Origin: a virus
Length of the DNA stretch: 62,966 bases
IMG/VR virus record: IMGVR_UViG_3300033143_001983
Coordinates: 1 to 62,966 of that record
Direction: 5' to 3' (one strand)
Position numbers and translations under genes: made by a program. Position 1 is the stretch's first letter. The number at the start of each line of letters is the position of its first letter. The notes below the pieces were generated by a model, which saw nothing but the letters and a program-made list of their open reading frames with translations, did no database searches and had not been told where the DNA came from. Of the stretch, positions 1-62,966 are shown piece after piece.

Positions 1-127
1 CTGCTTTCTTAGCACAAGTAGTGCAATGGACCCAATTTCCAGCACATACGATTCTAGGAACAAAGCTCCATTCATTGCGGCATATTGGACACTTGCTCCC
101 AAACTCAGCTATTTCGTCATCAGTCAT
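1..127 (-). CDS. Zinc-ribbon small protein, cut off by the window edge
   Basis: The frame opens at an ATG that overlaps the stop of the upstream gene and stays open to base 1, so the C-terminus is outside the window. About 42 residues are visible. They contain CPIC followed about 24 residues later by CTTC, a pair of CxxC knuckles typical of a small zinc ribbon, with W and V residues between. The function is unknown. It could be a transcription-associated or nucleic-acid-binding mini-protein. It is the last visible member of a run of overlapping minus-strand genes. Confidence 0.55.
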   Translation of the reverse strand, partial: MTDDEIAEFGSKCPICRNEWSFVPRIVCAGNWVHCTTCAKKA

Positions 128-320
128 TAGTTTCCTTTAACTGTTCTTTAATTCCGGCTATTTTATCATCTTCTGCCTTCTGAGCCTCTAGCTGCTCCTG
201 TAAGACGTTCTCGAAATAAGATGATATCTCGGTTGCCTTAAGGTTCTTAGTGGTCTGAGAGGCGTTATTACGCACTAACAGGCGGTTATTAGGTAGAATC
301 TTTATCATATAGTCAAACAT
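120..320 (-). CDS. Hypothetical protein, 66 aa, charged C-terminal helix
   Basis: I do not recognise this protein. The N-terminal 25 residues look like a small beta hairpin (MIKILPNNRLLVRNN), and the remainder is a predicted charged helix rich in E, K and Q. The start ATG overlaps the stop of the upstream gene as TAATG, and its own stop overlaps the next ATG. It is therefore translationally coupled inside the early operon. Confidence 0.55.
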   Translation of the reverse strand: MFDYMIKILPNNRLLVRNNASQTTKNLKATEISSYFENVLQEQLEAQKAEDDKIAGIKEQLKETND

Positions 321-478
321 TACTTAGACTCCTCGTCCATTAACCTGATCCAAGCGTCCATTTCTGCTATAATTGATTTAATAGCTTCTAAGTCATGGTC
401 TTCTCTAGCTACATCTAATCTTTTGTGAGCATCTGCTATCATTTCCTCGAAACTATTAAACTCATTATACTGTTCCAT
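320..478 (-). CDS. Hypothetical protein, 52 aa, acidic helical
   Basis: This short ORF begins MEQYNEFNSFEEM and ends WIRLMDEESK. It is coupled to both neighbours by TAATG overlaps, which is the main evidence that it is real. The composition is acidic and fully helical in appearance, with no recognisable domain. It could be a small regulator or host-takeover peptide, but nothing in the sequence shows that directly. Confidence 0.5.
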   Translation of the reverse strand: MEQYNEFNSFEEMIADAHKRLDVAREDHDLEAIKSIIAEMDAWIRLMDEESK

Positions 479-630
479 TATAAATCCTCGTGATATCGAC
501 TAACTATTAAGGCGATAATACCACCATACAGTAGAATCTGTAAATATGCAACATAAATATTTGCTCCGATTCCTGATAAGATAATACATGCTAGTGATAA
601 TATTACTGCTAAAATAATTTTAATGCTCAT
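478..630 (-). CDS. Small membrane protein, 50 aa, two predicted TM segments
   Basis: The protein begins MSIKIILAVILSLACIILSG and has a second hydrophobic stretch (VAYLQILLYGGIIALIV), so two membrane-spanning helices are likely with both ends short. The stop overlaps the ATG of the next gene (TAATG). Small inner-membrane proteins of this kind are common in early phage operons. A holin or superinfection-exclusion role cannot be distinguished from sequence alone. Confidence 0.5.
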   Translation of the reverse strand: MSIKIILAVILSLACIILSGIGANIYVAYLQILLYGGIIALIVSRYHEDL

Positions 631-820
631 CTAGTTCCTTCGGTGCTTCTAAAAACACATCTTTTTCTTCTGTTTTCACTACCTTAGCATTACCTCTAGT
701 TATAGGCAACATGTTCTCTACAGACGACCAATCGCTTTGATCGTACCATACGAATTCAGTGCCGTCTTGTAGTAGTTCGGAATTTCTAATTGTGTGACGA
801 TATAATTTAATTCTTTCCAT
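620..820 (-). CDS. Hypothetical protein, 66 aa
   Basis: A strong ribosome binding site (GGAGG) lies 7 bases before the ATG, and the gene overlaps the end of the upstream CDS. The protein has a basic N-terminus (MERIKLYRHTIRN) and an acidic C-terminus. I recognise no domain. Spacing and Shine-Dalgarno support translation. Confidence 0.55.
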   Translation of the reverse strand: MERIKLYRHTIRNSELLQDGTEFVWYDQSDWSSVENMLPITRGNAKVVKTEEKDVFLEAPKELDEH

Positions 821-989
821 ATCTTGCCTCCTTTAATAATTTCTCTGTTATGTTATTGATTTTGCGTATTATAAATAACTTCTCAGTTTCGGGCATATTA
901 TAACTTGACAGACTTGAAATGAGTAAGTCTCGCTCAAGTTTGAGCTTCTCAACTTCTTCTTTATCTTCAAATGGCTTGAACTCTTCCAC
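807..989 (-). CDS. Hypothetical coiled-coil protein, 60 aa (GTG start)
   Basis: The first codon is GTG, preceded by GAGG at a suitable distance. The product is a predicted amphipathic helix (EEVEKLKLERDLLISSL) followed by a second helix. No family is recognised. It sits between two other tiny early genes and overlaps the next start. Confidence 0.5.
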   Translation of the reverse strand: MEEFKPFEDKEEVEKLKLERDLLISSLSSYNMPETEKLFIIRKINNITEKLLKEARYGKN

Positions 990-1006
990 AATTAAACTAC
1001 CTCATG

Positions 1007-1093
1007 TTATTGATTATACAGGAATATGTATAATCTTAAGTTACCTACTAAGCACCTTATATCGTCATATTTTTCCTTCAGAAAAATTGACAT
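1007..1093 (-). CDS. Possible 28-aa micro-ORF
   Basis: An ATG follows directly after the stop of the upstream 57-aa gene with AGGAAT just before it, and the frame encodes 28 residues (MSIFLKEKYDDIRCLVGN and so on). It fills a gap in an otherwise gapless operon, which is the only argument for it. Chance occurrence cannot be excluded. Confidence 0.25.
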   Translation of the reverse strand: MSIFLKEKYDDIRCLVGNLRLYIFLYNQ

Positions 1094-1094
1094 G

Positions 1095-1268
1095 CTAATT
1101 CCTATATTCATCAACTCTCTTTCCATCTACATAACTACAGTCCATAGATCTTTCTATCTTCTGTTCAAGTGATAACTTTGCAAGAGACTCAGTACATATA
1201 TCTACATATACTTCCCGAGTCATAGGCTCTCCTGAGAATAACATAAGTAGCTTGATTATACCTATCAT
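1095..1268 (-). CDS. Hypothetical protein, 57 aa
   Basis: The ATG overlaps the TGA of the upstream 96-aa gene (ATGA), a standard translational-coupling arrangement. The N-terminus is mildly hydrophobic (MIGIIKLLMLF) and the rest polar, with two cysteines. I do not recognise a family. Confidence 0.5.
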   Translation of the reverse strand: MIGIIKLLMLFSGEPMTREVYVDICTESLAKLSLEQKIERSMDCSYVDGKRVDEYRN

Positions 1269-1555
1269 CGCTTAAGTGCCTTGATTTTGGTGGAAATACT
1301 AGAAGGAGTAGCCTTTACATCTATACAATCGTTCATAAGCTCCTCTCCCATCATAGTTGCCATGTGGTATTTGATGAAATCGTTCTCTTCGCTAGATAAA
1401 GAGCCTTTAATGATGGACTGTGAGGCGTTTACCTCGACAATCCACTCATCAATCCACTGTTCTAGTGCAATTTCCCTTGCTATTCGCCCCGACTTCCTAT
1501 CAGTTCCCTCTATTTGCATCACTTTCTTTAGTTCTTTTAATGATTTATCGTTCAT
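1265..1555 (-). CDS. Hypothetical helical protein, 96 aa
   Basis: A largely helical, mixed-charge protein beginning MNDKSLKELKKVMQIEG, with a central WIDEWIVEV segment. It has no signal peptide or membrane segment and matches no family I know. A sigma70-type promoter candidate about 80 bases upstream, at 1633-1661, could drive it. Its stop overlaps the next start. Confidence 0.6.
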   Translation of the reverse strand: MNDKSLKELKKVMQIEGTDRKSGRIAREIALEQWIDEWIVEVNASQSIIKGSLSSEENDFIKYHMATMMGEELMNDCIDVKATPSSISTKIKALKR

Positions 1556-1632
1556 CTGTCACTTTCTCTTGTTAGTTTTGCAGGTTATGTTCGTTATCTG
1601 CTATCTGACACCCCTTTCCGAGGTTCTTTTAA

Positions 1633-1661
1633 ATGGTATATGAAGTTCTTATTTCTGTCAA
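1633..1661 (-). promoter_or_regulatory. Host-type sigma70 promoter candidate
   Basis: On the minus strand TTGACA (perfect -35) is separated by exactly 17 bases from TACCAT (4 of 6 to the -10 consensus). It lies in the gap between the 56-aa gene and the 96-aa gene and points toward the early genes at 1-1555. Confidence 0.5.
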
Positions 1662-1701
1662 GTGATTTTTCAGCTATTTTCGGCAAAAAGCACCCCCGAC
1701 C

Positions 1702-1872
1702 CTATTCCTCTTCAAATGGGTCAGAATCATCATGTGGGAATCCGAAGAAATCTATGATTTTGTACGCCTCTTCCAGAGAATATGCTAGACTATCGCAGAT
1801 AATCTCCACATCACTTTCTGTGAAGGTCATTATCATTGGTACTTGATGTTTGCTTACAAATCCTAATGTCAT
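1702..1872 (-). CDS. Hypothetical acidic protein, 56 aa; first gene of the left minus-strand operon
   Basis: The ORF has a good Shine-Dalgarno (AAAGGA) before its ATG and a promoter candidate immediately upstream. The product begins MTLGFVSKHQ and ends in an acidic tail (HDDSDPFEEE). Small acidic early proteins often inhibit host enzymes, but no family is recognised, so function is unassigned. The gene is too isolated from its neighbours to be explained as a shadow. Confidence 0.5.
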   Translation of the reverse strand: MTLGFVSKHQVPMIMTFTESDVEIICDSLAYSLEEAYKIIDFFGFPHDDSDPFEEE

Positions 1873-2374
1873 TTTTTCCTTTTGTTAGATATATCCTACC
1901 ATATCTGAACCAGTAGTCAACATATATCTTGTTATCACGGATTGTTACTTCAAAGGAATAGGAACAACTTACTATGATATATAGTAGCAGCTTATCTGTG
2001 GTGCGGTTCTTCTCAAGAGTAAACCTAATCAGTACATCACATATCCCACTATAACATTACCTTTCGGTATCAAATGTAAGTTCGTGAGTTAGAATTAGCC
2101 TGTTACCTCCAATCCATACCTTCTGATACTGCCGGACTATTCGCCCATTTAAAGCCTCACCCACTGTAAACCTCTATAAAGGCTGGGATAAGGCTGTGTA
2201 GGTAAGTTAACGTCATCCTACTGATGTGTGACTCTACTTAGGTTATTGCCAAGTAGTAGAAATGCATCTTAGATGGTAGCATATGTCTGGAAATTTTGCA
2301 ACTCATTGCTACTTTTTATCTAAGTACTTGTAATTATTAAAATATGGCATAATTAATTAATAATACACTGTAAA
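1873..2374. other. Divergent intergenic control region without genes
   Basis: About 500 bases separate the minus-strand early operon from the plus-strand late operon. I find no ORF of credible length in either strand. The region holds an inverted repeat at 1971-1985 (ACTAT/ATAGT), an imperfect long hairpin at 2234-2256 (CTACTT/AAGTAG with an inner GG/CC) and a stem AGCCT/AGGCT near 2150-2185. It could be a replication origin, an operator region or long 5' leaders; the sequence does not decide between these. Confidence 0.5.
1893..1920 (-). promoter_or_regulatory. Host-type promoter candidate for the left early operon
   Basis: TGTTGACTA on the minus strand supplies a 5/6 -35 box, and TAGGAT lies 16 bases downstream (4/6). 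The TGTTGACTA core recurs at 42177-42182 and 16882-16887, each time in a promoter position, and TGTTGACAA occurs at 45913. The first gene starts about 20 bases beyond the -10. Confidence 0.45.
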
Positions 2375-2392
2375 ATTAACAACTATATAATG
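2375..2392 (+). promoter_or_regulatory. Late promoter element 1
   Basis: ATTAACAACTATATAATG matches the repeated late element found five more times upstream of late gene blocks. The predicted transcript starts with a hairpin (GTAAAC TAAT GTTTAC). The same hairpin follows the copy at 22423. It drives the 2425-5736 block ending with TerL. Confidence 0.7.
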
Positions 2393-2424
2393 TAAACTAA
2401 TGTTTACAAAATGTAGGAGAATGT

Positions 2425-2652
2425 ATGGACAATAAATTAAGAATAGAAGCATTACAAAGATTGATGACTAGCCCATCTGAAAGGTATAAGAAAGTTACGG
2501 ATAAATATAAAGACTCAAATCCAGATGAAGAACTAAGAAAAGTCTATAACGAAGCTTATGATATTACTCATAAAGGTATGACTCAAGAAGAAAAAGAAGA
2601 AGCTGCTGAAAGAGAGTATCGTGCCAAGAGAAAAGAAATGGGACTCGAATAA
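2425..2652 (+). CDS. Hypothetical helical protein, 75 aa; first late gene
   Basis: TAGGAG precedes the ATG. The protein is highly charged and helical (ERYKKVTDKYKDSNPDEELRK) with no recognised domain. It is the first gene behind late promoter element 1, and its stop overlaps the next start (TAATG). Small charged proteins in this place sometimes help DNA packaging, but this is positional inference only. Confidence 0.6.
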   Translation: MDNKLRIEALQRLMTSPSERYKKVTDKYKDSNPDEELRKVYNEAYDITHKGMTQEEKEEAAEREYRAKRKEMGLE

Positions 2653-2789
2653 TGGATATAGAGAAAAATAAATACCTTGACAAAGTTAAAAAGAAAAAAG
2701 AACGAGAAAAAAAGATAATGCCTCTAAAGCAGGAAGATAAGAGATTATTCAGTAAAATCAGAAACGCAATTAAAAAACAAAAAAAATAA
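2652..2789 (+). CDS. Hypothetical Lys-rich protein, 45 aa
   Basis: A short ORF coupled to the previous gene by TAATG and followed by the ribosome binding site of the next. The product is extremely lysine-rich (KVKKKKEREKKIMPLK) and probably binds nucleic acid or acidic partners non-specifically. It is supported by overlap and by filling the gap between two better-supported genes. Confidence 0.45.
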   Translation: MDIEKNKYLDKVKKKKEREKKIMPLKQEDKRLFSKIRNAIKKQKK

Positions 2790-2797
2790 GGACATTT

Positions 2798-3115
2798 ATG
2801 AAAAAATTAATTGAAGCAACTCCATTACTATTGTTACTATCACTAGTACCTTTCCTTTTCTACAGTCAGCCTAATATTGCCCAATCGGTTATATTGTCGG
2901 CAATTGCTGGATTATTCGGATTTACTGTATACTTAGAAAGTCTTAAAAAACCTGACTATGTTAAAATCTTCACAGAAAGGTTAGACGAAAGAGATCTTGA
3001 AAATGACAAGAAGCTTAATATCTTATTAAAAGAGATCGAGGAACTAAGAGCTACTCAGGGTAAATTAAATATTGTAAAAAAGACTGAAGATAGAATTAAA
3101 AACTATAAATGGTAG
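2798..3115 (+). CDS. Small membrane protein with C-terminal coiled coil, 105 aa
   Basis: Residues about 8-25 and 31-49 form two hydrophobic helices (LLLLLSLVPFLFY; VILSAIAGLFGFTVYL). They are followed by about 55 charged residues with heptad-like spacing (KLNILLKEIEELRATQGKL). This topology resembles phage holin-partner or inner-membrane lysis proteins. The position in the late operon ahead of the terminase fits a lysis role, but no family match can be claimed. Confidence 0.6.
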   Translation: MKKLIEATPLLLLLSLVPFLFYSQPNIAQSVILSAIAGLFGFTVYLESLKKPDYVKIFTERLDERDLENDKKLNILLKEIEELRATQGKLNIVKKTEDRIKNYKW

Positions 3116-3118
3116 AAT

Positions 3119-3280
3119 ATGAAGCCTTACGGAAAAAAAGATAACTGCTGGTGTGATGGACCTCCATATGAGAAGTGTGAGCTATGTTGTCCAAATAGAG
3201 AAGAGAAGCGTCATCTTAAGAAAAAGATTCGTCAAAGGGTTAAAAAAGAAATTAAGAAGGAATTAAATGATGAACGATAA
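3119..3280 (+). CDS. Cys-rich small protein, 53 aa
   Basis: The N-terminal half carries C10, C12, C20, C23 and C24 (NCWCDG ... KCELCC), a likely metal-binding knuckle. The C-terminal half is a basic helix (KKKIRQRVKKEIKKEL), so DNA or RNA binding is plausible. It overlaps the next gene by 14 bases. Confidence 0.45.
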   Translation: MKPYGKKDNCWCDGPPYEKCELCCPNREEKRHLKKKIRQRVKKEIKKELNDER

Positions 3281-3626
3281 CTTTGATTTAGGAGAAGCTG
3301 GAAAAGAACTTGAAGCTCTTCAAAAGCGCATAGCAGAACTTGAAGTCGAGAATAGTCGCCTCAAGCATGTTATTGTAGAAAATGAACTAGAAGAAGAAAT
3401 CGAAGGTATTGACTGTACGAGCATTGAAGAGGTTATATGTACACAGGGTATTCGTTACATAGGAAGTTTAGTTGAAGCTCAGGACTTTGATAAATCTGAT
3501 ATACAAAACTTCGACACCCTTTACAAGACTCTAAGGACCATAAGAGGATTGACTACTCCATCTACTAAGAAAAACAAAGTAACTAACGTATCTGAATTAC
3601 TTAAAATAGTAGGAAAAGGCGAGTAA
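3267..3626 (+). CDS. Candidate small terminase subunit (coiled-coil protein, 119 aa)
   Basis: Residues about 10-45 form a leucine-heptad coiled coil (ELEALQKRIAELEVENSRL). A globular middle and a basic C-terminal tail (PSTKKNKVTNV) follow. Size, coiled coil and position one gene before TerL fit a terminase small subunit, which recognises the packaging site and assembles as a ring. I see no diagnostic helix-turn-helix, so this is a contextual call. Confidence 0.4.
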   Translation: MMNDNFDLGEAGKELEALQKRIAELEVENSRLKHVIVENELEEEIEGIDCTSIEEVICTQGIRYIGSLVEAQDFDKSDIQNFDTLYKTLRTIRGLTTPSTKKNKVTNVSELLKIVGKGE

Positions 3627-4222
3627 TGGGTTACAACAAAGATTATTATCAAAAAAATAAGGAGGCTATCTTAAAAAAACAAAGAGATTATTATAAGAAT
3701 AATAAAGAAAAGGTAATAAAAAGACAAACAGAAAGGTACAATAAAGACAAAGATAATATTTTAGAGATTCAAAAAAAGTATCAATCTAAAAATAAAGAAA
3801 AAATAGCTGCATATAATAAGAAATATAACGAAGAGAATAAAGATTTAATAAGATCTAAGAAAAAAGAATATGATAAAAATAGAAAAGAAGCGAAAACTGC
3901 ATACTCCAAAAAATATTATAAAGAAAATAAAGAAAAGATAAATAAAAAACACAAAAAATACGATAAGAATAATAGGGATAAATGTAACGCTAGAGCTGCT
4001 AAAAGAAGAGCCTCTAAGATAAAAGCCACTCCTGATTGGGCTGATAAAACAAAAATACAAGTGTTATACGAAAAAGCTAAATGGCTAGAGTCGCTAACCG
4101 GATTAATTTATCATGTTGATCATATAATTCCCTTAAAAGGAGAAAACGTATGTGGACTTCATATCTGGGAAAATTTACAAATACTAGAAGCATCTTTGAA
4201 TTGTTCAAAAGGCAATAAATAA
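3626..4222 (+). CDS. HNH endonuclease with Lys/Asn repeat N-terminus
   Basis: Residues about 1-130 are a low-complexity array of roughly 12-14-residue units (Y-x-K-N-K-E-x-I). The C-terminal 60 residues carry an HNH core (HVDHIIPLKG, then NLQILEASLNCSKGNK), a form common in phage HNH proteins. HNH genes next to terminases can be homing endonucleases or packaging co-factors that nick DNA. Start and stop overlap both neighbours, so the gene is integrated into the late operon. The repeats are very AT-rich and may be a DNA-binding extension. Confidence 0.8.
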   Translation: MGYNKDYYQKNKEAILKKQRDYYKNNKEKVIKRQTERYNKDKDNILEIQKKYQSKNKEKIAAYNKKYNEENKDLIRSKKKEYDKNRKEAKTAYSKKYYKENKEKINKKHKKYDKNNRDKCNARAAKRRASKIKATPDWADKTKIQVLYEKAKWLESLTGLIYHVDHIIPLKGENVCGLHIWENLQILEASLNCSKGNK

Positions 4223-5736
4223 TGACAAAAGAATATGGAGAACCACCTAAAAGCTCTAAGCGTAAAAAGAATATGTCTAGAGAAGCAGCTATCGAAGCTC
4301 TCTGGAGACAGGGAAAACTCGTATGGAAGCTTAAAGGTAAACAGATTGATATTTACGATCACTTCACTGATGATGAAGATGATATAAGTGCCTGTCTAAT
4401 TTCTAGAAGATTTGGTAAATCATTTACATTATGCTTAATCGCCATAGAAAAGTGCTTACAAAATCCTTTCGGAGTTGTTAAGTATGCTTGTCCAAAACAA
4501 AAGCAAGTTGAATCCACTATTAGACCAATTATATTAAAAATAATAAATGATTGCCCAGATGATATAAAGCCAGAATGGAAAACTCAAAGTAAATCGTGGG
4601 TATTTCCTAACGGAGCTGAGATACAAATTGCCGGAACTGATGGTGGGAATTATGACACACTAAGAGGTGGAGCGTCTATCTTATGTATCGCAGATGAAGC
4701 AGCTTTTATGGATGAGTTAGAGACTGTTATTTATTCAGTACTAGCTCCTACCACAGATACAACAGATGGTAAGATACTACTAGCCACTACGCCAAATGAT
4801 AAGGATGCTAACCATGAATTTCATGAGCACTTCTTGCGACCATTTGAAGCAGCAGGTAAGCTCTTAAAGTTCACATATAAAGACTCTCCTATGGTAGACG
4901 AAGCCAAGATGTCAAGAATAATTAAAAGATATCCGGGTGGAGTTAACAATATAAAATTCAGATGTGAGTACCTTTGTGAGATTCCAAACGTAACAGAATC
5001 TAATGTTATTCCAGAATTTGCTCCAATTAAGGATAAGATCGTCAAAGAAGTAGAAACTCCAGATCATTGCGATTTCTACACTTCAATGGATTTAGGTTTC
5101 AAAGATTTAACTGTGGCACTTTTCGGCTACTACGATTTCAGAAACGCTAGGCTAGTAATATTAGATGAATATATAATTAACGGTCCAGATCTGAAAACAG
5201 ACATACTAGATAAAAACATAAGACACAAAGAGGATCTTAGATTTAAAACTACATTAGGATCTCAACCAGCACATTTGAGAGTAATGGATAATAACAACTT
5301 AATGCTTGTAAATGAGCTTACTAAGTCATATGACCTAACTTTTATCCCAACAGCCAAGCATAATAAAGAACAGGCTATAGATACCGTAAGAAGATGGGTT
5401 GAGCAGGAGAAGATAATAATTCACCCAAGATGTGTTAATTTAATATACCACACACAATATGCTCAGTGGCAATTTACCAGATCTGGAACGTCTACAGGGA
5501 AATTCAAGCACTTAAAAGGTAATGATACTGCCGGACTTTTAACGTCACATGCCGATGCTTTGGATGCTTTGATATATATGGTGAGGAATATCCATACATA
5601 CAGAAATCCTTATCCTGAATTTCACGGCATGGATGTAGGTCCAGAAACTCATATAACCAAACATTACCGGGATAATAAAGCGTCCCAAACTATTGATTTA
5701 ATGAGAAAAATCATGAATTTAAAAAAGAAAGCTTGA
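4222..5736 (+). CDS. terL: Terminase large subunit
   Basis: This is the ATP-driven DNA-packaging motor and headful nuclease that docks on the portal. The N-terminal ATPase has a Walker A variant SRRFGKSF (residues about 60-67), Walker B ILCIADEAA (about 152-160) and coupling motif ATTPN. The C-terminal RNase H-like nuclease has SMDLGFKD (about 288), an acidic residue in LDEYI, and HADALDA (about 443). The length of 504 residues is normal. The start is an ATG in TAATG overlap with the HNH gene. It lies just upstream of the portal, as expected. Confidence 0.95.
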   Translation: MTKEYGEPPKSSKRKKNMSREAAIEALWRQGKLVWKLKGKQIDIYDHFTDDEDDISACLISRRFGKSFTLCLIAIEKCLQNPFGVVKYACPKQKQVESTIRPIILKIINDCPDDIKPEWKTQSKSWVFPNGAEIQIAGTDGGNYDTLRGGASILCIADEAAFMDELETVIYSVLAPTTDTTDGKILLATTPNDKDANHEFHEHFLRPFEAAGKLLKFTYKDSPMVDEAKMSRIIKRYPGGVNNIKFRCEYLCEIPNVTESNVIPEFAPIKDKIVKEVETPDHCDFYTSMDLGFKDLTVALFGYYDFRNARLVILDEYIINGPDLKTDILDKNIRHKEDLRFKTTLGSQPAHLRVMDNNNLMLVNELTKSYDLTFIPTAKHNKEQAIDTVRRWVEQEKIIIHPRCVNLIYHTQYAQWQFTRSGTSTGKFKHLKGNDTAGLLTSHADALDALIYMVRNIHTYRNPYPEFHGMDVGPETHITKHYRDNKASQTIDLMRKIMNLKKKA

Positions 5737-5750
5737 CTTTTAATACATAA

Positions 5751-5769
5751 TTTAACAACTATATTATAG
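5751..5769 (+). promoter_or_regulatory. Late promoter element 2
   Basis: TTTAACAACTATATTATAG, a full match to the repeated late element, lies 20 bases before the portal start with a short leader containing AAGGA. A TTGACT at 5733 lies too far from the TATA for normal sigma70 spacing. Confidence 0.7.
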
Positions 5770-5788
5770 TTAATACATAAGGAAAAAC

Positions 5789-7888
5789 ATGAGCAGAAAC
5801 GTATACTTCGCAGCAGATAAACCTGACGTAACAGTAAGATTCTTAGACGAAAAGGCTAAGGATTGGTTCACTGGAATCAGTGACTCTAGTTACCTTAGTA
5901 AGATAGAAAGATCTTGGAGAGCCTACTACGGTGAGTATTATGGCGATTCTGGGAATTCTCATGGCATTAGTTATGGAGGAGAAAGCGGAGAAATAGTTAA
6001 TTTAGCCGTAAATCACTACCGAAACTTAGCCAGACATATACACGTAATGGTTACTGGTACTAGACCAGCTTTCCAATGTCGTGCAATTAACACCGATAGG
6101 AAATCTCTTATACAGGCAAAGCTAGGAAACGGTCTACTCGACTATTATATGCGAGAAATGAGACTCGAAGAAATCCTAAAGCAAGCCGTAGAGTATGCTA
6201 TTATATTAGGATCAGGTTATGTAAAATTAGAATGGAACAGTACAAAAGGTAAAGTCTACGACTTCGTAGAGCCTGATCCAAGTTCCATAATTGATGAAGA
6301 TGAAGACGGAAACCCTCTTGACGAAAAAGGAAATATCCTAGAAGCATTACCTCTTTTTGAAGGTGATATGGAATATTCACTAGTTTCTCCATATGATATT
6401 ATATTCGACTCAACTAAAGAATACTTCGACAAAAATGAATGGGTTGTTTGTAGAAGTAAGATCTGTAAATATAGTCTAGCTGCTAAATACCCGGAATATG
6501 CTGATGAAATTATAGAATTAGATACGGTAGATAAAGAACAAAAATCTAAAAGAGATAGCTCATATTCAAAAACACATCAAACAGACGATGTTTTCGTTAA
6601 GGAACTTTTTCATAAAAGAACTCCAGCAATGCCTAACGGAAAATATATGTTATATGTAAATGAAGATATTATACTAGAAGATACGATGCTTCCTTATAGA
6701 GATCTTCCAATTTATAGAATCACACCTTCAAGCATTATCGGAACTCCTTACGGATATACAGATATGTTTGACTTACTTCCGCTACAAGAAATGCTAAACA
6801 GCATGTACTCAACTGCCGCAACTAATATTAGCGCATTTGGTGTTCAATCAATACTTTCTCCTAGAGGAGCTGGAATTGAGCAAGAACAAGTTGGTAATGG
6901 GATGCAATTTCTACATTATAATCATGATGCTGGTAAACCAGAACCTCTTCAATTGACCGCAACTTCTCCAGAAGTATATCAGATGATGGGACTATTAGAA
7001 AAGACGATGGAAACATTATCAGGAGTTAACTCAGTTGCCCGTGGTAATCCTGAGCAATCCCTTAGATCTGGAAACGCACTTGCACTAGTACAATCTCAGG
7101 CACTTCAGTTTGTGTCTGGACTTCAGCAATCATATGTTAGATTACTTGAAGATGTAGGAACTGGAACAATAAATATCTTAAAGGATTTTGCAAGTTCGCC
7201 AAGAATGATTGCAATTGCAGGAGTAAATAATACTTCAGAAATGACAACATTTAAAGCAGACGATATTAAATCTATTAATAGAGTAATTGTTGATTCAGGA
7301 AATGCACTTATGAACTCTACAGCAGGTAGAGCGCAAGTGGCAGAAAACTTGCTTCAAATGGGGTTAATTGATAATATCGACAAATACCTAATGGTACTTA
7401 ACACTGGAAATCTAGATTATTTAACTGACGGAAAAATTGATAACTTAACATTAATTAAATCTGAAAATGAGGCGATGGTAAAAGGCGAAATTCAACAAGC
7501 AATTTGGTCTGAGCGTCACTCAATGCACATAAAAGAGCACATGGAAGTTTTAAACGATACGGAGCTTAAGAAAGATTCTCAATTAGTACAACTAGTCCTA
7601 GACCACGTACAAGAACATGCTAACTTGCTTCGTACAATTGATCCTGCACTACTTGCAATGGTAGGAGAGCAACCAATTGCTCCAGCACCAAACCCAGCTA
7701 ATATGGGACAACAAGGACAACCAGCCGGACCTCAACCAACAGGACAACCAATTCCTATGGATCAAGGTAATGCGCAGACAATGGCTCCACAAGATAGTAC
7801 TGCTCAAGGTATGCCTAATTTACCAACTCCTGCCGGAGTAAATGAAGGAATACTTCCTGAGATGCCGCAAAAACCGAGTGACTTATAA
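5789..7888 (+). CDS. Portal (head-tail connector) protein
   Basis: This 699-residue protein has the layout of large podoviral portals. An N-terminal segment beginning WFTGISDSSYLSKIERSW is followed by a mixed core with YRITPSSIIGTPYGYTDM and NALALVQSQALQFVSGLQQS (wing and stem-helix type sequence). The last about 60 residues are rich in P, Q, A and N. It forms the dodecameric ring at the packaging vertex. It follows TerL and precedes the scaffold, the canonical order. The final bases overlap the next start (TAATG). Confidence 0.88.
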   Translation: MSRNVYFAADKPDVTVRFLDEKAKDWFTGISDSSYLSKIERSWRAYYGEYYGDSGNSHGISYGGESGEIVNLAVNHYRNLARHIHVMVTGTRPAFQCRAINTDRKSLIQAKLGNGLLDYYMREMRLEEILKQAVEYAIILGSGYVKLEWNSTKGKVYDFVEPDPSSIIDEDEDGNPLDEKGNILEALPLFEGDMEYSLVSPYDIIFDSTKEYFDKNEWVVCRSKICKYSLAAKYPEYADEIIELDTVDKEQKSKRDSSYSKTHQTDDVFVKELFHKRTPAMPNGKYMLYVNEDIILEDTMLPYRDLPIYRITPSSIIGTPYGYTDMFDLLPLQEMLNSMYSTAATNISAFGVQSILSPRGAGIEQEQVGNGMQFLHYNHDAGKPEPLQLTATSPEVYQMMGLLEKTMETLSGVNSVARGNPEQSLRSGNALALVQSQALQFVSGLQQSYVRLLEDVGTGTINILKDFASSPRMIAIAGVNNTSEMTTFKADDIKSINRVIVDSGNALMNSTAGRAQVAENLLQMGLIDNIDKYLMVLNTGNLDYLTDGKIDNLTLIKSENEAMVKGEIQQAIWSERHSMHIKEHMEVLNDTELKKDSQLVQLVLDHVQEHANLLRTIDPALLAMVGEQPIAPAPNPANMGQQGQPAGPQPTGQPIPMDQGNAQTMAPQDSTAQGMPNLPTPAGVNEGILPEMPQKPSDL

Positions 7889-8235
7889 TGGCTGGTCAAA
7901 GGATAAAGTACATTAATCACAAATTTAAAGATAATCATAGAATTAGCACTAGAGCTTATACTTCACAGAGTACTGGAGCAAAGTATCGTCCTATACTCAA
8001 CCTTACAGATATGGTTTATTATATCCGCAATGAAAGATCTAAGGAATATGTTTTTAAGAGTGATTCTTATACAAATTTAAATGTGTTAAAGAGAAATGCT
8101 AGGGCAAAACTTGAAGGATATGGAGTAGTACTAAAAACTGAAAGTAGAGATAGACAATTTGGTTTATGTAAAGCCGGATATTCTCAAAAAGAACATGAAA
8201 CAATAAGTAATTTACAAAAAGATGAGGAGATATAA
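7888..8235 (+). CDS. Hypothetical basic protein, 115 aa
   Basis: A basic protein beginning MAGQRIKYINHKF, encoded between portal and scaffold with overlap to the portal stop. It is mostly polar with predicted beta content in the middle and no membrane segment. The position suggests a head-assembly or minor capsid role, but no homology is recognised. Confidence 0.6.
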   Translation: MAGQRIKYINHKFKDNHRISTRAYTSQSTGAKYRPILNLTDMVYYIRNERSKEYVFKSDSYTNLNVLKRNARAKLEGYGVVLKTESRDRQFGLCKAGYSQKEHETISNLQKDEEI

Positions 8236-8236
8236 T

Positions 8237-8476
8237 ATGGGTTGGGGAGAAGATGAGAAACGTGAATTCCGTGAAGGGTTTACTAAACAAAAAGAAAAAG
8301 TAAAAAAGAAAAATACTAGAAAAGAAAGACTAGCAGCATTTCTTGCAGGACTTACTCCAGAAGAAAGAGCTGAAAGAGAAAGAAAAATAAAAGCACAAAG
8401 CTCTAGTTATAAAGATGGCGGAGTTTGCAAGAAAAGCTACTTTGGCAAAATAAAAGAAAAAATAAAGAAAAAATAA
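8237..8476 (+). CDS. Hypothetical Lys/Glu-rich protein, 79 aa
   Basis: I place the start at the ATG encoding MGWGEDEKREF. GAGGAG lies 7 bases before it, whereas an earlier in-frame ATG at 8222 overlaps the previous CDS and lacks a site. The product is very basic and helical, ending CKKSYFGKIKEKIKKK. It may be an internal DNA-associated head protein; this is inference. Confidence 0.55.
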   Translation: MGWGEDEKREFREGFTKQKEKVKKKNTRKERLAAFLAGLTPEERAERERKIKAQSSSYKDGGVCKKSYFGKIKEKIKKK

Positions 8477-8487
8477 GTTTTTAATAT

Positions 8488-8507
8488 CCTCTACCATAAT
8501 GGCGAGG
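8488..8507 (+). other. Intergenic hairpin before the scaffold gene
   Basis: CCTC ta CCA taa TGG c GAGG forms a compact interrupted hairpin in the 68-base gap. There is no T-tract after it, so it is unlikely to terminate. It could be an RNA-processing or stability element. Confidence 0.35.
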
Positions 8508-8544
8508 TAACTATGCTATATCAATAGACTAGCAAGGAGAAAAA

Positions 8545-9591
8545 ATGAAAACACGTAATTGGTCATTTCTGACCACAGTAAAACTAATGTTATCAAACGA
8601 AAGAGGCGAGATCGGAGTTTCTGAAGAAGTTACCTCAGAAGAAGTAGCAGATGCTTTAGTAGAAGAATCGGAAGAGAACACAGAAGAAGTAGTTCTTGAT
8701 GAGGAATCTTCAGAAGAAGTTGTAGAAGTACAAGCTGAAACTGAAACAGAATTAGAAGAAGAAATTAAAGATGCTATCGAAGATGGTGCAACTGAAGAAG
8801 AAGTAAAAAACATGATTCGTCAGTTTACTTTAAAAGTTGATGGTAAAGAATTTGTAAGAGAATTCGACCTAAATGACGAAGAAGCTTTAACTAAGCAATT
8901 TCAATTGGCGGCAAAAGGTCAACAGTCTATGCAAGAGCTTCAAGAGCTTAAAAACGCATATTCCAATGAACTTAAAAGATTATTAGATGATCCCTTTGCA
9001 GTACTAAAAGAAATGGACCCTGATTTTGATCCTCTAGATGTGTCGGCTAAATATATTGACAGACTTGCTAAAGAGCAGGAAATGTCTCCAGAAGAAAAAG
9101 CTAATATCCAAAGACAAAGAGATTTTGAAGAAATTAAAGCTGAGAGAGATGCTTTAAAACAGGCTGCTGTAGATAAAGAACAAGAAGCTCAAAGAGTTGC
9201 ATTGGCTGAAGAGATTCAAACAGATATTATGGCTGCTTTATCAGGAGATGATGAGCTTGTGGCAGATAGAGAAACTGTTGCTCTAGTGGCTGAGAACCTT
9301 ATGTGGGCGGCTAGAAACAATATGCATGATATTACTGCAAAAGATGTACTTCCTACCGTTAAAGACCAATTGAGAGCTAATTTTCAAAAGTCAGCTTCTA
9401 GATTTAAGTCTACTGCGGCACTTAAGCAATATATGGGAGAAGATCTTCTTAATAAGCTCAGAGAAGAGAGAGTAGAGCAAGCTAAGAAGCAAGTAAAGAA
9501 CACTAGCAGCATTGATACAGGAGTATCTAAACCAGATAGTGCAAAAGAAGAAAAAAGAGAGAAGATTAAACTAAGTAGCTTATTTAGATAA
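8545..9591 (+). CDS. Capsid scaffolding protein
   Basis: This 348-residue protein is strongly acidic at the N-terminus (long E/V/S runs around residues 25-85). It is helical and charged in the middle (EEIKAERDALKQAAVDKEQE) and has a basic C-terminal end (EEKREKIKLSSLFR). Acidic, coiled-coil-rich proteins directly between portal and major capsid gene are typical scaffolds that guide procapsid assembly and then leave. The basic C-terminal tail would contact the capsid protein. Confidence 0.8.
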   Translation: MKTRNWSFLTTVKLMLSNERGEIGVSEEVTSEEVADALVEESEENTEEVVLDEESSEEVVEVQAETETELEEEIKDAIEDGATEEEVKNMIRQFTLKVDGKEFVREFDLNDEEALTKQFQLAAKGQQSMQELQELKNAYSNELKRLLDDPFAVLKEMDPDFDPLDVSAKYIDRLAKEQEMSPEEKANIQRQRDFEEIKAERDALKQAAVDKEQEAQRVALAEEIQTDIMAALSGDDELVADRETVALVAENLMWAARNNMHDITAKDVLPTVKDQLRANFQKSASRFKSTAALKQYMGEDLLNKLREERVEQAKKQVKNTSSIDTGVSKPDSAKEEKREKIKLSSLFR

Positions 9592-9660
9592 TATGTAAGT
9601 AACTGTAATCATTGTAAATCTTAATTTTAATTACTTTTTCTTTGATTATGGTTGCTTTTT

Positions 9661-9679
9661 TTTAACAACTATGTTATAG
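9661..9679 (+). promoter_or_regulatory. Late promoter element 3 (major capsid)
   Basis: TTTAACAACTATGTTATAG, one base different from copy 2. A perfect hairpin, GGCAGA TTT TCTGCC, follows a few bases downstream in the predicted transcript. The element is preceded by an unbroken T-run. Confidence 0.7.
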
Positions 9680-9883
9680 AATGGCAGATTTTCTGCCTTA
9701 AAAATAAACACCTTTTTCTACTGCTTATGCGGTTGAAGGAGATTTCCAGAAAAACCACTATACCCTCGGATTAGTGCTCTGATTTTGGAATACCAATTTT
9801 AAACTAAAAAGTTTTGAAGAACGGTCGTTTGTGTAACTTAACTAACTAAATGTCCACCAAGATGTCGGACAAGGAGAATTAAA
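9680..9883 (+). other. Long 5' leader of the major capsid gene
   Basis: About 200 untranslated bases lie between the late promoter and the capsid start. They contain the 5' hairpin (GGCAGA/TCTGCC), some further partial pairing and a TGTCC/GGACA stem at the Shine-Dalgarno side, immediately before AAGGAG. A long structured leader is unusual compared with the 25-60-base leaders at the other copies and may stabilise the most abundant late mRNA. Confidence 0.5.
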
Positions 9884-11179
9884 ATGGCTAATGAAGTCGC
9901 TACGCTAAACGGTCTTTATAAAGATCAATACGCTAACAAAGTAAAGGATTTAGTTCCTGATCATGTAAAATTGTACAATGCAGTTAATTTTGACGCATCT
10001 AAAAAACAAGGTAACTCTTATATCGAACCTGTAATCCTTTCATTAGAAAGTGGTATTACTTATGGTGGATCTGATGGATCTTTATTTGCACTAAACGCAG
10101 CTAAAGAATTTAAGATGCAACCTGCTTCTGTAAAAGCTAGAGAGCTTGTTCTTAGATCAGCTATCTCTATCGGAGCATTAAACAGATCTGCTTCTGGTGA
10201 GCAATCAATCGAAAAAGCAATGGATCTTATGATCGGTAACATGCTTAAATCAATCTACCACAGACTTGAAGTTCAAATGTTCTACGGTCAGTCTGGTATT
10301 GGTGTTGTTAAGACATTAAACCAAACAACTGGTGCTACAAAAGTTCTAGAAATTGAAGACGCTGAATGGGCTGCTGGTTTATGGAATGGTACAACTGGTG
10401 CTGAAATTGAAATTTTTGATACAGCTTTAGCTGGAAAGTCTATTTCAGATCCTATTCAAATTGATGGGTATAACCTTAAAAATAAAACTATAACTATTTC
10501 ATTAGTTAGCGGTGGTAACTTTGTTACAACTGGTGACGATGTTGCTGCTACAGACGTTATCTTTTTCAAAGGTGCTGCTGTTGCAAACGCTACTCCATCT
10601 TTAGTAGTTAAAAATGAGTTCTTAGGAGTTCACGGTATCTCTGAAGAAACAACTTCACTTTTTGGTATCTCTAACGCAACTGAGCCACTTTTTCAAGGTT
10701 CTGTAGTTGATGTTGGTACTTCTGGTACTCCAGTTGTTCTTTCTCAATCTAAAATTGAAGAAGGTATTTCTGCAATGGTAGAAAAAGGTCTTATGGAAGA
10801 AGAAGTTTGTGTTTATGTTAACCCTAAACAATGGGATGACTTACTTTCTGAGCAAACTGCTAAGAGATCATTTGATCAATCTTACTCAAGTTCTAAAGCA
10901 CAATCTGGTGCTAGAGAGATCGAATTCTTCGGTCAAAACGGTACGATCAAAGTTAAAGCTTCTACATTTGTTAAGCAAGGATATGCTTATATCATCTGTG
11001 AAAAAGATCTTAAGAGAATTGGTTCTACTGAAGTAACATTCAAAAGACCAGACGGTAAAGAGTATTTCAGATTACTAGAAAACTCTCACGGTGTTGAAAT
11101 GAGATGTATGACTGACCAAGCGTTATTCACAGCTCGTCCAAGCTCAATCTGTCAATTAAGATATATCTTAGCTGAATAA
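9884..11179 (+). CDS. Major capsid protein
   Basis: This is a 431-residue HK97-fold-type protein. The early region (TLNGLYKDQYANKVKDLVPDH) and the later KPSQARELVLRSAISI-like section (here KARELVLRSAISIGAL) are typical of phage shell proteins. The product is neutral with high beta content and no extreme composition. Codon use is the cleanest in the window (repeated GGT, CTT, GCT), as expected of the most expressed gene. It has its own promoter and leader and is followed by an intrinsic terminator. Confidence 0.9.
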   Translation: MANEVATLNGLYKDQYANKVKDLVPDHVKLYNAVNFDASKKQGNSYIEPVILSLESGITYGGSDGSLFALNAAKEFKMQPASVKARELVLRSAISIGALNRSASGEQSIEKAMDLMIGNMLKSIYHRLEVQMFYGQSGIGVVKTLNQTTGATKVLEIEDAEWAAGLWNGTTGAEIEIFDTALAGKSISDPIQIDGYNLKNKTITISLVSGGNFVTTGDDVAATDVIFFKGAAVANATPSLVVKNEFLGVHGISEETTSLFGISNATEPLFQGSVVDVGTSGTPVVLSQSKIEEGISAMVEKGLMEEEVCVYVNPKQWDDLLSEQTAKRSFDQSYSSSKAQSGAREIEFFGQNGTIKVKASTFVKQGYAYIICEKDLKRIGSTEVTFKRPDGKEYFRLLENSHGVEMRCMTDQALFTARPSSICQLRYILAE

Positions 11180-11187
11180 TAATTAAT

Positions 11188-11211
11188 GGACCGGGTAATT
11201 CCGGTCCTTTT
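11188..11211 (+). terminator. Intrinsic terminator after the capsid gene
   Basis: The stem GGACCGG / CCGGTCC has a 6-base loop (GTAATT) and is followed by TTTT. It lies 9 bases after the capsid stop. The short U-tract suggests partial read-through into the next small gene. Confidence 0.85.
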
Positions 11212-11225
11212 AAAAAGGATTAAAT

Positions 11226-11435
11226 ATGAGAAGTTCATTAAAATTTGATGTTCAAGCTAATTTAAATAAAGATGCTGCTGAGGTTATAATTGACCTTATG
11301 GAAAAGCATAATGCCCTTGTAGCAGAGTTTAACGCTCTATTAGCTAAAATGGACGCAGACTTGGCTGATGTAACAAACGCATCTGTTGATTATGTTTCAA
11401 CTTCGGCTTCTACAAGTTCAATTAGTATTGACTAA
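11226..11435 (+). CDS. Small helical protein, 69 aa, after the capsid gene
   Basis: An isolated small gene between two terminators with AAAGGA before its ATG. The first two thirds are a predicted long helix (EVIIDLMEKHNALVAEFNALLAKMDADL), and the tail is Ser/Thr-rich. The position directly after the major capsid gene suggests a head decoration or fibre trimer, but this is inference only. Confidence 0.6.
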   Translation: MRSSLKFDVQANLNKDAAEVIIDLMEKHNALVAEFNALLAKMDADLADVTNASVDYVSTSASTSSISID

Positions 11436-11458
11436 TCAAGACAATTTACAATAAAAAT

Positions 11459-11485
11459 ACCCTCGGCATAGTTCGGGGGTTTTTT
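11459..11485 (+). terminator. Intrinsic terminator
   Basis: The stem ACCCTCG / CGGGGGT (one G-U pair) closes an 8-base loop and runs into six T residues. It ends the capsid transcription unit before the next late promoter. Confidence 0.85.
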
Positions 11486-11543
11486 GTTTAAGCTCTTGTT
11501 TTTACTAGCAACTATAAAGATTTATCATTGGTAATCCATCAAA

Positions 11544-11562
11544 TTTAACAACTATATATAGA
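11544..11562 (+). promoter_or_regulatory. Late promoter element 4
   Basis: TTTAACAACTATATATAGA follows the pattern. The leader begins with a hairpin AGGTG TTTTA CATCT. A degenerate relative, GCAACTATAAAG, lies about 35 bases upstream at about 11508-11519 and may be a decayed copy. Confidence 0.7.
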
Positions 11563-11596
11563 GGTGTTTTACATCTTTGTGTGAATAGGAGATATA

Positions 11597-12112
11597 ATGT
11601 CAAGCGTAAGAATTCTCGGAGATGAGATCTATAATTACCCAGATACCGGGGATATAAACTACGGTGAAGAAGCCTCTGGATGGGTAGAGGGTGCTACAGA
11701 CATCTTAGGTGAAGTAAGTGGACCGGGAGATATACCTACAACAGAAGTAACCTTAGAAGGGACCAATACAGGAACTCACATAGAAGGTGATATTACAAAT
11801 ATGGTTTTCAATACCGCATTTGTCCAAAGTATAAGCATAACAGGATTTATTAAAAGAACATACACAGATGCAACTCCAGATATGGTAGAGGAATTTACTA
11901 TTAGAGGAGCATATAACGGAACTGTAATTAACTTTTCTGTAGACTATGCTGGAGATGATACAGAATTTGAATTCAGCACAAATGGTGGACAGTTTAAGTT
12001 TAAATACTTAGAAGTACATCCAGATCAAGTAACAGCAGGACCAGCATTAAATGATGCAGTAACAATCAAATACTCGGCAAAAGCGAAGGTCGATGAGAGC
12101 TTTTTTGCTTAA
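11597..12112 (+). CDS. Tail-associated beta-rich protein, 171 aa
   Basis: A Gly/Thr-rich, beta-strand-rich protein (TTEVTLEGTNTGTHIEGD; FEFSTNGGQFKFKYLEV) without membrane segments. It is first in the transcription unit that also encodes the giant fibre. The composition fits a small tail or fibre-attachment protein. I do not recognise a family. Confidence 0.6.
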   Translation: MSSVRILGDEIYNYPDTGDINYGEEASGWVEGATDILGEVSGPGDIPTTEVTLEGTNTGTHIEGDITNMVFNTAFVQSISITGFIKRTYTDATPDMVEEFTIRGAYNGTVINFSVDYAGDDTEFEFSTNGGQFKFKYLEVHPDQVTAGPALNDAVTIKYSAKAKVDESFFA

Positions 12113-12176
12113 TAACAAATAACTTAGTAGCGTCCTAAATGGACGGAACCGTAACAGGGGATTTAAGGAGAAACAA

Positions 12177-15100
12177 GTGACTATAAAATCAAGAAAATTT
12201 AATAAAGGGATTCGTCTAAAAGCAACTGATGATGCCGCCACATTAGATGGTGAAATCCGTAATGATAAAACAAATAAAAGAACTAAAGTATATCACGATA
12301 CTGATGGGGTAGATGCTGCTGGTGAGAAAGAACTAGTAACCACAGACAATACTCAAACAATGAGTAATAAAACAATTGACGCAACCGATGCAACTGGTAC
12401 TGGAAGTATCAGCACAGACGCTTCAGATGCTACGTTTGACGACACTGTAGGACTTCCTCCTGCACTTGGCGCAACTACCGTACAAACTGCATTAGACGCA
12501 GTTAAAGTCCTCATAGAAGGGCAAAATGAAGCTGATGAGATCACTTATAATCCTGCTGGAAACCCAGAAACAACCGCAACAGAAGTACAAACAGCTTTAG
12601 ACGATACTGGTACTGCTTCTCAAGCAGCTCAAGACACGGCTGATGACCATATATCTGATACTTCAGGCGCTCACTTGTCTTCTGCTATTAGTTATGATCC
12701 TACTAATAATCCACAAACTTCAAACACAGTACTACAAACCGCTTTAGATGAGACAGGAACTGCACTTGAGACGCATATAAATGACGCAACCGGAGCACAC
12801 GCTGCTACAGCCGTTTCATATAGTAACGCTACTTCAGGACTAACTGCAACAGAGACACAAGCTGCCATAGATGAAGTAGAAGGTAGAGTAGACTCTGCCG
12901 AAACTGCTACCTCAGACCACTTAGCTGACACTGTAGACGCTCACGATGCTTCCGCTATATCTTTTGATAATGTAGCATCAGGACTTACTGCAACTGAAAC
13001 TCAAGCAGCAATTGATGAAGTAGAAGGTAGATTAGATACTACTGAAACAGTAGCTACTAGTACGGCTTCTGATTTAACAAATCACACTAATGGAACTTCT
13101 TTAAAACATGATGCTGATGCGATAATAAATGTACCATCAGGAGAATTAACTGCTACTGATGTACAAGCTGCATTAAATGAGTTACAAACACATATTGATA
13201 CAAACGAAACTCCTACAACTACAGAAGGTGACGTAGTATTTAGAGGAGAAACCGTAGACGAAAGATTAGCCATTGGTACAGAAGATCAAGTACTAACTGC
13301 TAAACCGGGAGCTGGTGAGTTTACTACATCTGCTGGACCTACATACGGCACTACAGATGGAACTTTTACACTTTTAGGAGTAGGACTTACTGCAACTAAT
13401 AACGGGTCTGGAACCTATACAGATATATCAGTAACAACCGCTGGCGGTGGAAATTATACAGGAGGTTTCATTACTGGAGCATCTGGATTTTCACTTGGCG
13501 AAACTGTTGTAATAGATACTATAGGTGGAACTCCTGCCGACACAAGTAAGGCAACTTTCACATTCTCAGCAGGAGCTTTAATTCCCTTATGGAATGATAC
13601 TGCTGCCGGTTCTGTAACATATGATCCGTCTGGATCTAATCTTGTTGCAACCAACACACAATCAGCTATAGATGAACTAGACTTTGATACAAGTACAAAT
13701 ACAACAAACTTAAGTAACCACACAGGAGCGCCAACTGGAGCACATACAGCTTCGGCTATAACTAATGTACCTTCTGGTAATCTAACATCTACGGATGTGC
13801 AATCCGCATTAAATGAACTTCAAACAGAATTAGACAGTGCTGGCGGTGGCGGTGTTTCTGCTACTACAGTTACTGATCAAACAGAAGCAACTGCTTATTC
13901 GCCTACAGAAGGTGATGTTTTACTTGTTGTCAGTCCGGGAACAGCTTTGACTTTTACTCAGGCTATTACAGGAGTTACTATTATAAGTGATGATAATCAG
14001 CTCCATGTTTTTAGTGGAATTTTAACTAAATGTTCAGTAAAAGTAAGAGCTGCTATTACTTATGATTCAATTGATAGTAATATTACAGCACTAACATCAC
14101 TTTACTTTAAAAGTGTCACTAATTCTTCTATTAGAGCTAATAATTTATATATGCGTAATTTCATAGGAGGATCTACTACATTATTTAGAAGTGATCTAAA
14201 ATCTACAACTCTTGTTTTAGATACTGCTACTACCGTAGATATAACCAATTCAGAAATATCGGTTGGAACCCTTGACATTCAACCTGCTATATCTTCTACT
14301 ATAACATTTAGCGGATCAAATGTTACAATATCAAATACTCTTTTACAAAGCTCAACTCTAGATATAATCTTTAACTGTACATCAACGATCCATACATTTG
14401 CTGGAACTGGACCCGGTAATTTTTCATTTAATGGATATTCTGAGATTTCAAATTGGACAAATACAGGTACTACTTTACTTTTAGTAGATGATAATGCTCA
14501 TGTAAAAATAGCAAAAGCTTCTGTTGACATTACTGGAACTGGAATCAAAGCTGGCGATAAAGACGTAGTACTACATAATAATAGAGAAACTAAAAGTGTA
14601 TATGATAAAGAAGTTATTAATTACCTAGTAGGTGATGATTCTAACTTTGAAACTAGTGTTGGAAACTGGGTTTCTACTGATCCAACAAACGTACCAATAT
14701 CAATAGCCGGAGCTGTACTACGAGGTGGTGCATCTATGACAATGTTAAAAGGAGCCGCAGATTATTCTGGAGAATATATATCAGTACCTTTTACAATTGA
14801 TCCGGCTGACTTAGCTAAGAAATTAATTATCAGTTTTGATCATGACTTTTCTGACAAAATAGTATATAACACTTTAGCTATGGACATAATTCAAGACCCT
14901 TCTGGAACTCCTATAACTATTACACCTAATGGTTCTGAACTCCCTGCTGGTAAAGGTACTCATTACGCTCAATTTCAAACTGATGCTACTGAATTAGATT
15001 ACGAATTAAGAATTAGACTAACTGATGCTAATAATAAGTTGTATACAGCAGTTTTTGACAATATAGTTATTACTCCACAGGTAATTACTCATGGGACTAT

Positions 15101-16439
15101 TGTTACTGATTGGGAAGATTACACTCCTATATTTTATCCAGATACTGGTACTATAACAAATCATGTAATGACAGGTAAATATCGAAGAGTTGGAGATTCT
15201 TTAGAGATACAAGCTAGATTAGCTTTTTCTGGAGCGCAAGGAACATGGAATACATTGAACTTATCAATGCCAAGTGGACTTTCTATCGATGCATCAAAAG
15301 TTGTTAGTACAACATCTGGAGAAGGAGATCTCGGTTCTGGTAAAGTTAGCGGAGTAGATGCTACTGATACAGACGTTAATTATTTAATACCTACTGCTGT
15401 TAGACCTAGAAGAAAATTTATTAGCGGAGCTGTTATACTTGCTGCTGATTTTACTTCAGTTACACTAACGTCAGGTAGTGCATTAGATTTACAATATACA
15501 GTACCAATCCAAGGCTGGAGCAGCAATGCTAAAATGAGCGAGACGTTCTCGGGTAGAAGTGTATTTTTTACATCATATCTGGGGGGAGCTGCAAACCACA
15601 CAACTCTTGGAGGTTTTGAGAAAGTATTAATAGATACAGTAGTAACAGATACCACGGCTTCATGGGACGCTACTAATAAATACTTTGTCATTCCAGAAAG
15701 CGGCACATACGCAGTAAATGCAAGCATTGGGTTTGCATCAATCGGAATAAATAGTATTGGTGTTGCTGGTATATCTATTAACGGGGTAGATACTACAGCT
15801 ATAGGAACTACCGTAGTAGGTGGTAATACTGGAGGGGTAAGATCAAACCTAACAGAGACTTTTAGTTTAAATAAAGGTGACACCATTGCGCTAAACGGCT
15901 TTCAAGATGAATCTACATCTGAAGCATATACTGCAAATAGAAGTAGTTCATACTTAACCATTACCAAAATTGCATCACCGCAAACAATTCTCGAAAACGA
16001 AACAGTAGCGGCACGGTATATTAATAGTGTAGGTCAAACAATTGGAGATGGTGCATATGAAGTTGTTGATTTTGGAGAACTTACTAAAGGATTTGATACA
16101 CATAATGCAGTAACTACAGGAGTTGCTTGGAAATTTACTGCACCGATAACTGGACTTTATAGAGTATCCTCTAAAGTCGCTTTTAATAATGGTAGTTTTG
16201 CTGCTGGAGTTGTTGTAGCAACGTCTTTATTTAAAAATGGAGCAGCTTACAATAGAGAATGTGTTGTATTCTCAGAAACTACTGGGTCTAGAGAATATCA
16301 GTTAGTTGGATCTGATATGGTACAATTAAATAAAGGAGAATACATAGACATTAGAGTGTTCCAAAATACAGGAACAGATAGGTTTTTATATTCAACTGGT
16401 AATCTTCATAACTCTATCTCAATAGAAAGGATTAAATAA
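12177..16439 (+). CDS. Giant tail fibre protein, 1420 aa (GTG start)
   Basis: The GTG start follows AAGGAG at 6 bases. Residues about 120-500 carry tandem modules with the pattern A-x-A-I-x-(F/Y)-D-N, S-G-L-T-A-T-E-T-Q-A-A-I-D-E-(V/L), the repeat type seen in phage fibre shafts. The middle is beta-rich and resembles a beta-helix. The C-terminal about 300 residues look like two jelly-roll receptor-binding domains, each with the phrase G-x-Y-x-V and a terminal SI-I-K/R-I strand. The protein would bind the host surface. Confidence 0.85.
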   Translation: MTIKSRKFNKGIRLKATDDAATLDGEIRNDKTNKRTKVYHDTDGVDAAGEKELVTTDNTQTMSNKTIDATDATGTGSISTDASDATFDDTVGLPPALGATTVQTALDAVKVLIEGQNEADEITYNPAGNPETTATEVQTALDDTGTASQAAQDTADDHISDTSGAHLSSAISYDPTNNPQTSNTVLQTALDETGTALETHINDATGAHAATAVSYSNATSGLTATETQAAIDEVEGRVDSAETATSDHLADTVDAHDASAISFDNVASGLTATETQAAIDEVEGRLDTTETVATSTASDLTNHTNGTSLKHDADAIINVPSGELTATDVQAALNELQTHIDTNETPTTTEGDVVFRGETVDERLAIGTEDQVLTAKPGAGEFTTSAGPTYGTTDGTFTLLGVGLTATNNGSGTYTDISVTTAGGGNYTGGFITGASGFSLGETVVIDTIGGTPADTSKATFTFSAGALIPLWNDTAAGSVTYDPSGSNLVATNTQSAIDELDFDTSTNTTNLSNHTGAPTGAHTASAITNVPSGNLTSTDVQSALNELQTELDSAGGGGVSATTVTDQTEATAYSPTEGDVLLVVSPGTALTFTQAITGVTIISDDNQLHVFSGILTKCSVKVRAAITYDSIDSNITALTSLYFKSVTNSSIRANNLYMRNFIGGSTTLFRSDLKSTTLVLDTATTVDITNSEISVGTLDIQPAISSTITFSGSNVTISNTLLQSSTLDIIFNCTSTIHTFAGTGPGNFSFNGYSEISNWTNTGTTLLLVDDNAHVKIAKASVDITGTGIKAGDKDVVLHNNRETKSVYDKEVINYLVGDDSNFETSVGNWVSTDPTNVPISIAGAVLRGGASMTMLKGAADYSGEYISVPFTIDPADLAKKLIISFDHDFSDKIVYNTLAMDIIQDPSGTPITITPNGSELPAGKGTHYAQFQTDATELDYELRIRLTDANNKLYTAVFDNIVITPQVITHGTIVTDWEDYTPIFYPDTGTITNHVMTGKYRRVGDSLEIQARLAFSGAQGTWNTLNLSMPSGLSIDASKVVSTTSGEGDLGSGKVSGVDATDTDVNYLIPTAVRPRRKFISGAVILAADFTSVTLTSGSALDLQYTVPIQGWSSNAKMSETFSGRSVFFTSYLGGAANHTTLGGFEKVLIDTVVTDTTASWDATNKYFVIPESGTYAVNASIGFASIGINSIGVAGISINGVDTTAIGTTVVGGNTGGVRSNLTETFSLNKGDTIALNGFQDESTSEAYTANRSSSYLTITKIASPQTILENETVAARYINSVGQTIGDGAYEVVDFGELTKGFDTHNAVTTGVAWKFTAPITGLYRVSSKVAFNNGSFAAGVVVATSLFKNGAAYNRECVVFSETTGSREYQLVGSDMVQLNKGEYIDIRVFQNTGTDRFLYSTGNLHNSISIERIK
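12660..13210 (+). repeat. Degenerate tandem repeats in the fibre shaft gene
   Basis: Successive units encode SGLTATETQAAIDEVEGR(V/L)D-type phrases at 12837-12900 and 12981-13040. Related SGELTATDVQAALNEL and SGNLTSTDVQSALNEL units follow near 13140 and 13770. The nucleotide similarity allows domain duplication by recombination. Confidence 0.7.
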
Positions 16440-16597
16440 TGCTCAGCATCTTAAAATGTCGACGAAGCTCAATGGCACTACTAGGAATGATAATTCTAGG
16501 AGCAGGACTATTTAACGGAGTAGATACTAGTGGAGCAATCGCTATGATATCTATCGGATTAAGTGGTGCAAATGCTTACGAGAAGAAAGTTAAATAA
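16439..16597 (+). CDS. Holin-like small membrane protein, 52 aa
   Basis: A basic N-terminus (MLSILKCRRSS) is followed by one clear hydrophobic helix (MALLGMIILGAGLFNGV), a second weaker one (GAIAMISIGLSGANA) and a lysine-ended tail. Both ends overlap the neighbours by TAATG. The topology fits a small holin or phage-typical hydrophobic tail-cluster protein. No lytic enzyme gene is adjacent, so the role is uncertain. Confidence 0.5.
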   Translation: MLSILKCRRSSMALLGMIILGAGLFNGVDTSGAIAMISIGLSGANAYEKKVK

Positions 16598-16875
16598 TGA
16601 ACGACGAGAAGAAAGCCATTGAAGCACTTAGAAAACTAGCATCATATAAGCTTGAGAAATCTGGCGTAAATAAGAAGCTTGAAGATAAGGCGAAATTGAA
16701 GCTAGGTAGTCTTGGAATTAGCCCAGAAAGTGCTGCAAAATCAGCCGCACTTATGAAGATAATTACAGATGCTTCTCAAGGAAAGATGGGACATGATTTC
16801 GGTGACTTCGATGTAGAAGGGCAAATCACTCCAGAAGAAAGAAGAGTAAGATTAGGATGGAATAAAAGATTTTAA
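16597..16875 (+). CDS. Hypothetical protein, 92 aa
   Basis: A helical, lysine-rich protein with a C-terminal section GHDFGDFDVEGQITPEERR that looks like a folded cap. It is coupled to the small membrane protein upstream. It precedes a host-type promoter. Function is not recognised. Confidence 0.6.
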   Translation: MNDEKKAIEALRKLASYKLEKSGVNKKLEDKAKLKLGSLGISPESAAKSAALMKIITDASQGKMGHDFGDFDVEGQITPEERRVRLGWNKRF

Positions 16876-16881
16876 AATGTG

Positions 16882-16910
16882 TTGACTAAATAAATAATGT
16901 TTGGTATATT
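16882..16910 (+). promoter_or_regulatory. Host-type sigma70 promoter candidate inside the fibre region
   Basis: TTGACT, a 17-base spacer, then TATATT. The CDS downstream starts at 16937, which supports the internal ATG over the longer frame that opens at 16901 inside the promoter. The upstream core TGTTGACTAAATAA is the same as at the minus-strand promoter at 42177. Confidence 0.5.
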
Positions 16911-16936
16911 ACAAGATACAACATAAAAGAAGAATA

Positions 16937-17809
16937 ATGACAGCTAAAAAGAACGATTTAAGAAATGTAAAACAAACACAATTCGACAGAGCGCAAGTCC
17001 TAAAAGGATCTTTCTCAGAACTGAACTCTGGACTTAGAACTGTTCCAACAAATGCAATTCTTAGAGATGTTTATACTCACTTTAGTCAAACTGTAAATGC
17101 TGGCGGTCAACCAACAGATGTTACATATTATCAAGCTAATGTAACTGCTATAGATCAGATTACTTTTACTGCTGATGTATCTCAAAGTTTAGCCGGAACC
17201 TATATAGTTCTGGAAGAATTCTTGACTAAAAAGACACATGTATTCTACTATGTAGTAAGTGGCTCAGGAACAGCTCCCGGAGTTGGAGACATTGAAACGG
17301 CTATAAACATTGCCACAAATGATCCAGCCTCAGTTGTGTGTTATTCTACTAAACTAGTATTGGATACTGTCGAAGATTTCACGGTAACTGCTAAGAACCT
17401 AGTAGCTAACAATCTAACTCTAGAATATTATCAATTTGGAGAAACTTCGGCAATTGATACTGGAACTACTGGATTCTTCGTAACAAGAATTCAAGAAGGT
17501 GATAGTAAAGAAGTAGGCTCTGTAAGCATCACATATACGGCTGAAGGCGATCCAATATATAATGGCAATACTCTTAAGGGTCTTATATATAACCCTTATA
17601 CAGCCAGTTTTGAGTCCTCTGGTAGCGCAGCAAATGGTAGCATCCTTTACGGGGTAAAATACGACTATTTCACTACAACTCTACCATCGTCAACTCAAAC
17701 TGCATATACATATAAATTTGGAGGAGCATCTGGAGCTACAGTAGCGGTTGTTACAGTAACATTTACTGATTCTTCTAAATGCGAAATTCTAACTGTGGAG
17801 AAAACATAA
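16937..17809 (+). CDS. Tail fibre-associated protein, 290 aa
   Basis: I use the ATG encoding MTAKKNDLRNVK, which has AGAAG before it and lies downstream of a promoter. The protein is Thr/Gly/Val-rich and beta-stranded (VTAIDQITFTADVSQSLAGTYIVLEE; VAVVTVTFTDSSKCEILTVEK). It lies between two giant fibre genes and probably forms a fibre or baseplate-like part. No specific family is recognised. Confidence 0.65.
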   Translation: MTAKKNDLRNVKQTQFDRAQVLKGSFSELNSGLRTVPTNAILRDVYTHFSQTVNAGGQPTDVTYYQANVTAIDQITFTADVSQSLAGTYIVLEEFLTKKTHVFYYVVSGSGTAPGVGDIETAINIATNDPASVVCYSTKLVLDTVEDFTVTAKNLVANNLTLEYYQFGETSAIDTGTTGFFVTRIQEGDSKEVGSVSITYTAEGDPIYNGNTLKGLIYNPYTASFESSGSAANGSILYGVKYDYFTTTLPSSTQTAYTYKFGGASGATVAVVTVTFTDSSKCEILTVEKT

Positions 17810-17810
17810 T

Positions 17811-17984
17811 ATGGACATATATGATCCCCTAACAGGTAAAATTGTTAAAGTTCCTTCTGGAGACAATATAGTTGGTGGCGGAGATGCTACTACTGCTTAT
17901 ACAGCTTGCACTACTGAAGTTGATGGTGGATGCGCTAGTAGCGTATACCTAGCTGAACAAAAGATAGATGGAGGTAATGCGTAA
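17811..17984 (+). CDS. Small Gly-rich tail protein, 57 aa
   Basis: Begins MDIYDPLTGKIVKVPSG and contains GGGDATTAYTACTTEVDGGC. It starts two bases after the previous stop and overlaps the next ATG (TAATG), which supports it as real. It may be a small linker between the fibre components. Confidence 0.5.
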   Translation: MDIYDPLTGKIVKVPSGDNIVGGGDATTAYTACTTEVDGGCASSVYLAEQKIDGGNA

Positions 17985-20900
17985 TGGCTAAGAAATTACT
18001 ATTAAGACGAGATACTGCCGCAAATTGGACTAGTGTAGATCCTATACTAGCTGATGGTGAACCAGCCTTAGAAACTGACACAGGTAAGATGAAGATAGGT
18101 GACGGTATCAATATATGGTCAGTACTTCCATATAGATTAACTTCTGGTGAAATAAATACTGCATCTAATGTTGGAACCGCAGGAGTTGGATTATTCAAAC
18201 AAAAAATAGCCGAAGATTTAGAATTTAAAAACATAAATGCTGGCTCTAGTAAAGTAACCATTACTGATGATACAGGAAATAATGAAGTAGACGTAGATAT
18301 AGTAGAAGGTAATATTGTTCACCAAAATTTATCTGGCGCAGGGACTAATACCCATACACAAATAGACGATCATATTGCAGATGCTGATATTCATTACACT
18401 AAAGTTGATATAGGATTAACTGGTCTTACAGATAACATGCTAATAAAATCAGATGGTGCTGATAGTTTACAAGAGTCTGGTATTACAGTTTCAGATTTAG
18501 ATGAGATGGCTGGAGTTACTTTAGATGATCCGACAAATAATATTCACGCAGACGTTGTTCATTTACTTGTTAGAAATGTTACTCTATCAATAATACCAAA
18601 GGGAACTCCTGTTTATGTTAGTGGTTGGAACGCTGGACAAGATACTGTCGAAGTTGAACCAGCAGACGCAGACGCTGTTGGTGAATTTCCTGCAATTGGT
18701 CTTGCTGAAAGTGATATAGGACCAAATTCAAATGGAGAAGTTATTGCGGCTGGTGTTCTTGATAATTTTTACACCGACGATTGGACCGTTGGGGAATCGT
18801 TATATTTAAGTACAACTCCCGGAGTTCTTACAAATGTTAGACCGACAGGGACCACTACAGCCGTCCAAAATATCGCAAAAGTTTTAAGAAAACATGCAAC
18901 ATTCGGTGTTGTTTTAATTCAAGGAGCTGGTAGAGCAAATGATATCCCTAATGATATAGATCATGATACCGACTTATTAAATGTTGGAACTAATACTCAC
19001 GCTCAGATTGATTCTGCTTTAAGTTCATTAACTGGAGATCAACATACACACGCAAATAAGGCTCTCTTAGACACTTACACACAAACTGAAGCTGACATAG
19101 CCGATGCTATCTCTAAAGAGCACACACACGCTAATAAGGCGTTATTAGACACCTATACGCAGACTGAGGTAGATCTAGCTGATGCTGTTTCAAAGAAACA
19201 CACTCAAGAAACAGACTTAGGCTTAGACAGTGGAGGAACTAATCCGGTAACTGCCGCTACAATAGTAAGTCACCATAATAACACCTCAAATCCTCATACA
19301 GTTACAAAGGCTCAAGTTGGACTAACTGATGTTCAGGATATATTAAGTAATTTTGCTGCAATACTAGCTCCTACCGCAACAGACGATTCTGCTGCCGGAT
19401 ATTCAGTAGGATCTAAATGGATTGATACTGTAACTGGAGAAGTTTACCAATGTACTGACAATACTGCTACTGCTGCTGTATGGGCACAAACATCACTAGA
19501 TGCTGGAGAGCTTGATCACGATAATTTAATCAATACCCACAATTTAACAACAGATATAGATCACGACCAATTAACTAATTTTGATACAAATGAACATTTT
19601 CTTCAATCGGCTATATCTATCCCAGCTTCTCAAATAAGCGATTTTGATACTGAAGTTTCTAACAATACTGACGTAGCAGCAAATACATCAGCTAGACATA
19701 CTCAGAACTCTGATACATCTCTTGACTTTGGACAACCTAATCAAGTTACTGCTGCTGAGACTAGAACACATTTGGATGATGCTACTATTCACTATCCTCA
19801 AAGTTCAATTAGTATTCCAGCTTCTCAGATCTCTGATTTCGACACCGAAGTTAGTAACAATACTGATGTGGCGGCTAACACAAGTGCAAGACATACTCAA
19901 GGTACAGATCTAGGTTTAGATTCTGGTGGTACTAATCCAATTACTGCTGCAACTATAAAAGGTCACGTTGATGACGTAACTACTAATCCACATGTGGTTA
20001 CTGCGACTCAAGTTGGATTAGGGAATGTTCAAGACACACTTAATAATTTTACAGCGATCATAGCACCGTTAGTTACAGATGACAGTGGTTCGGGGTATTC
20101 AGTAGGTTCTAATTGGATTGACGTGGTAGCGGATAAAACTTATCACTGTGTAGATGATTCTGTAGGCGCTGCTGTTTGGATAGACATTAGTGGTAATATC
20201 GTTAGTCCTGCCTCAGTTACCAATAGAGCGTTTGCAAGTTGGACAAATGCAGGACAATTAAGAGACAATCCTACCTCATGGCTTGGACCATCGGGTGATG
20301 CTTGGTTTGAAATAGCAAATGGAGCAGAGTTTCCATTAACAATAAGAGGTTCACAGGTAGGGGCATTTGGGTCAGATCCTAAGGGTATGGATATAGAAGT
20401 TACTTCAACAGGTAACTTCGGTAGACTTACAGGAATTAAGTTAACCCATAGTCCGTCAGCAACCGTTCAGTACTCTAATGCTTTAGACTTGCATGGTACG
20501 TTTACTTCGCTATTACATCACGCAGCGGGGTCAACGGAAACTTCATTATCACCAGCCAAACTAGAACTTGAGAACTCGTCATCTGTATACGCAGGCAACA
20601 TGGTGCAGTTAGACTTAACTGGAAGCCCTGCTAATGCTAAGTTTTTACAGCTTTCCAGTGGAGATAGAATTGAATACCAAGTAGACTCTAAAGGTAATAT
20701 GTTATTATCTGGTAGTTATGTTGCTCCAAGAGCAGCACTCGGAGTATTTGAAAACTGTTGTAAATTCTCTGAAGCTATTGATGTCGGTGTAACTGCTGGT
20801 GATTGGATTAATACTAGTAGTAATTGGGTTTTATCTCCGGACAACATAGAAGGTCCAGAGGGCACTATAAACCTTGCAGATAAATTACATGCAAATGGTT

Positions 20901-22048
20901 CATCCCCTCAAACCGCAGAATTGATCCAATCATTCTCTACAAAGACAGCAGCAAACAACACTTTTACATGTGGTTTTTGGATTATAAGGCTGGACTCTGA
21001 ATCGTCTACTATAAGGATGATAATTGAAGATTCAACTGGTAGTGATGTTTCAGCAATTGAACAATGCGGTTTGATAGGTAATGAAAACAAGTGGGAGTAT
21101 CATACTATTACTCACACGTTTGGAGCTGGAGCTACTGGCTCACCTCAGATAAAGTTTTATAACGGCAGTTCACAAAGTATTTGTGCAATATGGGGAGTTC
21201 ATTTTTCTGCTACTGATACTGCTGTTGGATATTGTCCGACAATTGACTATACTATCCCAAATGTAAGGGGAGCTTCTTTTTCTGATGTAGTTAGAATAAG
21301 TTCAGCAAAAGGTGGAGCACATTTACATATAAGTGAAGGGGGCGATCAAAATGGTGACGACTTCTTAGTTATTACTGATACATCTGGAGCAAAACAACTT
21401 TCTTTTGATTCTAATTATAATCTTGCCATGTTAACAGGTGAAATACAATGTGCTCCGGGTACAACAACCGTAGCATCTTTGAATATCCCTCTAGGAGTAG
21501 CTAAAACTTCACCAAACGAAGGAGATTTTGCTTATGTAGATGGGAAAATTGCATTTATGCAAAAGCAACCTGTAGCTCTAAATTTAAATATGGGAGCTAA
21601 GTTAACAACTACCACCGTTACAAATACGACAACAGAGACAGTTGTTTATAGTCACGACTTTGCCGCAAATCAATTACACGCAGAACAACTTATTCATGTT
21701 AACTGTTTAGGTATTGTAACTAATGCTACATCCTCAGATGATTATACTATTAGATACAAAGTTGGTGGTGTTACAATCCATACATTGAGTAGAGTTAGTG
21801 GTGCCGTTACAAATGGTCCAGTAGAACTACACCATAAAGGAACGGTAAGAACAGCAGGGGCGAGTGGGACTTTTGTTGATTTTGTTAATATGGATGAAGA
21901 CGGGGTTAGGTTTTATTCATCGTCAGCCACACCTTCCGCTATAAATACTACAGGAGCATTTACTTATGAAATCACTGTTCAATGGGCAAACGCTAAAGCA
22001 GGAAATGTCTTTGAGATGCTACAGGGTCATATACAATTAATAAACTAA
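17984..22048 (+). CDS. Giant tail fibre protein, 1354 aa
   Basis: The N-terminus (LLLRRDTAANWTSVDPILAD, then GEPALETDTGKMKIGDG) is the well-known phage fibre head domain. The shaft contains repeated phrases: HANKALLDTYTQTE twice and SISIPASQISDFDTEVSNN twice. A carbohydrate-binding-like jelly roll (about residues 920-1100) and a beta C-terminus follow. The protein likely forms a trimeric host-receptor fibre and shares late promoter 4 with the first fibre gene. Confidence 0.85.
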   Translation: MAKKLLLRRDTAANWTSVDPILADGEPALETDTGKMKIGDGINIWSVLPYRLTSGEINTASNVGTAGVGLFKQKIAEDLEFKNINAGSSKVTITDDTGNNEVDVDIVEGNIVHQNLSGAGTNTHTQIDDHIADADIHYTKVDIGLTGLTDNMLIKSDGADSLQESGITVSDLDEMAGVTLDDPTNNIHADVVHLLVRNVTLSIIPKGTPVYVSGWNAGQDTVEVEPADADAVGEFPAIGLAESDIGPNSNGEVIAAGVLDNFYTDDWTVGESLYLSTTPGVLTNVRPTGTTTAVQNIAKVLRKHATFGVVLIQGAGRANDIPNDIDHDTDLLNVGTNTHAQIDSALSSLTGDQHTHANKALLDTYTQTEADIADAISKEHTHANKALLDTYTQTEVDLADAVSKKHTQETDLGLDSGGTNPVTAATIVSHHNNTSNPHTVTKAQVGLTDVQDILSNFAAILAPTATDDSAAGYSVGSKWIDTVTGEVYQCTDNTATAAVWAQTSLDAGELDHDNLINTHNLTTDIDHDQLTNFDTNEHFLQSAISIPASQISDFDTEVSNNTDVAANTSARHTQNSDTSLDFGQPNQVTAAETRTHLDDATIHYPQSSISIPASQISDFDTEVSNNTDVAANTSARHTQGTDLGLDSGGTNPITAATIKGHVDDVTTNPHVVTATQVGLGNVQDTLNNFTAIIAPLVTDDSGSGYSVGSNWIDVVADKTYHCVDDSVGAAVWIDISGNIVSPASVTNRAFASWTNAGQLRDNPTSWLGPSGDAWFEIANGAEFPLTIRGSQVGAFGSDPKGMDIEVTSTGNFGRLTGIKLTHSPSATVQYSNALDLHGTFTSLLHHAAGSTETSLSPAKLELENSSSVYAGNMVQLDLTGSPANAKFLQLSSGDRIEYQVDSKGNMLLSGSYVAPRAALGVFENCCKFSEAIDVGVTAGDWINTSSNWVLSPDNIEGPEGTINLADKLHANGSSPQTAELIQSFSTKTAANNTFTCGFWIIRLDSESSTIRMIIEDSTGSDVSAIEQCGLIGNENKWEYHTITHTFGAGATGSPQIKFYNGSSQSICAIWGVHFSATDTAVGYCPTIDYTIPNVRGASFSDVVRISSAKGGAHLHISEGGDQNGDDFLVITDTSGAKQLSFDSNYNLAMLTGEIQCAPGTTTVASLNIPLGVAKTSPNEGDFAYVDGKIAFMQKQPVALNLNMGAKLTTTTVTNTTTETVVYSHDFAANQLHAEQLIHVNCLGIVTNATSSDDYTIRYKVGGVTIHTLSRVSGAVTNGPVELHHKGTVRTAGASGTFVDFVNMDEDGVRFYSSSATPSAINTTGAFTYEITVQWANAKAGNVFEMLQGHIQLIN
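19600..19910 (+). repeat. Direct repeat in the second fibre gene
   Basis: Two units of about 100 bases at about 19615-19705 and 19800-19895 encode the same residues, SIPASQISDFDTEVSNN TDVAANTSARHTQ. Many third-position differences show long-term divergence under protein constraint rather than a recent copy. Confidence 0.75.
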
Positions 22049-22057
22049 GGAGATATA

Positions 22058-22363
22058 ATGGAAATAATATTAAATGAAACTGCAAGTGAAGTAGTTCAAG
22101 AAGCAGTAACAGTAGAATACAATAGTATTAAGATAAAGGCACATAATATTGATGATGAAGCTAAAACTTTAGATATTCTATATAGAAAATATATGAATGG
22201 GGTTGAATTAGAAAAGAGTCTATCAGTAGTTACTGTAAGCGGTCAGGATTTTTTAGATCTGATAAACGCTCAACCTACCCCGGGATTATCAAGAGCTGAA
22301 GATATCCATGAGGCTTTACATGTCGCTTTACTAAAAGAACTAAACTTGACGGAAGTAGTATAG
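22058..22363 (+). CDS. Hypothetical tail-region protein, 101 aa
   Basis: AAGGAG precedes the ATG, 10 bases after the fibre stop. The protein is acidic with a beta-rich first half (AVTVEYNSIKIKAHNIDD) and a helical second half. It could be a fibre chaperone, which often follows fibre genes directly. This is inference from position and size. Confidence 0.6.
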   Translation: MEIILNETASEVVQEAVTVEYNSIKIKAHNIDDEAKTLDILYRKYMNGVELEKSLSVVTVSGQDFLDLINAQPTPGLSRAEDIHEALHVALLKELNLTEVV

Positions 22364-22372
22364 AAGATTTTA

Positions 22373-22400
22373 TTGACGTATAATCAATAACTTATAAAAT
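22373..22400 (+). promoter_or_regulatory. Weak sigma70-like promoter
   Basis: TTGACG, a 16-base spacer and TAAAAT lie just before late promoter element 5. This may be a host-polymerase start for the tail genes, but the region is so AT-rich that chance is likely. Confidence 0.3.
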
Positions 22401-22422
22401 AATTTAGCTAAAAAACGTATAA

Positions 22423-22440
22423 TTTAACAACTATATAATG
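22423..22440 (+). promoter_or_regulatory. Late promoter element 5 (tail adaptor and nozzle)
   Basis: TTTAACAACTATATAATG is followed by GTAAAC taag GTTTAC, the same 5' hairpin as copy 1 at 2375. About 40 bases are shared between these two loci, so they are duplicates. Confidence 0.72.
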
Positions 22441-22478
22441 TAAACTAAGGTTTACAAGATAGAGAATAGGAGAAAAAC

Positions 22479-22718
22479 ATGTCTAAGATGGCTTTAAAAG
22501 CAGATTTATTAAAAATGCTTCGTGATGAGATGATGGAAGAAGAAAGAGATGAGGGAATGTCAGGATTAAGAGACATATTGCCTCAGAAGAAAATGCAAGC
22601 AACTATTATGGCTGATGACGAAAAAGGACTACTTGAAGGTGCTAAGAAGCTTCCAGAAGTGCTAAGCAAAGCAGAAAAGTTCAGAAAAGCTCGTATGGGC
22701 GATAAAAAGAAAAAATAA
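22479..22718 (+). CDS. Hypothetical acidic/basic helical protein, 79 aa
   Basis: A good AGGAG site precedes the ATG. The protein has a Met-rich, acidic start (MLRDEMMEEERDEGMSGLRD) and a basic end (KARMGDKKKK). It is the first gene of the adaptor/nozzle transcript. Possible roles are assembly chaperone or tail-completion protein. No family is recognised. Confidence 0.6.
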   Translation: MSKMALKADLLKMLRDEMMEEERDEGMSGLRDILPQKKMQATIMADDEKGLLEGAKKLPEVLSKAEKFRKARMGDKKKK

Positions 22719-22741
22719 TAACTTAAATAGAGGAGTCAACT

Positions 22742-23743
22742 GTGGCAAGAATTTTAACAGGTGACAGTATGGTAAATTCAGTTCGTAAAAGGACGATGAC
22801 ACCAGAAGATACATCAACATTTACAGATGACGATATTCTAGATATAATTGATGAAGAGCTTAATGTACAGGTAATTGATAAATTACTTACGTTACATGGG
22901 GAAAATCTGACTATAGAAGTAGATGTTCCAAGAGATGCTTCTGGATGTTATACAATACCGTATAGAGCTGTTGGAAATAAGCTAAGAGATATTTCTCTAA
23001 TTAGTGGAAACACTATATATGAGATGGCTCAAATAAGTATAGGGGAGCTTCCTGATTATACTTATGGAGAATATGCTTCTAATGATTTAGATAAATTCTA
23101 TGTTCAAAATAACAAAATTAACTTAGTAGAACCTAATAGATCATATGAGTCTATTAGAGTTAGATACTACCTTAGACCAAACTTCTTAACTAAAATGGAT
23201 AAAGCTGGAGTAATTTCTGCCGCACCATTAGAAAGTATATATACGGACCCTGATCCTGAGATAGCTACCCAGACTGAAGCATACACTATAAAATTATCTA
23301 GTGTAGGAAAGGGATTCACTTCTACGGACTTATATGATATTGTTGGACATAAATCCCCAAATAAAATAAAGACATTTGATATTGTTCCATTATCTTTTAC
23401 TAAAAGTGGAACAACTGGAACTATAATTTTTGCAAAATCTGATATAGAAGGTATAATAAATGACATACAAGTTGGAGATTATGTAACAATTGCACAAGAA
23501 ACTCCGGTTCCAAATATTCCAACAGAAATGCATCCACTTCTTGCTCAAGCAGCAGCAGTTAATATTCTAGAATCTTTAACAGATACAGAAGCACTGGCAA
23601 ATGCTGAGAGAAGAATGGAAAAGATGACAAAGGCTGTACAATCTTTAATTGACGATAGAGTTGAATTAGCTCCTAAGAAGATTAAGCCTAGACATGGAAC
23701 ATTAGCCTCTGGATGGGGTCTTAATAACAGAGGTAAATACTAA
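22742..23743 (+). CDS. Head-tail adaptor (tail tubular protein A, T7 gp11-like; GTG start)
   Basis: Begins at GTG with AGGAGTC upstream. The 333-residue protein has the typical mix of an N-terminal helical part (MTPEDTSTFTDDDILDIIDEEL) and beta segments containing GNKLRDISLISGNTIYEM. A C-terminal helical RMEKMTKAVQSLIDDR precedes the tail. In podoviruses this ring joins portal to nozzle. It is directly upstream of the nozzle gene with a one-base overlap. Confidence 0.8.
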   Translation: MARILTGDSMVNSVRKRTMTPEDTSTFTDDDILDIIDEELNVQVIDKLLTLHGENLTIEVDVPRDASGCYTIPYRAVGNKLRDISLISGNTIYEMAQISIGELPDYTYGEYASNDLDKFYVQNNKINLVEPNRSYESIRVRYYLRPNFLTKMDKAGVISAAPLESIYTDPDPEIATQTEAYTIKLSSVGKGFTSTDLYDIVGHKSPNKIKTFDIVPLSFTKSGTTGTIIFAKSDIEGIINDIQVGDYVTIAQETPVPNIPTEMHPLLAQAAAVNILESLTDTEALANAERRMEKMTKAVQSLIDDRVELAPKKIKPRHGTLASGWGLNNRGKY

Positions 23744-26700
23744 TGGGTGGAACTAGAGCTAATATGATTAAAGCTCGTGGTTTAGTTACCTATGGCTCAG
23801 AAATAAGTGTTGCAGAAGGATCTCAGCGACAGGCTACTAACGTAAACATTGATGAGGAGGGCGTAATTAGCCCTAGGAGAGGTTTTAACGACTATGCTGG
23901 ACCTACCACAGGTTCATCTGACTCTCTTGCCATTGTAAGCCAAATAATGGAGTATAAGGACTCTATTCTGCGCCAATACCAAGATAAAGTAGAGTATGAA
24001 GATAGTAATGGAGATTTCCAAGCTATTAACGGATCATATGCAAAATTACGTAATGGTTACAGAACTAAATATCAAGAATCTAACTCAAACTTATATTTCA
24101 CTTCAGATGTTGGAATCCAAAAGATTTCAGTAAAAGATAGAGCTTCTCTAAATGCTGATATGATTACAGCAGCAGGTGGTATTAAAGCCGGATATTCTTC
24201 TGGGAAAGTAGTACCTACAGTTGGTGGATTTTTACCGCCAGAATCTAAAGTTGCTTATAGAGTAATGTTTGGAACCAAAGATGCTAATAACAACCTAATT
24301 TATGGATCTCCAAGTTCTAGATTCGTAGTTTCAAATTACAATACAAGTACAATAACTCCAGAAAGTTGCTCAATTGATATCCTATTATACGGAACCATAG
24401 CTAATGGAGATTATTTTACCTATTCTAACTCCACAGGAAAATATACTATTTATTTTGACATAGATACCAACTCTGTTGAGCCTAAGACTAGCAGGACGAT
24501 AGGAAGTACTTATATAAAAGTTCCTATACAAGCCATAGGTACTAATAAAGCAGTAGCAGCAGTTCTTGCAAATGAAATGTCGGCTATCCCAAACAGTAAC
24601 ATAAGTATAGATACTACTATAGACACTAAAGTTATCATAGAAACCTCAGAAGAGGGCGATATAGCTGGCATAACAGACGCAAAAGACAAAGACGATACAG
24701 GCTCTATTCCATTAGTAATTTTAACTGCAACTGATGCAGAAGGTAATGTTCAAGAAGGATCTAGTACTACAGTAGAAGTTACTGGAGTAGTTCCAAATAA
24801 CACCACAACAGATTACTTCTATCAAGTCTACAGATCAAGTACTATCTCAGTGTCCACAGGACTAACTGTAAACGACTTAGATCCCGGAGATGAACTGAAT
24901 CTTGTATATGAAGCAGGGCTAACTGACGAAGAAGTAACAGCCGGAGAATTCACATTTACAGATACTACTCCAGAATCATTTAGAGCTGAAGCAGCTCCAT
25001 TACATACAAATAATGCAACAGGAGAAGGTATTCTTCAAGCAAATGAAGTGCCGCCAATTGCACTAGATATTGAGCTTTTTAGAGGCTATATGTTCTACGC
25101 AAATACTAAAGAAAAACATAGAACAGAATTCACTATTGTTTCAGTTGATGACTTTGTTTCAGGATCGACTAAAATTGTAATTGGAAATTCAGACATAACT
25201 AGGTATTATACATTTATTGGTACTACTCAAGTTCAAGATATAACTATTGATACAATACCTTTAAATGGAACCTATTTTAATTTATACTCCGCAAATGATG
25301 AAAGACGTTATTATGTATATTTCGGAGGTATTGACCCAGAGGTAGCAGGGGCTATTGGATATAGAATTGATATAACAGGATCTCCATCAACTTCAGATAT
25401 TGCAGATAGAATAGAAGCTGCTTTAGTTGATAATATAGATGTTACATTATCAGTTCTTTCAAATGTGGTGACTTTTACTCATACAAATAATGGGTATACA
25501 ACAGGTATTACAAATGGAATTGGAGCTAACATTACAATTGATACTCCTTCTACATTAGGTACTGGAGAATTATCTGGCACTGATGAAGGTGGAGATGTAC
25601 TTTTATCAGGACTTATTTCTGTTGGACAATCAATAGACGAAACTGCTAGAAGCTTAGTTAAAATTATTTCAAAAGATCCCGACTCTCCAGTTAATGCTTA
25701 TTACTTATCTTCTAGTGAAGATTTGCCGGGAAATATATTACTTGAAGCTAGATCATTAGAAGACAAGTACTTTTATCTTTCTGTTGAATCTGGAACACCT
25801 GCTTATAGTGCTGTTACTGAGTATAAAGTAAACGACGAAGTTGAAATAGATATAGACCAAGGTGGAGCGCCTTCAAAGGGATTCATAGCTGATGGAGATT
25901 ATGTATCAATAAACAGTAATGTTAATAATTATACATTCTGGTTTAACGTATCAGGCGGAGCTTCAGATCCATTAATACCCGGAACAATCGGAATTGAAGT
26001 AGACATTAGTGCGCTTCCAACAAGTGACGGATTGGTGCGAGTATTACTTGGTGATGCTATGGAAGCAATTTCAAATTTTGAATATCACATAACAACTATA
26101 GGTACTATTAAATTACATTCTAAAACAATAGAAGATATGCCGGATTCAACTATAACTATTGCTGACGTTTTATTACCAGTTACAATAACTAATACAGATA
26201 ATGAAGTTGACGCTACAGACAGAGTACTTTTTAATGAGAACATTTATGTATGTGCTCAGAATACATTAGGAAACGATCCATCAGGAACAACTGCGAATAA
26301 TGCATATTGGACATACGTTGATATAGGAGCAGAGTTTACTCCAGAACTTCCAATTTCAAGAAATATTGAAGAGTATACTGGAGCTACTACAGTAACTAAT
26401 ATAAAACTAACGTCCCATGATTACATAACAGGAGATGAAGTATTTGTAGGTGTTTTTGAAGTACCTTACGACAATGCTGTAGCTTATTTGGCTGCAACTC
26501 CAGATGTAGTAGAATATTCAGGAAACTTATATGAATGTATTTTAGATAGTACTGGAAACCTTCCATCAGGAGATACAACTGATAACACCTATTGGAAATA
26601 TATTTCTGAGCAATTTTCAGGAGTCTATCCTGTAACTTATATTGATGACGATAACTTTTCAATCGTAGTAGCAACTCCTGCGGCAACTGTAAGTTTTGTT

Positions 26701-28638
26701 CCAACATTTTCAACTGTGTTTAGTCCAGATGTTGAGTCGGACAATAAAGAACTTCCAAATAGAATCTATTACTCTAAGAAAAATGAGCCTGAAGCGGTTC
26801 CAATTGTAAATTATATTGATGTAGGAACTCAAGATGGCGAAATTAAAAGAATACTGGCTCTACGTGACAACTTATTCGTTCTCAAAGATGATGGAATATA
26901 TGTCGTTTCTGGTACTTCTGCACCGGATTGGTCTGTTCGACTTATCGACAGTACTAAGATACTCGCTGCTGATAGTGCTGTTGTTTTAAATAACCAAATC
27001 TACTGTTTAACTGAGCAAGGTATTACAAGAATTAATGGTTCTGGTGCAGCAATTATATCTCGTGGAATTGAGGATCAAATTGACTTAATTACGAATCAAC
27101 AATTTGACTACGCTTCCAACACATTTGGAATAGCTTATGAGAATGATAGAGCTTATATAATGTTCGCTCCTAAAGATAGTACTGATACTTCTGCGACTCA
27201 AGCTTTTAGATATAATATATTTGAGCAAACTTGGTCTAAGTGGGAATATGAAGCTACTTGTGGACACGTACTTGCAAGAAACAATAAGCTTTATCTTGGA
27301 GAAGCTGACAGAAACGTCATCTCTCAAGAAAGAAAGAATAACGATAGAACAGATCATGCTGATAGAAACTTTTCCGCAGCAATTAATACTGATGGAGTAG
27401 AGGCTAATGTTGTAGAGCTTTCTAGCTTAGTCGGAGTTGAGGTAAATGACGTAATAGTACAAGAACAAGAAGTAACTATTAACTACATAAATAACCGCCT
27501 TTTAAGAAAGATGGACTATTTTGATACTAACTTATCTCTAGGATCTTCTGGAGGTATTGTAACATACCCTGATACTAGTACTGTAAATTTCTACACTCCG
27601 TATCCTCATCAACTTGAAAACGGATCTACATGGTCTATTAGAATAGTAAGTAGTGAGCCAACTACAACAATAGAAGATTACGTAGTAACTAAAATAGACG
27701 CTAATAATTTCACTATACCTTATGACAGCTCTTCTTTTTCAATAGATGAGGCTATTTTCAAAGAATATTACTATAGAACATTTATTGCGTCAAATGGAGA
27801 TAATATTCCGGCAATAATGGAAGCCTTGAATGATCATTTGTTTTTATTAGATTTTTATTCAGCACCATCTTATGTAGGGACTACTATATACAATCCCGGA
27901 GATATTGTTAAATTTAACAGTTTAAAGTATGAGTGTATTTTAGTAACCACAGGGATAGATGATACATCAGAAGATCCTTCTGGGGCGGCTACGGACAATA
28001 CTTATTGGAGTTATATAACAACTGTTCCTGTTATAAGTAACAAAACCTATACATATATTAATGTCAGAGCTAATACTGAACTTTTAGTAGACGAGCTTAA
28101 TACTACATTAGCAATCACCTCTATAAAGTCATATAAGAAGCCTACAACGGTTTTCTATGAGGCATATATAGAATCTATTGATAAGCTTAGAAATCAAGTT
28201 ACAATGCATATAGAGCGTCCATTTATAGAAGGTGCTATAGAAGTTTATAAAGGCTTCACATGTACAATTGAGTGGAATCCGCAACATTTCGGAGATCCTT
28301 CAGCACTTAAGCAAATAAACTATGTGACAATTATGTTCGATCAAAACAACTTTTATAATGCTACGGCAAGTTTTGCTTCTGACGTATCCCAAGCACTTAA
28401 TACCGTCAATTTCAAAGGAAAAGGAATTGGATATTGGGGAGATATGCCTTGGTCAGATCCTAACCATTATTGGGGCGGAGTTGGAAATGACGTACCGTTT
28501 AGGAATCCAGTTCCAAGAAGTAAGCAGAAATGTAGATATTTATCCATTACTTTCGAGCATAAAAATGCAAGAGAAGACTTTAGAATAGTGGGAATTAGTG
28601 GAGTAGTTAGAGCAATTAGTGATAGGGCGTACAGATAA
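23743..28638 (+). CDS. Tail nozzle (tail tubular protein B-like), very large, 1631 aa
   Basis: The N-terminal phrase SQRQATNVNIDEEGVISPRR and a central beta-propeller signature (RILALRDNLFVLKDDGIYVV; NQIYCLTEQGITRINGSG) identify a gp12-type nozzle. T7 gp12 has about 800 residues, so this one is about twice as long. At about residues 820-863, 915-955 and 1373-1425 it carries three similar modules with Y-x-C, DPSG or PSG, and N-x-YW. They resemble small carbohydrate-binding domains inserted into loops. Confidence 0.82.
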   Translation: MGGTRANMIKARGLVTYGSEISVAEGSQRQATNVNIDEEGVISPRRGFNDYAGPTTGSSDSLAIVSQIMEYKDSILRQYQDKVEYEDSNGDFQAINGSYAKLRNGYRTKYQESNSNLYFTSDVGIQKISVKDRASLNADMITAAGGIKAGYSSGKVVPTVGGFLPPESKVAYRVMFGTKDANNNLIYGSPSSRFVVSNYNTSTITPESCSIDILLYGTIANGDYFTYSNSTGKYTIYFDIDTNSVEPKTSRTIGSTYIKVPIQAIGTNKAVAAVLANEMSAIPNSNISIDTTIDTKVIIETSEEGDIAGITDAKDKDDTGSIPLVILTATDAEGNVQEGSSTTVEVTGVVPNNTTTDYFYQVYRSSTISVSTGLTVNDLDPGDELNLVYEAGLTDEEVTAGEFTFTDTTPESFRAEAAPLHTNNATGEGILQANEVPPIALDIELFRGYMFYANTKEKHRTEFTIVSVDDFVSGSTKIVIGNSDITRYYTFIGTTQVQDITIDTIPLNGTYFNLYSANDERRYYVYFGGIDPEVAGAIGYRIDITGSPSTSDIADRIEAALVDNIDVTLSVLSNVVTFTHTNNGYTTGITNGIGANITIDTPSTLGTGELSGTDEGGDVLLSGLISVGQSIDETARSLVKIISKDPDSPVNAYYLSSSEDLPGNILLEARSLEDKYFYLSVESGTPAYSAVTEYKVNDEVEIDIDQGGAPSKGFIADGDYVSINSNVNNYTFWFNVSGGASDPLIPGTIGIEVDISALPTSDGLVRVLLGDAMEAISNFEYHITTIGTIKLHSKTIEDMPDSTITIADVLLPVTITNTDNEVDATDRVLFNENIYVCAQNTLGNDPSGTTANNAYWTYVDIGAEFTPELPISRNIEEYTGATTVTNIKLTSHDYITGDEVFVGVFEVPYDNAVAYLAATPDVVEYSGNLYECILDSTGNLPSGDTTDNTYWKYISEQFSGVYPVTYIDDDNFSIVVATPAATVSFVPTFSTVFSPDVESDNKELPNRIYYSKKNEPEAVPIVNYIDVGTQDGEIKRILALRDNLFVLKDDGIYVVSGTSAPDWSVRLIDSTKILAADSAVVLNNQIYCLTEQGITRINGSGAAIISRGIEDQIDLITNQQFDYASNTFGIAYENDRAYIMFAPKDSTDTSATQAFRYNIFEQTWSKWEYEATCGHVLARNNKLYLGEADRNVISQERKNNDRTDHADRNFSAAINTDGVEANVVELSSLVGVEVNDVIVQEQEVTINYINNRLLRKMDYFDTNLSLGSSGGIVTYPDTSTVNFYTPYPHQLENGSTWSIRIVSSEPTTTIEDYVVTKIDANNFTIPYDSSSFSIDEAIFKEYYYRTFIASNGDNIPAIMEALNDHLFLLDFYSAPSYVGTTIYNPGDIVKFNSLKYECILVTTGIDDTSEDPSGAATDNTYWSYITTVPVISNKTYTYINVRANTELLVDELNTTLAITSIKSYKKPTTVFYEAYIESIDKLRNQVTMHIERPFIEGAIEVYKGFTCTIEWNPQHFGDPSALKQINYVTIMFDQNNFYNATASFASDVSQALNTVNFKGKGIGYWGDMPWSDPNHYWGGVGNDVPFRNPVPRSKQKCRYLSITFEHKNAREDFRIVGISGVVRAISDRAYR

Positions 28639-29042
28639 TGAAACTTAATAATGTAACAGAAATCAGACCTGACGACTTCGACAAAGAGGATCGTAAAACT
28701 ATAGGTCAATTAGCCGGGATAATTAATCCATTTATGCAGCAACTAGTTGAAATACTGGATAAGAGGGTTGATTTCGAGAATAGAGTTGAAAATTACATAG
28801 AAGTTGACATGACAGTTGATGAAAGTGGAGTTCCTGTCCTGAATAACAAGATATCCACTGGAAAGACAAATGTTAGAGGATTGCCAGTAATTAACGCATA
28901 TAGTACCGTAAATGCTACTATTACGCCTACTGAGCAGCCATTTATAAGCTTTACTCAATTAGCAGAAGGATTCGTCCAAGTTAATAAGATAACGGGAATT
29001 CCGGCTAACGAGAAGTTTAGATTAAATATTATCGTGTACTAG
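28638..29042 (+). CDS. Short tail-tip protein, 134 aa
   Basis: Coupled to the nozzle by TAATG. An N-terminal helical segment (TIGQLAGIINPFMQQLVEIL) is followed by beta strands ending KFRLNIIVY. Proteins of this build follow the nozzle in several podoviruses and may plug or decorate the tail tip. Assigned by context only. Confidence 0.55.
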   Translation: MKLNNVTEIRPDDFDKEDRKTIGQLAGIINPFMQQLVEILDKRVDFENRVENYIEVDMTVDESGVPVLNNKISTGKTNVRGLPVINAYSTVNATITPTEQPFISFTQLAEGFVQVNKITGIPANEKFRLNIIVY

Positions 29043-29077
29043 TAAGTATTTGATTTTACTGTACATTAAGAAAATAG

Positions 29078-29100
29078 TACTGTCTAGAGGCAGTATTTTT
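29078..29100 (+). terminator. Intrinsic terminator fused to a late promoter
   Basis: The stem TACTGTC / GGCAGTA (one G-U pair) has a TAGA loop and is followed by TTTTT. The last three T residues are also the first three of late promoter element 6. Transcription of the tail block would stop exactly where the next one is initiated. Confidence 0.85.
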
Positions 29101-29115
29101 AACAACTATATATAG
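29098..29115 (+). promoter_or_regulatory. Late promoter element 6 (internal virion proteins)
   Basis: TTTAACAACTATATATAG is followed by GGGAGTC...CTCCC. The ACTATATATAGGGAG stretch looks strikingly like the 3' half of a T7 RNA polymerase promoter, with the transcript starting as a GGGAG hairpin. Confidence 0.72.
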
Positions 29116-29155
29116 GGAGTCTTTACTCTCCCTTAATACTATTGAGGAATGACTA

Positions 29156-30847
29156 ATGCCATTTGTTGACGATCCAAACGCAGAAGAAACAGGTAATGTA
29201 GCAGGAGCTAATCCTCTACAGCAAGGTTCTGGACCTGCCGCAGCTCCTAGTGCGCCCTCTGGTGACGCTAATCAAGCATCTGCTGGTGGTTCTGCCACTA
29301 TGGAATCTACCCAAGCTGGGCAGCAAGGTCAACCTACTACAAGTAAAAAAGGACCAGCATCTTCAGGGATGTTTACCAATATTCAGAAATATGTACAAAA
29401 GAACATACCTCAAGCTAAGAAAATGGCTGGAGCAGTTACTCAGGACTTTAGCAAACAAGCCGGAGAAATAAGATCTGCTGCTGAATCAAAACAAAAAGAA
29501 CAAGCTGAGTTATTAAAATTAAATGAACAGAAAATGGCAGAAGAGAAAAAGTGGGCTACTGGACAAGTAGGACAGGTTATGGGAACAACTCCTGCTCCTG
29601 AACCGACCACTCCTAGTCCGGGAGCTGAAGCAACTCCTCCTATGATGTACAATCCATCTCAAGAAGATGCAGATAGATTTTCTGCGGTAGCTCAAGATAA
29701 TTTAGAAGGTCTAGGTCTAGCTGACGTATCAGATCTTAATCTTGCTCAACAACAAAATAGAATGGCAGCTTTAGGACAACTTGCTGGCAGAGCTAAAACT
29801 GAACAAGGCAGAAGAGACTTACTTGGACAAACTTTTCAAAAGAGAGGCGATTATAGTAGAGGGATGTCAGGTTTAGATCAACTTATAACTTCTGGTGATA
29901 AAGCAGCTAGAGAATCTCTTATAAGAGGAACTCAAAGAGAAGCAGCAGGTTTAGGAGCTGATTTAAGAGGAATTGCCGCTACTCAAGGCGGTTTATTAAA
30001 AGACCAAGATAAAGCAATTGGTGGTTTTGGGAAATCTATATCAGATTTATTATATGGAGAACAAGGTGCCGTAACTGGATTAGAGAGTGATATAGAATCT
30101 AAGTATGGGGTAGTAGATGATCCAAATACTCCTGATATTGATGAAAGCACAGGAATGATAGGAGAGTATAGTTCAATGTCAAAAGCTATACAAGACGCTT
30201 CTGCTGCTGGTGGAGATTATAAATTTAATAAAGATCAATTAGAAAAATTAGGACTAACTGCTGGACAAAATATATATGATTTAGATCTAGCAGGGTATAT
30301 AAGTTCAAAAGGTCCGACTATGGCACAAGCTATGACTCCAGATCAAGCCGCTAAATTAGCTGCATTGACTAAACTAAGTGGAGCAGATGCTCATAAATAC
30401 GGAGTAACAGCAGAACAAGCAGCAGCAGAATATGATCCAGCTAGTATAATAAGTCCAGAATTTCAAGCAAACTTAGCGTCTGCTGAAGAAAGATATGGAA
30501 AAGAAGCCACCCAATTAGAAAGTTTAACTAAACAAAAACCTTTGTATGAGAAATTAGCTCCTATACAGAACGAAATAGATAAATTGAATTACGAACAACA
30601 ACATGCATTTACACCGGATACAGATGTAGCAAAAAGAATAGCCGAATTAGAAAACCAAGCTGGTGCATATAAAAGTCAATTATCGGCTCTTCAGCAACCA
30701 GATTTTGGATCAGGATATTCCTATTCAAATGCTTTTGATCAAGCGACTTTCGATAAATTATTAGCTAATCAAGCAGGATTTAGAAAGATAGGAGGACTTC
30801 AAGCAGTAGCTCCTACAGTCCCATCAAATAAAAGGACGGCTAACTAA
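29156..30847 (+). CDS. Internal virion protein, 563 aa
   Basis: A Gln/Ala/Gly-rich, low-complexity N-terminus (GNVAGANPLQQGSGPAAAPS) is followed by long helical stretches (ADVSDLNLAQQQNRMAALGQ) and a Gln-rich C-terminus. Such proteins are ejected with DNA in podoviruses. The phrase QQNRMAALGQL occurs again in the neighbour at 31182, so the two probably derive from duplication. No catalytic motif is seen. Confidence 0.65.
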   Translation: MPFVDDPNAEETGNVAGANPLQQGSGPAAAPSAPSGDANQASAGGSATMESTQAGQQGQPTTSKKGPASSGMFTNIQKYVQKNIPQAKKMAGAVTQDFSKQAGEIRSAAESKQKEQAELLKLNEQKMAEEKKWATGQVGQVMGTTPAPEPTTPSPGAEATPPMMYNPSQEDADRFSAVAQDNLEGLGLADVSDLNLAQQQNRMAALGQLAGRAKTEQGRRDLLGQTFQKRGDYSRGMSGLDQLITSGDKAARESLIRGTQREAAGLGADLRGIAATQGGLLKDQDKAIGGFGKSISDLLYGEQGAVTGLESDIESKYGVVDDPNTPDIDESTGMIGEYSSMSKAIQDASAAGGDYKFNKDQLEKLGLTAGQNIYDLDLAGYISSKGPTMAQAMTPDQAAKLAALTKLSGADAHKYGVTAEQAAAEYDPASIISPEFQANLASAEERYGKEATQLESLTKQKPLYEKLAPIQNEIDKLNYEQQHAFTPDTDVAKRIAELENQAGAYKSQLSALQQPDFGSGYSYSNAFDQATFDKLLANQAGFRKIGGLQAVAPTVPSNKRTAN

Positions 30848-31179
30848 TGGAACTATACGCTGAATATATTAAAGAAAGAGAAGGTATGGATCTAATCGAA
30901 AAAGAATATGGATTTTGTACCTATAAAGTAATTAACGAATACATATATTTAGCAGATATATACATAAAAAAAGAAATGAGAAAAAATAACTTAGCTAGAG
31001 TATTAACAAATGAAGTTGAAGCGATAGGAATAGATAATAATTGTAAATTTATTCTAGGAAGTTTTTGCTTAGATACTAATAACTGGAGATCTGGGAAAGC
31101 GTTAGTAAAATCACTTGGATTTAAATACTACGAAAAACAAAAGAAGACTAACATGATATATGTAATTAAGGAGATATAG
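30847..31179 (+). CDS. GNAT-family N-acetyltransferase
   Basis: This 110-residue protein has the GNAT core. The strand and turn YIYLADIYIKKEMRKNNLAR correspond to motif A (acetyl-CoA pyrophosphate loop region R-x-x-N/G-x-A), followed by a helix. The strand FILGSFCLDTNNW and SGKALVKSLGFKYYEK form motif B. It is short for the family, so the N-terminal strand may be reduced. It lies between two internal virion genes with overlaps on both sides and is likely co-expressed late. The substrate is unknown. Confidence 0.75.
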   Translation: MELYAEYIKEREGMDLIEKEYGFCTYKVINEYIYLADIYIKKEMRKNNLARVLTNEVEAIGIDNNCKFILGSFCLDTNNWRSGKALVKSLGFKYYEKQKKTNMIYVIKEI

Positions 31180-31181
31180 TA

Positions 31182-33137
31182 ATGGGAACCGTAGCAGCAA
31201 TTGGAGGAATAGCCTCTTTGGTCGGTAGCAAGATGGCAAGCGATAGTGCTGAGAAATCAGCTAAAGACGCATCAAATCTAACAAGACAACAAATGGCTAG
31301 ATTAGACGCTATAGATCTTCCTGATGAAGAGAAGATGAGACTTTTACTAGAAAACCCAGAATTAATGGGACTTTTAGAAGCTGAAGGTATTGATCCATCT
31401 AAACTAGGTGAAATCTCACTAGATCCTCAGTTACGTGAAAAGCAAATGGCAGCGTTAGAATCTCTTCAAACTCAAGCAGATGAAGGACTAACGGCTACTG
31501 ATAAATACTCAATGGAGCAAATGTTAGGTGATGTTTCAGCACAACAAAGATCACAACAGGCTGGGATTGAGTCAGAAATGGCTCGTAGAGGCATGGACAG
31601 TTCAGGTGCAGCTCTTATGGCGAAGCTTCAAGCAGGTCAATCTGGAGCTAATACAGCTCGTGATAAGGCTATGCAAATGGCAGCTCAAGGTCAACAGAAT
31701 AGAATGGCAGCATTGGGTCAATTAGGCGCACAATCAGGTCAAATGCAACAACAAGAATTTGGTCGTCAAGCTCAAGTAGCTTCTGCACAAGATGCAATTG
31801 CTAGAGCAAATGCTATGAATCGTCAGAGTGTTTCTGGGCAAAACTTAGCAGCTAGACAAGCAATTGAAAACCAAAGAGCTAACTTATCTAACCAACAACA
31901 AATGTATAATAAAGGATTAGAGCAACAACGATTTGAAAATGAACTCAAGAAAGCTGGACAGCAAGGCACTGCTTCTCAACATGCTGCAACTGCTGCTAGT
32001 AATGTTGCTCAATCTCAAGCAAAAGCTGGAGCTGACATGTGGAAAACTGCCGCAGGTCTTGGATCGTCTTATATGCAATATGGACAAGAAGATGGTGGAG
32101 TTGTAAAAGCTGCTGATGGCGGAGTTATGTCAAGAGAATCTATGCCAGTTCAAAATCAACAAGCAATGATTGATGAAGAAAATAGACAAAAAGAAGCTAA
32201 GCAACATGAGAAGTTTAAAAAAGACTATATGAAAAGAGTTCGTAGTGAGTTAAACCCTGCTGCTGAAGAAGCTAGACAGGAAGTAACCGGAGAAGGTCCA
32301 GCTAAAGCCTCTAATGGTGGATTAATTAAACCAGCAGAAGAAGCAAGACAAGAAGTAACAAGAACTGGTACTGCTAGAGCACAAGACGGAGCATTACTAG
32401 AAGACGTTACTAGACCTTCAGAATTAACTCCAGAAGGAACAGACTTTGAAAGTCCTGATGCTAGAAAATCTGCAATAATGGCAGCACTTATGTCTCAAAT
32501 GCAGAATATGGACCCTGAGCAAAATGTACCTATGAGAAGAGAAGATGGGGGAATACTTAATAGACCAAGCGAAGAGGAATTGAAGGTAGCTACTGACTAT
32601 TTAAAGCAACCAAATATAAACGAAAGTGAACTTGACCCAACTGGAATATTAAGGCGAGTATCTGGCAGAACGATGGTAGAGACTACTGACGATGACGGTA
32701 ATACTCGCTATAGAGAGGCGGAACAAGGAATAGGAGCAGGACGAGAGGTGGGAATTCCTTTACCTTTTCAAGAAGAACTGGGATTGGCACAGCTAAAAAA
32801 TTATATGTCAAACATGAAATCTAATAATGAATATGCTAATGGTGGACCTGTTTATGCTTCTAACGGAACAGGCGAGATTATTGATTCTGGAATGGGTTCT
32901 TTTGCCGGAGATAGAGTTGACGCAAAAGTTAATGATGGTGAAATTATAATTAATGCTCCACAGCAACAACGCTTAATGGATCTTCTTAGAGGAGAGATTA
33001 GTGTTGACGAATTGGGAACAGATGATATAGTAGAAGGTGTGCCTAGAGATTTCAGAGATGATATGCACGAAGAATTAGAAGCTGAATCTGAAGAAGTATC
33101 AGGTATTAAGAAGCTTTTAGAAATGTTAGGAGAGTAA
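31182..33137 (+). CDS. Internal virion structural protein, 651 aa
   Basis: The N-terminus has a Gly/Ala segment (GTVAAIGGIASLVGSKMA), then Gln/Ala-rich helices. The centre contains a tandem unit, AEEARQEVT(G/R), each followed by a DGG- or NGG-turn (GGVVKAADGGV; ASNGGLIKP). The C-terminal domain GDRVDAKVNDGEIIINAPQQ is a common end domain of large phage virion and injection proteins. The role is probably internal core or DNA ejection. Confidence 0.7.
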   Translation: MGTVAAIGGIASLVGSKMASDSAEKSAKDASNLTRQQMARLDAIDLPDEEKMRLLLENPELMGLLEAEGIDPSKLGEISLDPQLREKQMAALESLQTQADEGLTATDKYSMEQMLGDVSAQQRSQQAGIESEMARRGMDSSGAALMAKLQAGQSGANTARDKAMQMAAQGQQNRMAALGQLGAQSGQMQQQEFGRQAQVASAQDAIARANAMNRQSVSGQNLAARQAIENQRANLSNQQQMYNKGLEQQRFENELKKAGQQGTASQHAATAASNVAQSQAKAGADMWKTAAGLGSSYMQYGQEDGGVVKAADGGVMSRESMPVQNQQAMIDEENRQKEAKQHEKFKKDYMKRVRSELNPAAEEARQEVTGEGPAKASNGGLIKPAEEARQEVTRTGTARAQDGALLEDVTRPSELTPEGTDFESPDARKSAIMAALMSQMQNMDPEQNVPMRREDGGILNRPSEEELKVATDYLKQPNINESELDPTGILRRVSGRTMVETTDDDGNTRYREAEQGIGAGREVGIPLPFQEELGLAQLKNYMSNMKSNNEYANGGPVYASNGTGEIIDSGMGSFAGDRVDAKVNDGEIIINAPQQQRLMDLLRGEISVDELGTDDIVEGVPRDFRDDMHEELEAESEEVSGIKKLLEMLGE

Positions 33138-33138
33138 A

Positions 33139-34476
33139 ATGGCTAATAATTTAGACGACATATATAGAAAGCTAGCAGGACTTAATGAGCCTACTGAACC
33201 TGAAGATCAATTAGTACCAGATGCTATGTCTTTAGGCGCTGATCAAGAAGCTGCCGAAATTAATGAACAGGCTAATCAACAAGCAATGGCTCCTAGTATG
33301 AAGACAAAAGAGCAATTAGAAGCTGAGCAAATAGAAAAAGAACTAGACGTTCCTGCTCCAGAAGCTCCTAAAACTCCTTTACAAGAATTATTAGAAAAAA
33401 GCAATGCTCTTAGAGAGAAATCTGCCGCAGATATAAAAACAGCTTCAGAAGAAGATAAAAGGCGTGCATTAGGAGCTAGTATTGCTAAAGCATTAGGAAA
33501 TTTAGGTGCAGCAAATATTCAAGCAAGAACTGGACAGAACGTAGGACTTAAAGGTTTTAAACCAGTAGAAGTAAAAGATACAGCTTCTAAAATTGGAAAA
33601 CAAAGAAATGAAATGATTCGTCAATTACAAGATGAATATAAACTACTTCAAGCAGATAGAAAGTCTGGAATGACTCCGTATCAAAAAGCTCAATTAGAAG
33701 AGTCAGAAAAAGATCGTGCATTAAAAGAAAAGTTGGCGAAAGTAAAAGCTGCTATAACTCCTAAAAAAGAAACAGAATTTGGAAAAGCTTTAAGCAAAGC
33801 ACAAGCTAAGGATTTTGCAGAATCTCAATCTGGACTACAAAAAACAGCAGGTGGGATTGATAAGATTGATGAAGCTCTTATTTCCCAATTAGAATATTCT
33901 AAATCTAAATTTGGAGGAACTGGACCACTAGCTACTCTTGGTGGATTTACTAAGTATGTTTCTTCTGACACTGAAGCACTTGATGCTAAGTTCAAAGACA
34001 TTGACTTGAAAAACATGGTAACTACGTTCTCAGGTATGTCAAAAGCAGTAGATTCAGATGCAGAGAGAAGAGCTTGGAAAGCAACTCAAGCATCAGTTTC
34101 AAATGATGATAAAACAAATGTTCAAATCCTACTTGGATCTAAAAGTTCGCTATTAAAAAATAAAGCAATTGCAGAAGCTAAAGCAGAGTTTGTTAAGCAA
34201 CGTGGTAACTTAAATGAGTTCACACATCCTATTTTAGAAGGTAAAGTTACTACTTTGGTAGATCTTAATGGAAATATGCAATTAGTTGAAAAAAATAAAG
34301 TAGCTGATTTAAAAGCTAATGGATTCATCACAGTTGATCAACATGCGCTAGATCTTCTTGCAGGTAAAAAGTCAAGTGATGCAATTCCAAGAAAGATACA
34401 AAGAGTTATGGCGGCAAATCCGGGCATAACTAGAGAAGAAGTTATCGAAGCTTTGAAAAAGAAAGGAAAACTATAA
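33139..34476 (+). CDS. Internal virion protein, 445 aa, helical
   Basis: Mostly helical and charged, with a Met/Gln/Ala-rich N-terminus and a basic C-terminus (RKIQRVMAANPGITREEVIE). It lacks enzymatic motifs and is coupled on both sides by overlapping codons. It is likely part of the ejected core with its neighbours. Confidence 0.6.
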   Translation: MANNLDDIYRKLAGLNEPTEPEDQLVPDAMSLGADQEAAEINEQANQQAMAPSMKTKEQLEAEQIEKELDVPAPEAPKTPLQELLEKSNALREKSAADIKTASEEDKRRALGASIAKALGNLGAANIQARTGQNVGLKGFKPVEVKDTASKIGKQRNEMIRQLQDEYKLLQADRKSGMTPYQKAQLEESEKDRALKEKLAKVKAAITPKKETEFGKALSKAQAKDFAESQSGLQKTAGGIDKIDEALISQLEYSKSKFGGTGPLATLGGFTKYVSSDTEALDAKFKDIDLKNMVTTFSGMSKAVDSDAERRAWKATQASVSNDDKTNVQILLGSKSSLLKNKAIAEAKAEFVKQRGNLNEFTHPILEGKVTTLVDLNGNMQLVEKNKVADLKANGFITVDQHALDLLAGKKSSDAIPRKIQRVMAANPGITREEVIEALKKKGKL

Positions 34477-37400
34477 TGGCAAAAGATATAGACTTATCAG
34501 CATTTGATGAAGATATAGATCTATCTGCATTTGATGAAGAAGAAGGACCATCTCAACTAGAAGCCGCAGGTCGTGGTGCTGTTCAAGGTGTTGCTTTAGG
34601 TTTTGGAGAAGAAATAGGTGCAGCAGCACTATCTCCAGTAGAAATGCTTCGTCAAAAAATAGCTAAATTAATTCCCGGATCTATGGAGAATGTTGATGAG
34701 CAACTTCGCCAACAAGGATTTAAAGGTCTTGAAGAAGAGGAATTAACTGACATATATAAAAATCTAAGAGATACTACTAGAGAGAGAAATAAAGCAGCAG
34801 AAGAGGCTCATAAAGCCACTTATATCGCTTCAGACGTTGCCGGAGGTATATTGCCCGGTCTTTTATCTGGAGGCGGTACAGCAGCAGCAGGAGTGCTTAA
34901 AACAGGTACAAAAGAGGCTATGAAACAAGCAGCTAAAGTTGGTGCTGGATATGGTGCAGTTTCAGGACTTGGATATGGTGAAGGTGAGACTATCGGTGAG
35001 GATATTCAAAGTACTCTAGTTGGTGGTGTTTTAGGTGCTGGATTAGGTGCGGCTCTACCACTAGCTGTAAAAGGTGCTAAAATTGGCGCAGGTAAGCTTA
35101 AGAAAGGTGCTCAAGACCTTCTAGAAACTATTATACCTGAATCTGAAGCAATTAAAGCTGGTTATAAATACGGTAGACAAGGCAAGAAGTTAACTCAAGA
35201 AGTAATTGATGAGGATCTTATCGGAATATCTAAGAAGATCTTAAAAAACATTCAATCAGATAAAAGTGCTAATAACCTAAAAGCAGCTAAAGAGAAATTA
35301 GAAGCTCTAGGATATGTAGTAAATACTAAAAAGACTATCAATGATGCTATTGATGATCTACAGAAATTAACAAATGAAGATTACTTAGGGATTCAAAATA
35401 AAGAACTTCTTCCAAAAATAAAAGAACTTACTGGATACAGTACTCAAGCTGAGAGAATGGCTGAGAAAGCTCAAAAACAAGCTACTAAGAAGGTTATAGA
35501 AAGTCAAGGTAAAATTGATCAAGCTATTATTAAAGGCGAGAAAGATCTGGCAAAAGCTCAGGCGAAAACTGGAGATGTTCTAGAAACTATCACAGATGTA
35601 AAAAGACCTATGAGTGACTTAGATATACCGCTTCAAACTAAAGAAGGAATGGTTGCTGGAACAAAAGGAAGATTTAAAGGTCCAGAAGGTGAAGATTATA
35701 TAAAAACTTCGGTATCTGATGCAACTCCATATCAGCCAGAAATGACTAGCATGGTAGATGACTTAGGTAGACCTATCATCAAAACTGTCGATAAAGGTTC
35801 TGGAAGAGTTTCTGCAATGGTTGGAAATATTGAAGATAAAATTAAGCTTAACTTAGAAAATATGTCAGTTAGCGAAGTTGAGTCGCTTAGAAAGCAATTA
35901 AACTTGGCAACTAAATTAGCAAAAGCTCAAGGTGCTGCTGATGATCCTATCATGCAAAGAGCGCAGAAATTAGCTGGTGAATTAAAGAAAGTAACTGATG
36001 AAGTTGTTGAGAAATCGGGCGACACAGATCTAATTAGAAATAGAGCTAGATTCTCTGATATCTTTAGTGCAGAAGAGATGCTTGGAATAGATAAGAGATT
36101 TTCAGTAAGAAGAGATATTCAAGAGGAACTAGCAGCAACTCAATTAGGCGGCAAATTAGGTTTTGAGCAAGGATTTAAAACTCGTCAAGAAGGTGAACTT
36201 GCTACTAAGTTATTAGGAGAAAAAGTTGTTACTCCAGAAATGAGACAACAATTAGATCTAATAAGAAAGCTTAATCAAGTATCAGGAAGAGAGTCACAAG
36301 AAAACATTTCAAGAGCAGGGCTATATAAGATGGTAGTTGGAGATATTCCAAATATTGCTGGTAGAGGTGTTAAGGCTGTTGGCGACATTACAAGACCAAT
36401 TACTAGTCCAGTTAAAAACACAATGGACTTATTAAATACAATGACAAAACAACAAGTAGAAACTTTTGGTGCAAAACTAGCATCGTCTAATAAGAAAGGT
36501 TCTCAAATGCTAGGTCAACAATTACTTGATGCAGCTTCTCAAGGCGGTCAAGCACAATCTCAAGCTATCTGGGCAATATCTCAGAGTCCGGCATTTAGAG
36601 AGCTTGTTAAGCGAGAAGTTCCTAATATGGAAGCTGAAATGGAAAGTACTTTAAATGCGCTAATTCCATCAGCCGCAGCAGCAGATACTCCTTATAGCCC
36701 AGATAATTCTAATGTACTTGATGAGATTTCTGACTCAGAAGGAACTAGCGAGAGACACGCAAAAAGAAAGGGATATGCATCTGGATATGATGTAACTCTA
36801 GGATATGGTAAGTTCGATCCTTCAAGTGATAAAGCAATTACTGAAATGACATTATCTGAGGTAAAAGATTTCCAAAAAAAGATGTTAAAGCATCCTAAAA
36901 ATAACTTAAACTCGTCGGCTATTGGTAGATATCAAATAGTAGGAAAAACTCTTAGAGGGCTTCAAAAGAAACTTGGACTTTCTGATGATACTGTTTTCGA
37001 TAAAGCTACTCAAGATAAAATGGCAGAAGAACTTTTAAGACAACGTGGGTTCGGAAAAGCTGGTATATCTTCCGAAGATTTACAGCATAATCTATCTAAA
37101 GAATGGGCTTCTATCGGAGATCCTAAGAAAGGCGGAGAATCTCATTACGGTGGACAACCTTCTAAAGCAAAAGATTGGAATAGTATATTAGAAGAAAAAG
37201 AATCTTCAATAGACCTTAATTCAATACTACAAGGATATGCAGGACAAACTCCTGACGATCTACAAGCAGAAGTACCAACTGAAGTACCAACGGAAGTAAC
37301 TACAGAAGATATCGAAGATGTTAATAGACATATTGACAGAGTTAATCAACAGCAAAGTTCTGGCGATAATACTCCAGTAGATCAAATTGAAGGTCTTATG

Positions 37401-37532
37401 GGTAAAATAGACGCACTGAGATTATCTGAAGAAGATAAAAATGAAATAGAAAGTGAAGCAGTAAATATGTCAGGTTATTCTGACGGAGCTAGACTAAAAG
37501 AATTACTAGCCAAAATAGCAAATCTAAGGTAA
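34476..37532 (+). CDS. Virion-associated lysin/ejection protein, 1018 aa, with a GH104-like muramidase domain
   Basis: The N-terminus repeats the 9-residue unit DIDLSAFDE twice. Long helical sections and a Gly/Ala-rich glycine-zipper-like segment (about residues 120-200) suggest membrane insertion. From about residue 750, the stretch matches the lambda endolysin (R) layout. SEGT carries the likely catalytic Glu755, then GYDV-x-x-GYG, AIGRYQI, a QKKLGLSD helix and KEWASI. It would cut murein as a lytic transglycosylase during DNA entry. The end is Thr/Glu-rich. Confidence 0.78.
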   Translation: MAKDIDLSAFDEDIDLSAFDEEEGPSQLEAAGRGAVQGVALGFGEEIGAAALSPVEMLRQKIAKLIPGSMENVDEQLRQQGFKGLEEEELTDIYKNLRDTTRERNKAAEEAHKATYIASDVAGGILPGLLSGGGTAAAGVLKTGTKEAMKQAAKVGAGYGAVSGLGYGEGETIGEDIQSTLVGGVLGAGLGAALPLAVKGAKIGAGKLKKGAQDLLETIIPESEAIKAGYKYGRQGKKLTQEVIDEDLIGISKKILKNIQSDKSANNLKAAKEKLEALGYVVNTKKTINDAIDDLQKLTNEDYLGIQNKELLPKIKELTGYSTQAERMAEKAQKQATKKVIESQGKIDQAIIKGEKDLAKAQAKTGDVLETITDVKRPMSDLDIPLQTKEGMVAGTKGRFKGPEGEDYIKTSVSDATPYQPEMTSMVDDLGRPIIKTVDKGSGRVSAMVGNIEDKIKLNLENMSVSEVESLRKQLNLATKLAKAQGAADDPIMQRAQKLAGELKKVTDEVVEKSGDTDLIRNRARFSDIFSAEEMLGIDKRFSVRRDIQEELAATQLGGKLGFEQGFKTRQEGELATKLLGEKVVTPEMRQQLDLIRKLNQVSGRESQENISRAGLYKMVVGDIPNIAGRGVKAVGDITRPITSPVKNTMDLLNTMTKQQVETFGAKLASSNKKGSQMLGQQLLDAASQGGQAQSQAIWAISQSPAFRELVKREVPNMEAEMESTLNALIPSAAAADTPYSPDNSNVLDEISDSEGTSERHAKRKGYASGYDVTLGYGKFDPSSDKAITEMTLSEVKDFQKKMLKHPKNNLNSSAIGRYQIVGKTLRGLQKKLGLSDDTVFDKATQDKMAEELLRQRGFGKAGISSEDLQHNLSKEWASIGDPKKGGESHYGGQPSKAKDWNSILEEKESSIDLNSILQGYAGQTPDDLQAEVPTEVPTEVTTEDIEDVNRHIDRVNQQQSSGDNTPVDQIEGLMGKIDALRLSEEDKNEIESEAVNMSGYSDGARLKELLAKIANLR

Positions 37533-37542
37533 GGATGACAAT

Positions 37543-37890
37543 GTGGAGAAGCAGGATTTAATAGTCCATTTATTAAGAGAAAACAGAGTTGATGTTAAAG
37601 AAGTTAAAGAGGATATCTCTGATATGAAGGTAGATGTGGCACTGAATCGTCAAGATTTGGAAACTCACATGGAGCAAACAAGATCTGTTAAAGAGCTTAC
37701 CATCACAGTAAAAGATGAGTTAGTTAATCTTATAAATGCGGTTGAAGCAAAGCATGATACAAGCATTAAGAGCATCGAGGATAAGCTTACAGTGAGTCAT
37801 TTACTTAAACTAATAGTAACTGTTGCTTCTGGAATTGGGATCGTTTCTGGGGCTATTTACGGGGTAATTAGAGTATTTAGTTCTATCTAA
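37543..37890 (+). CDS. Coiled-coil membrane-anchored protein, 115 aa (GTG start)
   Basis: Starts at GTG with AAGGA upstream; an ATG two bases earlier is out of frame. A long coiled coil (residues about 10-85) precedes a single C-terminal transmembrane helix (LIVTVASGIGIVSGAIYGVI). It resembles XhlA-like or holin-accessory proteins, and the position at the end of the late operon fits lysis. Its 3' end overlaps the convergent gene by four bases. Confidence 0.6.
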   Translation: MEKQDLIVHLLRENRVDVKEVKEDISDMKVDVALNRQDLETHMEQTRSVKELTITVKDELVNLINAVEAKHDTSIKSIEDKLTVSHLLKLIVTVASGIGIVSGAIYGVIRVFSSI

Positions 37891-38498
37891 TCTTCGTCTT
37901 TTCTTTTATCAAAATAATTATAATCTTTATATGCGTCTATGTCCTTATCGGATATAACTTCATCGTCTAATTCTTCCCAAGATACTAAATCATACATATT
38001 AGAAGCTTTCGCCATATTTAATAAATCTGCATTTCTAGCATTATTTCTATCGTCACATTCTCTTCTTGGATGCACCTTATAAATAAACTCTTCTATATCT
38101 TCAATTTGCTTATTATACATTCTAGCTAATTCTCTGTCCTCTTCTGTAGTAGTGTTTGGAGACTTGAGATAAATAATCTTTCTTTCTTTTTTTAAAGCTC
38201 TTATCTGGGTTTTTAGATCATCTATAGTCTCTTTATCTACTTGAAGTTTATGGATATTGTCGTAATCCCAAGCTTTACCTTCTCCGAAAGAGGCATTGTA
38301 ATATTCTTTATTAAAATCATTAAGGTACTTTTTAGCTTCTTTATCTAGTGGTTGCATTACAGTTTTCCCTTTCTGCTTTACTCCGTTTACGTAAAATCTA
38401 TTGTCCATATAATCTCGTCTAGCTTTTAGATTATAGCTTACATCTAGATCAGGAAACTCCTGCTTTTCTCTGCGGCTCTTTTTCTTCTTTTTACTCAT
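37887..38498 (-). CDS. Hypothetical protein, 203 aa, Lys-rich N-terminus
   Basis: The last gene of the long minus-strand operon, converging on the late region with a four-base overlap. The N-terminus is strongly basic (MSKKKKKSRREK), the middle helical, the C-terminus acidic and aromatic (AYKDYNYFDKRKDED). No domain is recognised. No bidirectional terminator is visible between it and the plus-strand gene, so opposing transcripts overlap. Confidence 0.6.
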   Translation of the reverse strand: MSKKKKKSRREKQEFPDLDVSYNLKARRDYMDNRFYVNGVKQKGKTVMQPLDKEAKKYLNDFNKEYYNASFGEGKAWDYDNIHKLQVDKETIDDLKTQIRALKKERKIIYLKSPNTTTEEDRELARMYNKQIEDIEEFIYKVHPRRECDDRNNARNADLLNMAKASNMYDLVSWEELDDEVISDKDIDAYKDYNYFDKRKDED

Positions 38499-38839
38499 TT
38501 TTTACTATCCCCATTATGAAATTGAGCTTCTAACTTCCCTTCTCTAGTTAAGTCAAAGCTTTCTCCATCTAACAGATAACATCTCTGCTTTCCTGTTCTG
38601 ACTTGGGTAAAATCCTTTTTAAATTCTCTAAAGAATCCCACCTTGGACATCTGCCCACCAAATACCTTTCTATAAAGATAATATACCATATAAGTAGGTA
38701 TCCTGTCTACACCATCTCTAATCTTTTTTTGTTTATAGAAGCTTTCTAATTGTGATTCATCTTCAGAAACTAGATCGGGAGCCTTTTCAGGCTCCTTCTC
38801 TAATATTTGGAGTAATTCTTCCAGTGATAGATCGCTCAC
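38495..38839 (-). CDS. Hypothetical protein, 114 aa (GTG start)
   Basis: A GTG start lies in close overlap with the upstream gene. The middle section YMVYYLYRKVFGGQMSK followed by FFREFKKDFTQVRTGKQR looks like a small basic winged-helix-type module. The N-terminus is acidic. DNA binding is possible but unproven. Confidence 0.55.
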   Translation of the reverse strand: MSDLSLEELLQILEKEPEKAPDLVSEDESQLESFYKQKKIRDGVDRIPTYMVYYLYRKVFGGQMSKVGFFREFKKDFTQVRTGKQRCYLLDGESFDLTREGKLEAQFHNGDSKK

Positions 38840-39618
38840 TAGAGAGTTGTTTTAATTCTGTTTGAAATATTGTTAAAGTTACTTTCAAATCTAGCTGCTG
38901 CTTTAGCTGCTCTTTCGTTTGAGATTTCAATACCAATTGGTGCTGTAATTAATGGACATTTGGAGAATTTCACTCTAAGTGGTCCAAAGAAAGTGTTGAC
39001 GGTTCTGGTAGTATATCCTGATAAACTCTTCGTACATCTTACCAGTACCATTTCATCTGCATGATTCTTCTGTACAGCTTGACTTCCAGTTAGCCATAAT
39101 TCATCACTAATTTCCGACTGATACTTTTCTAGAGTAATCCCAACTCTGTTAGAAGCAACTGTTTCCATCTCACGTACATTATCTTTGATAAGATTGATGA
39201 TAGAGTCAAGTTCACCGCCTAATTCACCAGCTAATCCGCTTACACTAGCTCTGTGAGACATTAGGATTCCTGAAGGTATAATGTACCTCTTCCCTAAGTT
39301 TTGGACAGTTTGGTATCCCATACTGGCACTGAAAATTGTGATAGTATTAAATGTGCATGGCAAAGCATTTAATGTATCGAAAAACAATTGACCTGCTGAG
39401 ATACTTCCACCGGGAGTATATAACACAATATTGATTTCCTTTCCAATATTGCTAAAACATAAACTGATAGCTTCTGCTTGCTTCTTAGCAACAAACATTG
39501 GACTAAACTCATCGTTAAAGTTTATAGTGTTGTTTTCATTTAATTCAAGTACTCTTGGTTTAGATCCTGCAAACGCCAACATTGGCAAAAGCATAATCGC
39601 TGCTAATAATTTCTTCAT
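38839..39618 (-). CDS. Secreted ClpP/SppA-like serine protease
   Basis: Residues 1-17 are a Sec signal peptide (MKKLLAAIMLLPMLAFA). The mature part has a ClpP-fold serine protease pattern: oxyanion-loop TPGGS (68-72), a nucleophile in SASMG (Ser99), the histidine in LMSHRAS (His122) and an acidic residue in SDELWLTG (Asp172). The triad is complete. ClpP-like proteases in phages are usually cytoplasmic capsid-maturation enzymes. This one is outside the morphogenesis cluster and predicted to be exported, so it would act on periplasmic targets. Confidence 0.78.
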   Translation of the reverse strand: MKKLLAAIMLLPMLAFAGSKPRVLELNENNTINFNDEFSPMFVAKKQAEAISLCFSNIGKEINIVLYTPGGSISAGQLFFDTLNALPCTFNTITIFSASMGYQTVQNLGKRYIIPSGILMSHRASVSGLAGELGGELDSIINLIKDNVREMETVASNRVGITLEKYQSEISDELWLTGSQAVQKNHADEMVLVRCTKSLSGYTTRTVNTFFGPLRVKFSKCPLITAPIGIEISNERAAKAAARFESNFNNISNRIKTTL

Positions 39619-39619
39619 T

Positions 39620-40303
39620 CTAATCCTTTGCCATACCGTAGGCTCTTAATTCTATAGTCTTACTTGCTGGATCTCTTGTTAAATAAGTCTCCCCATCAGG
39701 TCTTTTAAATGTATATCCCCTACATCCAAGAGACTTCATTTCCTCATCAATTTGATCAAAAAATGAGTTAGTTTTATTTTCATTTTCCAACATGTCTCTT
39801 AGTATTTCTGCACTAATTTTAATGCGTTTTATTACTTCATTTTTATTTTCTGATAATACAGCAGCAGAATCTAACATAAAACAAGCACCTTCTGACGGTG
39901 CTAATGTAACTCCACCTTCCATATTATATCTGTTCATCTTGGGAGTTTTAATTCTGTTAGAGTATTTTTCTACGAATTGCTCCATCTCAGTTTCAATTTG
40001 AAGCTCAAGTCCTTCTGTCGAGTTTGAAACAAATCCTTCAGGTCTTTCTTTTTTGACAAACTTTCCATGTCTAGTTAGTAATCCAATAGATACAGCAATG
40101 TGATTTTCATATATAAGATCTAAATCACTAATCTGCTCTAAGGATACCTTTTTTCCATCTTCAGTTTCAAAACTACTATAAGGAACTTCCGTTTCAAACA
40201 CAACTCCATGTCTGTCTTGTAAGAGAAATGATCTTCCAGTTAGCATAATTCTGCGACCTTCTATCATTAAGTCTTTATCTTTTGCTTCTTCTGTAACTTT
40301 CAC
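39620..40303 (-). CDS. Hypothetical protein, 227 aa (GTG start)
   Basis: No family is recognised. The GTG start follows GAGGGG. The N-terminal half is beta-rich (RRIMLTGRSFLLQDRHGVVFE) and the rest mixed, with DGETYLTRD near the end. It is coupled with the 227-residue gene upstream. No membrane or catalytic signature is visible. Confidence 0.6.
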   Translation of the reverse strand: MKVTEEAKDKDLMIEGRRIMLTGRSFLLQDRHGVVFETEVPYSSFETEDGKKVSLEQISDLDLIYENHIAVSIGLLTRHGKFVKKERPEGFVSNSTEGLELQIETEMEQFVEKYSNRIKTPKMNRYNMEGGVTLAPSEGACFMLDSAAVLSENKNEVIKRIKISAEILRDMLENENKTNSFFDQIDEEMKSLGCRGYTFKRPDGETYLTRDPASKTIELRAYGMAKD

Positions 40304-40986
40304 TATAACCCCTCTCTAAATGGATGACCTTCCTCAAAATATGCTTTGACATATTTCTTCTTAGGTACTAATTTTAATAACCAGTGATCCATATCACTAA
40401 GCTGTAAGAATAGTAACATTCTAACTGACTTGTTACCTTTTGTCAACACACTTGCAGCATTTAAATAGAACGCTAAGTATTGGAATATTGACGATCCTCT
40501 CTTATAATGACGATTCACATAATACTGGTCCCAAGGCGGAAGATAAAAAGCTAGCGGATAAGTTTCCACCATCTTATTTTCCCAGAAGTAGTTTCTGTGT
40601 TTATCTCGCAAACCGTACAACGCTTTAGCTGCGGTGAAAAAGCTCTTGATCGTAAGCTTTCTATCAAAGTCTCCTTCTAGATTACAGAAGTTCCAGTGGC
40701 TAACTTTTAATTCGCTCCTAGTTAACAAACCTGACGAAACCATTCCTATAATCTCATCCTTACTAATTGGAAAGTCAGTTCTACCCGGCTCTCTGTCTAT
40801 GAGGATAGGGTCAAATGATCTATAACATTCTCTAAACCTTTGATGACGCTTCTCTAGATCTACAGTATTAGGTGCTAAGTACTGAGCATATGCGCTATAT
40901 ATCCACGGATTGTTACTTCTAGGTTCACCATTGATACACTCTTGGTCGTGCCACATAGTATATTTGTCTTGATATGTTTTATTCAT
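40303..40986 (-). CDS. Hypothetical protein, 227 aa, aromatic-rich
   Basis: An aromatic and basic protein (WHDQECINGEPRSNNPWIYSAY; YPLAFYLPPWDQYYVNRHYK). No membrane helix or catalytic motif is recognised. It is coupled by overlap to genes on both sides. An internal sigma70-like sequence lies at 40418-40446. Confidence 0.6.
   Translation of the reverse strand: MNKTYQDKYTMWHDQECINGEPRSNNPWIYSAYAQYLAPNTVDLEKRHQRFRECYRSFDPILIDREPGRTDFPISKDEIIGMVSSGLLTRSELKVSHWNFCNLEGDFDRKLTIKSFFTAAKALYGLRDKHRNYFWENKMVETYPLAFYLPPWDQYYVNRHYKRGSSIFQYLAFYLNAASVLTKGNKSVRMLLFLQLSDMDHWLLKLVPKKKYVKAYFEEGHPFREGL
40418..40446 (-). promoter_or_regulatory. Possible internal sigma70 promoter
   Basis: TTGACA, 17 bases, TAGAAT (5/6), reading toward the distal genes including the secreted protease. 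It lies inside a coding region, so it could be coincidental codon content. Confidence 0.3.
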
Positions 40987-41383
40987 TTTTTAACCCCATC
41001 ATTTCTATATCGGCTACTTCGCCCATTATTTCAGCACATACTTCATATGCTTTTTTTATTTGATTAAAATCATCTTTAAATCCATCTAATCCGCATCTAT
41101 GTAACATAGGTAGTTCATGATATTCGTAATTACAGCATCCATCCCACTTTATATACCCACTTATTTTAGGGAGGGTATTTTCAGAATGCTCATGATCGTT
41201 TTGATTGCCATAATCCTCTAAGTCGTAGTAAGAAGGGTAGTCTTTCTCTCCAGTTTTTCCGTTGTAACTTACCCAACTAATATCATATATTTTAAAATCT
41301 ACTGAGTACGTTTTTCCATCACTAGGTTTCCAATTAAAATGATAGGCTGATAATGAGTCCCTATCTACTATTACCTTATTCAT
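40979..41383 (-). CDS. Hypothetical protein, 134 aa
   Basis: Unrecognised acidic protein with a Trp/Tyr-rich beta-like N-terminal half (HFNWKPSDGKTYSVDFKIYD) and a helical C-terminus. GGAAG precedes the ATG, which overlaps the HNH gene stop. Confidence 0.6.
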   Translation of the reverse strand: MNKVIVDRDSLSAYHFNWKPSDGKTYSVDFKIYDISWVSYNGKTGEKDYPSYYDLEDYGNQNDHEHSENTLPKISGYIKWDGCCNYEYHELPMLHRCGLDGFKDDFNQIKKAYEVCAEIMGEVADIEMMGLKNE

Positions 41384-41802
41384 TATTTCTTCCTTTTTAA
41401 ACTGCCAGATTCTTTTCTTTCTCCAGCTTCTTTTGCACTTTTATCTGCATGACAATCTCTGCAAATTCCTTGATAACCTTCTGGACCGCAATATAGACGC
41501 TCTATATAAGTATTCCAATCTGCGTATCCGATCTTTACGTCTACAACGGGGATTTTATGATCCAATTCGAGTTTTCCTCGAATAAGCTCTTTTCCGACAG
41601 ACTTCCAGTTCTCTTTCATTTCCTCATATCGCTTATCAGATACTCCCTCATATATTAATATGCTGCAAGATTCACACTTATAAGTTGCCACATCTGCCTT
41701 ACACCTAGCCTTAGCTTTAGTACGTTGTTTATCGTGCATATGAATACGTCTAAGCGCATTTTTAATCTTTGCAACTGGTACATATGATTTCTTCTTAGAC
41801 AT
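41383..41802 (-). CDS. HNH endonuclease-like protein with zinc ligands, 139 aa
   Basis: A compact HNH/ββα-metal nuclease. YKCESCS supplies a first CxxC, ELDHKIPV carries the His-x-Pro region of the active site, and a second CRDCH follows at the end of the fold. The N- and C-terminal extensions are basic. It belongs to the Cys4-HNH type found in many phages as a nicking or recombination nuclease, not to the NUMOD homing type encoded nearby. Confidence 0.8.
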   Translation of the reverse strand: MSKKKSYVPVAKIKNALRRIHMHDKQRTKAKARCKADVATYKCESCSILIYEGVSDKRYEEMKENWKSVGKELIRGKLELDHKIPVVDVKIGYADWNTYIERLYCGPEGYQGICRDCHADKSAKEAGERKESGSLKRKK

Positions 41803-42142
41803 CTATCCTCTTCTTTTTATATCCGCAATGACAACTTTCAAGTACTCCAAATAGTGTTTTCATCACTTTTAGATCCTCGCTGCCACAACTAGGACATATT
41901 TTACCATCTCTAACTTCTTTCAGCGTCTTATTCTCTTTTGCCGCCTCAATAAGATCTTCTACTGATAAATCCTCGGTGCTTCCTTTCAAGAAATTTGCAT
42001 TTCCTACAAGTGCTGCTTCTGCGGTATTTAATTTACTTATCAATATTCTTTTATCTTTCTCTAATCTTTTAATTTTGTTTCTAAGTTTTTGGACTTCTCC
42101 AGATTTAGCTTCTTTCACGATACTGCCTTTTTTCGACTTCAT
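41795..42142 (-). CDS. Coiled-coil protein with C-terminal zinc ribbon, 115 aa
   Basis: Residues about 10-60 form a heptad coiled coil (KLRNKIKRLEKDKRILISKL). Residues about 85-110 contain CPSCGSED ... CHCG, a zinc ribbon. The start has TAGGAG upstream. A host-type promoter lies directly in front. Coiled coil plus ribbon suggests a DNA/RNA-binding regulator. Confidence 0.6.
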   Translation of the reverse strand: MKSKKGSIVKEAKSGEVQKLRNKIKRLEKDKRILISKLNTAEAALVGNANFLKGSTEDLSVEDLIEAAKENKTLKEVRDGKICPSCGSEDLKVMKTLFGVLESCHCGYKKKRIDV

Positions 42143-42153
42143 TGAACTCCTAC

Positions 42154-42182
42154 AGTTTATCAGCTTCGTATTATTTAGTCAA
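42154..42182 (-). promoter_or_regulatory. Host-type promoter candidate at the 3' end of an HNH gene
   Basis: TTGACT, 17 bases, TAAACT. It lies between the HNH ORF stop and the next gene. The same design is found after the second NUMOD4-HNH gene at 45890-45918. Confidence 0.5.
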
Positions 42183-42190
42183 CATATTCT

Positions 42191-42715
42191 TCATACATGT
42201 TTCCATGTTACTCTTTTTGTTATCTTTGTTATATTAGAAGTATTTGTTTGAAACATATCTGCTATTTCATAATTTTTTAAATTACTAGATTTGTGTAATT
42301 TTCGTATCTCCAGCACATCTTTTTCTGATAACTTAGACATTCCATGTGAGATTCCTTTTGTAGGGTCTTTCAGATTATTATCATATGAATGTTTTATATT
42401 ATACATACAATCACACCACTCTAAATTAGTAAAGTGATTGTTTAATTTATTACCGTCTATATGATTTACTTGATCTAGATTATTGTCATTTTCTATAAAA
42501 GACTCCGCTACTAACCTGTGTACTTTTTTGCTTTTAGTTAAGATAGATACTCTAGGATATCCAGCAGACAATGATTGAGATAAGCTCTTTCCTTTATAAA
42601 ATCTTAAAGTACCATCATTAAGCATTACAGTTCTATCTAGTCTTTTAACATTACCTAAATTACTTACTTCATAAATACCCTCATATCCGACCACACTTGC
42701 CCACTCTTCAGTCAT
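42191..42715 (-). CDS. NUMOD4-HNH homing endonuclease
   Basis: Residues 1-30 match the NUMOD4 motif (EEWASVVGYEGIYEVSNLGN). The HNH core lies at about 83-101 (VNHIDGNKLNNHFTNLEWC), and a C-terminal DNA-binding motif of NUMOD/HTH type follows (SEKDVLEIRKLHKS). The length of 174 is typical. The paralogue at 45925 shares the architecture and the final TWKH ending. The gene sits after the MazZ-like gene and is followed by a promoter. It is a mobile element that cleaves unoccupied alleles. Confidence 0.9.
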   Translation of the reverse strand: MTEEWASVVGYEGIYEVSNLGNVKRLDRTVMLNDGTLRFYKGKSLSQSLSAGYPRVSILTKSKKVHRLVAESFIENDNNLDQVNHIDGNKLNNHFTNLEWCDCMYNIKHSYDNNLKDPTKGISHGMSKLSEKDVLEIRKLHKSSNLKNYEIADMFQTNTSNITKITKRVTWKHV

Positions 42716-42717
42716 TT

Positions 42718-43305
42718 TTAATCCTTTTTTAAAACAGTACGATCATCTATACCTTTATCACTGTTTTCGTATGTATGGAGAAACATTAAGTTAGCAGATG
42801 CTAGTGCCAAATGTTCAAGTCCTGATTCAGGGTCAATATTTTCACCGCTTATAAAAGCGTTCAGATGTCTTTGTAGTGAATCATATATCGTACTGTAGTG
42901 AAAACCATCACCTTTTAAATAGTTCTGGATATCGCCTCTCTGCTCGTCATACTTAGTGTACCCGTATGTCAAAGCTTCTGCAAGTGCTAGTTGAAATTCT
43001 GGACGAATTAATGACATCATTGGTTTATCTGTGTTGTATTTCTTAGGTTCTTCTCTAGGAGGCGTATCGAATGATTTAATCGCTGTCGCTACTATCTTCT
43101 GAGAAACTTTTACAAAAGTATCTTCAACTAGCCCTAATTCAGATCCTTGAACAGTCCATTGTTTTTCTGGAAAATTAACTAAAAGTTCCTGACCACCATC
43201 TTCGTACTCATCCTCTATTATCTCTACTGTTCCTAGTGATCCTTTTTCTATACCGGAAAAGTCATTAACATATTCCACTTTATCGCCTACTTTAAACTTA
43301 CTCAT
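42718..43305 (-). CDS. MazZ-like (DUF5664) dATP/dGTP pyrophosphohydrolase with N-terminal SH3-like domain
   Basis: I choose the ATG at 43305, with GGAG 6 bases upstream, rather than the upstream in-frame codon at 43326. The N-terminal about 65 residues are KOW/SH3-like (FKVGDKVEYVNDF). The C-terminal about 100 residues match the all-alpha MazG-like family of phage dNTP pyrophosphohydrolases: KPMMSLIRPEFQLALAEAL, then SLQRHLNAFISGE and DPESGLEHLALASANLMFL. It would hydrolyse dATP/dGTP-type nucleotides to monophosphates. No purZ or datZ is visible. Confidence 0.75.
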   Translation of the reverse strand: MSKFKVGDKVEYVNDFSGIEKGSLGTVEIIEDEYEDGGQELLVNFPEKQWTVQGSELGLVEDTFVKVSQKIVATAIKSFDTPPREEPKKYNTDKPMMSLIRPEFQLALAEALTYGYTKYDEQRGDIQNYLKGDGFHYSTIYDSLQRHLNAFISGENIDPESGLEHLALASANLMFLHTYENSDKGIDDRTVLKKD

Positions 43306-43645
43306 TATTATCTCCAAATTTATCAACCATAAAGTAATGCACTCTAAAATAAAGCTTTAGTAATATATTAGGGTGATACCTTCGCAATCTAGGATTATTG
43401 ACCATCATCTGATTATTGAACTGCTTAAAAGCTTTTCTTCTTCTCCACCAGCTTTTTATCTTGACGTTAGTTTCTAAAGTCACTAGCACTTTATCTTCAT
43501 GCTTAAATGCAACAAGAGATTTAGTTATATCATTAGTATCTACAACTTTTACGAACTCAACTTTAGTTCCTACCGGAATAAGATTACCATCTTCTTCCTT
43601 GCCAATTGGCTCTACTACTATAAGTATTTCGTTTTCTAGGTACAT
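43298..43645 (-). CDS. Hypothetical basic protein, 115 aa
   Basis: GGAGG lies 5 bases before the ATG encoding MYLENEILIVVEP, so the ATG at 43645 is preferred over an earlier in-frame codon; it overlaps the preceding stop (TAATG). The protein has a beta-rich first half and a basic second half (KSWWRRRKAFKQFN). Function is not recognised. Confidence 0.55.
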   Translation of the reverse strand: MYLENEILIVVEPIGKEEDGNLIPVGTKVEFVKVVDTNDITKSLVAFKHEDKVLVTLETNVKIKSWWRRRKAFKQFNNQMMVNNPRLRRYHPNILLKLYFRVHYFMVDKFGDNNE

Positions 43646-43872
43646 TATTCCTCCGATTCCCAACTATGGTAGGATTCAAACTCTCCAGATGGAGTCATAA
43701 ACTGTCTCATAACATGTTGTTCTTTATAATCAACCTTTCTACTTGGAGGCAACATTCCCTCTTTCTCAACCTCATCTAATAGATCGTTAATTAAAGGCTC
43801 AGCGTCTGTCATTAACATCGTTCTAAATGGATGTAGATTTCCTATAATAGATAGCATTTTACTACGCTTCAT
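43645..43872 (-). CDS. Small phage protein with GMLPP / WESEE motif, 75 aa
   Basis: Contains KEGMLPPSRKV and ends HSWESEE. A related protein at 46684-46893 has KGMLPPEYTK and NEWESEDD, so the phage encodes two paralogues of a small family. Both are followed by proteins of unknown function. The conserved Pro-rich turn and C-terminal W-E-x-E suggest a protein-protein adaptor. Confidence 0.65.
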   Translation of the reverse strand: MKRSKMLSIIGNLHPFRTMLMTDAEPLINDLLDEVEKEGMLPPSRKVDYKEQHVMRQFMTPSGEFESYHSWESEE

Positions 43873-44146
43873 CTAATACCTCATCTCTAGTTTCGATAAT
43901 ATCTTTCTCTTCTTGAACTAGAAGATCTAGAGCTTTTCTCTTATTAATGCTTGGAGCAAAATGTCTGAGCGTCTTTTCGTCCAGATCTAATCCACCGTTA
44001 GCTTCATTAGATTTCTCTTTATATACTTCAAAGATCTTGTCATTATGCGCCACTAGGATCTCATCAAGAATCTTTCTTCCATCTTTAGATAGTGGGATAT
44101 TCTTAGTTTTGTCATTAGTCTCTTTACCTGTTACTATACATTTCAT
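43862..44146 (-). CDS. Hypothetical helical protein, 94 aa
   Basis: AGGAG precedes the ATG. The protein begins MKCIVTGKETNDKTKNIPLS, a short Cys-containing start, and continues as helices with mixed charge. No zinc pair or domain is recognised. It overlaps the paralogue gene downstream. Confidence 0.6.
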   Translation of the reverse strand: MKCIVTGKETNDKTKNIPLSKDGRKILDEILVAHNDKIFEVYKEKSNEANGGLDLDEKTLRHFAPSINKRKALDLLVQEEKDIIETRDEVLDEA

Positions 44147-44156
44147 TGTATTTCTC

Positions 44157-44867
44157 CTATTTCAGTCCTAATATAAGTTTATACTTTTTTGCCAATCTAT
44201 TCAACCTATTTCTTAGTTTTGGTATTTTTTTAAGGTTAAAATTCTTTATATCGTCAGTGAAAGTTTCAAAAAAGTAGTCGTGGTCAGCTCCCATGTAAGC
44301 ATGACACTCGTCATCAAGTACATCATCAGCATATCCCCAAGACGATAAACAAGCTCTAACTTGTTTTAATTCTTTTTTGTAATCCCCAACTGCTTTCAGA
44401 ACCTCTTTTTTATAATCTGCGCTAATGCCAAACATAGCGTGTCTTATCTCATGCTCTAGAGTATCTTCTGGATCATTCTCACCATAAGTTGCTATCACAT
44501 AAAAAGAATCACTTCTATACTTGAGAGCTTCTACTATATCATGCTCAAAGTCTGTTAGAGGGTCAAATAGCCCCTTTACGAATGGCTCTAGTACTGTGTC
44601 TGGGAAATTATAACCGTCCCAATCTGCACTTAAGGTCTTTCCGCCACAGTATAAATTTATACCTTTATTAGCCCTACTTCCTAAAGACTTTAAATACCCT
44701 GTGGTGAAAATCTGACCTTTAATCTCAGGAAATGGACTTTCATAATATTCTTGGAACCTCATCATAGCAGAAGCTAGTGTGTTTTTGTCTGACATTACTA
44801 TGTGAACTATACTAGTTCCTATATTAGATATTTTTAATATACCTTTACTTTCTAGGTTTTTTCTCAT
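44157..44867 (-). CDS. HExxH-type metallopeptidase-like protein, 236 aa
   Basis: The sequence LEHEIRHAMFG places H139, E140 and H143 in an HExxH zinc motif, and DDECHAYM about 45 residues later supplies an acidic third-ligand candidate (E187). This spacing fits a gluzincin-like protein. No signal peptide or membrane segment is seen, so it would act in the cytoplasm or in virion assembly. The remainder is not recognised. Peptidase function is inferred from the motif alone. Confidence 0.5.
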   Translation of the reverse strand: MRKNLESKGILKISNIGTSIVHIVMSDKNTLASAMMRFQEYYESPFPEIKGQIFTTGYLKSLGSRANKGINLYCGGKTLSADWDGYNFPDTVLEPFVKGLFDPLTDFEHDIVEALKYRSDSFYVIATYGENDPEDTLEHEIRHAMFGISADYKKEVLKAVGDYKKELKQVRACLSSWGYADDVLDDECHAYMGADHDYFFETFTDDIKNFNLKKIPKLRNRLNRLAKKYKLILGLK

Positions 44868-44870
44868 TAA

Positions 44871-45824
44871 TTACCTCGGATTTTTTCTAAATTTCTTTCT
44901 CTTAGCACCTTTTAGTAAGTTATCTGTATCTCTGTACTCTGCGCCACAATTCGTACATTTGTACTTCTGAAACTTTGAAGCATTTGTGAAGTAGAATCCA
45001 CTCTTTTTAAAGTCGGTACTTCCACAGCTACATACATCTTCATCAAAATATATTGAGAAGTTAATTGAATCATCCCAAGGAATTAGAATTTCGTATAATT
45101 CTTCCAGAGATAAAACGTCTAATTTATTATAATCTTCCATTTCTTGAAAAGCTTCAACATTACCCTTCATACACTCTGACCATAATTTAAATCCCGGAAA
45201 CTTAGCATGACCTGACTTCTTATATTTCGTACATAACTTGTCCGTCATATATTCTAACTTATTACTAGTGAAGCTGAAGTGTCTCTTAGCAATTAGAAGT
45301 GTGTCGATTTGTCTGAATGAACTTGGCGGTTTCATCCCATGCATAATGAATCTTGCATTAAGCTTTTTAACGTCAAACTTCTTAGAGTTTTGCCCAATTA
45401 CGATATCTGCGGCATCTAGAAGCTTCCAGATACTCTTTAAAATCTTCTTATCATCCTCAAAGTCTTTTGCATCTCTTTGATCTTCATATAATACTTCGTC
45501 GCTATCATACCATTTTGCTGCCCAACTAAGAACGTGCCAATCTTTTTCGATCATATTTAAACCAACATTATTATCCCATAACTTCCATACAGAAGCAATA
45601 ATAGGTACTGTCTCGATATCAAAGAACAAGATGTTTGGAGCGTCTTTTCTTTTATTGATAGAAATGACAGGTATCTTATATCTTTCAAAAGTTTTTCTCA
45701 CAGCATTTGGAGAGTGTTTAGTACCAAACCTATGATTAATTCTAGCAGCAATCTGATCATATGTGTAATCGTCATACAGCTCTAATAACATGTCAATTTG
45801 TGCTTGACTCCATTTTTTACTCAT
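44871..45824 (-). CDS. HTH and RNase H-fold 3'-5' exonuclease with zinc ribbon
   Basis: I select the ATG at 45824 (GGAG 7 bases upstream) over an upstream TTG in the same frame. An N-terminal HTH/SANT-like segment (KWSQAQIDMLLELYDDYTYDQ) precedes a DEDD exonuclease domain. That domain has FDIETV (Exo I), GQNSKKFDVKKL (Exo II) and YNKLDVLSLEELY (Exo III). A terminal ribbon CSCGS ... CTNCG follows. This layout resembles YprB-like (PF13482) nucleases. Confidence 0.75.
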   Translation of the reverse strand: MSKKWSQAQIDMLLELYDDYTYDQIAARINHRFGTKHSPNAVRKTFERYKIPVISINKRKDAPNILFFDIETVPIIASVWKLWDNNVGLNMIEKDWHVLSWAAKWYDSDEVLYEDQRDAKDFEDDKKILKSIWKLLDAADIVIGQNSKKFDVKKLNARFIMHGMKPPSSFRQIDTLLIAKRHFSFTSNKLEYMTDKLCTKYKKSGHAKFPGFKLWSECMKGNVEAFQEMEDYNKLDVLSLEELYEILIPWDDSINFSIYFDEDVCSCGSTDFKKSGFYFTNASKFQKYKCTNCGAEYRDTDNLLKGAKRKKFRKNPR

Positions 45825-45837
45825 CGTAACTCCATTG

Positions 45838-45876
45838 TTAACTTTTGCTTTGGATTTCAAGACCTATGCCGAATCC
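45838..45876 (-). pseudogene. Displaced C-terminal end of the 46455-46691 gene
   Basis: The twelve in-frame codons GFGIGLEIQSKS plus stop are identical in protein sequence to the end of the intact gene upstream of the HNH gene. Eight of the twelve codons differ, all synonymously. The reading frame is interrupted upstream by a stop. The element lies between the HNH cassette and the exonuclease gene, consistent with a gene 3' end cut off by cassette insertion. Confidence 0.7.
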
Positions 45877-45889
45877 ACAGCTATACTTA

Positions 45890-45918
45890 ATATTAATCTA
45901 AATAATTTATATTGTCAA
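45890..45918 (-). promoter_or_regulatory. Strong host-type promoter at the 3' end of the second HNH cassette
   Basis: TTGACA, 17 bases, TAATAT. Together with the 42154 copy it forms a conserved cassette tail (TGGAAACAT..TAT, a short gap, then ATGTTGAC). It would restore transcription of the exonuclease and distal genes after the insertion. Confidence 0.6.
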
Positions 45919-45924
45919 CATAAT

Positions 45925-46455
45925 TTATATATGTTTCCAAGTTTTTCTTAGTTTTATATTACTTACTGCTTGTCTAGTTATATTGTAATCCTTTGCTATT
46001 ACTGTTCCGTTTTCTCCACTTTCTAATCTCTTTCTTATGTATATTATATCATCTTTTTTAAGGTTAGTTTTTCCGCTACATTCCCCTTTGGCAGTATAAA
46101 CTCCTATAAAATGAGCATGTTGTATATTTTCTTTATGAGTACACCATTCTAAATTAGATACGTGGTTATTTTGTTTATTTAAATCTTTATGATTAACAAA
46201 ATACTTTCCTTTTATTTTTGATAAAAACGCCCTAGCTACTAAAATATGTACTCTTATTGTGTGTTTTTTATGATGCTTGCTCAGATATACGCAAGGGTAT
46301 CCAGTATTCAGAGGTGTTTTTAGAATTTTTCCTTTGTAGTTATATACTTTAGAATCTTTTCCTAGAACCGTTCTATCTAGGCTTTTAACTCTACCTTTAT
46401 TACTAACCTGATAAAATCCTTCAAAACCTTCGATATCTTTCCAGATCTCTTTCAT
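45925..46455 (-). CDS. NUMOD4-HNH homing endonuclease
   Basis: The gene starts in TAATG overlap with the 78-aa gene. NUMOD4 lies at residues 1-30 (KDIEGFEGFYQVSNKG) and the HNH core at about 86-105 (FVNHKDLNKQNNHVSNLEWC). The C-terminal HTH (EVIAKDYNITRQAVSN type; here AKDYNITRQAVSNIKLR) ends in TWKHI. Length and architecture match the 42191 paralogue. It is a mobile endonuclease likely inserted near the 3' end of the preceding gene. Confidence 0.9.
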   Translation of the reverse strand: MKEIWKDIEGFEGFYQVSNKGRVKSLDRTVLGKDSKVYNYKGKILKTPLNTGYPCVYLSKHHKKHTIRVHILVARAFLSKIKGKYFVNHKDLNKQNNHVSNLEWCTHKENIQHAHFIGVYTAKGECSGKTNLKKDDIIYIRKRLESGENGTVIAKDYNITRQAVSNIKLRKTWKHI

Positions 46456-46691
46456 TATGATTTACTCTGTATCTCTAGACCTATTCCAAATCCTAAGATT
46501 CTAAAAGCCATATTAAAGTAAATGTTATTTGTTACGATTAATATTTTTGTTGGAAAACTCAACATATATGATTTATGCTCATTTCCAAACATATTTATAG
46601 TTTTGCTCCTGTTAATCTCAGGGAACGTCATATAAAGACGGTAGTAATACCCTCTATTAGCGTAATCTCCACCAGATATAAGATTAATCAT
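46455..46691 (-). CDS. Hypothetical protein, 78 aa (3' end recoded)
   Basis: A small beta-rich protein (YYYRLYMTFPEINRSKTINM) with a hydrophobic C-terminal half (FNMAFRILGFGIGLEIQ). No family is recognised. Its last 12 codons have a synonymously different duplicate downstream of the HNH ORF. The intact copy is probably the cassette-supplied version. Function is unknown. Confidence 0.6.
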   Translation of the reverse strand: MINLISGGDYANRGYYYRLYMTFPEINRSKTINMFGNEHKSYMLSFPTKILIVTNNIYFNMAFRILGFGIGLEIQSKS

Positions 46692-46893
46692 CTTCCGACT
46701 CCCATTCGTTCAATCGCTCATATCCAGATGATACTTCGGGTATTGCAAATGTCCTTTTTGTATACTCTGGAGGTAACATTCCTTTATCTACTAGAAAAGC
46801 AAGCAATTTATCAGCTACATATGGCTCTAAATATCCACCATCATAGTATTTGACAAATTCTACCACATCCTTTACTAAATCACTTTTTTTCAT
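46684..46893 (-). CDS. Small phage protein with GMLPP / WESEDD motif, 69 aa
   Basis: Paralogue of the 43645 gene: KGMLPPEYTKRTF and the C-terminal NEWESEDD are shared, and the rest is diverged. It is coupled by overlap to both sides. Function is unknown; see the other copy. Confidence 0.65.
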   Translation of the reverse strand: MKKSDLVKDVVEFVKYYDGGYLEPYVADKLLAFLVDKGMLPPEYTKRTFAIPEVSSGYERLNEWESEDD

Positions 46894-47152
46894 TTCCCAC
46901 CATCTTTCCTAGAGCCAATGCTTTATAATACCTAGCTTCTTCATATAACTTTCTAGCTCGTTTATGTGCGTCGATAAGTGAAAGAAGGGTATTGATCTTA
47001 TCTTTTCTTAGAATAAGCTGTGATTGATATAACGCCCTTAATTCATTAGGTCTTTTATCTTTTGTTAATATCCTTTTATAGAACTTTTGAGAAGATTCTA
47101 AATCCTTAAGACGCTTCACAGCTTCATCGTAACTTAGTAATTTATTATTCAT
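46880..47152 (-). CDS. Coiled-coil protein, 90 aa
   Basis: Entirely helical and charged (EAVKRLKDLESSQKFYKRIL; DAHKRARKLYEEARYY), with no other features. GGAGA precedes the ATG. It is probably an oligomerising adaptor, but the partner is unknown. Confidence 0.6.
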   Translation of the reverse strand: MNNKLLSYDEAVKRLKDLESSQKFYKRILTKDKRPNELRALYQSQLILRKDKINTLLSLIDAHKRARKLYEEARYYKALALGKMVGNEKK

Positions 47153-47827
47153 TTAAATCTCCACTACTATAGGTTCATTTGTCGGGTCATATTGCTCTGT
47201 GCAAATTGCAGCATTTACAAAAGTTGTATCTACTATTTTATCAATTCCATGCCAATTATGAATGTGTCCGAATATATGATATTTAGGACTAATATCCAGT
47301 ACTCTGTTTAAAAGATGCTTACATCCACAATTTTCCATACTATAAATAGAAACATCCATTACACCGCTTGGGGGTCCATGAGTTATAATAACATCTGTAT
47401 CGTCAGGAATCATATCCCAATAAGGTTGAATCGGATCGTATTTTTCTTCTAAATGATGATAAGAAGTTCCGCAATCTCCAGAATCCCTATTCCATGCCCA
47501 ATTATGAAATCTAGGAGTAACCCCACTTCCCCAGAACTTAATTCCGCCAAGAGTTATTCCAGTATTATTTAGGTAGATTATATTTCTAGCAGCACATTCT
47601 TGCTTTACTAGATCCTCATTCTGCTCAGTAATCATATCGTGATTCCCCGGCACATATATAATATGAAGGTATTTTGCTCTTAGTTTGTCAAGTTCATTTA
47701 CGAATTTCATAAATTCTGTTAAAGTGCCTCTAGATAAAGCATCTCCAGCATGGACTAAGATATCACCATCTGGTAATTTAACCTTTCGCAAGTTACAATG
47801 TGTGTCAGAAATGCACACAATTTTCAT
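47153..47827 (-). CDS. Calcineurin-like metallophosphoesterase, 224 aa
   Basis: All metal-binding motifs of the superfamily are visible: SDTHC (D8, H10), HAGDALSRG (first GD), VPGNHDM, THGPPSG and FGHIHNWH. It resembles the YfcE/Icc-like single-domain class that hydrolyses phosphodiesters or nucleotides. No signal peptide is present, so it acts in the cytoplasm. Substrates might include cyclic nucleotides, relevant to anti-defence, or RNA ends in the repair cassette. Neither is shown by the sequence. Confidence 0.85.
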   Translation of the reverse strand: MKIVCISDTHCNLRKVKLPDGDILVHAGDALSRGTLTEFMKFVNELDKLRAKYLHIIYVPGNHDMITEQNEDLVKQECAARNIIYLNNTGITLGGIKFWGSGVTPRFHNWAWNRDSGDCGTSYHHLEEKYDPIQPYWDMIPDDTDVIITHGPPSGVMDVSIYSMENCGCKHLLNRVLDISPKYHIFGHIHNWHGIDKIVDTTFVNAAICTEQYDPTNEPIVVEI

Positions 47828-48105
47828 TGCAACATTCCTCCGCCATTATCATCGTCATCGTCACCAAAGGTCAATAATGCCAATTGATCTAAGTCCTCTT
47901 CGCTTATTTCTTCGTCAAAGTCTTCAAGCTCTTCAATAGAATCAAAATCTAGTCCCATCTCTTCAGCTATCTGCTCAATTCTACTTTCTGACGTAATTAT
48001 AATACTTTCAGGATCTTCTAGATCTGTTATCATTAGTCTGTCTAGATGTGGATATAATTCTTGAAGCTCTGTAATAATTTCTAGCAATCTCTTCTTTTTA
48101 TCCAT
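47824..48105 (-). CDS. Acidic helical protein, 93 aa
   Basis: Very acidic in the C-terminal half (EEIEELEDFDEEISEEDLDQ-like composition) with a His/Arg-poor, leucine-rich helix in front. It starts with AGGAG at the ATG and overlaps the phosphoesterase start. Such acidic phage proteins can mimic DNA, but no specific evidence exists here. Confidence 0.6.
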   Translation of the reverse strand: MDKKKRLLEIITELQELYPHLDRLMITDLEDPESIIITSESRIEQIAEEMGLDFDSIEELEDFDEEISEEDLDQLALLTFGDDDDDNGGGMLQ

Positions 48106-48407
48106 TATAAATCTCCTAGCTCAACTAGCTCATTTCCATCTACTATTGTATCGTTAATTTTATCGTAGAGTACTTTACCTTCATAACTAAAATAATTAAC
48201 AGCAACTACATCAGTTCCAGTAAACGTATATACTCCAGTTGTAGGAGCTACGAATACTTGCTCTTGTATTTTAGATAAATCTGCGTTTAACTCTCTTATC
48301 TTTTTTTCTGCTTTTTCTGCTCTGTTTATATTGTGAATCGCTGACGCAGCTAAAAAAAGCGTACAAATCGCACACATTACCATTGCTATAATTAAAAAAA
48401 TCCCCAT
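48105..48407 (-). CDS. Membrane-anchored small protein, 100 aa
   Basis: The N-terminal hydrophobic segment (GIFLIIAMVMCAICTLFLAA) is one transmembrane helix. It is followed by a coiled coil (NINRAEKAEKKIRELNADLS) and a beta-rich C-terminus. This is an inner-membrane, type-II-like topology. It stands in a block of four small envelope genes (48105-49101) that may form a lysis or membrane-remodelling set. Confidence 0.6.
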   Translation of the reverse strand: MGIFLIIAMVMCAICTLFLAASAIHNINRAEKAEKKIRELNADLSKIQEQVFVAPTTGVYTFTGTDVVAVNYFSYEGKVLYDKINDTIVDGNELVELGDL

Positions 48408-48748
48408 TACATATCTCCAATTTTTTGATTCACTTTAAATGCAAATCCTGTTACTAAAACTCCTAACACTAACATTCCTAACGCCTTCATATTGCTGTCA
48501 AACTTCGCTTCTGAGAGCTTTCTACGCTGTACCCTAGCATCTTGCTTATGAAAGTCGATAAGCTCCATCTGAGTCATTCTGAGGTCTTCTAGGACCAATG
48601 ATCGTTTCTCTGCTTTCATCGCTTTCTCAGCTCTTTCAGTAGTGAGTAATATGCCATCAAAAGGTACTTTATTTCCTTCATGTACTTTTACTGCGTTTTG
48701 TGCAAATGCGGAATTACTTAGTAAGATTAATAATAGAATTAAGCGCAT
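48407..48748 (-). CDS. Envelope protein with signal peptide and C-terminal TM, 113 aa
   Basis: Residues 1-16 form a cleavable-looking signal (MRLILLLILLSNSAFAQ). A periplasmic helical portion has KVPFDGILLTTERAEKAM, a motif I associate with small phage lysis-region proteins. Residues about 88-108 are a transmembrane helix (MKALGMLVLGVLVTGFAFKV). It overlaps the lipoprotein gene upstream by 35 bases. A spanin-like role is possible. Confidence 0.6.
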   Translation of the reverse strand: MRLILLLILLSNSAFAQNAVKVHEGNKVPFDGILLTTERAEKAMKAEKRSLVLEDLRMTQMELIDFHKQDARVQRRKLSEAKFDSNMKALGMLVLGVLVTGFAFKVNQKIGDM

Positions 48749-48986
48749 CTAGTCCATCCTTTGTTTTTAGAGACTGTTTAAAATAACAATCTATTCCAGC
48801 GTCATAAGAAAAGCCAGATTTATAACAAATAACCTCTAGGTTTTCACATCTCACCGTTCTTGCTCTTTCTGATACCCTTTCACATTTCATTGTATAAGCA
48901 GATTCTTCTTGAGGGTCTGTGTCTTTTTCCGGTCCACAACTAATCATTAAAGTGGTCAACAATATCATCATCACTAGGCTTTTCAT
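48714..48986 (-). CDS. Lipoprotein, possible o-spanin, 90 aa
   Basis: I use the ATG encoding MKSLVMMILL; an upstream TTG is weaker, and GAGG precedes the ATG. The signal ends in a lipobox LMISC, so the cysteine would be lipidated and sorted to the outer membrane (a Gly at +2). The mature chain has four more cysteines (KCERV, RCENLEVIC, DCYF). It overlaps the genes on both sides, an arrangement seen in Rz/Rz1 pairs. Cysteine-rich o-spanins are known, but the match is not diagnostic. Confidence 0.6.
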   Translation of the reverse strand: MKSLVMMILLTTLMISCGPEKDTDPQEESAYTMKCERVSERARTVRCENLEVICYKSGFSYDAGIDCYFKQSLKTKDGLDALNSIINLTK

Positions 48987-49101
48987 CCTCAATCTCCTCT
49001 AACTGCTTCTCTGCATCTTTTACTTTTTTGTTAAGCTCACTTTCCTTCTTCGTCGTTTTCTTGAAAAAGCTTAGTAAGAACTCTAAAAATTTAGCTATCA
49101 T
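48940..49101 (-). CDS. Short membrane-associated protein, 53 aa, possible i-spanin partner
   Basis: The ATG at 49101 (TAGGAG upstream) gives MIAKFLEFLLSFFKKTTKK, an amphipathic or weak TM segment, followed by a charged coil and an acidic tail. An earlier in-frame start would overlap the previous gene and lacks a binding site. The 3' part overlaps the lipoprotein gene by 47 bases, as in Rz/Rz1. The small size makes a true i-spanin uncertain. Confidence 0.45.
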   Translation of the reverse strand: MIAKFLEFLLSFFKKTTKKESELNKKVKDAEKQLEEIEDEKPSDDDIVDHFND

Positions 49102-49108
49102 GTTTCTC

Positions 49109-49546
49109 CTAATCCCAGAACGATCCAACATGTTTCTCTAACATAGTATAGTACCTTTTAGTTAATTGGTCAACCTTCATTTTATCTTTTTTCATTGCAA
49201 TTTTAGCTCTTCTTTGATACTCTGGGTCAGGATCTCTAGCTCCAAGTAAATTCTCGAATCTGTAATCATCCATAACTTGTCCAAAGAAGTAATTATCACT
49301 AAGCTCAAATTCTGCCATCCTTCTACTAAGCTCCGTGAACTCTGCTAATCTCCTCATACCTTTAGTATTCTGATCGTCTGCCCATAACGTATGTGTCTTA
49401 TCAGATTTCATGAACTTATTAACACGTTTCATATGCGCATGGATTAGGTTGTGGATGCTACTAGCTTCAAAGTCAACACATTGAGAAGCTCCGATGTAAC
49501 CGTAGTAGATGAATTTTGTAATGAATAGGTACATTCTGTAGATCAT
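49109..49546 (-). CDS. Hypothetical protein, 145 aa
   Basis: A mostly helical, Arg/Met/Asp-rich protein with a hydrophobic N-terminus (MYLFITKFIYYGYIGA). Conserved-looking phrases are HNLIHAHMKRVNKFM and FGQVMDDYRFENLLGARD. No family is recognised. It sits between dCMP deaminase and the envelope genes. Confidence 0.6.
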   Translation of the reverse strand: MIYRMYLFITKFIYYGYIGASQCVDFEASSIHNLIHAHMKRVNKFMKSDKTHTLWADDQNTKGMRRLAEFTELSRRMAEFELSDNYFFGQVMDDYRFENLLGARDPDPEYQRRAKIAMKKDKMKVDQLTKRYYTMLEKHVGSFWD

Positions 49547-49553
49547 GATTCTC

Positions 49554-49991
49554 CTATTGTATAGATAGTTCTATCATTTTTATGTTTAGATGAGGAGTAA
49601 CATCTACGTGTAAATCTTTCATCTTTTTCTGCTCTTGAAAATCTCTATACTCTTTATCAAAATATATAGTACATATTCCACTTTGCCACGCCATTCTCAT
49701 ACATTGCGAACAAGGTGAAAGTGTTACAACCATAAAACAACCTTCTGTAGAGATTCCATGTCTTGCGCAATTAAGCAACAAGTTTTGTTCAGCATGTATC
49801 ATATAAGGGTATTTTTCAGGTCTTGTAGTTGGCAGAGAGTTATCATCAGCTCCTCTAACAAATCCGTTATACCCAGAAGCAATAACCGCCCCTGTTCTTT
49901 TATTAACTAGTAAAGCACCTACTTGTCTTTCACTGTCAGGAGAGTTTTTTGCCACAACTCTAGCTTGTTCAAATAAATTTTCTAGTTTCAT
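49554..49991 (-). CDS. dCMP/CDA-family deaminase
   Basis: A 145-residue zinc deaminase with HAEQN (H66, E68) and SPCSQCMRM (C94, C97), the canonical zinc and proton-transfer motifs. It converts dCMP to dUMP to feed dTTP synthesis during replication. No thymidylate synthase is in the window. The start has AGGAG, directly preceded by the structured RNA at 49992-50145. Confidence 0.9.
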   Translation of the reverse strand: MKLENLFEQARVVAKNSPDSERQVGALLVNKRTGAVIASGYNGFVRGADDNSLPTTRPEKYPYMIHAEQNLLLNCARHGISTEGCFMVVTLSPCSQCMRMAWQSGICTIYFDKEYRDFQEQKKMKDLHVDVTPHLNIKMIELSIQ

Positions 49992-50145
49992 AATTCTCCT
50001 AATAGTTCGCCATCCAGACTCAAGCCTCTCACCACTTCTCTCCTCGGATTGCTTCGCCCGACTTGCAATTTACTACCTATGCAACTAAGGAGGCAGGTGT
50101 CGCCTTTAAGCTTATGAGCAACCTTTTCGGGATGCCTTTCGCCTT
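49992..50145 (-). ncRNA. Structured non-coding RNA candidate between DNA polymerase and dCMP deaminase
   Basis: The about 155-base gap is clearly more GC-rich than its surroundings and pairs extensively. It has hairpins TTGCA/TGCAA and TCGG/CCGA, an enclosing CTCC/GGAG, and an outer CATCC/GGATG linking both ends. A 63-codon ORF over it looks artificial. A consensus-spaced promoter begins just before it. I cannot assign it to a known riboswitch, tRNA, tmRNA or RNase P family. It may be a free RNA or a long structured leader. Confidence 0.5.
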
Positions 50146-50150
50146 GTATT

Positions 50151-50179
50151 ATATTAATACAACTTTTAATGTCCGTCAA
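50151..50179 (-). promoter_or_regulatory. Host-type promoter at the end of the polymerase gene
   Basis: TTGACG, 17 bases, TAATAT. The -35 lies within the last codons of the polymerase gene. The predicted start at about 50144 coincides with the beginning of the structured RNA. Confidence 0.55.
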
Positions 50180-52457
50180 GTAAATTCACAGCTAGCTCGG
50201 CAGGAGCTTTCAACTTTATGCTCAATTTATAGTTATTCTCCATAATATCCTGCACTAACACTCTACATTCTTCTGCTTTTTCTTCGGGCACATTCATAAC
50301 TAGTTGATCGTGAATCTGTAATGCAACCCATCCGTCAATTCCTCTTCTGATAAACTCTCGATTTATCTCAATTGCCGATAAGTTGACGATACTAGCAGAT
50401 AGTGATTGTATTTTGAAGTTCTTGGAGTTGTTAACACCGTTCTTATAATCCATGTATATAGCATTAACTCTTTTCTTAGCCTCGTCCTTGCCATATCTGT
50501 TTGAGTACTTCTTTGTCAGTTTTGCTCGATACTTCCAATCTAGTAACTTAGCACCATGTTTTGCATGAAGCACTTTAACCTTCGGCAAGTGTCTAATCCT
50601 ACCTACCTCAGACCTTACAAATCCCTCATATTTAGCTTGATTCTCAGATTCTACCATCCACTTCTTAAGCTCTGGAAAACCTCCAAGATAACCGTCTATG
50701 AGGATCTCAGCCTCTTCTGTAGAGATTCCTAGCGTCTTACCTAGTGCAAAGGCTGTCATGCCGTATGGAACGCCCAGACAGTACGCTTTAGCTGCCTGAC
50801 GCACCTGCTTATTAACCTTGCCTAAATAATTCTCTGCTTTCTTATCTGCACTTACTCCTTCCATCTTTTCAGTAGCGATTGCAATGGTTGAGTAAAAATC
50901 ATGCCCTTTTCTAAAAATATCCTTAAGACCATCATCCCCAGAAACATGAGCAAACACATGTGGTTCGAGAGACTCGTAATCATCGTCGATAAACATCCTT
51001 CCTTTTCCTGCAACGAAAAACCCCCTGATAATGTTATTATATTTTAAGACGATCTCATCTAGTTCGCCTTTCTCTTTTGGTCTTGGTAACTGCTGTAAGT
51101 CAGATCCGTAACGACCACTTATTGTACCATGCTGTTTAAAGCTCGGATAATAAATACCGTTCTCATGGTTATCTAAGAAGCGATCAATATATGTCCCACG
51201 AATCTTAATAAGCTTATTGAAGTTACTTAAATCTGTAGTCCAATCAAAATCCATTGTTCCAAGATATTCTATAAAATCATCATCAAACTGACCTCTGCCT
51301 GTAGGAGTTCTTCCAAGTGGTGCAATATTCATATGATCAAACACTAACTGCCCCATTTGAGCTTTTGAGTTTATGTTAAATAAAATATCAGCATCAATAT
51401 AAAGCTCTCTTTGTATATTGTAAATATCTATTGGATCTATTCCAGAATAGTCAGCAGTAGTTAAAAAGGTCTTAATAGGACCATCTTCTAATGTTTCCAT
51501 TGCCTTCTTTCCAAAGCTAAGATTACCCGTCTTAGTCAAAGGTAGTTTTAATTTGAAATACTTTGCAAGAGCTTGCCCAAACTTACCAGATTTCTTTGGA
51601 GGATGGTTATTGTCTATGGTAACTTTTTCCCATTCCTTATACTCTGGAGTTTCCATCAAGCTTATAAGAATTCTATTTTCCAACATATCTATATCAACTT
51701 GAATATCTACTTTTGCTTGTTCGATTTGTGGCAAATCTAGAGTTAGTCCCTTAGCTTCCATTTGTATCGTAACTTCTTTATAAAGTGGCATAACTTCTTT
51801 GTCGAAAAAGAACTCTTCAAGCTCCTCTCTTTTAATCTCGTCTAAATAATATAAGCATATTCTTAGCGTTAGATCGGCATCTGCACAGGCATATTTTCCC
51901 ATCACATCTAAATCAGCCTTATACATATCCTTTTGTGCCAGTTTCCAAACACCGCCATTCTTTATTACATTTGCCTTCATTTCTAACTGCTCTTCATTTG
52001 CAGCACTTTCCATATCCATTCCGAGATACTCTTGAAGCTCAATTGCAGTTTTTTTAAGTGCGAAAAGTGCATCTTCATTGACGGTATGTTTCATCAACAC
52101 ACCTTCAGCAGCCAAAGACGGTAATAAGTCAATTCCGAAGTTACTTTTAACAACCTTGCAATCGAATCCTCCATTCCACATTAGAAGCTCTTTCTCAGCA
52201 ATCATTTCCATAAGATTGACAAAGTTCTCTTCTGAAACACATCTATCTAACTGCTCAGTTTCTACATTCCAAGTAAATCTCGCCACATAAAATGCAGTTC
52301 CTACATCTCCGCTAAATGACATTCCAATTATCTTATCTTTTCTAGTGTTGAGTCCAGTAGTCTCTGTGTCGAAAGCTAGGAAGTCGTGTTGCTCAATATG
52401 TTTAATTGCTGAGTGTACTTCTAAGTCGTGGGAAATAATATGGTAGTTCTTATTCAC
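50166..52457 (-). CDS. DNA polymerase, family A, with 3'-5' exonuclease (GTG start)
   Basis: Exonuclease motifs are AFDTETTGL (about residue 28), NGGFDCKVV and YACADADLT. Polymerase motif A is DDDYESLEPHV (about 490), motif B is RQAAKAYCLGVPYGM (about 550) and motif C is QIHDQLVMNV (about 712). No 5' nuclease domain is present; 763 residues is a normal phage size. Two residues are unusual: Leu at the position of E. coli Phe762, and Gln instead of Glu in motif C. The GTG start overlaps the SLOG gene stop. Confidence 0.95.
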   Translation of the reverse strand: MNKNYHIISHDLEVHSAIKHIEQHDFLAFDTETTGLNTRKDKIIGMSFSGDVGTAFYVARFTWNVETEQLDRCVSEENFVNLMEMIAEKELLMWNGGFDCKVVKSNFGIDLLPSLAAEGVLMKHTVNEDALFALKKTAIELQEYLGMDMESAANEEQLEMKANVIKNGGVWKLAQKDMYKADLDVMGKYACADADLTLRICLYYLDEIKREELEEFFFDKEVMPLYKEVTIQMEAKGLTLDLPQIEQAKVDIQVDIDMLENRILISLMETPEYKEWEKVTIDNNHPPKKSGKFGQALAKYFKLKLPLTKTGNLSFGKKAMETLEDGPIKTFLTTADYSGIDPIDIYNIQRELYIDADILFNINSKAQMGQLVFDHMNIAPLGRTPTGRGQFDDDFIEYLGTMDFDWTTDLSNFNKLIKIRGTYIDRFLDNHENGIYYPSFKQHGTISGRYGSDLQQLPRPKEKGELDEIVLKYNNIIRGFFVAGKGRMFIDDDYESLEPHVFAHVSGDDGLKDIFRKGHDFYSTIAIATEKMEGVSADKKAENYLGKVNKQVRQAAKAYCLGVPYGMTAFALGKTLGISTEEAEILIDGYLGGFPELKKWMVESENQAKYEGFVRSEVGRIRHLPKVKVLHAKHGAKLLDWKYRAKLTKKYSNRYGKDEAKKRVNAIYMDYKNGVNNSKNFKIQSLSASIVNLSAIEINREFIRRGIDGWVALQIHDQLVMNVPEEKAEECRVLVQDIMENNYKLSIKLKAPAELAVNLLDGH

Positions 52458-52834
52458 AGTTCCTCGTCCTCTAAAATAATATTATGTGACTTTAAAATCA
52501 CCTCATACACAGGTTTATTTAGCTTCAACATCGTATCTTTCATATTTTTAGAACCTCTAGATTCTCCATCCCATATAAGTAATAAAGCATCACCATATTT
52601 AGCCATTTCAGAATTTCTTATATGTCCAGCAGCTTTTCCAAACTTATCCCAATTTGCAGGAAATCTTTTAACTGATTTATTATATAATGTAGCCCAATTC
52701 TCTCCAGCCCTATCTGCACCTTTAGCAGTTCCAGACACTACCTCAGAAACTCTAATTCCATTATAAATTCTCATATGCTCGATAAATCCGGGATCTGGAC
52801 AATTAGTCCTGCTTCCTGCTATTATAAGTTTCAT
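52454..52834 (-). CDS. SLOG-domain protein (DUF2493/YspA-like)
   Basis: A 126-residue Rossmannoid protein with the SLOG signature: LIIAGSRT, VVSGTAKGADRAGENWA and, later, GHIRNSEMAKYGDALLLIWDGE. Members bind or sense nucleotides or NAD-like ligands (as in DprA and TIR-associated SLOG proteins) and are frequent in phages. GGAGA precedes the ATG. Its stop overlaps the polymerase start. Ligand and role are unknown. Confidence 0.85.
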   Translation of the reverse strand: MKLIIAGSRTNCPDPGFIEHMRIYNGIRVSEVVSGTAKGADRAGENWATLYNKSVKRFPANWDKFGKAAGHIRNSEMAKYGDALLLIWDGESRGSKNMKDTMLKLNKPVYEVILKSHNIILEDEEL

Positions 52835-53079
52835 AATTCTCCATCTTCCATTATCATTAAGTAATCTTCAATATTATAAAGCACGTAGTAGTTAATAAGC
52901 ATTTCTCTTTCATCATCTAACAATACTCCTTGAGTAATGTAGCTGTAGATAATCTTGTCAAGCTTCTGATCATCTGGGCAAAGTAGATTCACCTCGTCTA
53001 CTAAATCTGCATCATCCATATCCTCAACTTCCATGCGAATCCCTTTCACCTCGAAATCAAGTGGGGTGAAGAAGAACAT
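52831..53079 (-). CDS. Hypothetical acidic protein, 82 aa, uncertain start
   Basis: From the ATG at 53079 the frame encodes 82 residues, but there is little Shine-Dalgarno spacing. The same frame is open upstream to an ATT/ATA at 53112/53109 directly behind GGAGG, the usual distance for coupled genes in this operon, and adds KDAGCWYQG. An unusual start codon is therefore possible. The C-terminal acidic half is helical. Family is unknown. Confidence 0.5.
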   Translation of the reverse strand: MFFFTPLDFEVKGIRMEVEDMDDADLVDEVNLLCPDDQKLDKIIYSYITQGVLLDDEREMLINYYVLYNIEDYLMIMEDGEL

Positions 53080-53105
53080 TCCTTGATACCAGCATCCTGC
53101 GTCTT

Positions 53106-53540
53106 TTATAATTCCTCCAGCACTTCTCTAGCGAGTTTTTCTAGTTGCTTAATATTTTTCATTTTATGAACACCGTTTTTGTCAGTATAATCAATCCAGT
53201 ATTCATGTTCACTATCTGCATATACACCAAGTGCTTTCTTCATTTTTCTATAAGCTCCAAGAACTTCCTTCAATTTAAACTCTGCATTTTCTCTCTGCAA
53301 GTCCAGCATCTTTATTTTGTCGGCTAATTGCGCATTAGCTTCTTTTAGTACAGTAGCTTTGTCTAAACTTTCTCTCATCAACTGGTAGTAGTGGTTTTGA
53401 TCTTTTGCTGCAATTAAATTCTGCTCTAATTCATATACTACATCTTCTAACCTCTCTACTGAGTCTACAATCAAACAAAACTCTGCACTAGCTATTTGTT
53501 GTCTTTCTGCGAATTCATCAAGCTTCTCGTATAATTTCAC
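53106..53540 (-). CDS. Coiled-coil protein, 144 aa
   Basis: Long helical coil (VERLEDVVYELEQNLIAAKD; NAQLADKIKMLDLQRENAEF), with a short final globular segment (HEYWIDYTDKNGVHKMKN). It ends in a basic/acidic helix with a GAGGAA that would serve the next gene. It lies between primase and SLOG genes. Possible roles include replisome scaffold or single-strand-binding partner; none is shown. Confidence 0.6.
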   Translation of the reverse strand: MKLYEKLDEFAERQQIASAEFCLIVDSVERLEDVVYELEQNLIAAKDQNHYYQLMRESLDKATVLKEANAQLADKIKMLDLQRENAEFKLKEVLGAYRKMKKALGVYADSEHEYWIDYTDKNGVHKMKNIKQLEKLAREVLEEL

Positions 53541-54397
53541 TATAATTCCTCCCTAGCTTCATAACCTTCTTCAACAATCTTATTCACCATGTAAGATACT
53601 TTTGAAGTTACATCGTATGGATATAAATTATAAAACACTTCTTTAATTCTGTCAATATCTAAATTCATCAAACCGCAGGTAAATAAGAAGCTGTTTCCTC
53701 TAGCGTACATTTCTCCTGCAAGTCCGTCATGAGCGTTCTCTAAGAAGTAGGCAATTGTGTCAGGAATCTTAGCCTTTTGTTCGCCATATAAAGCCTCTAC
53801 AAGCTCTTCAATTGAATCTCCTACCACTACGTTATCTTTATGCTCAAAACGCTTTATTTCGCCCTTTTTAGGCTTCTCAGCAGGTGTTGGCTCTAGTAGA
53901 TCCGCATCATACCAGAATCCGTCAACGACTCGTCCACCAAAGAAGAAACGTGCAGTATCTCCAATGCATGATGGGTCAGCAGGAAAGTGTTCGGCTAGTT
54001 TCAGCATTGTTGCTTCAAAGTCTGGTTTATTCGTAATTGATTTAGCTAGTGGGAATATTAGTCGGAACTTATGATGCTCCTCGCTATGAGAAGTGCTCGG
54101 CAAACATAGTGTTGCAATATCTAATTGATGCACTACTTTTTCTGCTTCATCAATAGTCATACCGTCATCAATATCAAGTACCATGAAATCAGTTGCTAAG
54201 AAGTTGTGCTGGTTTCGATAAGCACTAAATATGCTCGGACTCCATGCATTGCTACATATAGTCTCGATAAGCTGCTCACTTGTCGCCACTTCTATTACTT
54301 CTGGATAATGTGGCTTAGACGTATACCATGCTTCTTTGGATTTCTCTTCCTTAGACTCTGGTAGTGCCTTAGCTTTGGAAAATATACTCAATTTCAT
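53540..54397 (-). CDS. Archaeo-eukaryotic-type (AEP) primase
   Basis: The 285-residue protein shows the AEP catalytic layout: DFMVLDIDDGM (D75 and D77, metal ligands), CLPSTSHSEEHHKFRLIF (S103-x-H104 type motif), and DPSCIGDTARFFFGG (third acidic residue). A helical C-terminal domain follows. It would lay down primers for the family A polymerase and is encoded in the same operon as the helicase. The start overlaps a small membrane gene (ATGA-type). Confidence 0.75.
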   Translation of the reverse strand: MKLSIFSKAKALPESKEEKSKEAWYTSKPHYPEVIEVATSEQLIETICSNAWSPSIFSAYRNQHNFLATDFMVLDIDDGMTIDEAEKVVHQLDIATLCLPSTSHSEEHHKFRLIFPLAKSITNKPDFEATMLKLAEHFPADPSCIGDTARFFFGGRVVDGFWYDADLLEPTPAEKPKKGEIKRFEHKDNVVVGDSIEELVEALYGEQKAKIPDTIAYFLENAHDGLAGEMYARGNSFLFTCGLMNLDIDRIKEVFYNLYPYDVTSKVSYMVNKIVEEGYEAREEL

Positions 54398-54540
54398 TTT
54401 CTGTCCATTATACTTGCTATAAATACTAATGTGATAACTAGTAACGGTATAGCGATTGCTTGATATATATCATTTATACCTAGTTCTAATAATGCTAATG
54501 TTGATATGATCCAAAATCCTATCAATATAGACGGTATCAT
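54394..54540 (-). CDS. Tiny two-TM protein, 48 aa
   Basis: Begins MIPSILIGFWIISTLALLEL and has a second hydrophobic segment (IAIPLLVITLVFIASI), with short polar loops and ends. It overlaps neighbours at both ends (ATGA). Likely a phage inner-membrane peptide; function unknown. Confidence 0.5.
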   Translation of the reverse strand: MIPSILIGFWIISTLALLELGINDIYQAIAIPLLVITLVFIASIMDRK

Positions 54541-54662
54541 TTTCCTTTCACAGTTACAAAGTATTTAACATTATCAAGATCTACTTTATCACCTTTTTCA
54601 TAATACTTAGGCTCTTTCTCTAGTGATGATTGATACCATCCTGCTACTGGTATTGTATACAT
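54537..54662 (-). CDS. Hypothetical protein, 41 aa
   Basis: TAAGGAG lies 7 bases before the ATG and supports translation. The product contains KYYEKGDKVDLDNVKYFVT, a small beta/turn-rich fragment similar in feel to a KOW or SH3-like miniature. No family is recognised. Confidence 0.45.
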   Translation of the reverse strand: MYTIPVAGWYQSSLEKEPKYYEKGDKVDLDNVKYFVTVKGK

Positions 54663-54671
54663 ATTAGCTCC

Positions 54672-54812
54672 TTATAATAATTTTCCAATTGTGATTAATG
54701 CCGCCCATAATAAATAGCTGAATCCATTAGTCTCAGGAAACTCATGAGGCGATGTTACTAATTCCAGTATAGCACAAAATATACATATTGCAATGAGTAT
54801 CCAGCCAATCAC
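54672..54812 (-). CDS. Small membrane protein, 46 aa (GTG start)
   Basis: The GTG overlaps the stop of the RNA ligase gene (GTGA). The N-terminal helix is very hydrophobic (VIGWILIAICIFCAILELV). A short polar loop and a second weak helix (YLLWAALITIGKLL) follow. Membrane-associated, function unknown. Confidence 0.45.
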   Translation of the reverse strand: MIGWILIAICIFCAILELVTSPHEFPETNGFSYLLWAALITIGKLL

Positions 54813-55903
54813 AGTTGATTTCCAGTAGGTCGTATTGTCTTCATTATATATTTATCCAATCCTATTCTTCCGCTTTTCTTTAGAAAATTGAAATGCACAG
54901 ATCCATGAACGCTTTTTCCTTCCTTTATATACAGTCCTAGTTTCTTTAAATTCTCTGGAGTAGGTCCATCTTCTAATCTTAATTCAACTCCTATACAAGA
55001 GTACTCATAATATAAAGCTTGATCTAATTCTCCATAACTAGCCTCTATTTGATCCACCAATGCATCAGCTTCTTCTCGAAACTCTTCTGGCAAGTGCTCC
55101 AAGTAGTCTACTTTTACCACACCATTTTCCATTGCTTTCCATAAACTAAGAGGTGTCAAGTGATTCACAATTCTAGCAACTCTTAAATACTCGGCAGATT
55201 TGAACTTCACTCTGTATCCATTTTCTAGTCGTACTACGTAACCTTCTTCTGTATGGTCAAGCGTTTCTAGGTGATTTTGAAGCTCTACAATTGAGTCGAA
55301 TGTAGTAGCAGGAGTTACTATTAGATTGGTTTTTAAAGAGTGTATTTTTATATTTTCATTAAGATCAGTTTCATATTCATTATTATATATCCCTAAAAGA
55401 GATAGAAATTCCTCCTGACCGTAGTTAACTATTATTTTATTTTCAGGATATACTATCTCAACCAAATAGGTATTTTCTTTGTTCATGTTTTTAGTTTTAT
55501 ATCTACTATCTAACATCTCCTTGCCTTTAATAGCCTGATCACTTGTAAAGCTACCTCTAGTATTTACTCGCCACTCTCCATCGTAGAAGTACACAATGCC
55601 TAAAGATCCGTCCATCTTCTCAAATGACTCAAAATATCTAGCATTTATTATGTCAGCTTTCTTATCATCGTTAAGTTCTCCAAAATTAAAGAACTTAGGA
55701 AAAGCTCTTGCTACTACCTTTCCAGTTGCTATTTCGTAGACGGTTCCTCTAGCGTTCAGAGTTACGTCATCCCATGCTTTCTCGTAGGTACAGTGGTCAG
55801 TGTAGTTCCACAGTACTAAGCGTCCACAAGGCGATATAACCTGTCTCAGGAGGCGGTCATCTACATACTGTCCAAACTTCTTAAGTGAGTGATGTATTTT
55901 CAT
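54809..55903 (-). CDS. ATP-dependent RNA ligase, T4 Rnl1-like
   Basis: A nucleotidyltransferase-type ligase of 364 residues with motif I EKMDG (Lys97, adenylated), motif Ia TRGS (115-118), motif III YLVEIVYPEN with Glu149, motif IV EEGYVV (about 219-224) and motif V RVKFKS (about 231-236). It seals 5'-phosphate/3'-OH RNA ends, typically nicked tRNA anticodon loops. It lies downstream of the RlaP gene with 23-base overlap and AGGAG, in the same operon as HD-Pnk. Confidence 0.9.
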   Translation of the reverse strand: MKIHHSLKKFGQYVDDRLLRQVISPCGRLVLWNYTDHCTYEKAWDDVTLNARGTVYEIATGKVVARAFPKFFNFGELNDDKKADIINARYFESFEKMDGSLGIVYFYDGEWRVNTRGSFTSDQAIKGKEMLDSRYKTKNMNKENTYLVEIVYPENKIIVNYGQEEFLSLLGIYNNEYETDLNENIKIHSLKTNLIVTPATTFDSIVELQNHLETLDHTEEGYVVRLENGYRVKFKSAEYLRVARIVNHLTPLSLWKAMENGVVKVDYLEHLPEEFREEADALVDQIEASYGELDQALYYEYSCIGVELRLEDGPTPENLKKLGLYIKEGKSVHGSVHFNFLKKSGRIGLDKYIMKTIRPTGNQL

Positions 55904-56876
55904 TTATAACTCTCCTGTGAAACTTAATTAAAATACTGTTTAAAAACTCTCGATCTACTTCTTCTGGAAGTTCGCTATCTAATCTAGCATCTTCTAATCC
56001 TTCTAATAAATCTTCAAGTAGTTGCTGAACTTCTGGATAATCTATGCTTCCAGATTTAATGTCCTTAACTATATTAGCATCTACTGGAACTAAAGGCAAG
56101 GTGATTTCACCAGTACTTAATAATTCTAATCCCTGCATAGAAACTCTTGCTGCATGACTCAATGCTTTCCAATCAATTCCATTGTTCTTCTTAGCTTCTC
56201 TAGCTCTTTGTCCGTAGTTCTTGTAGATCCTAGTCATAATTTGAAGCACGTAGTCGAATCTACAGTGATGGTCAAATCTCTTTCCTAGTATATCAAGTGC
56301 TGGAACTTCTGGCAAATCAGGAGCTGTGGCGGATAAAGTGATCTGATGCACATGCTCAAAGTTCTTAAGTTCATCTAATAGAAAATCCCAAGCATGTTTA
56401 AGCTTTGGTCCATCTCCAGCTAGTTTCTCACCTTCTCGTAATATTTTGATGACGTTATTTAATTCGCCCATCCTTGAGCCTTTGATGCCATATTTGTTCG
56501 CCTGTTGTCGTGCATACCCAATCATTGCGCTAACTTTAGAACTTAGAAGCTGATCTCTCACTTCTAGGATTTCATCCCACATAGGATCTTTCTCAATAAT
56601 CATATCGTCAGGAGTAAATAGAAGCTCTAGTGCTGCTGTGTCGCCTCTGCTTACCATCTTGAGGAACTTCTTGAGGCTGTACAGCTCAATGTCGATATCA
56701 TCTTTAGAGTTCTTAGAAGAATCGTCGCCAGTTGAAGTACTTACCGATTCTTTGTAGTTTCCTATTAGAATTTCTTCAGCAGTAGGAAGAAACACTCCTT
56801 TGTAATCTTTGTCGCTTGCAGGGGTTGAGGTTCCAAATAAGTGAGAACCTGCCATTGCTTTAATTAGAATTTTCAT
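55881..56876 (-). CDS. RlaP-type nucleotidyltransferase of the RNA repair pathway
   Basis: The N-terminus has the pol-beta superfamily signature GSHLFGTSTPASDKDYKGVF: G10-S11, then SDKD at 21-24 with catalytic Asp22 and Asp24. A third acidic site lies in DIDIELYSL (about 60-66). The rest is a large helical domain as in PF10127 (RlaP), which clusters with RNA ligases and Pnk in many bacteria. It may add nucleotides to damaged RNA 3' ends. The start has AAAGGA and follows the tRNA-like gene by 18 bases. Confidence 0.85.
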   Translation of the reverse strand: MKILIKAMAGSHLFGTSTPASDKDYKGVFLPTAEEILIGNYKESVSTSTGDDSSKNSKDDIDIELYSLKKFLKMVSRGDTAALELLFTPDDMIIEKDPMWDEILEVRDQLLSSKVSAMIGYARQQANKYGIKGSRMGELNNVIKILREGEKLAGDGPKLKHAWDFLLDELKNFEHVHQITLSATAPDLPEVPALDILGKRFDHHCRFDYVLQIMTRIYKNYGQRAREAKKNNGIDWKALSHAARVSMQGLELLSTGEITLPLVPVDANIVKDIKSGSIDYPEVQQLLEDLLEGLEDARLDSELPEEVDREFLNSILIKFHRRVINENTSLT

Positions 56877-56893
56877 AATTTCCTTTGAAAAAG

Positions 56894-57040
56894 TAGGGAT
56901 AGGCGGAATCGAACCAACCGACTTCTCTCCTCTGAGAGCACTCTAGACAATTAATTACTTTGTCGTCCATGTATTTATTTGGTAGAGGTAATGTACAATC
57001 TCTCATCTCCTAAATACTGACCCATCTGAGCTATATCCCC
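56894..57040 (-). tRNA. tRNA-like gene with a 73-nt insertion and defective anticodon arm
   Basis: The ends pair as an acceptor stem (GGGGATA with TATCCCT, discriminator A). The D side GCTC pairs with GAGT, and the T arm is GG-TTGG / CCGCC with loop TTCGATT and one extra U. Between GGGTC and TAGAGTG of the D loop 73 nt are inserted. The anticodon hairpin CTCTC/GAGAG closes only a 4-base AGAG loop instead of 7, so no normal anticodon is readable. It is a tRNA relic, decoy or processed precursor. The amino acid cannot be assigned. Confidence 0.45.
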
Positions 57041-57042
57041 AT

Positions 57043-57066
57043 AAAAAACGCTCGTCTTTCCGAGCT
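57043..57066 (-). terminator. Intrinsic terminator between HD-Pnk and the tRNA-like gene
   Basis: On the minus strand the stem GCTCG / CGAGC has a 6-base loop (GAAAGA) and is followed by G and six T residues. It ends two bases before the tRNA-like gene, so tRNA-like, RlaP and ligase expression depends on read-through or antitermination. Confidence 0.85.
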
Positions 57067-57139
57067 GTCCGTATAAGCATCCTATACCTTTCAGAGACAT
57101 AAGCCAGCCTGCTGACTAAGCAGGTACTTCAGGAGTCTC
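57067..57139 (-). ncRNA. Structured leader before the terminator (attenuator-like)
   Basis: Two well-formed hairpins, CCTGC ttagtca GCAGG and GTATA ggatgct TATAC, lie in the gap after HD-Pnk. The outer stem GAGAC / GTCTC encloses the first. Both loops are 7 nt. With the terminator this makes a possible attenuator or riboswitch controlling downstream RNA-repair genes. No known family is recognised. Confidence 0.4.
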
Positions 57140-57168
57140 GTCTAACTTTCTATCTATTTCGTACTCGT

Positions 57169-58236
57169 CTAGATAACATATTCTATTTCATCAAACTCTT
57201 CATAAGTTGGTGGGTAAAAGCTTCGCATCATGCGTTCTATTATAGCCACATCTATTACTTTACCAGTTCTCTTAGAATTACGCAACATTATTTCTTGCAT
57301 ATCTGGTAAAAAAACTACGCATTTCTTTTTATACTCTGGACCAAAATGTGATAGCGACCTTCTACGAGACTTCTTGCTCATGTGAGTCATATCTACTATT
57401 ACATTGTCCTGTTTTCTTGCATAAGCAAATTTCTGTACCATCCATCTATCTATTAACTTCTGATTAGCCTGTTTCCATGCAGTATTATAATCTAAGTCTG
57501 GAAAGTGCTCGGCAAAGTAATGATCCCTAGAAACTATCATTGAAGTAGCTCCAGTATCTCTATTGTAAGCATTGTTGTGAGTCCATCTACTCTTCCCAGA
57601 TCCCGGCAATCCGCATAATACGATCACTTCTTTTGTCTCACCTCTATCCTTGGCAAATTCAAACTCATGAAGCACTTCATTAAATGTCGGAATTACAGCG
57701 TTCCCTTCTGTGTGAAACCTTCCAGCATGATCCGCATTTCCTAACATAATTAATTTTTCTACAAGAGGAAGATCTCCAATAGCTGCTAGTTTACTAGCCC
57801 CAAGCTTATATACTTGAGTATGAAGCGCAATCATATTAAAGATTCTAGCTTGTTGCTGCTTATCAAGTCCTAGCTCTTCTCGCTTCAATATCTCCAGTGC
57901 CATAAATGCTGATACTGCATCATGATTGTAGAAGCTCACATTTCCATTCTTAGCGTTCACTTTTCTAGTGCTAGGCTTACCTATGTCGTGCAGTAGTGCT
58001 GCAATCTGGACCTCATATGGAGCGTTCTCAGCTTGCTTACATACCATCATCGTATGTGTCCAGACATCACCTTCTAAATGATATGGGTTTAAGTTAACGG
58101 GATCTTCATCAACTCCGAAAGACTCAGCATTATCAAACTCGTCCTCATATAAAAGATGGTGGTTAGCCCTTTTCATATCCGCAACATTATCTGGATACTC
58201 CATTTGAAACCACGATATAAGCTCATGCATTTTCAT
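57169..58236 (-). CDS. HD-Pnk: HD phosphoesterase fused to polynucleotide 5'-kinase
   Basis: The N-terminal HD domain has H53 and H61 in HLEGDVWTHTMM, LLHDIGK (H83, D84), NHD (105-106) and NADH (D169). The C-terminal P-loop kinase has GLPGSGKS (209-216), SRD (236-238) and VDMTHMSKKSRRR (281-293). This is the HD-Pnk architecture. The HD part removes 2',3'-cyclic or 2'-phosphate ends and the kinase adds 5'-phosphate, preparing RNA breaks for ligation. The start overlaps the helicase stop. It is probably part of the RNA repair operon. Confidence 0.9.
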   Translation of the reverse strand: MKMHELISWFQMEYPDNVADMKRANHHLLYEDEFDNAESFGVDEDPVNLNPYHLEGDVWTHTMMVCKQAENAPYEVQIAALLHDIGKPSTRKVNAKNGNVSFYNHDAVSAFMALEILKREELGLDKQQQARIFNMIALHTQVYKLGASKLAAIGDLPLVEKLIMLGNADHAGRFHTEGNAVIPTFNEVLHEFEFAKDRGETKEVIVLCGLPGSGKSRWTHNNAYNRDTGATSMIVSRDHYFAEHFPDLDYNTAWKQANQKLIDRWMVQKFAYARKQDNVIVDMTHMSKKSRRRSLSHFGPEYKKKCVVFLPDMQEIMLRNSKRTGKVIDVAIIERMMRSFYPPTYEEFDEIEYVI

Positions 58237-59246
58237 TATAACTCATCCTCAGATAAAGATCCACCACCGAATACTTCATCAATTTTCACTATCTTACCAT
58301 CTTTTCCTTTAATCTCTTTGCTCAAGTCAAATTGGTAACTCTTAAACTTTGCTTCATTTTGACGAAGCTCTAGTACCTTATCGTAGTACATTTTAAATGT
58401 GGAGATTTCAGCAACATTAAGATCTAGTAAGTCCTCAGTGTCGAAGTCGAATCTCATTAAGTAGTTCATCCCTTCCTTACATTTGTCGCCTTTATTCTTG
58501 TAGCGGATCTTAGCATACTGCCATCCCATTATTGCAAGGTCACATTCCTTCTCAACTCTTCGTAGTGGTTGAAACACAGTTAAGATATTTGTCATAAGCC
58601 ATTCGTATCTAGACGTTCCGTAACAGCCATCCTTCGGCACAGGAATATCTCCAATACCTTTTCCTTTCGTAGTTTGAGATAATATGAATCCGTGAGCATC
58701 AAGCTCTACAGATATGTTTTTAAGCTCTTTACAGGTAGGGTTTAAATCCACCGCATTTCCTACATTAATCTCATGTAAATGATCCAGCGCAAATGCATGA
58801 AGCCTAGTGTTTAATACGCTCTTAATATTCGCCATCTCGATTCTTATATCACTTGTAGTAAGCTCTCTTGATTTACCTTCTTCATCGTAGTTCTCAATGA
58901 TATATAGACGATCTGCCAGTTCTGGGTAATCTTCAGTAGCCTTGTACCACTTCTCAGCTATCTCACTTGCTGTCATCTCAAGTGTTACGAAAATTACAAC
59001 ACCTTCTGGGTTATTTAATAAGATGTGTTTGAAAATATATAAGATGAGGGAAGTTTTACCAACACCTGTTCCAGCAAGTACTCCGGTCATATCACCACGC
59101 TGCCAAGGTCTAATTAAGCAATCCATTTTATCAGGACCATTAACGAACTTATCAGGATCTACTTTACCACTAATTAGCCCACTTCTCTTCATATCGCCTA
59201 AGCTTCTAATTCCACTTTGCTCTTTTCTTTTAGCGTCTAAATTCAT
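58236..59246 (-). CDS. DnaB-like replicative helicase
   Basis: A 336-residue RecA-like helicase domain with Walker A AGTGVGKTS (about 58-66), VIFVTLEMTASEIAEKW (motif H1a-like), Walker B FALDHLHE, a Gln-containing H3 motif (ILSQTTKG) and an R/K region near the end. It is shorter than bacterial DnaB, lacking the N-terminal collar domain, as expected for phage versions. AGGAG precedes the ATG. It would unwind DNA in front of the AEP primase and polymerase. Confidence 0.88.
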   Translation of the reverse strand: MNLDAKRKEQSGIRSLGDMKRSGLISGKVDPDKFVNGPDKMDCLIRPWQRGDMTGVLAGTGVGKTSLILYIFKHILLNNPEGVVIFVTLEMTASEIAEKWYKATEDYPELADRLYIIENYDEEGKSRELTTSDIRIEMANIKSVLNTRLHAFALDHLHEINVGNAVDLNPTCKELKNISVELDAHGFILSQTTKGKGIGDIPVPKDGCYGTSRYEWLMTNILTVFQPLRRVEKECDLAIMGWQYAKIRYKNKGDKCKEGMNYLMRFDFDTEDLLDLNVAEISTFKMYYDKVLELRQNEAKFKSYQFDLSKEIKGKDGKIVKIDEVFGGGSLSEDEL

Positions 59247-59427
59247 TTACTCTCCTATTAAGCTCTTCAATTGTGTCAGCTAATTCATCTGCTTTACTAC
59301 TCAACTCTACACTAAGATAGTACATCCTATTTTCAGAGCTGTCAAGCGTTTCCAAAACTCTGTCAATTTCCATTTGCATTGGAATTAGTTCTGGATGAAG
59401 CTCTAGGAACTCTTTCAGTTCTTTCAT
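59230..59427 (-). CDS. Small coiled-coil protein, 65 aa
   Basis: Helical, with leucine heptads (LELHPELIPMQMEIDRVLETL; ADTIEELNRRVNE). It overlaps the helicase start by 17 bases and the 172-aa gene stop by 4, so it is cotranslated with the replication genes. It may be a helicase-loading accessory; unproven. Confidence 0.55.
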   Translation of the reverse strand: MKELKEFLELHPELIPMQMEIDRVLETLDSSENRMYYLSVELSSKADELADTIEELNRRVNEFRR

Positions 59428-59942
59428 ACTTTCTCCACTTCTAATCTTTTCACATTTGAAATAGATATCTCATCGCCTTTTACATATTCCCCTTCTAGTC
59501 TTATTTTATACTTTCCAGATATCGGAATGGTTATTTTATGTTCGTAATAATTAGCTTCTACGAAATTATGAGTGTCAAATCTTTTAGCTGTTCCAAAATA
59601 TCCACAAGCTACTTCCTCATTTTCAAGAACACACTCTGCTCCCATCTTAGCATTTCCTGTCCATGCTGGAACTTTTGCAATACTTAAACCATTCTCTCTA
59701 GATAAAGTAGCTGTTTCAATATCAATTCCTGCTGGTGGGTGCTCTGCTGTAAAGTGAATAGCATATCCAACTCTGTGATACGATCCTTCATTTCCTAGCG
59801 GATCTGTGTACATTATAGGATTAGTCATAATAGGAAGCTCTTTTTCTACCCCTCTTAACATTCTAAGCTCTTCTTGAATCTCTAAAAGCTTCTCATAAAT
59901 CTTTGCATCAGTTATAAACATTGCTCCACCAAAATCTTTCAT
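59424..59942 (-). CDS. Hypothetical beta-rich protein, 172 aa
   Basis: The N-terminal helix precedes a beta-sandwich-like body. The stretch THNFVEANYYEHKITIPISG and KYKIRLEGEYVKGD resembles a C1q/TNF-like or carbohydrate-binding sandwich of the kind found in fibre tips. It lies in an early operon, so a structural role is not obvious. No catalytic motif is seen. Confidence 0.55.
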   Translation of the reverse strand: MKDFGGAMFITDAKIYEKLLEIQEELRMLRGVEKELPIMTNPIMYTDPLGNEGSYHRVGYAIHFTAEHPPAGIDIETATLSRENGLSIAKVPAWTGNAKMGAECVLENEEVACGYFGTAKRFDTHNFVEANYYEHKITIPISGKYKIRLEGEYVKGDEISISNVKRLEVEKV

Positions 59943-60094
59943 CCTATCTCCACTTCATGTACGTCAAGTACTTCATCTCTGTCATATTTATAACTTCCTT
60001 TATATTCATTTACTTCTTTCATTGTTAGAAAGACCTTCTTATAAACATCTACACAATCCCAAGGATTCCACGACACAATTAAGTAACCTATCAC
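59939..60094 (-). CDS. Hypothetical protein, 51 aa (GTG start)
   Basis: The GTG overlaps the stop of the macro-domain gene (GTGA) and the stop overlaps the next ATG. It includes SWNPWDCVDVYKKVFLT and an acidic end. It is accepted because it exactly fills the gap between two overlapping genes. Family is unknown. Confidence 0.5.
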   Translation of the reverse strand: MIGYLIVSWNPWDCVDVYKKVFLTMKEVNEYKGSYKYDRDEVLDVHEVEIG

Positions 60095-60561
60095 TTATCC
60101 TCCAAGTAATAAACAAACACATCTAGATCATCTCCAGTTGCATCGTCAATAATTTGCTTAACAATATCCCAATTGCCGCCAGCTAGTCCACATCCTATTT
60201 TAGGAATTGCGATTGCATGAGTAGAAGTTCCTTTTAAGCGAGCAGTTAGTCCTATGAAGCATTTATAGACCGCTTCATAATCCACATGCTTTTTACCGTC
60301 ATATCCATATGAATCTTGAGTAAAACAATTAAATACAGTCTTTTCTCCAAGAGCTGTACAAATATAACCTAACAGTCCAGCAGTATCTCCTTCAATAGTC
60401 ATATCATCGCAAAACATATGATATTGTGTTTTAACACTAGGATACTCCTCAAACAACACCCTCGCTACTCCGCTTCCCATTACGTTCTGGCAGTTAACTC
60501 CATGAGCAATGTATTTTTGCGGTGCATCTAGTATTGAACCTTTTATGTATTGTTTAATCAT
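60091..60561 (-). CDS. Macro-domain protein (ADP-ribose binding/hydrolase)
   Basis: A 156-residue single macro domain: AHGVNCQNVMGSGVAR supplies the substrate loop (Asn, GSGVA), and the C-terminal IPKIGCGLAGGNWDIV the second loop. This is close to the Poa1p/ADP-ribose-1''-phosphatase type. It could clean ADP-ribose species or reverse ADP-ribosylation, and would act on the product of NAD+ cleavage or of 2'-phosphotransfer. It is adjacent to the NAMPT-family gene, overlapping by 8 bases. Confidence 0.88.
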   Translation of the reverse strand: MIKQYIKGSILDAPQKYIAHGVNCQNVMGSGVARVLFEEYPSVKTQYHMFCDDMTIEGDTAGLLGYICTALGEKTVFNCFTQDSYGYDGKKHVDYEAVYKCFIGLTARLKGTSTHAIAIPKIGCGLAGGNWDIVKQIIDDATGDDLDVFVYYLEDK

Positions 60562-62047
60562 TGTTTAATCTACCTCTAATTTCTGCTAAAGAAGTTTCTC
60601 TTAAAAGCTTGCCGTCTTTGAAAAGCGGAAGAAGAAGATCATCTGTTTTATTTGCCGGAGCCTCTCTACATTCTTCATCTAAAAAAAACATAGCTCCATT
60701 ATCATTATTTTTATGTACGGAAATCCTACCCTTAGCACTTTTCTTAGTACCATCATCTGTGACAGGATCTTTAAATATTGCTTTCTCAACTCCATTTATC
60801 GTAACACTTGTTGCCTTCATAGCAAAGCCTAGTGAGTCTCTAGTTTGGTACTGGTAAGTATATGATCCAATTCCGTACACAACATTAGTTGAAGCAAATC
60901 CCTTAGCTTTCAATCTAGCGCATATATCCTTGCATCGGTCAATAGTGATAGCATCACCGTAAATAGCTCCTACGGCTGGGTTTAAGACCTTGAAGCCTTG
61001 TTCGTTAACTGTGCCACCAAAAGTATCCCAAAGAAGCTCTACAACCCCTTTCTGTGCTCGTGAGTCTCTACTGGTTTCGTTCCCACATAATATATCTGCC
61101 GGATCTCCGGAGTCTGGACGAATTACTACTTTATCTAAACTCTCAGGTCCACCATCACGCTTAAGTATTGAAGCTTTAAGGGATGGTATAATTGTATCAA
61201 GGGTGTTCCATAAATCCCAAGTATCTGATACGATTGAAACGATCCCTGTAGGGTACGTGTCTTCGATAAGTCTTCTGTAAGTTTCTCTTTCATCTTCTTT
61301 TCCTCCTGCGCACATTACAGAATGTTCAGTGGCATTTACGCTACATCCTACTAGTTCTTCCTCAACATTTGCATTGTAATATTGTTCCGCATATAAGATT
61401 GCCGGAATCGTATCAGTTCCTACTGAGCTTAGTAAATGTCCTACACCAGTTCTTGCTGCATCTTCTGTGCCGCTCATACCACGCATACTGAAGTCGTGAA
61501 GTTGAAACTCAACTCCGTCAGTTGTACCAGTAGTTTCTAGTGCCGCCTCATCTAAGACTTGACGGTAAACTCTAGTAGTACTTGCAGCAGTACATGGCTT
61601 CCATAAATTAGCTGATGCCATAGTCTCGATATAGTTAGTGAGCCAGAAGAATCTATCGTCAGTATTTTCAATTGTGAGCATTGGAACTCTGAATGGTACT
61701 AATGTACCTTCTTCTAGTGCTTTAATTTCTAGTGGTAAATATCCTAAGTCGTGAAGCTCTTCTAAATGTTTCGTATCAGGACTAGGAACTCCTAAGCAGA
61801 ACTTAACTATGCGGCTATATTCAGCAATGATCTCGTTCTTATCTTTGTCGAAGAAGTTTTCTTGGAAGGTTTCTTGAAGTTCTTTTACGAATCCTTGGAA
61901 ACCGAAGGCTACTACTTCTTTAATATTTGGTGCATGTTTGCCAGATCTAGGAGTCCAAGTCGAATAGACCTTCTCGGTTCCTGCTGGATATTGCTCTCTG
62001 TGTGATAATTTGTAAAAGTCTGCCATTAGTGTTGGGTTTAGTTTCAT
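60554..62047 (-). CDS. NAMPT-family transferase (NadV-like; Namat-like in context)
   Basis: This 497-residue enzyme has all NAMPT hallmarks: MADFYKLSHREQYP at the N-terminus, the catalytic His in NATEHSVM, VSIVSDTWDLWNT, RPDSGDP, GDAITIDRC and GIGSYTYQYQTRDSLGFAMKAT. NAMPT makes NMN from nicotinamide and PRPP. In the phage NARP1 pathway the homologous Namat uses ADP-ribose pyrophosphate and makes NAD+ directly. The Prs-family gene two positions upstream favours the latter, but sequence alone does not separate them. AGGAG precedes the start. Confidence 0.9.
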   Translation of the reverse strand: MKLNPTLMADFYKLSHREQYPAGTEKVYSTWTPRSGKHAPNIKEVVAFGFQGFVKELQETFQENFFDKDKNEIIAEYSRIVKFCLGVPSPDTKHLEELHDLGYLPLEIKALEEGTLVPFRVPMLTIENTDDRFFWLTNYIETMASANLWKPCTAASTTRVYRQVLDEAALETTGTTDGVEFQLHDFSMRGMSGTEDAARTGVGHLLSSVGTDTIPAILYAEQYYNANVEEELVGCSVNATEHSVMCAGGKEDERETYRRLIEDTYPTGIVSIVSDTWDLWNTLDTIIPSLKASILKRDGGPESLDKVVIRPDSGDPADILCGNETSRDSRAQKGVVELLWDTFGGTVNEQGFKVLNPAVGAIYGDAITIDRCKDICARLKAKGFASTNVVYGIGSYTYQYQTRDSLGFAMKATSVTINGVEKAIFKDPVTDDGTKKSAKGRISVHKNNDNGAMFFLDEECREAPANKTDDLLLPLFKDGKLLRETSLAEIRGRLNND

Positions 62048-62262
62048 TTTATTCTCCTTTTTAATACTATTCTATTATACATTTCGTAAACTTCTTCTGG
62101 AGGTATGTTAGTTCCTATTATACTCAAAGCTTCAACGAATGATAAAGTCTGAAACTCCTCAAGACCTCTAACAGAGCTAACCATCCCTTTTAGTACTAAA
62201 GTAGAGTATAACTCATGTAGGAATCTAATTTCTGCATTTCTTTTATAAGTCACAGGAAACAT
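62044..62262 (-). CDS. Hypothetical protein, 72 aa
   Basis: A small protein with basic N- and C-termini (MFPVTYKRNAEIRF; NRIVLKRRIK) and a leucine-rich middle. It is coupled to the membrane gene upstream by TAATG and overlaps the NAMPT-family start. No family is recognised. Confidence 0.55.
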   Translation of the reverse strand: MFPVTYKRNAEIRFLHELYSTLVLKGMVSSVRGLEEFQTLSFVEALSIIGTNIPPEEVYEMYNRIVLKRRIK

Positions 62263-62477
62263 TACATATTCTCCGCTTCTGATTCAATCATACCTTCTGG
62301 TGGAGTGGGAACTTCTTCTGCTGTTAAATATACTCCAAATCCTATACATCCTACGATTACAGTACTAATACCAATAGTACCTAATACAAGTTTGATACCG
62401 CCCAAATGTAATCCTAAAAAGAACACTCCTATAAAAGGAAGCGATATTAAAAAATAACCTATCATTTTTCTACTCAT
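62262..62477 (-). CDS. Two-TM membrane protein, 71 aa
   Basis: Hydrophobic helices cover about residues 7-27 (GYFLISLPFIGVFFLGLHLG) and 29-52 (IKLVLGTIGISTVIVGCIGF). The C-terminus is acidic (PTPPEGMIESEAENM). It lies inside the NAD module and could anchor or influence the neighbouring enzymes, or be unrelated. No family is recognised. Confidence 0.55.
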   Translation of the reverse strand: MSRKMIGYFLISLPFIGVFFLGLHLGGIKLVLGTIGISTVIVGCIGFGVYLTAEEVPTPPEGMIESEAENM

Positions 62478-62966
62478 CTAATACCTCACCTTTTCTATTA
62501 AATATGCGGCTAATTCCAGAATCTCTCAACGTCTGAATACCTTTCGAGTATATTCCGTGAGTCGTATATAGATTAACAGACTTTGCTCCACATCGCAATA
62601 GCTTTTCAGCAGTTAATTTAAAAGTCATTCCACCGTCACAAATATCGTCCCATATTAAAACGTCTTCACCTTCTATGTTAATTCCAAGCTCATTTAGAAA
62701 CATGTTCGTAATATAACCTGTTTTTTGATCACGGTTTTTTGACATAGAACAGTAAGGTATTCTTAAATGATCTACCTTTGTAGTAAAAAAAGGATTACTA
62801 GAGTACCTATCCTCTGCTCCTTTATCTGGGAAGCATATCAAAGAAGGATTCGTAGCATCTATAGCATCATGTACAGCACTAAAAGGAAAAACAGAATCTA
62901 CCAGACCTTTACTATATATGTCGCTATGTTCGTCATATGTTCCTATACTTTTAATTCCCGGCAAAG
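62470..62966 (-). CDS. Prs-family (ribose-phosphate pyrophosphokinase-like) enzyme, N-terminus outside the window
   Basis: The visible 164-165 residues correspond to the C-terminal half of Prs: YDEHSD (PRPP-synthetase-type DxHS motif), CFPDKGAEDR, RDQKTGYI and the PRPP-binding loop DVLIWDDICDGGMT, ending with THGIYSKGIQ. The first about 120-130 residues of the family, with the ATP flag region, are missing, so the TTG at the edge is not the real start. It is a ribose 5-phosphate or, in NARP1 (Adps), ADP-ribose pyrophosphokinase. Confidence 0.85.
   Translation of the reverse strand, partial: LPGIKSIGTYDEHSDIYSKGLVDSVFPFSAVHDAIDATNPSLICFPDKGAEDRYSSNPFFTTKVDHLRIPYCSMSKNRDQKTGYITNMFLNELGINIEGEDVLIWDDICDGGMTFKLTAEKLLRCGAKSVNLYTTHGIYSKGIQTLRDSGISRIFNRKGEVLDE

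Follow-up and report, generated by a model that had tools for sequence, protein, structure and literature searches.

The window, as we call the whole stretch of 62,966 nucleotides of viral DNA analysed here, carries a 78-aa gene on its minus strand, a gene for an HNH endonuclease directly after it and, beyond the nuclease, a second and detached version of the 78-aa gene's 3' end. The question raised by this locus is how one gene came to have two ends, and which of them was originally its own. The original prediction was that a homing endonuclease cassette had replaced the end of the gene with a recoded copy and pushed the native end downstream, as described for the atp6 insert of Allomyces. 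That parallel proves to be a real one, extending both to the arrangement and to the test by which native and foreign ends are told apart. Mobile ORFs in the mitochondria of Allomyces macrogynus (atp6) and Glomus sp. (atp6, atp9, cox2 and nad3) consist of an inserted C-terminus, an endonuclease ORF and the displaced native C-terminus; the native ends match a relative at 91-98% and the inserted ends at 64-81%, with the protein identical or nearly so (PMC3630166). The mitochondrial case was originally reported by Paquin and co-workers in 1994, as cited in PMC3630166, which also refers, on the subject of elements that bring coding sequence with them, to a dissertation of 1992 about phage introns.

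The two gene ends and the nuclease between them

Read along the minus strand, the 78-aa gene (46455-46691; its protein beginning MINLISGG and ending GFGIGLEIQSKS) is followed by the HNH ORF (45925-46455), whose start overlaps the stop of the gene as TAATG. A promoter-like site, TTGACA-17-TAATAT (45890-45918), begins 6 nt past the HNH stop, and after it come the second gene end and the next gene (44871-45824, with its ATG at 45824), which encodes an RNase H-like/PolB-type exonuclease with a zinc ribbon (PF13482). The 78-aa protein itself has no match in 50,697 phage records, Pfam or PHROGs. The predicted repeat of its last 12 residues and stop was found with both copies in place. Copy A, the end attached to the gene, occupies 46493-46455 and reads GGA TTT GGA ATA GGT CTA GAG ATA CAG AGT AAA TCA TAA; copy B, at 45876-45838, reads GGA TTC GGC ATA GGT CTT GAA ATC CAA AGC AAA AGT TAA. 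Both encode GFGIGLEIQSKS followed by a stop, with all 12 residues identical, while 8/12 codons and 10/39 nucleotides differ, and a codon-by-codon comparison agrees with the claim that every difference is synonymous. One serine, TCA in A and AGT in B, is separated by more than one step. This repeat is unique in the window, being the sole case among 205 ORF ends in which at least 8 of the 12 residues recur no more than 2 kb downstream, and the pair scores 59 against a 99.9th percentile of 29 for a null of mismatched locus pairs.

Copy B lacks a start codon and is preceded by in-frame stops, so it would not be translated as the end of the gene. It runs on into a leader, TAACAATGGAGTTACGATGAGT, and the displaced end and this leader together precede the start of the exonuclease gene. 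The anatomy, an insertion with a displaced end beyond it, can be read from these positions. The layout is that of an Allomyces/Glomus-type mobile ORF, in which one and the same 3' gene end stands on either side of an endonuclease ORF. Only the HNH ORF lies between the two copies, with no integrase gene such as an e14/icd-type element would have.

The predicted 176-aa nuclease matches Pfam NUMOD4 (5.5e-19) and HNH_3 (1.7e-10) and aligns over nearly its full length with the I-HmuI structure 1u3e (E 4e-14). Residues N88 and H89, N97 and N101, together with the flanking EWC, are kept across 7 relatives; the position of D74 in I-HmuI is occupied by N and that of H75 by H. By its domains and motifs the protein is predicted to be an HNH homing endonuclease of the I-HmuI type. 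It shares its domain make-up and near-full-length similarity with I-HmuI and the NUMOD4-HNH endonucleases of phages, but I-HmuI is encoded within a group I intron, whereas the window enzyme is free-standing at a gene end. There are further HNH genes in the window. A second NUMOD4-HNH gene (42191-42715, minus strand) lies directly after another phage gene, has no repeated gene end and is followed immediately by a promoter-like TTGACT-17-TAAACT. Two more HNH-like ORFs occur at 3626-4222 (plus strand) and 41383-41802 (minus strand), one of which directly precedes the large terminase gene, whose start lies in a TAATG overlap.

The native end and a probable internal promoter

It had been proposed that related phages without the cassette should possess a single end matching the displaced copy. 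Scans of viral contigs found two relatives without HNH at this site, L003 (59% aa identity) and L001 (53%), each with a single end, and the comparison comes out as expected. At 51/61 nt the end of L003 and the bases that follow it agree with copy B plus flank, compared with 36/61 for copy A plus flank. For the end alone the contrast is modest, at 30/36 nt for B and 26/36 for A, and the flank carries much of the weight. At the 10 sites that differ between A and B, L003 agrees with B at seven and with A at three, and L001 with B at five and with A at three, in a comparison confined to two empty relatives of 53-59% aa identity and 36 nt. The leader that follows copy B has its counterpart in L003 (TAACATTGGAGTTACAATGAGT), despite the different downstream gene there. 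Synonymous codon identity between the 78-aa gene and L003 is 25/30 over codons 1-62 and 6/14 over codons 63-79. Because the end and leader of L003 match copy B, and because codon identity to L003 drops from codon 63, these data indicate that the body of the gene (itself closest to L003, at 105/153 nt) and copy B are native and that copy A is a replacement, making the 78-aa gene a hybrid.

A second insertion in the same gene is seen in L011, a third syntenic phage, which surfaced solely through its HNH and which shares the gene order 119-aa, 90-aa, phosphoesterase, 84-aa, 78-aa. Its HNH gene, 45% identical to that of the window, lies directly after the 78-aa gene. The displaced tail, LTIRSIYCNIVIKLLGFGMGLEIHSR, is about 27 codons long, reads LTIRSIYCNIVIKLLGFGMGLEIHSRRFK up to a stop and contains the internal promoter of the gene. 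Both the body of this gene (108/153 nt) and its displaced tail (59/81) are closest to L001, the attached tail reaching 54/81. Between the window and L011 the attached tails agree at 55/81 nt, about as much as is shared by the native L001 and L003, and they point to no clear single lineage.

The original prediction assigned the promoter-like site to the cassette. Its position downstream of the HNH ORF stands, but its membership of the cassette probably does not. The displaced tail of L011 starts with TTGACA, with TAACAT 17 nt later, and the intact genes of L001 and L003 have the codons TTG ACA at the same place, with TAATAT 17 nt on. The TTGACA element is present in 4/4 native or displaced copies and in 0/2 attached ends, where it is erased and ATC GTA and ATA GTT stand instead. 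Since the same element with the same spacing lies inside the intact L003 and L001 genes and in the displaced tail of L011, the site after the window HNH is probably the native internal promoter of the gene, displaced, rather than part of the cassette. Most simply read, the 78-aa gene contains the promoter of the gene that follows it, and the cassette, on entering immediately upstream of the -35 box, displaced this promoter together with the gene end. Across 200 loci, a promoter directly after the HNH stop is mildly commoner than background (9.5% against 4.9%).

The stretch of the window that runs from TTGACA to copy B (45877-45918) reads LTI*II*INIKYSC. It keeps the register of L001, L011 and L003 with one codon lost and two stops, and aligns to the native copies only slightly better than do hexamer-keeping shuffles (p 0.06-0.08). 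It is probably the decayed first half of a displaced native tail which, as in L011, would have comprised about 27 codons. An insertion point identical to that of L011 would extend the replaced part of the window gene up to about 46538 (codon 52).

The gene that follows the 78-aa gene differs in all four related phages (44871-45824 in the window, 3239-4480 in L001, 5251-7101 in L003 and 3125-3841 in L011), the products being the exonuclease, phosphoesterase-like proteins and a 616-aa protein, while the flanking genes are conserved; a variable spot therefore adjoins the insertion site. In a 113-aa gene of the window (48407-48748) and its homologues the C-terminus, TGFAFKVNQKIGD, is likewise conserved to a striking degree between phages that are 45-69% identical.

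Repeated gene ends at other HNH loci

Loci around NUMOD4-HNH genes were gathered from viral contigs, bacterial genomes and annotated phages, giving 200 distinct cassettes, and the translated left flank of each was compared with its translated right flank. Since these loci were selected by HNH, cases without HNH fall outside the scope of the scan. A first version, anchored on ORF ends at their stops, missed L011 and L224, and both were recovered by the scans of both flanks. Further host genes include a connector-like gene, an endolysin, a small HNH-like gene and a minor head gene, and there is in addition a mirror-image case involving a 5' end. Judged from these sequences, the arrangement known from fungal mitochondria is present in several unrelated phages.

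One of these cases concerns the minor head gene of L224, where the foreign origin of the attached end can be seen. The body of this gene is closest to Dulem virus 40 (L233), with 155/219 aa identical compared with 140/219 for L237, a phage gene from the same assembly as L224. With one frameshift bridged, the displaced tail, CDSMVGYHAYESELPPYHGHCRCYAVPVYL, again finds its best match in L233 (25/30 aa), whereas the attached tail, DGNCGFHSVEEGTNLPMHGHCACYAVPIYIK, aligns best with L237 (score 152, as opposed to 113). In both L233 and L237 there is no HNH after the gene. Because body and displaced tail match L233 and the attached tail matches L237, the attached end appears to be foreign and the L224 gene a hybrid. 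For end A of the window no donor was found, and it is in L224 that an attached end from another lineage is seen. Taken together, the match of L003 to copy B, the same arrangement in L011 and the division of the L224 ends by lineage bear out the prediction that an end was replaced by a recoded copy and the native end pushed downstream.

In L106 the two ends span 24 codons (CIARGITKAEYFKQCYEIMKECLL and CIAHGITKQEYYEQCYKIMKNLIL), and in L076/L077 they belong to a head-tail connector-like gene (VQFICRNLNNVS and VQFIYRNLNNLS). The weakest of the clear cases is the endolysin of L025 (LQKLVKYGFRY and LKKLQQYGFTY), whose relatives are highly diverged at the gene end. The mirror image is L189 (1801-2735), from a Patescibacteria assembly, in which MKLEKQVVSLELARRLK, the native gene start, is joined in frame to the HNH ORF, and the next gene begins with a recoded start, MKLEDQVVSLELAKKLK, in which 12/13 synonymous codons are changed. 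The nuclease stop lies within or overlaps the displaced tail in L011, L106, L224 and L025, as would be expected of an abrupt junction. No empty relative of L106, L076 or L189 was found among phages, nor one of L106 in eight genomes. Six candidates (L167, L240, L056, L183, L133 and L048) were rejected as low complexity or paralogues, and L032 and L087 were dropped with scores merely near the tail of the null. Around position 3045, L076 and L077 are identical in cassette and displaced tail and diverge within a few bases past the tail, as if recombination had used this boundary.

Nucleases with repeated ends are scattered in the HNH tree, where well-supported branches force at least three label changes, in a test that counted the second HNH of the window, which has no repeated end, as a member. 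The tree neither groups the window and L011 nucleases as sisters nor separates them.

Origin of the second end

We consider it highly probable that a homing-type HNH cassette brought a foreign gene end and displaced the native one. In an ancestor of the window phage the cassette would have entered the last third of the 78-aa gene, carrying, fused directly ahead of the HNH ORF, a 3' end that came from a homologue of that gene in a diverged phage lineage. The end brought in would restore a full-length protein, and strong protein-level constraint on the C-terminus would account for the saturation of synonymous differences. The native 3' end, the internal promoter and the leader of the next gene would have ended up beyond the nuclease gene, where the displaced stretch may still serve the downstream gene while its coding meaning decays. 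Most likely the process would begin with the native gene being cut or nicked a short way upstream of the -35 box, and we infer that the HNH enzyme did this and that this enzyme can home. The broken left end would then invade a donor copy and copy the donor end together with the HNH gene, and the new DNA would be joined to the broken right arm, which still bore the native end. Such a one-sided repair route would leave two ends, in contrast to ordinary homing, in which both sides are homologous and a single end results. With its target split and a different sequence in the attached end, the new allele would no longer offer an intact site.

Copy B may in addition have been kept for a function of its own, whether as the next gene's leader or regulatory region or as half of the nuclease target site. 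This idea is compatible with the cassette explanation, though on balance we think it rather unlikely. Copy B does lie between the promoter-like site and the start of the next gene, its leader is common to L003, and the second half of the displaced tail is intact while the first half has decayed save for the hexamers. However, the displaced tail of L224 carries a frameshift, and if the insertion is young then codon-level identity needs no function by itself.

An alternative to the cassette explanation would be passive mosaicism, in which the HNH gene and the adjoining foreign end arrived by illegitimate recombination with the nuclease a mere passenger at the boundary. HNH and other homing endonuclease genes do sit at boundaries of genetic exchange in phages, according to passages of PMC10448857, and L076 and L077 share cassette and tail up to their point of divergence. 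We nevertheless regard this as improbable, since the same anatomy is found at the same gene in two diverged phages (the window and L011) and at several other genes, with HNH always between the ends in these HNH-selected loci, and passive events would not be expected to bring one nuclease type to one position on two occasions. Local duplication, in which the phage doubled its own gene end, an HNH gene landed between the copies and the copies drifted, would also yield two ends flanking HNH. It is very improbable, however, because 8/12 codons differ with no residue changed, and a copy that is not translated, such as B, would have lost residues by the time its synonymous sites were saturated; moreover, the two ends of L224 belong to different lineages and the duplication is absent from the empty relatives. 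A group I intron or intein, with copy B as a second exon joined after splicing, might come to mind given that NUMOD-bearing HNH genes often reside in introns (I-HmuI itself does), but this is scarcely credible for a locus where the attached gene is already complete with end and stop upstream of HNH, where no Rfam intron family is matched at E<=1 in 41500-47500 (two chance snoRNA hits only), and where the displaced tail overlaps the HNH ORF in L011 and L106.

With a homing-type cassette as the preferred explanation, the mitochondrial mobile ORFs are the closest known systems. They too comprise a gene body, a foreign C-terminal end, an endonuclease ORF and a displaced native end, with the foreign end differing mostly at synonymous sites and the native end matching a relative; as this type requires, the displaced copies here match the single ends of element-less relatives in the pairs window/L003 and L224/Dulem virus 40. 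The mitochondrial enzymes, however, are LAGLIDADG or GIY-YIG, with ends of about 50-300 nt and sometimes a fused ORF, whereas the window has an HNH enzyme in a phage, a short end, a TAATG stop/start overlap and a displaced internal promoter. Prophage e14 in the icd gene of E. coli likewise supplies a substitute gene end, with 10/12 differences synonymous, and displaces the old one, but does so as a whole prophage through reversible site-specific recombination at an 11-bp repeat and not through nuclease homing (PMC4759930). Among phages, the T4 seg and mob genes resemble the window in being intron-less nuclease genes that adjoin a host gene, as described in passages of a review on free-standing phage homing endonucleases that also remarks on the danger of displacing promoters (PMC2988022). 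According to the same passages, the T4 enzymes are encoded between genes and cut hundreds to thousands of bases away, unlike the insertion within a gene end seen here (PMC2988022). Repeated gene ends are not described in the passages found of that review (PMC2988022) or of two phage HNH papers, and no phage example of nuclease-type gene-end replacement was found in the open literature, within incomplete coverage.

These loci suggest that an HNH element of a phage can insert into coding sequence and yet leave the gene whole, by supplying the missing end, and that hybrid genes and moved promoters may be the outcome. A recoded gene end repeated after a nuclease gene would be a signature that can be searched for in any genome. 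Since the displaced end marks the place of insertion, the cutting sites of uncharacterised HNH enzymes could also be guessed from it.

A broader proposal may be put forward tentatively, and we hold it to be doubtful: that these loci represent a recurrent class of phage HNH element whose mobile unit is a recoded gene end plus nuclease ORF, which replaces 3' ends or, in mirror image, 5' ends, the recoding having been selected for immunity to re-cutting and for erasure of the internal promoter, with the native promoter displaced along with the old end. Codon differences at saturation are what a distant donor gives and are by themselves no proof of selected recoding. When seven cases are pooled, 55/86 same-residue codons differ where 48.7 would be expected from independent draws on the codon usage of each locus, which is not significant (z 1.45); L106 and L189 each lie above this expectation by about two standard deviations.

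Follow-up and report, generated by a model that had tools for sequence, protein, structure and literature searches.

A phage HD-Pnk-RlaP-Rnl1 gene trio, a probable tRNA repair operon, and its lineage-specific tRNA-derived element

The window analysed here, a stretch of 62,966 nucleotides from a virus of bacteria, carries on its minus strand three adjacent genes, HD-Pnk, RlaP and Rnl1, together with one tRNA-like RNA element. Our explanation of the whole, to which we give a probability of roughly 0.7, is that the trio is an exchangeable operon with which the phage, during infection, repairs tRNAs that anticodon nucleases of the host have cut, and that the element is non-decoding and lineage-specific. 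The basis of the repair reading is the families of the proteins, their intact motifs, the gene order, its recurrence and the exchange at the DnaB-primase site.

Organization of the cassette and its three enzymes

Reading along the minus strand, HD-Pnk (58236-57169) is followed by a 124-nt spacer (57045-57168), the 147-nt element (57040-56894), RlaP (56876-55881) and Rnl1 (55903-54809). Apart from the region of the element the genes are packed tightly; the start of HD-Pnk overlaps the stop of a DnaB-like gene, and Rnl1 overlaps RlaP by 23 nt. Three small open reading frames (54394-54812, minus strand) lie between Rnl1 and the primase. Close to the cassette are a macro-domain gene and a NARP-like pair for NAD salvage, and these NAMPT, PRPP-synthetase-like and macro genes are of counter-defence types. 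Based on Pfam, PHROG and the sequence, HD-Pnk, the element, RlaP and Rnl1 are present in one minus-strand run, just where the preliminary description had placed them. Each of the three enzymes belongs to a known family.

HD-Pnk has an N-terminal HD phosphohydrolase domain with the HD doublet (Pfam HD, 2.9e-8), followed by a C-terminal P-loop 5'-OH polynucleotide kinase domain (AAA_33, 5.9e-17), the architecture that defines the family. Residues H61, H83-D84, D169, GLPGSGKS 209-216, D238 and R291-R292 are kept in four phage homologues. Healing of 2',3'-ends is the predicted activity of the HD domain. The activity of an HD-type PNKP is known from phage RM378 (PMC1997131). The order of phosphohydrolase and kinase domains is the same as in the enzymes of phage RM378 and Runella slithyformis; the RM378 homologue, however, is only 29% identical, and here the gene is part of a trio with RlaP. 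The homologues that a search of bacterial genomes with HD-Pnk returned were all weak or partial; Sulfurovum MAGs contributed two of the best.

RlaP is a predicted Pol-beta-type nucleotidyltransferase (PF10127, 6.6e-18, 65.7 bits against a cut-off of 23; phrog_388, 1.9e-87) with the GS..SDxD motif, in which G10, S11, D22 and D24 are invariant. Its homologues were found in 1,517 phage records. T4-like phages are among them, in which the gene is annotated nrdC.11/nucleotidyltransferase and the copies are about 37% identical. The best PDB neighbours of the RlaP model (pLDDT 78) were nucleotidyltransferases, but as weak matches (E = 0.008, TM ~0.3). A probable ribosome-binding site, AAAGGA (56881-56886, minus strand), is located 7 nt past the 3' end of the tRNA-like element.

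Rnl1 is an ATP-dependent RNA ligase of the Rnl1 type (PF09511, 1.3e-22; phrog_562, 9.4e-53; T4 Rnl1, PDB 2c5u, 1.2e-7). The motifs KMDGS and KFKS are present, and K96, K233 and K235 are invariant among the homologues. The protein thus has PF09511 with the KxDG and KxK lysines, yet it scores under the strict TIGR02308 equivalog cut-off.

Recurrence and exchange of the trio

The preliminary description proposed a search for the same gene order in other phages. In L190 the order HD-Pnk-RlaP-Rnl1 is repeated with overlapping genes, at 42, 62 and 44% identity, respectively. Variants were found in several lineages, namely Pnk-RlaP-Rnl1 (L187), Rnl2-HD-Pnk-Rnl1 (L180), HD-Pnk-Rnl1-RlaP (L410-412 and L427/428/434/441) and Pnk-Rnl1-RlaP (L463). 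Healing and sealing genes are therefore linked in independent, unrelated phages of several lineages, as expected for an operon, and the lack of linkage in relatives that would have spoken against the proposal was not observed. Around RlaP, a Pnk, HD-Pnk or Rnl1 gene occurs within 5 kb at 20 of 80 loci, and none of the three occurs within that distance at the other 60, a majority that counts against the repair reading. Searches for close relatives using RlaP and Rnl1 alone gave no matches.

In the closest relatives (L128 and L129) the trio is absent between DnaB and primase, leaving an empty site, and in L179 the same site holds a different end-processing set. We conclude from these two observations that the trio is a swapped-in, exchangeable module. 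The small open reading frames between Rnl1 and primase probably travel with it, because the empty sites of L128 and L129 leave them no room.

The tRNA-derived element upstream of RlaP

The element was delineated from its sequence, folding probabilities and a splice test. The acceptor stem is fully paired (57040-57034 with 56901-56895, 7/7 bp) and is followed by TA and the 5' side of the D stem, GCTC (57031-57028). The D loop contains GG and is interrupted by a 74-nt insert (57017-56944), after which come GAGT (56943-56940) and the arm CTCTC-AGAG-GAGAG (56938-56925), whose 5 bp close a 4-nt loop with no anticodon. The T arm (56919-56902) has one bulge and a canonical T loop, TTCGATT, and A73 is at 56894. 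The pair of tRNA consensus boxes seen here occurs once in the window and in none of 150 third-order shuffles of it.

The element derives from a real tRNA sequence and is no working tRNA; it cannot read any codon, given its 74-nt D-loop insert, 4-nt "anticodon" loop, bulged T stem and the lack of an ARAGORN or Rfam call. A functional tRNA has a 7-nt anticodon loop with U33 and a closed D stem. In place of the former the element has its 4-nt loop, and the pairing probability of the canonical D stem is 0.008. ARAGORN at default thresholds called no tRNA at the element, even with introns allowed, and Rfam gave no match at gathering score and no tRNA model even at E up to 5. A comparison of 57170-56885 with the DNA of known phages gave chance-level matches only. 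Reading CTCTC-AGAG-GAGAG as the variable arm of a class II tRNA was rejected, as the sole candidate for an anticodon arm would lie 7 nt away and has either a mismatch or a loop of 9 nt. The element resembles the bacterial Y RNA YrlA, which accompanies Ro60, in being a tRNA-like RNA beside RNA-processing genes. In contrast to YrlA, its ends form an acceptor stem rather than a Ro-binding stem, no Rfam match was obtained, and no Ro60/TROVE domain was found among the window proteins scanned, a subset of the open reading frames; a Y RNA identity was rejected on the last two counts.

The spacer contains hairpins and ends in a terminator-like one (stem 57065-57050, then T6), which the preliminary description took as a structured leader with terminator. 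The hairpin is well shaped, but such hairpins are at chance level (1 found, 2.5 expected), the leader and element together fold no more stably than shuffles (z = -0.99), and an Rfam search of the leader gave no family.

None of the other trio loci found carries the element. It is hence not a conserved partner of the trio but a non-decoding derivative of a tRNA, specific to this lineage and placed immediately upstream of the start codon of RlaP. The four-part cassette first described consists of three proteins and one RNA, which does not recur with them. The likeliest reading of the element, to which we give somewhat less than even odds, is a decayed and now functionless tRNA gene, carried along by the cassette. 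The element is seen in this genome only, the insert, the bulge in the T stem, the anticodon loop of only 4 nt and the shuffle-like overall fold (z = -0.19) are consistent with decay, and tRNA genes lie near RlaP in some phages. The intact acceptor stem (7/7) and T loop, and the otherwise tight packing of the surrounding genes, weigh in the opposite direction. What has been kept (acceptor, T arm and 5-bp arm) and what is gone (the anticodon) would also suit a tRNA-mimic operator, in which RlaP or Rnl1 binds its own mRNA leader and represses translation until cut tRNAs titrate the enzymes. E. coli thrS, autoregulated by tRNA mimicry, is a precedent, and the element lies downstream of the terminator-like hairpin with its 3' end close to the RlaP ribosome-binding site. 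That site is outside the element fold, however, and, with the element missing from the other trio loci found, such regulation would be confined to this phage; we regard an operator as possible but unlikely.

The tRNA-like ends and body beside repair enzymes might also indicate a tRNA mimic that engages the anticodon nucleases of the host, or one that is itself cut and rejoined. This is possible too, and rather improbable, since there is no normal anticodon loop for such nucleases to cleave and the element is not conserved with the trio. The earlier suggestion of a substrate, decoy or guide for the system accordingly loses its footing, with no such RNA near the other trio loci found and a non-decoding structure here. 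Splicing of the element, as an intron-containing tRNA, by the neighbouring HD-Pnk and Rnl1 is very improbable. Excisable inserts exist in other phage tRNAs, but their motifs differ from those of this insert, RNA ligases are not enriched in insert-bearing phages (10/25 vs 8/25), and no canonical tRNA results from any single excision, the best score being 6.25 against a shuffle median of 6.5 and 12.25 for the positive control; the intron-containing tRNA was rejected on this last result.

As separate observations, many phage tRNAs carry inserts of about 50 nt in the anticodon stem, removal of which gives a perfect arm in 20 of 42 (0.08 expected), and a D-loop insert is also present in another tRNA, L201:8449-8598, which lies 1.4 kb from an Rnl1 gene. 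Being one example with little insert similarity, the latter was not used to propose a family of D-loop-insert tRNAs.

Proposed function of the trio

In the repair reading, which we prefer, the substrate would be a broken tRNA. The HD domain of HD-Pnk would remove the 2',3'-phosphate at the broken end, the kinase domain would phosphorylate the 5'-OH, RlaP would restore nucleotides lost at the break and Rnl1 would seal the healed ends. The action of T4 Pnk (PseT) and Rnl1 (RnlA) against PrrC is similar in joining end healing to Rnl1-type sealing, and T4-like phages have an RlaP homologue. The systems differ in that T4 heals with a T4-type kinase-phosphatase instead of HD-Pnk, and in that the three genes are contiguous here whereas the T4 repair genes are dispersed in the genome. 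The preliminary description had the phage heal and reseal tRNAs after nuclease attack. The recurring linkage of healing and sealing enzymes bears out its enzymatic part; counter-defence against anticodon nucleases we infer from T4 biology.

The enzymes could instead do another job, such as general repair of RNA or DNA ends or tail-fibre attachment by Rnl1. HD-Pnk enzymes may act on DNA ends as well, members of the Rnl1 family can have further roles, as T4 Rnl1 does in promoting the attachment of tail fibres, and phrog_562 carries the annotation "RNA ligase and tail fiber protein attachment catalyst". Against this, Rnl1 clusters with the kinase-phosphatase and RlaP in the replication region and not with structural genes, and we consider another job quite improbable.

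For the tRNA repair operon, refilling of lost nucleotides by RlaP is a prediction already published (PMC7824862). The RlaP systems of Burroughs and Aravind likewise have Pfam RlaP beside an RNA ligase with predicted nucleotide restoration, and the compact HD-Pnk-RlaP-Rnl1 order found here may set this locus apart from them. Loss of the wobble nucleotide, damage that Pnk and Rnl1 might be unable to undo by themselves, is described for RloC (PMC2610378).

Were the operator reading of the element true, the locus would be a damage-sensing, self-tuned phage RNA-repair operon and a new way to sense tRNA damage. RlaP is common in phages with a role that is only predicted, and the compact HD-Pnk-RlaP-Rnl1 operon is a three-gene unit that makes refilling testable. 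Refilling of the nucleotide removed by RloC would address the very step that is thought to make this damage hard for phage repair to reverse.

Layout of the repair genes and exchange at the DnaB-primase junction

The window is a single 62,966-bp virus record with portal, terminase and maturation protease genes, and the nearest cultured phage to its DNA polymerase is Flavobacterium phage immuto (45%). On the minus strand of the replication region, a DnaB-like helicase gene (59246-58236) is followed by HD-Pnk (58236-57169), a 124-nt spacer, a tRNA-like element (57040-56894), RlaP (56876-55881), Rnl1 (55903-54809), three small ORFs and a primase-like gene (54397-53540). The DnaB and HD-Pnk genes have one base in common at their junction, and the RlaP-Rnl1 overlap is 23 nt, an arrangement that, judging from the sequence, is as in an operon. 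The families were assigned by Pfam, PHROGs and PDB sequence searches. The PDB search gave no sequence match for RlaP; the nearest PDB neighbours of its predicted model (medium confidence) are nucleotidyltransferases, with weak similarity. The catalytic motifs are intact in HD-Pnk (HD doublet and P-loop), RlaP (GS...SDxD) and Rnl1 (KMDGS and KFKS).

In the closest relatives, L128 and L129 (polymerase 70% and DnaB 72% identical to the window), the cassette is absent and the DnaB-primase gap is about 35 nt. In phage locus L179 (DnaB 71%, primase 57%), the DnaB-primase site is occupied by a 227-aa protein with a poly(A)-polymerase/CCA-type head domain (L179:2029-2712, plus strand) beside a diverged RlaP (29%) and HD-Pnk (61%), with no Rnl1 found there within the available stretch. 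Because the cassette is missing from the former and replaced by a different set in the latter, the DnaB-primase junction is, as judged from gene order, an exchange site for RNA end-processing genes.

Linkage of the repair genes in other phages

The linkage proposed in the preliminary description was borne out across phages. L190 has HD-Pnk, RlaP and Rnl1 in the order seen in the window, with gene overlaps (42%, 62% and 44% identical to the window, respectively), and DnaB and primase queries had no match near its trio. Variants include T4-type Pnk, RlaP and Rnl1 (L187), HD-Pnk, Rnl1 and RlaP (L410-412 and L427/428/434/441) and Pnk, Rnl1 and RlaP (L463); L180-182 carry Rnl2, HD-Pnk and Rnl1. In L186, HD-Pnk and Rnl1 flank what seems to be the truncated beginning of an RlaP gene, after which comes inserted sequence (L186:5250-5955(+)) resembling, by eye, an HNH-type ORF, which suggests a trio disrupted by an insertion. 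Overall, Pnk, HD-Pnk or Rnl1 lies within 5 kb of RlaP in 20 of 80 RlaP loci, some of which are near-duplicates. The individual protein families and the general concept are already established, with T4 as the model; as far as the literature examined shows, the compact trio with fixed-site exchange and a tRNA mimic private to the window phage are new.

The tRNA-like element and other unusual phage tRNAs

The tRNA-like element starts GGGGATATAGCTCAGATGGG, ends GGTTCGATTCCGCCTATCCCTA and has a 7-bp acceptor stem. Its tRNA sequence is beyond chance (0 equivalents in 150 shuffles), but it is no functional tRNA: the D loop is followed by 74 inserted nucleotides, only 4 nt form the loop of the "anticodon" arm (CTCTC-AGAG-GAGAG), and the T stem is bulged. 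Predicted ensemble probabilities are 0.96 for the acceptor, 0.98 for the CTCTC arm, 0.75 for the T arm and 0.99 for the insert hairpin GTATTTA/TAAATAC; the canonical D stem does not form (0.008). ARAGORN and Rfam made no call. An intron-containing tRNA was rejected, as no single excision turns the element into a tRNA. No other trio locus found has such an element next to RlaP. This mimic, whose 3' end lies 7 nt upstream of the RlaP ribosome-binding site, is most economically read as a decayed tRNA gene. It starts 4 nt past the spacer, which had been taken for a structured leader with terminator. A terminator-like hairpin and T run do form the spacer 3' end, but the spacer fold is not unusual in structure and a single such site is within chance expectation for the region.

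A second phage tRNA with a D-loop insert (about 77 nt; L201:8449-8598(+)) has the anticodon loop GGCACAA, without U33, and an Rnl1 gene 1.4 kb away. Relatives of the window phage carry, directly after the polymerase gene, an unusual 105-nt tRNA-like gene whose anticodon/variable region is expanded (L130:7032-7136(+), identical in L131). Searching by pattern for tRNA boxes with too wide a spacing also recovered numerous phage tRNAs whose anticodon stem is interrupted in its 5' strand by an insert of about 50 nt (46-57 nt) (L014:4110-4237(-), L029, L051, L019, L009, L024, L048, L073, L093, L100, L112, L118 and others). Once the insert is taken out, 20 of 42 tRNAs with an intact D arm regain a perfect 5-bp stem, with U33 and a purine at position 37 in the loop, against 0.08 expected from shuffled inserts; most junctions come after 2 or 3 nt of the 5' strand. 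Two insert motifs recur, CG^TA..CCTGTCC..CCCGCAAGGG..GGGTTACTT^ and AATG-hairpin-TAACAGCAA. No description was found in the literature searched, and these inserts may represent a class of small tRNA introns not described before. Since RNA ligases are not enriched in the insert-bearing phages (10/25 vs 8/25), a link to the trio is not supported.

Proposed tRNA repair and counter-defence

After anticodon-nuclease cleavage the broken ends carry 2',3'-cyclic phosphate and 5'-OH, and T4 uses Pnk to heal them and Rnl1 to seal them; RloC additionally excises the wobble nucleotide, and those who discovered it suggested that Pnk/Rnl1 may be unable to repair this lesion (PMC2610378). Restoration of nucleotides lost in this way is the predicted function of RlaP (PMC7824862). 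On these grounds the operon would read heal, refill, seal: HD-Pnk would heal the cut tRNA ends, RlaP may refill the lost nucleotide and Rnl1 would seal the tRNA.

Within 5 kb upstream of HD-Pnk lie a macro-domain gene (60091-60561), an adjoining NAMPT-type gene (60554-62047, minus strand; phrog_448, 6.7e-199) and, at the contig end, a PRPP-synthetase-type fragment (62470-62964, minus strand; phrog_619, 1.9e-32). The NAMPT-type and PRPP-synthetase-type pair (60554-62964(-)) resembles phage NAD+ reconstitution (PMC12774641). This neighbourhood fits counter-defence, a role that we infer for the repair operon as well.
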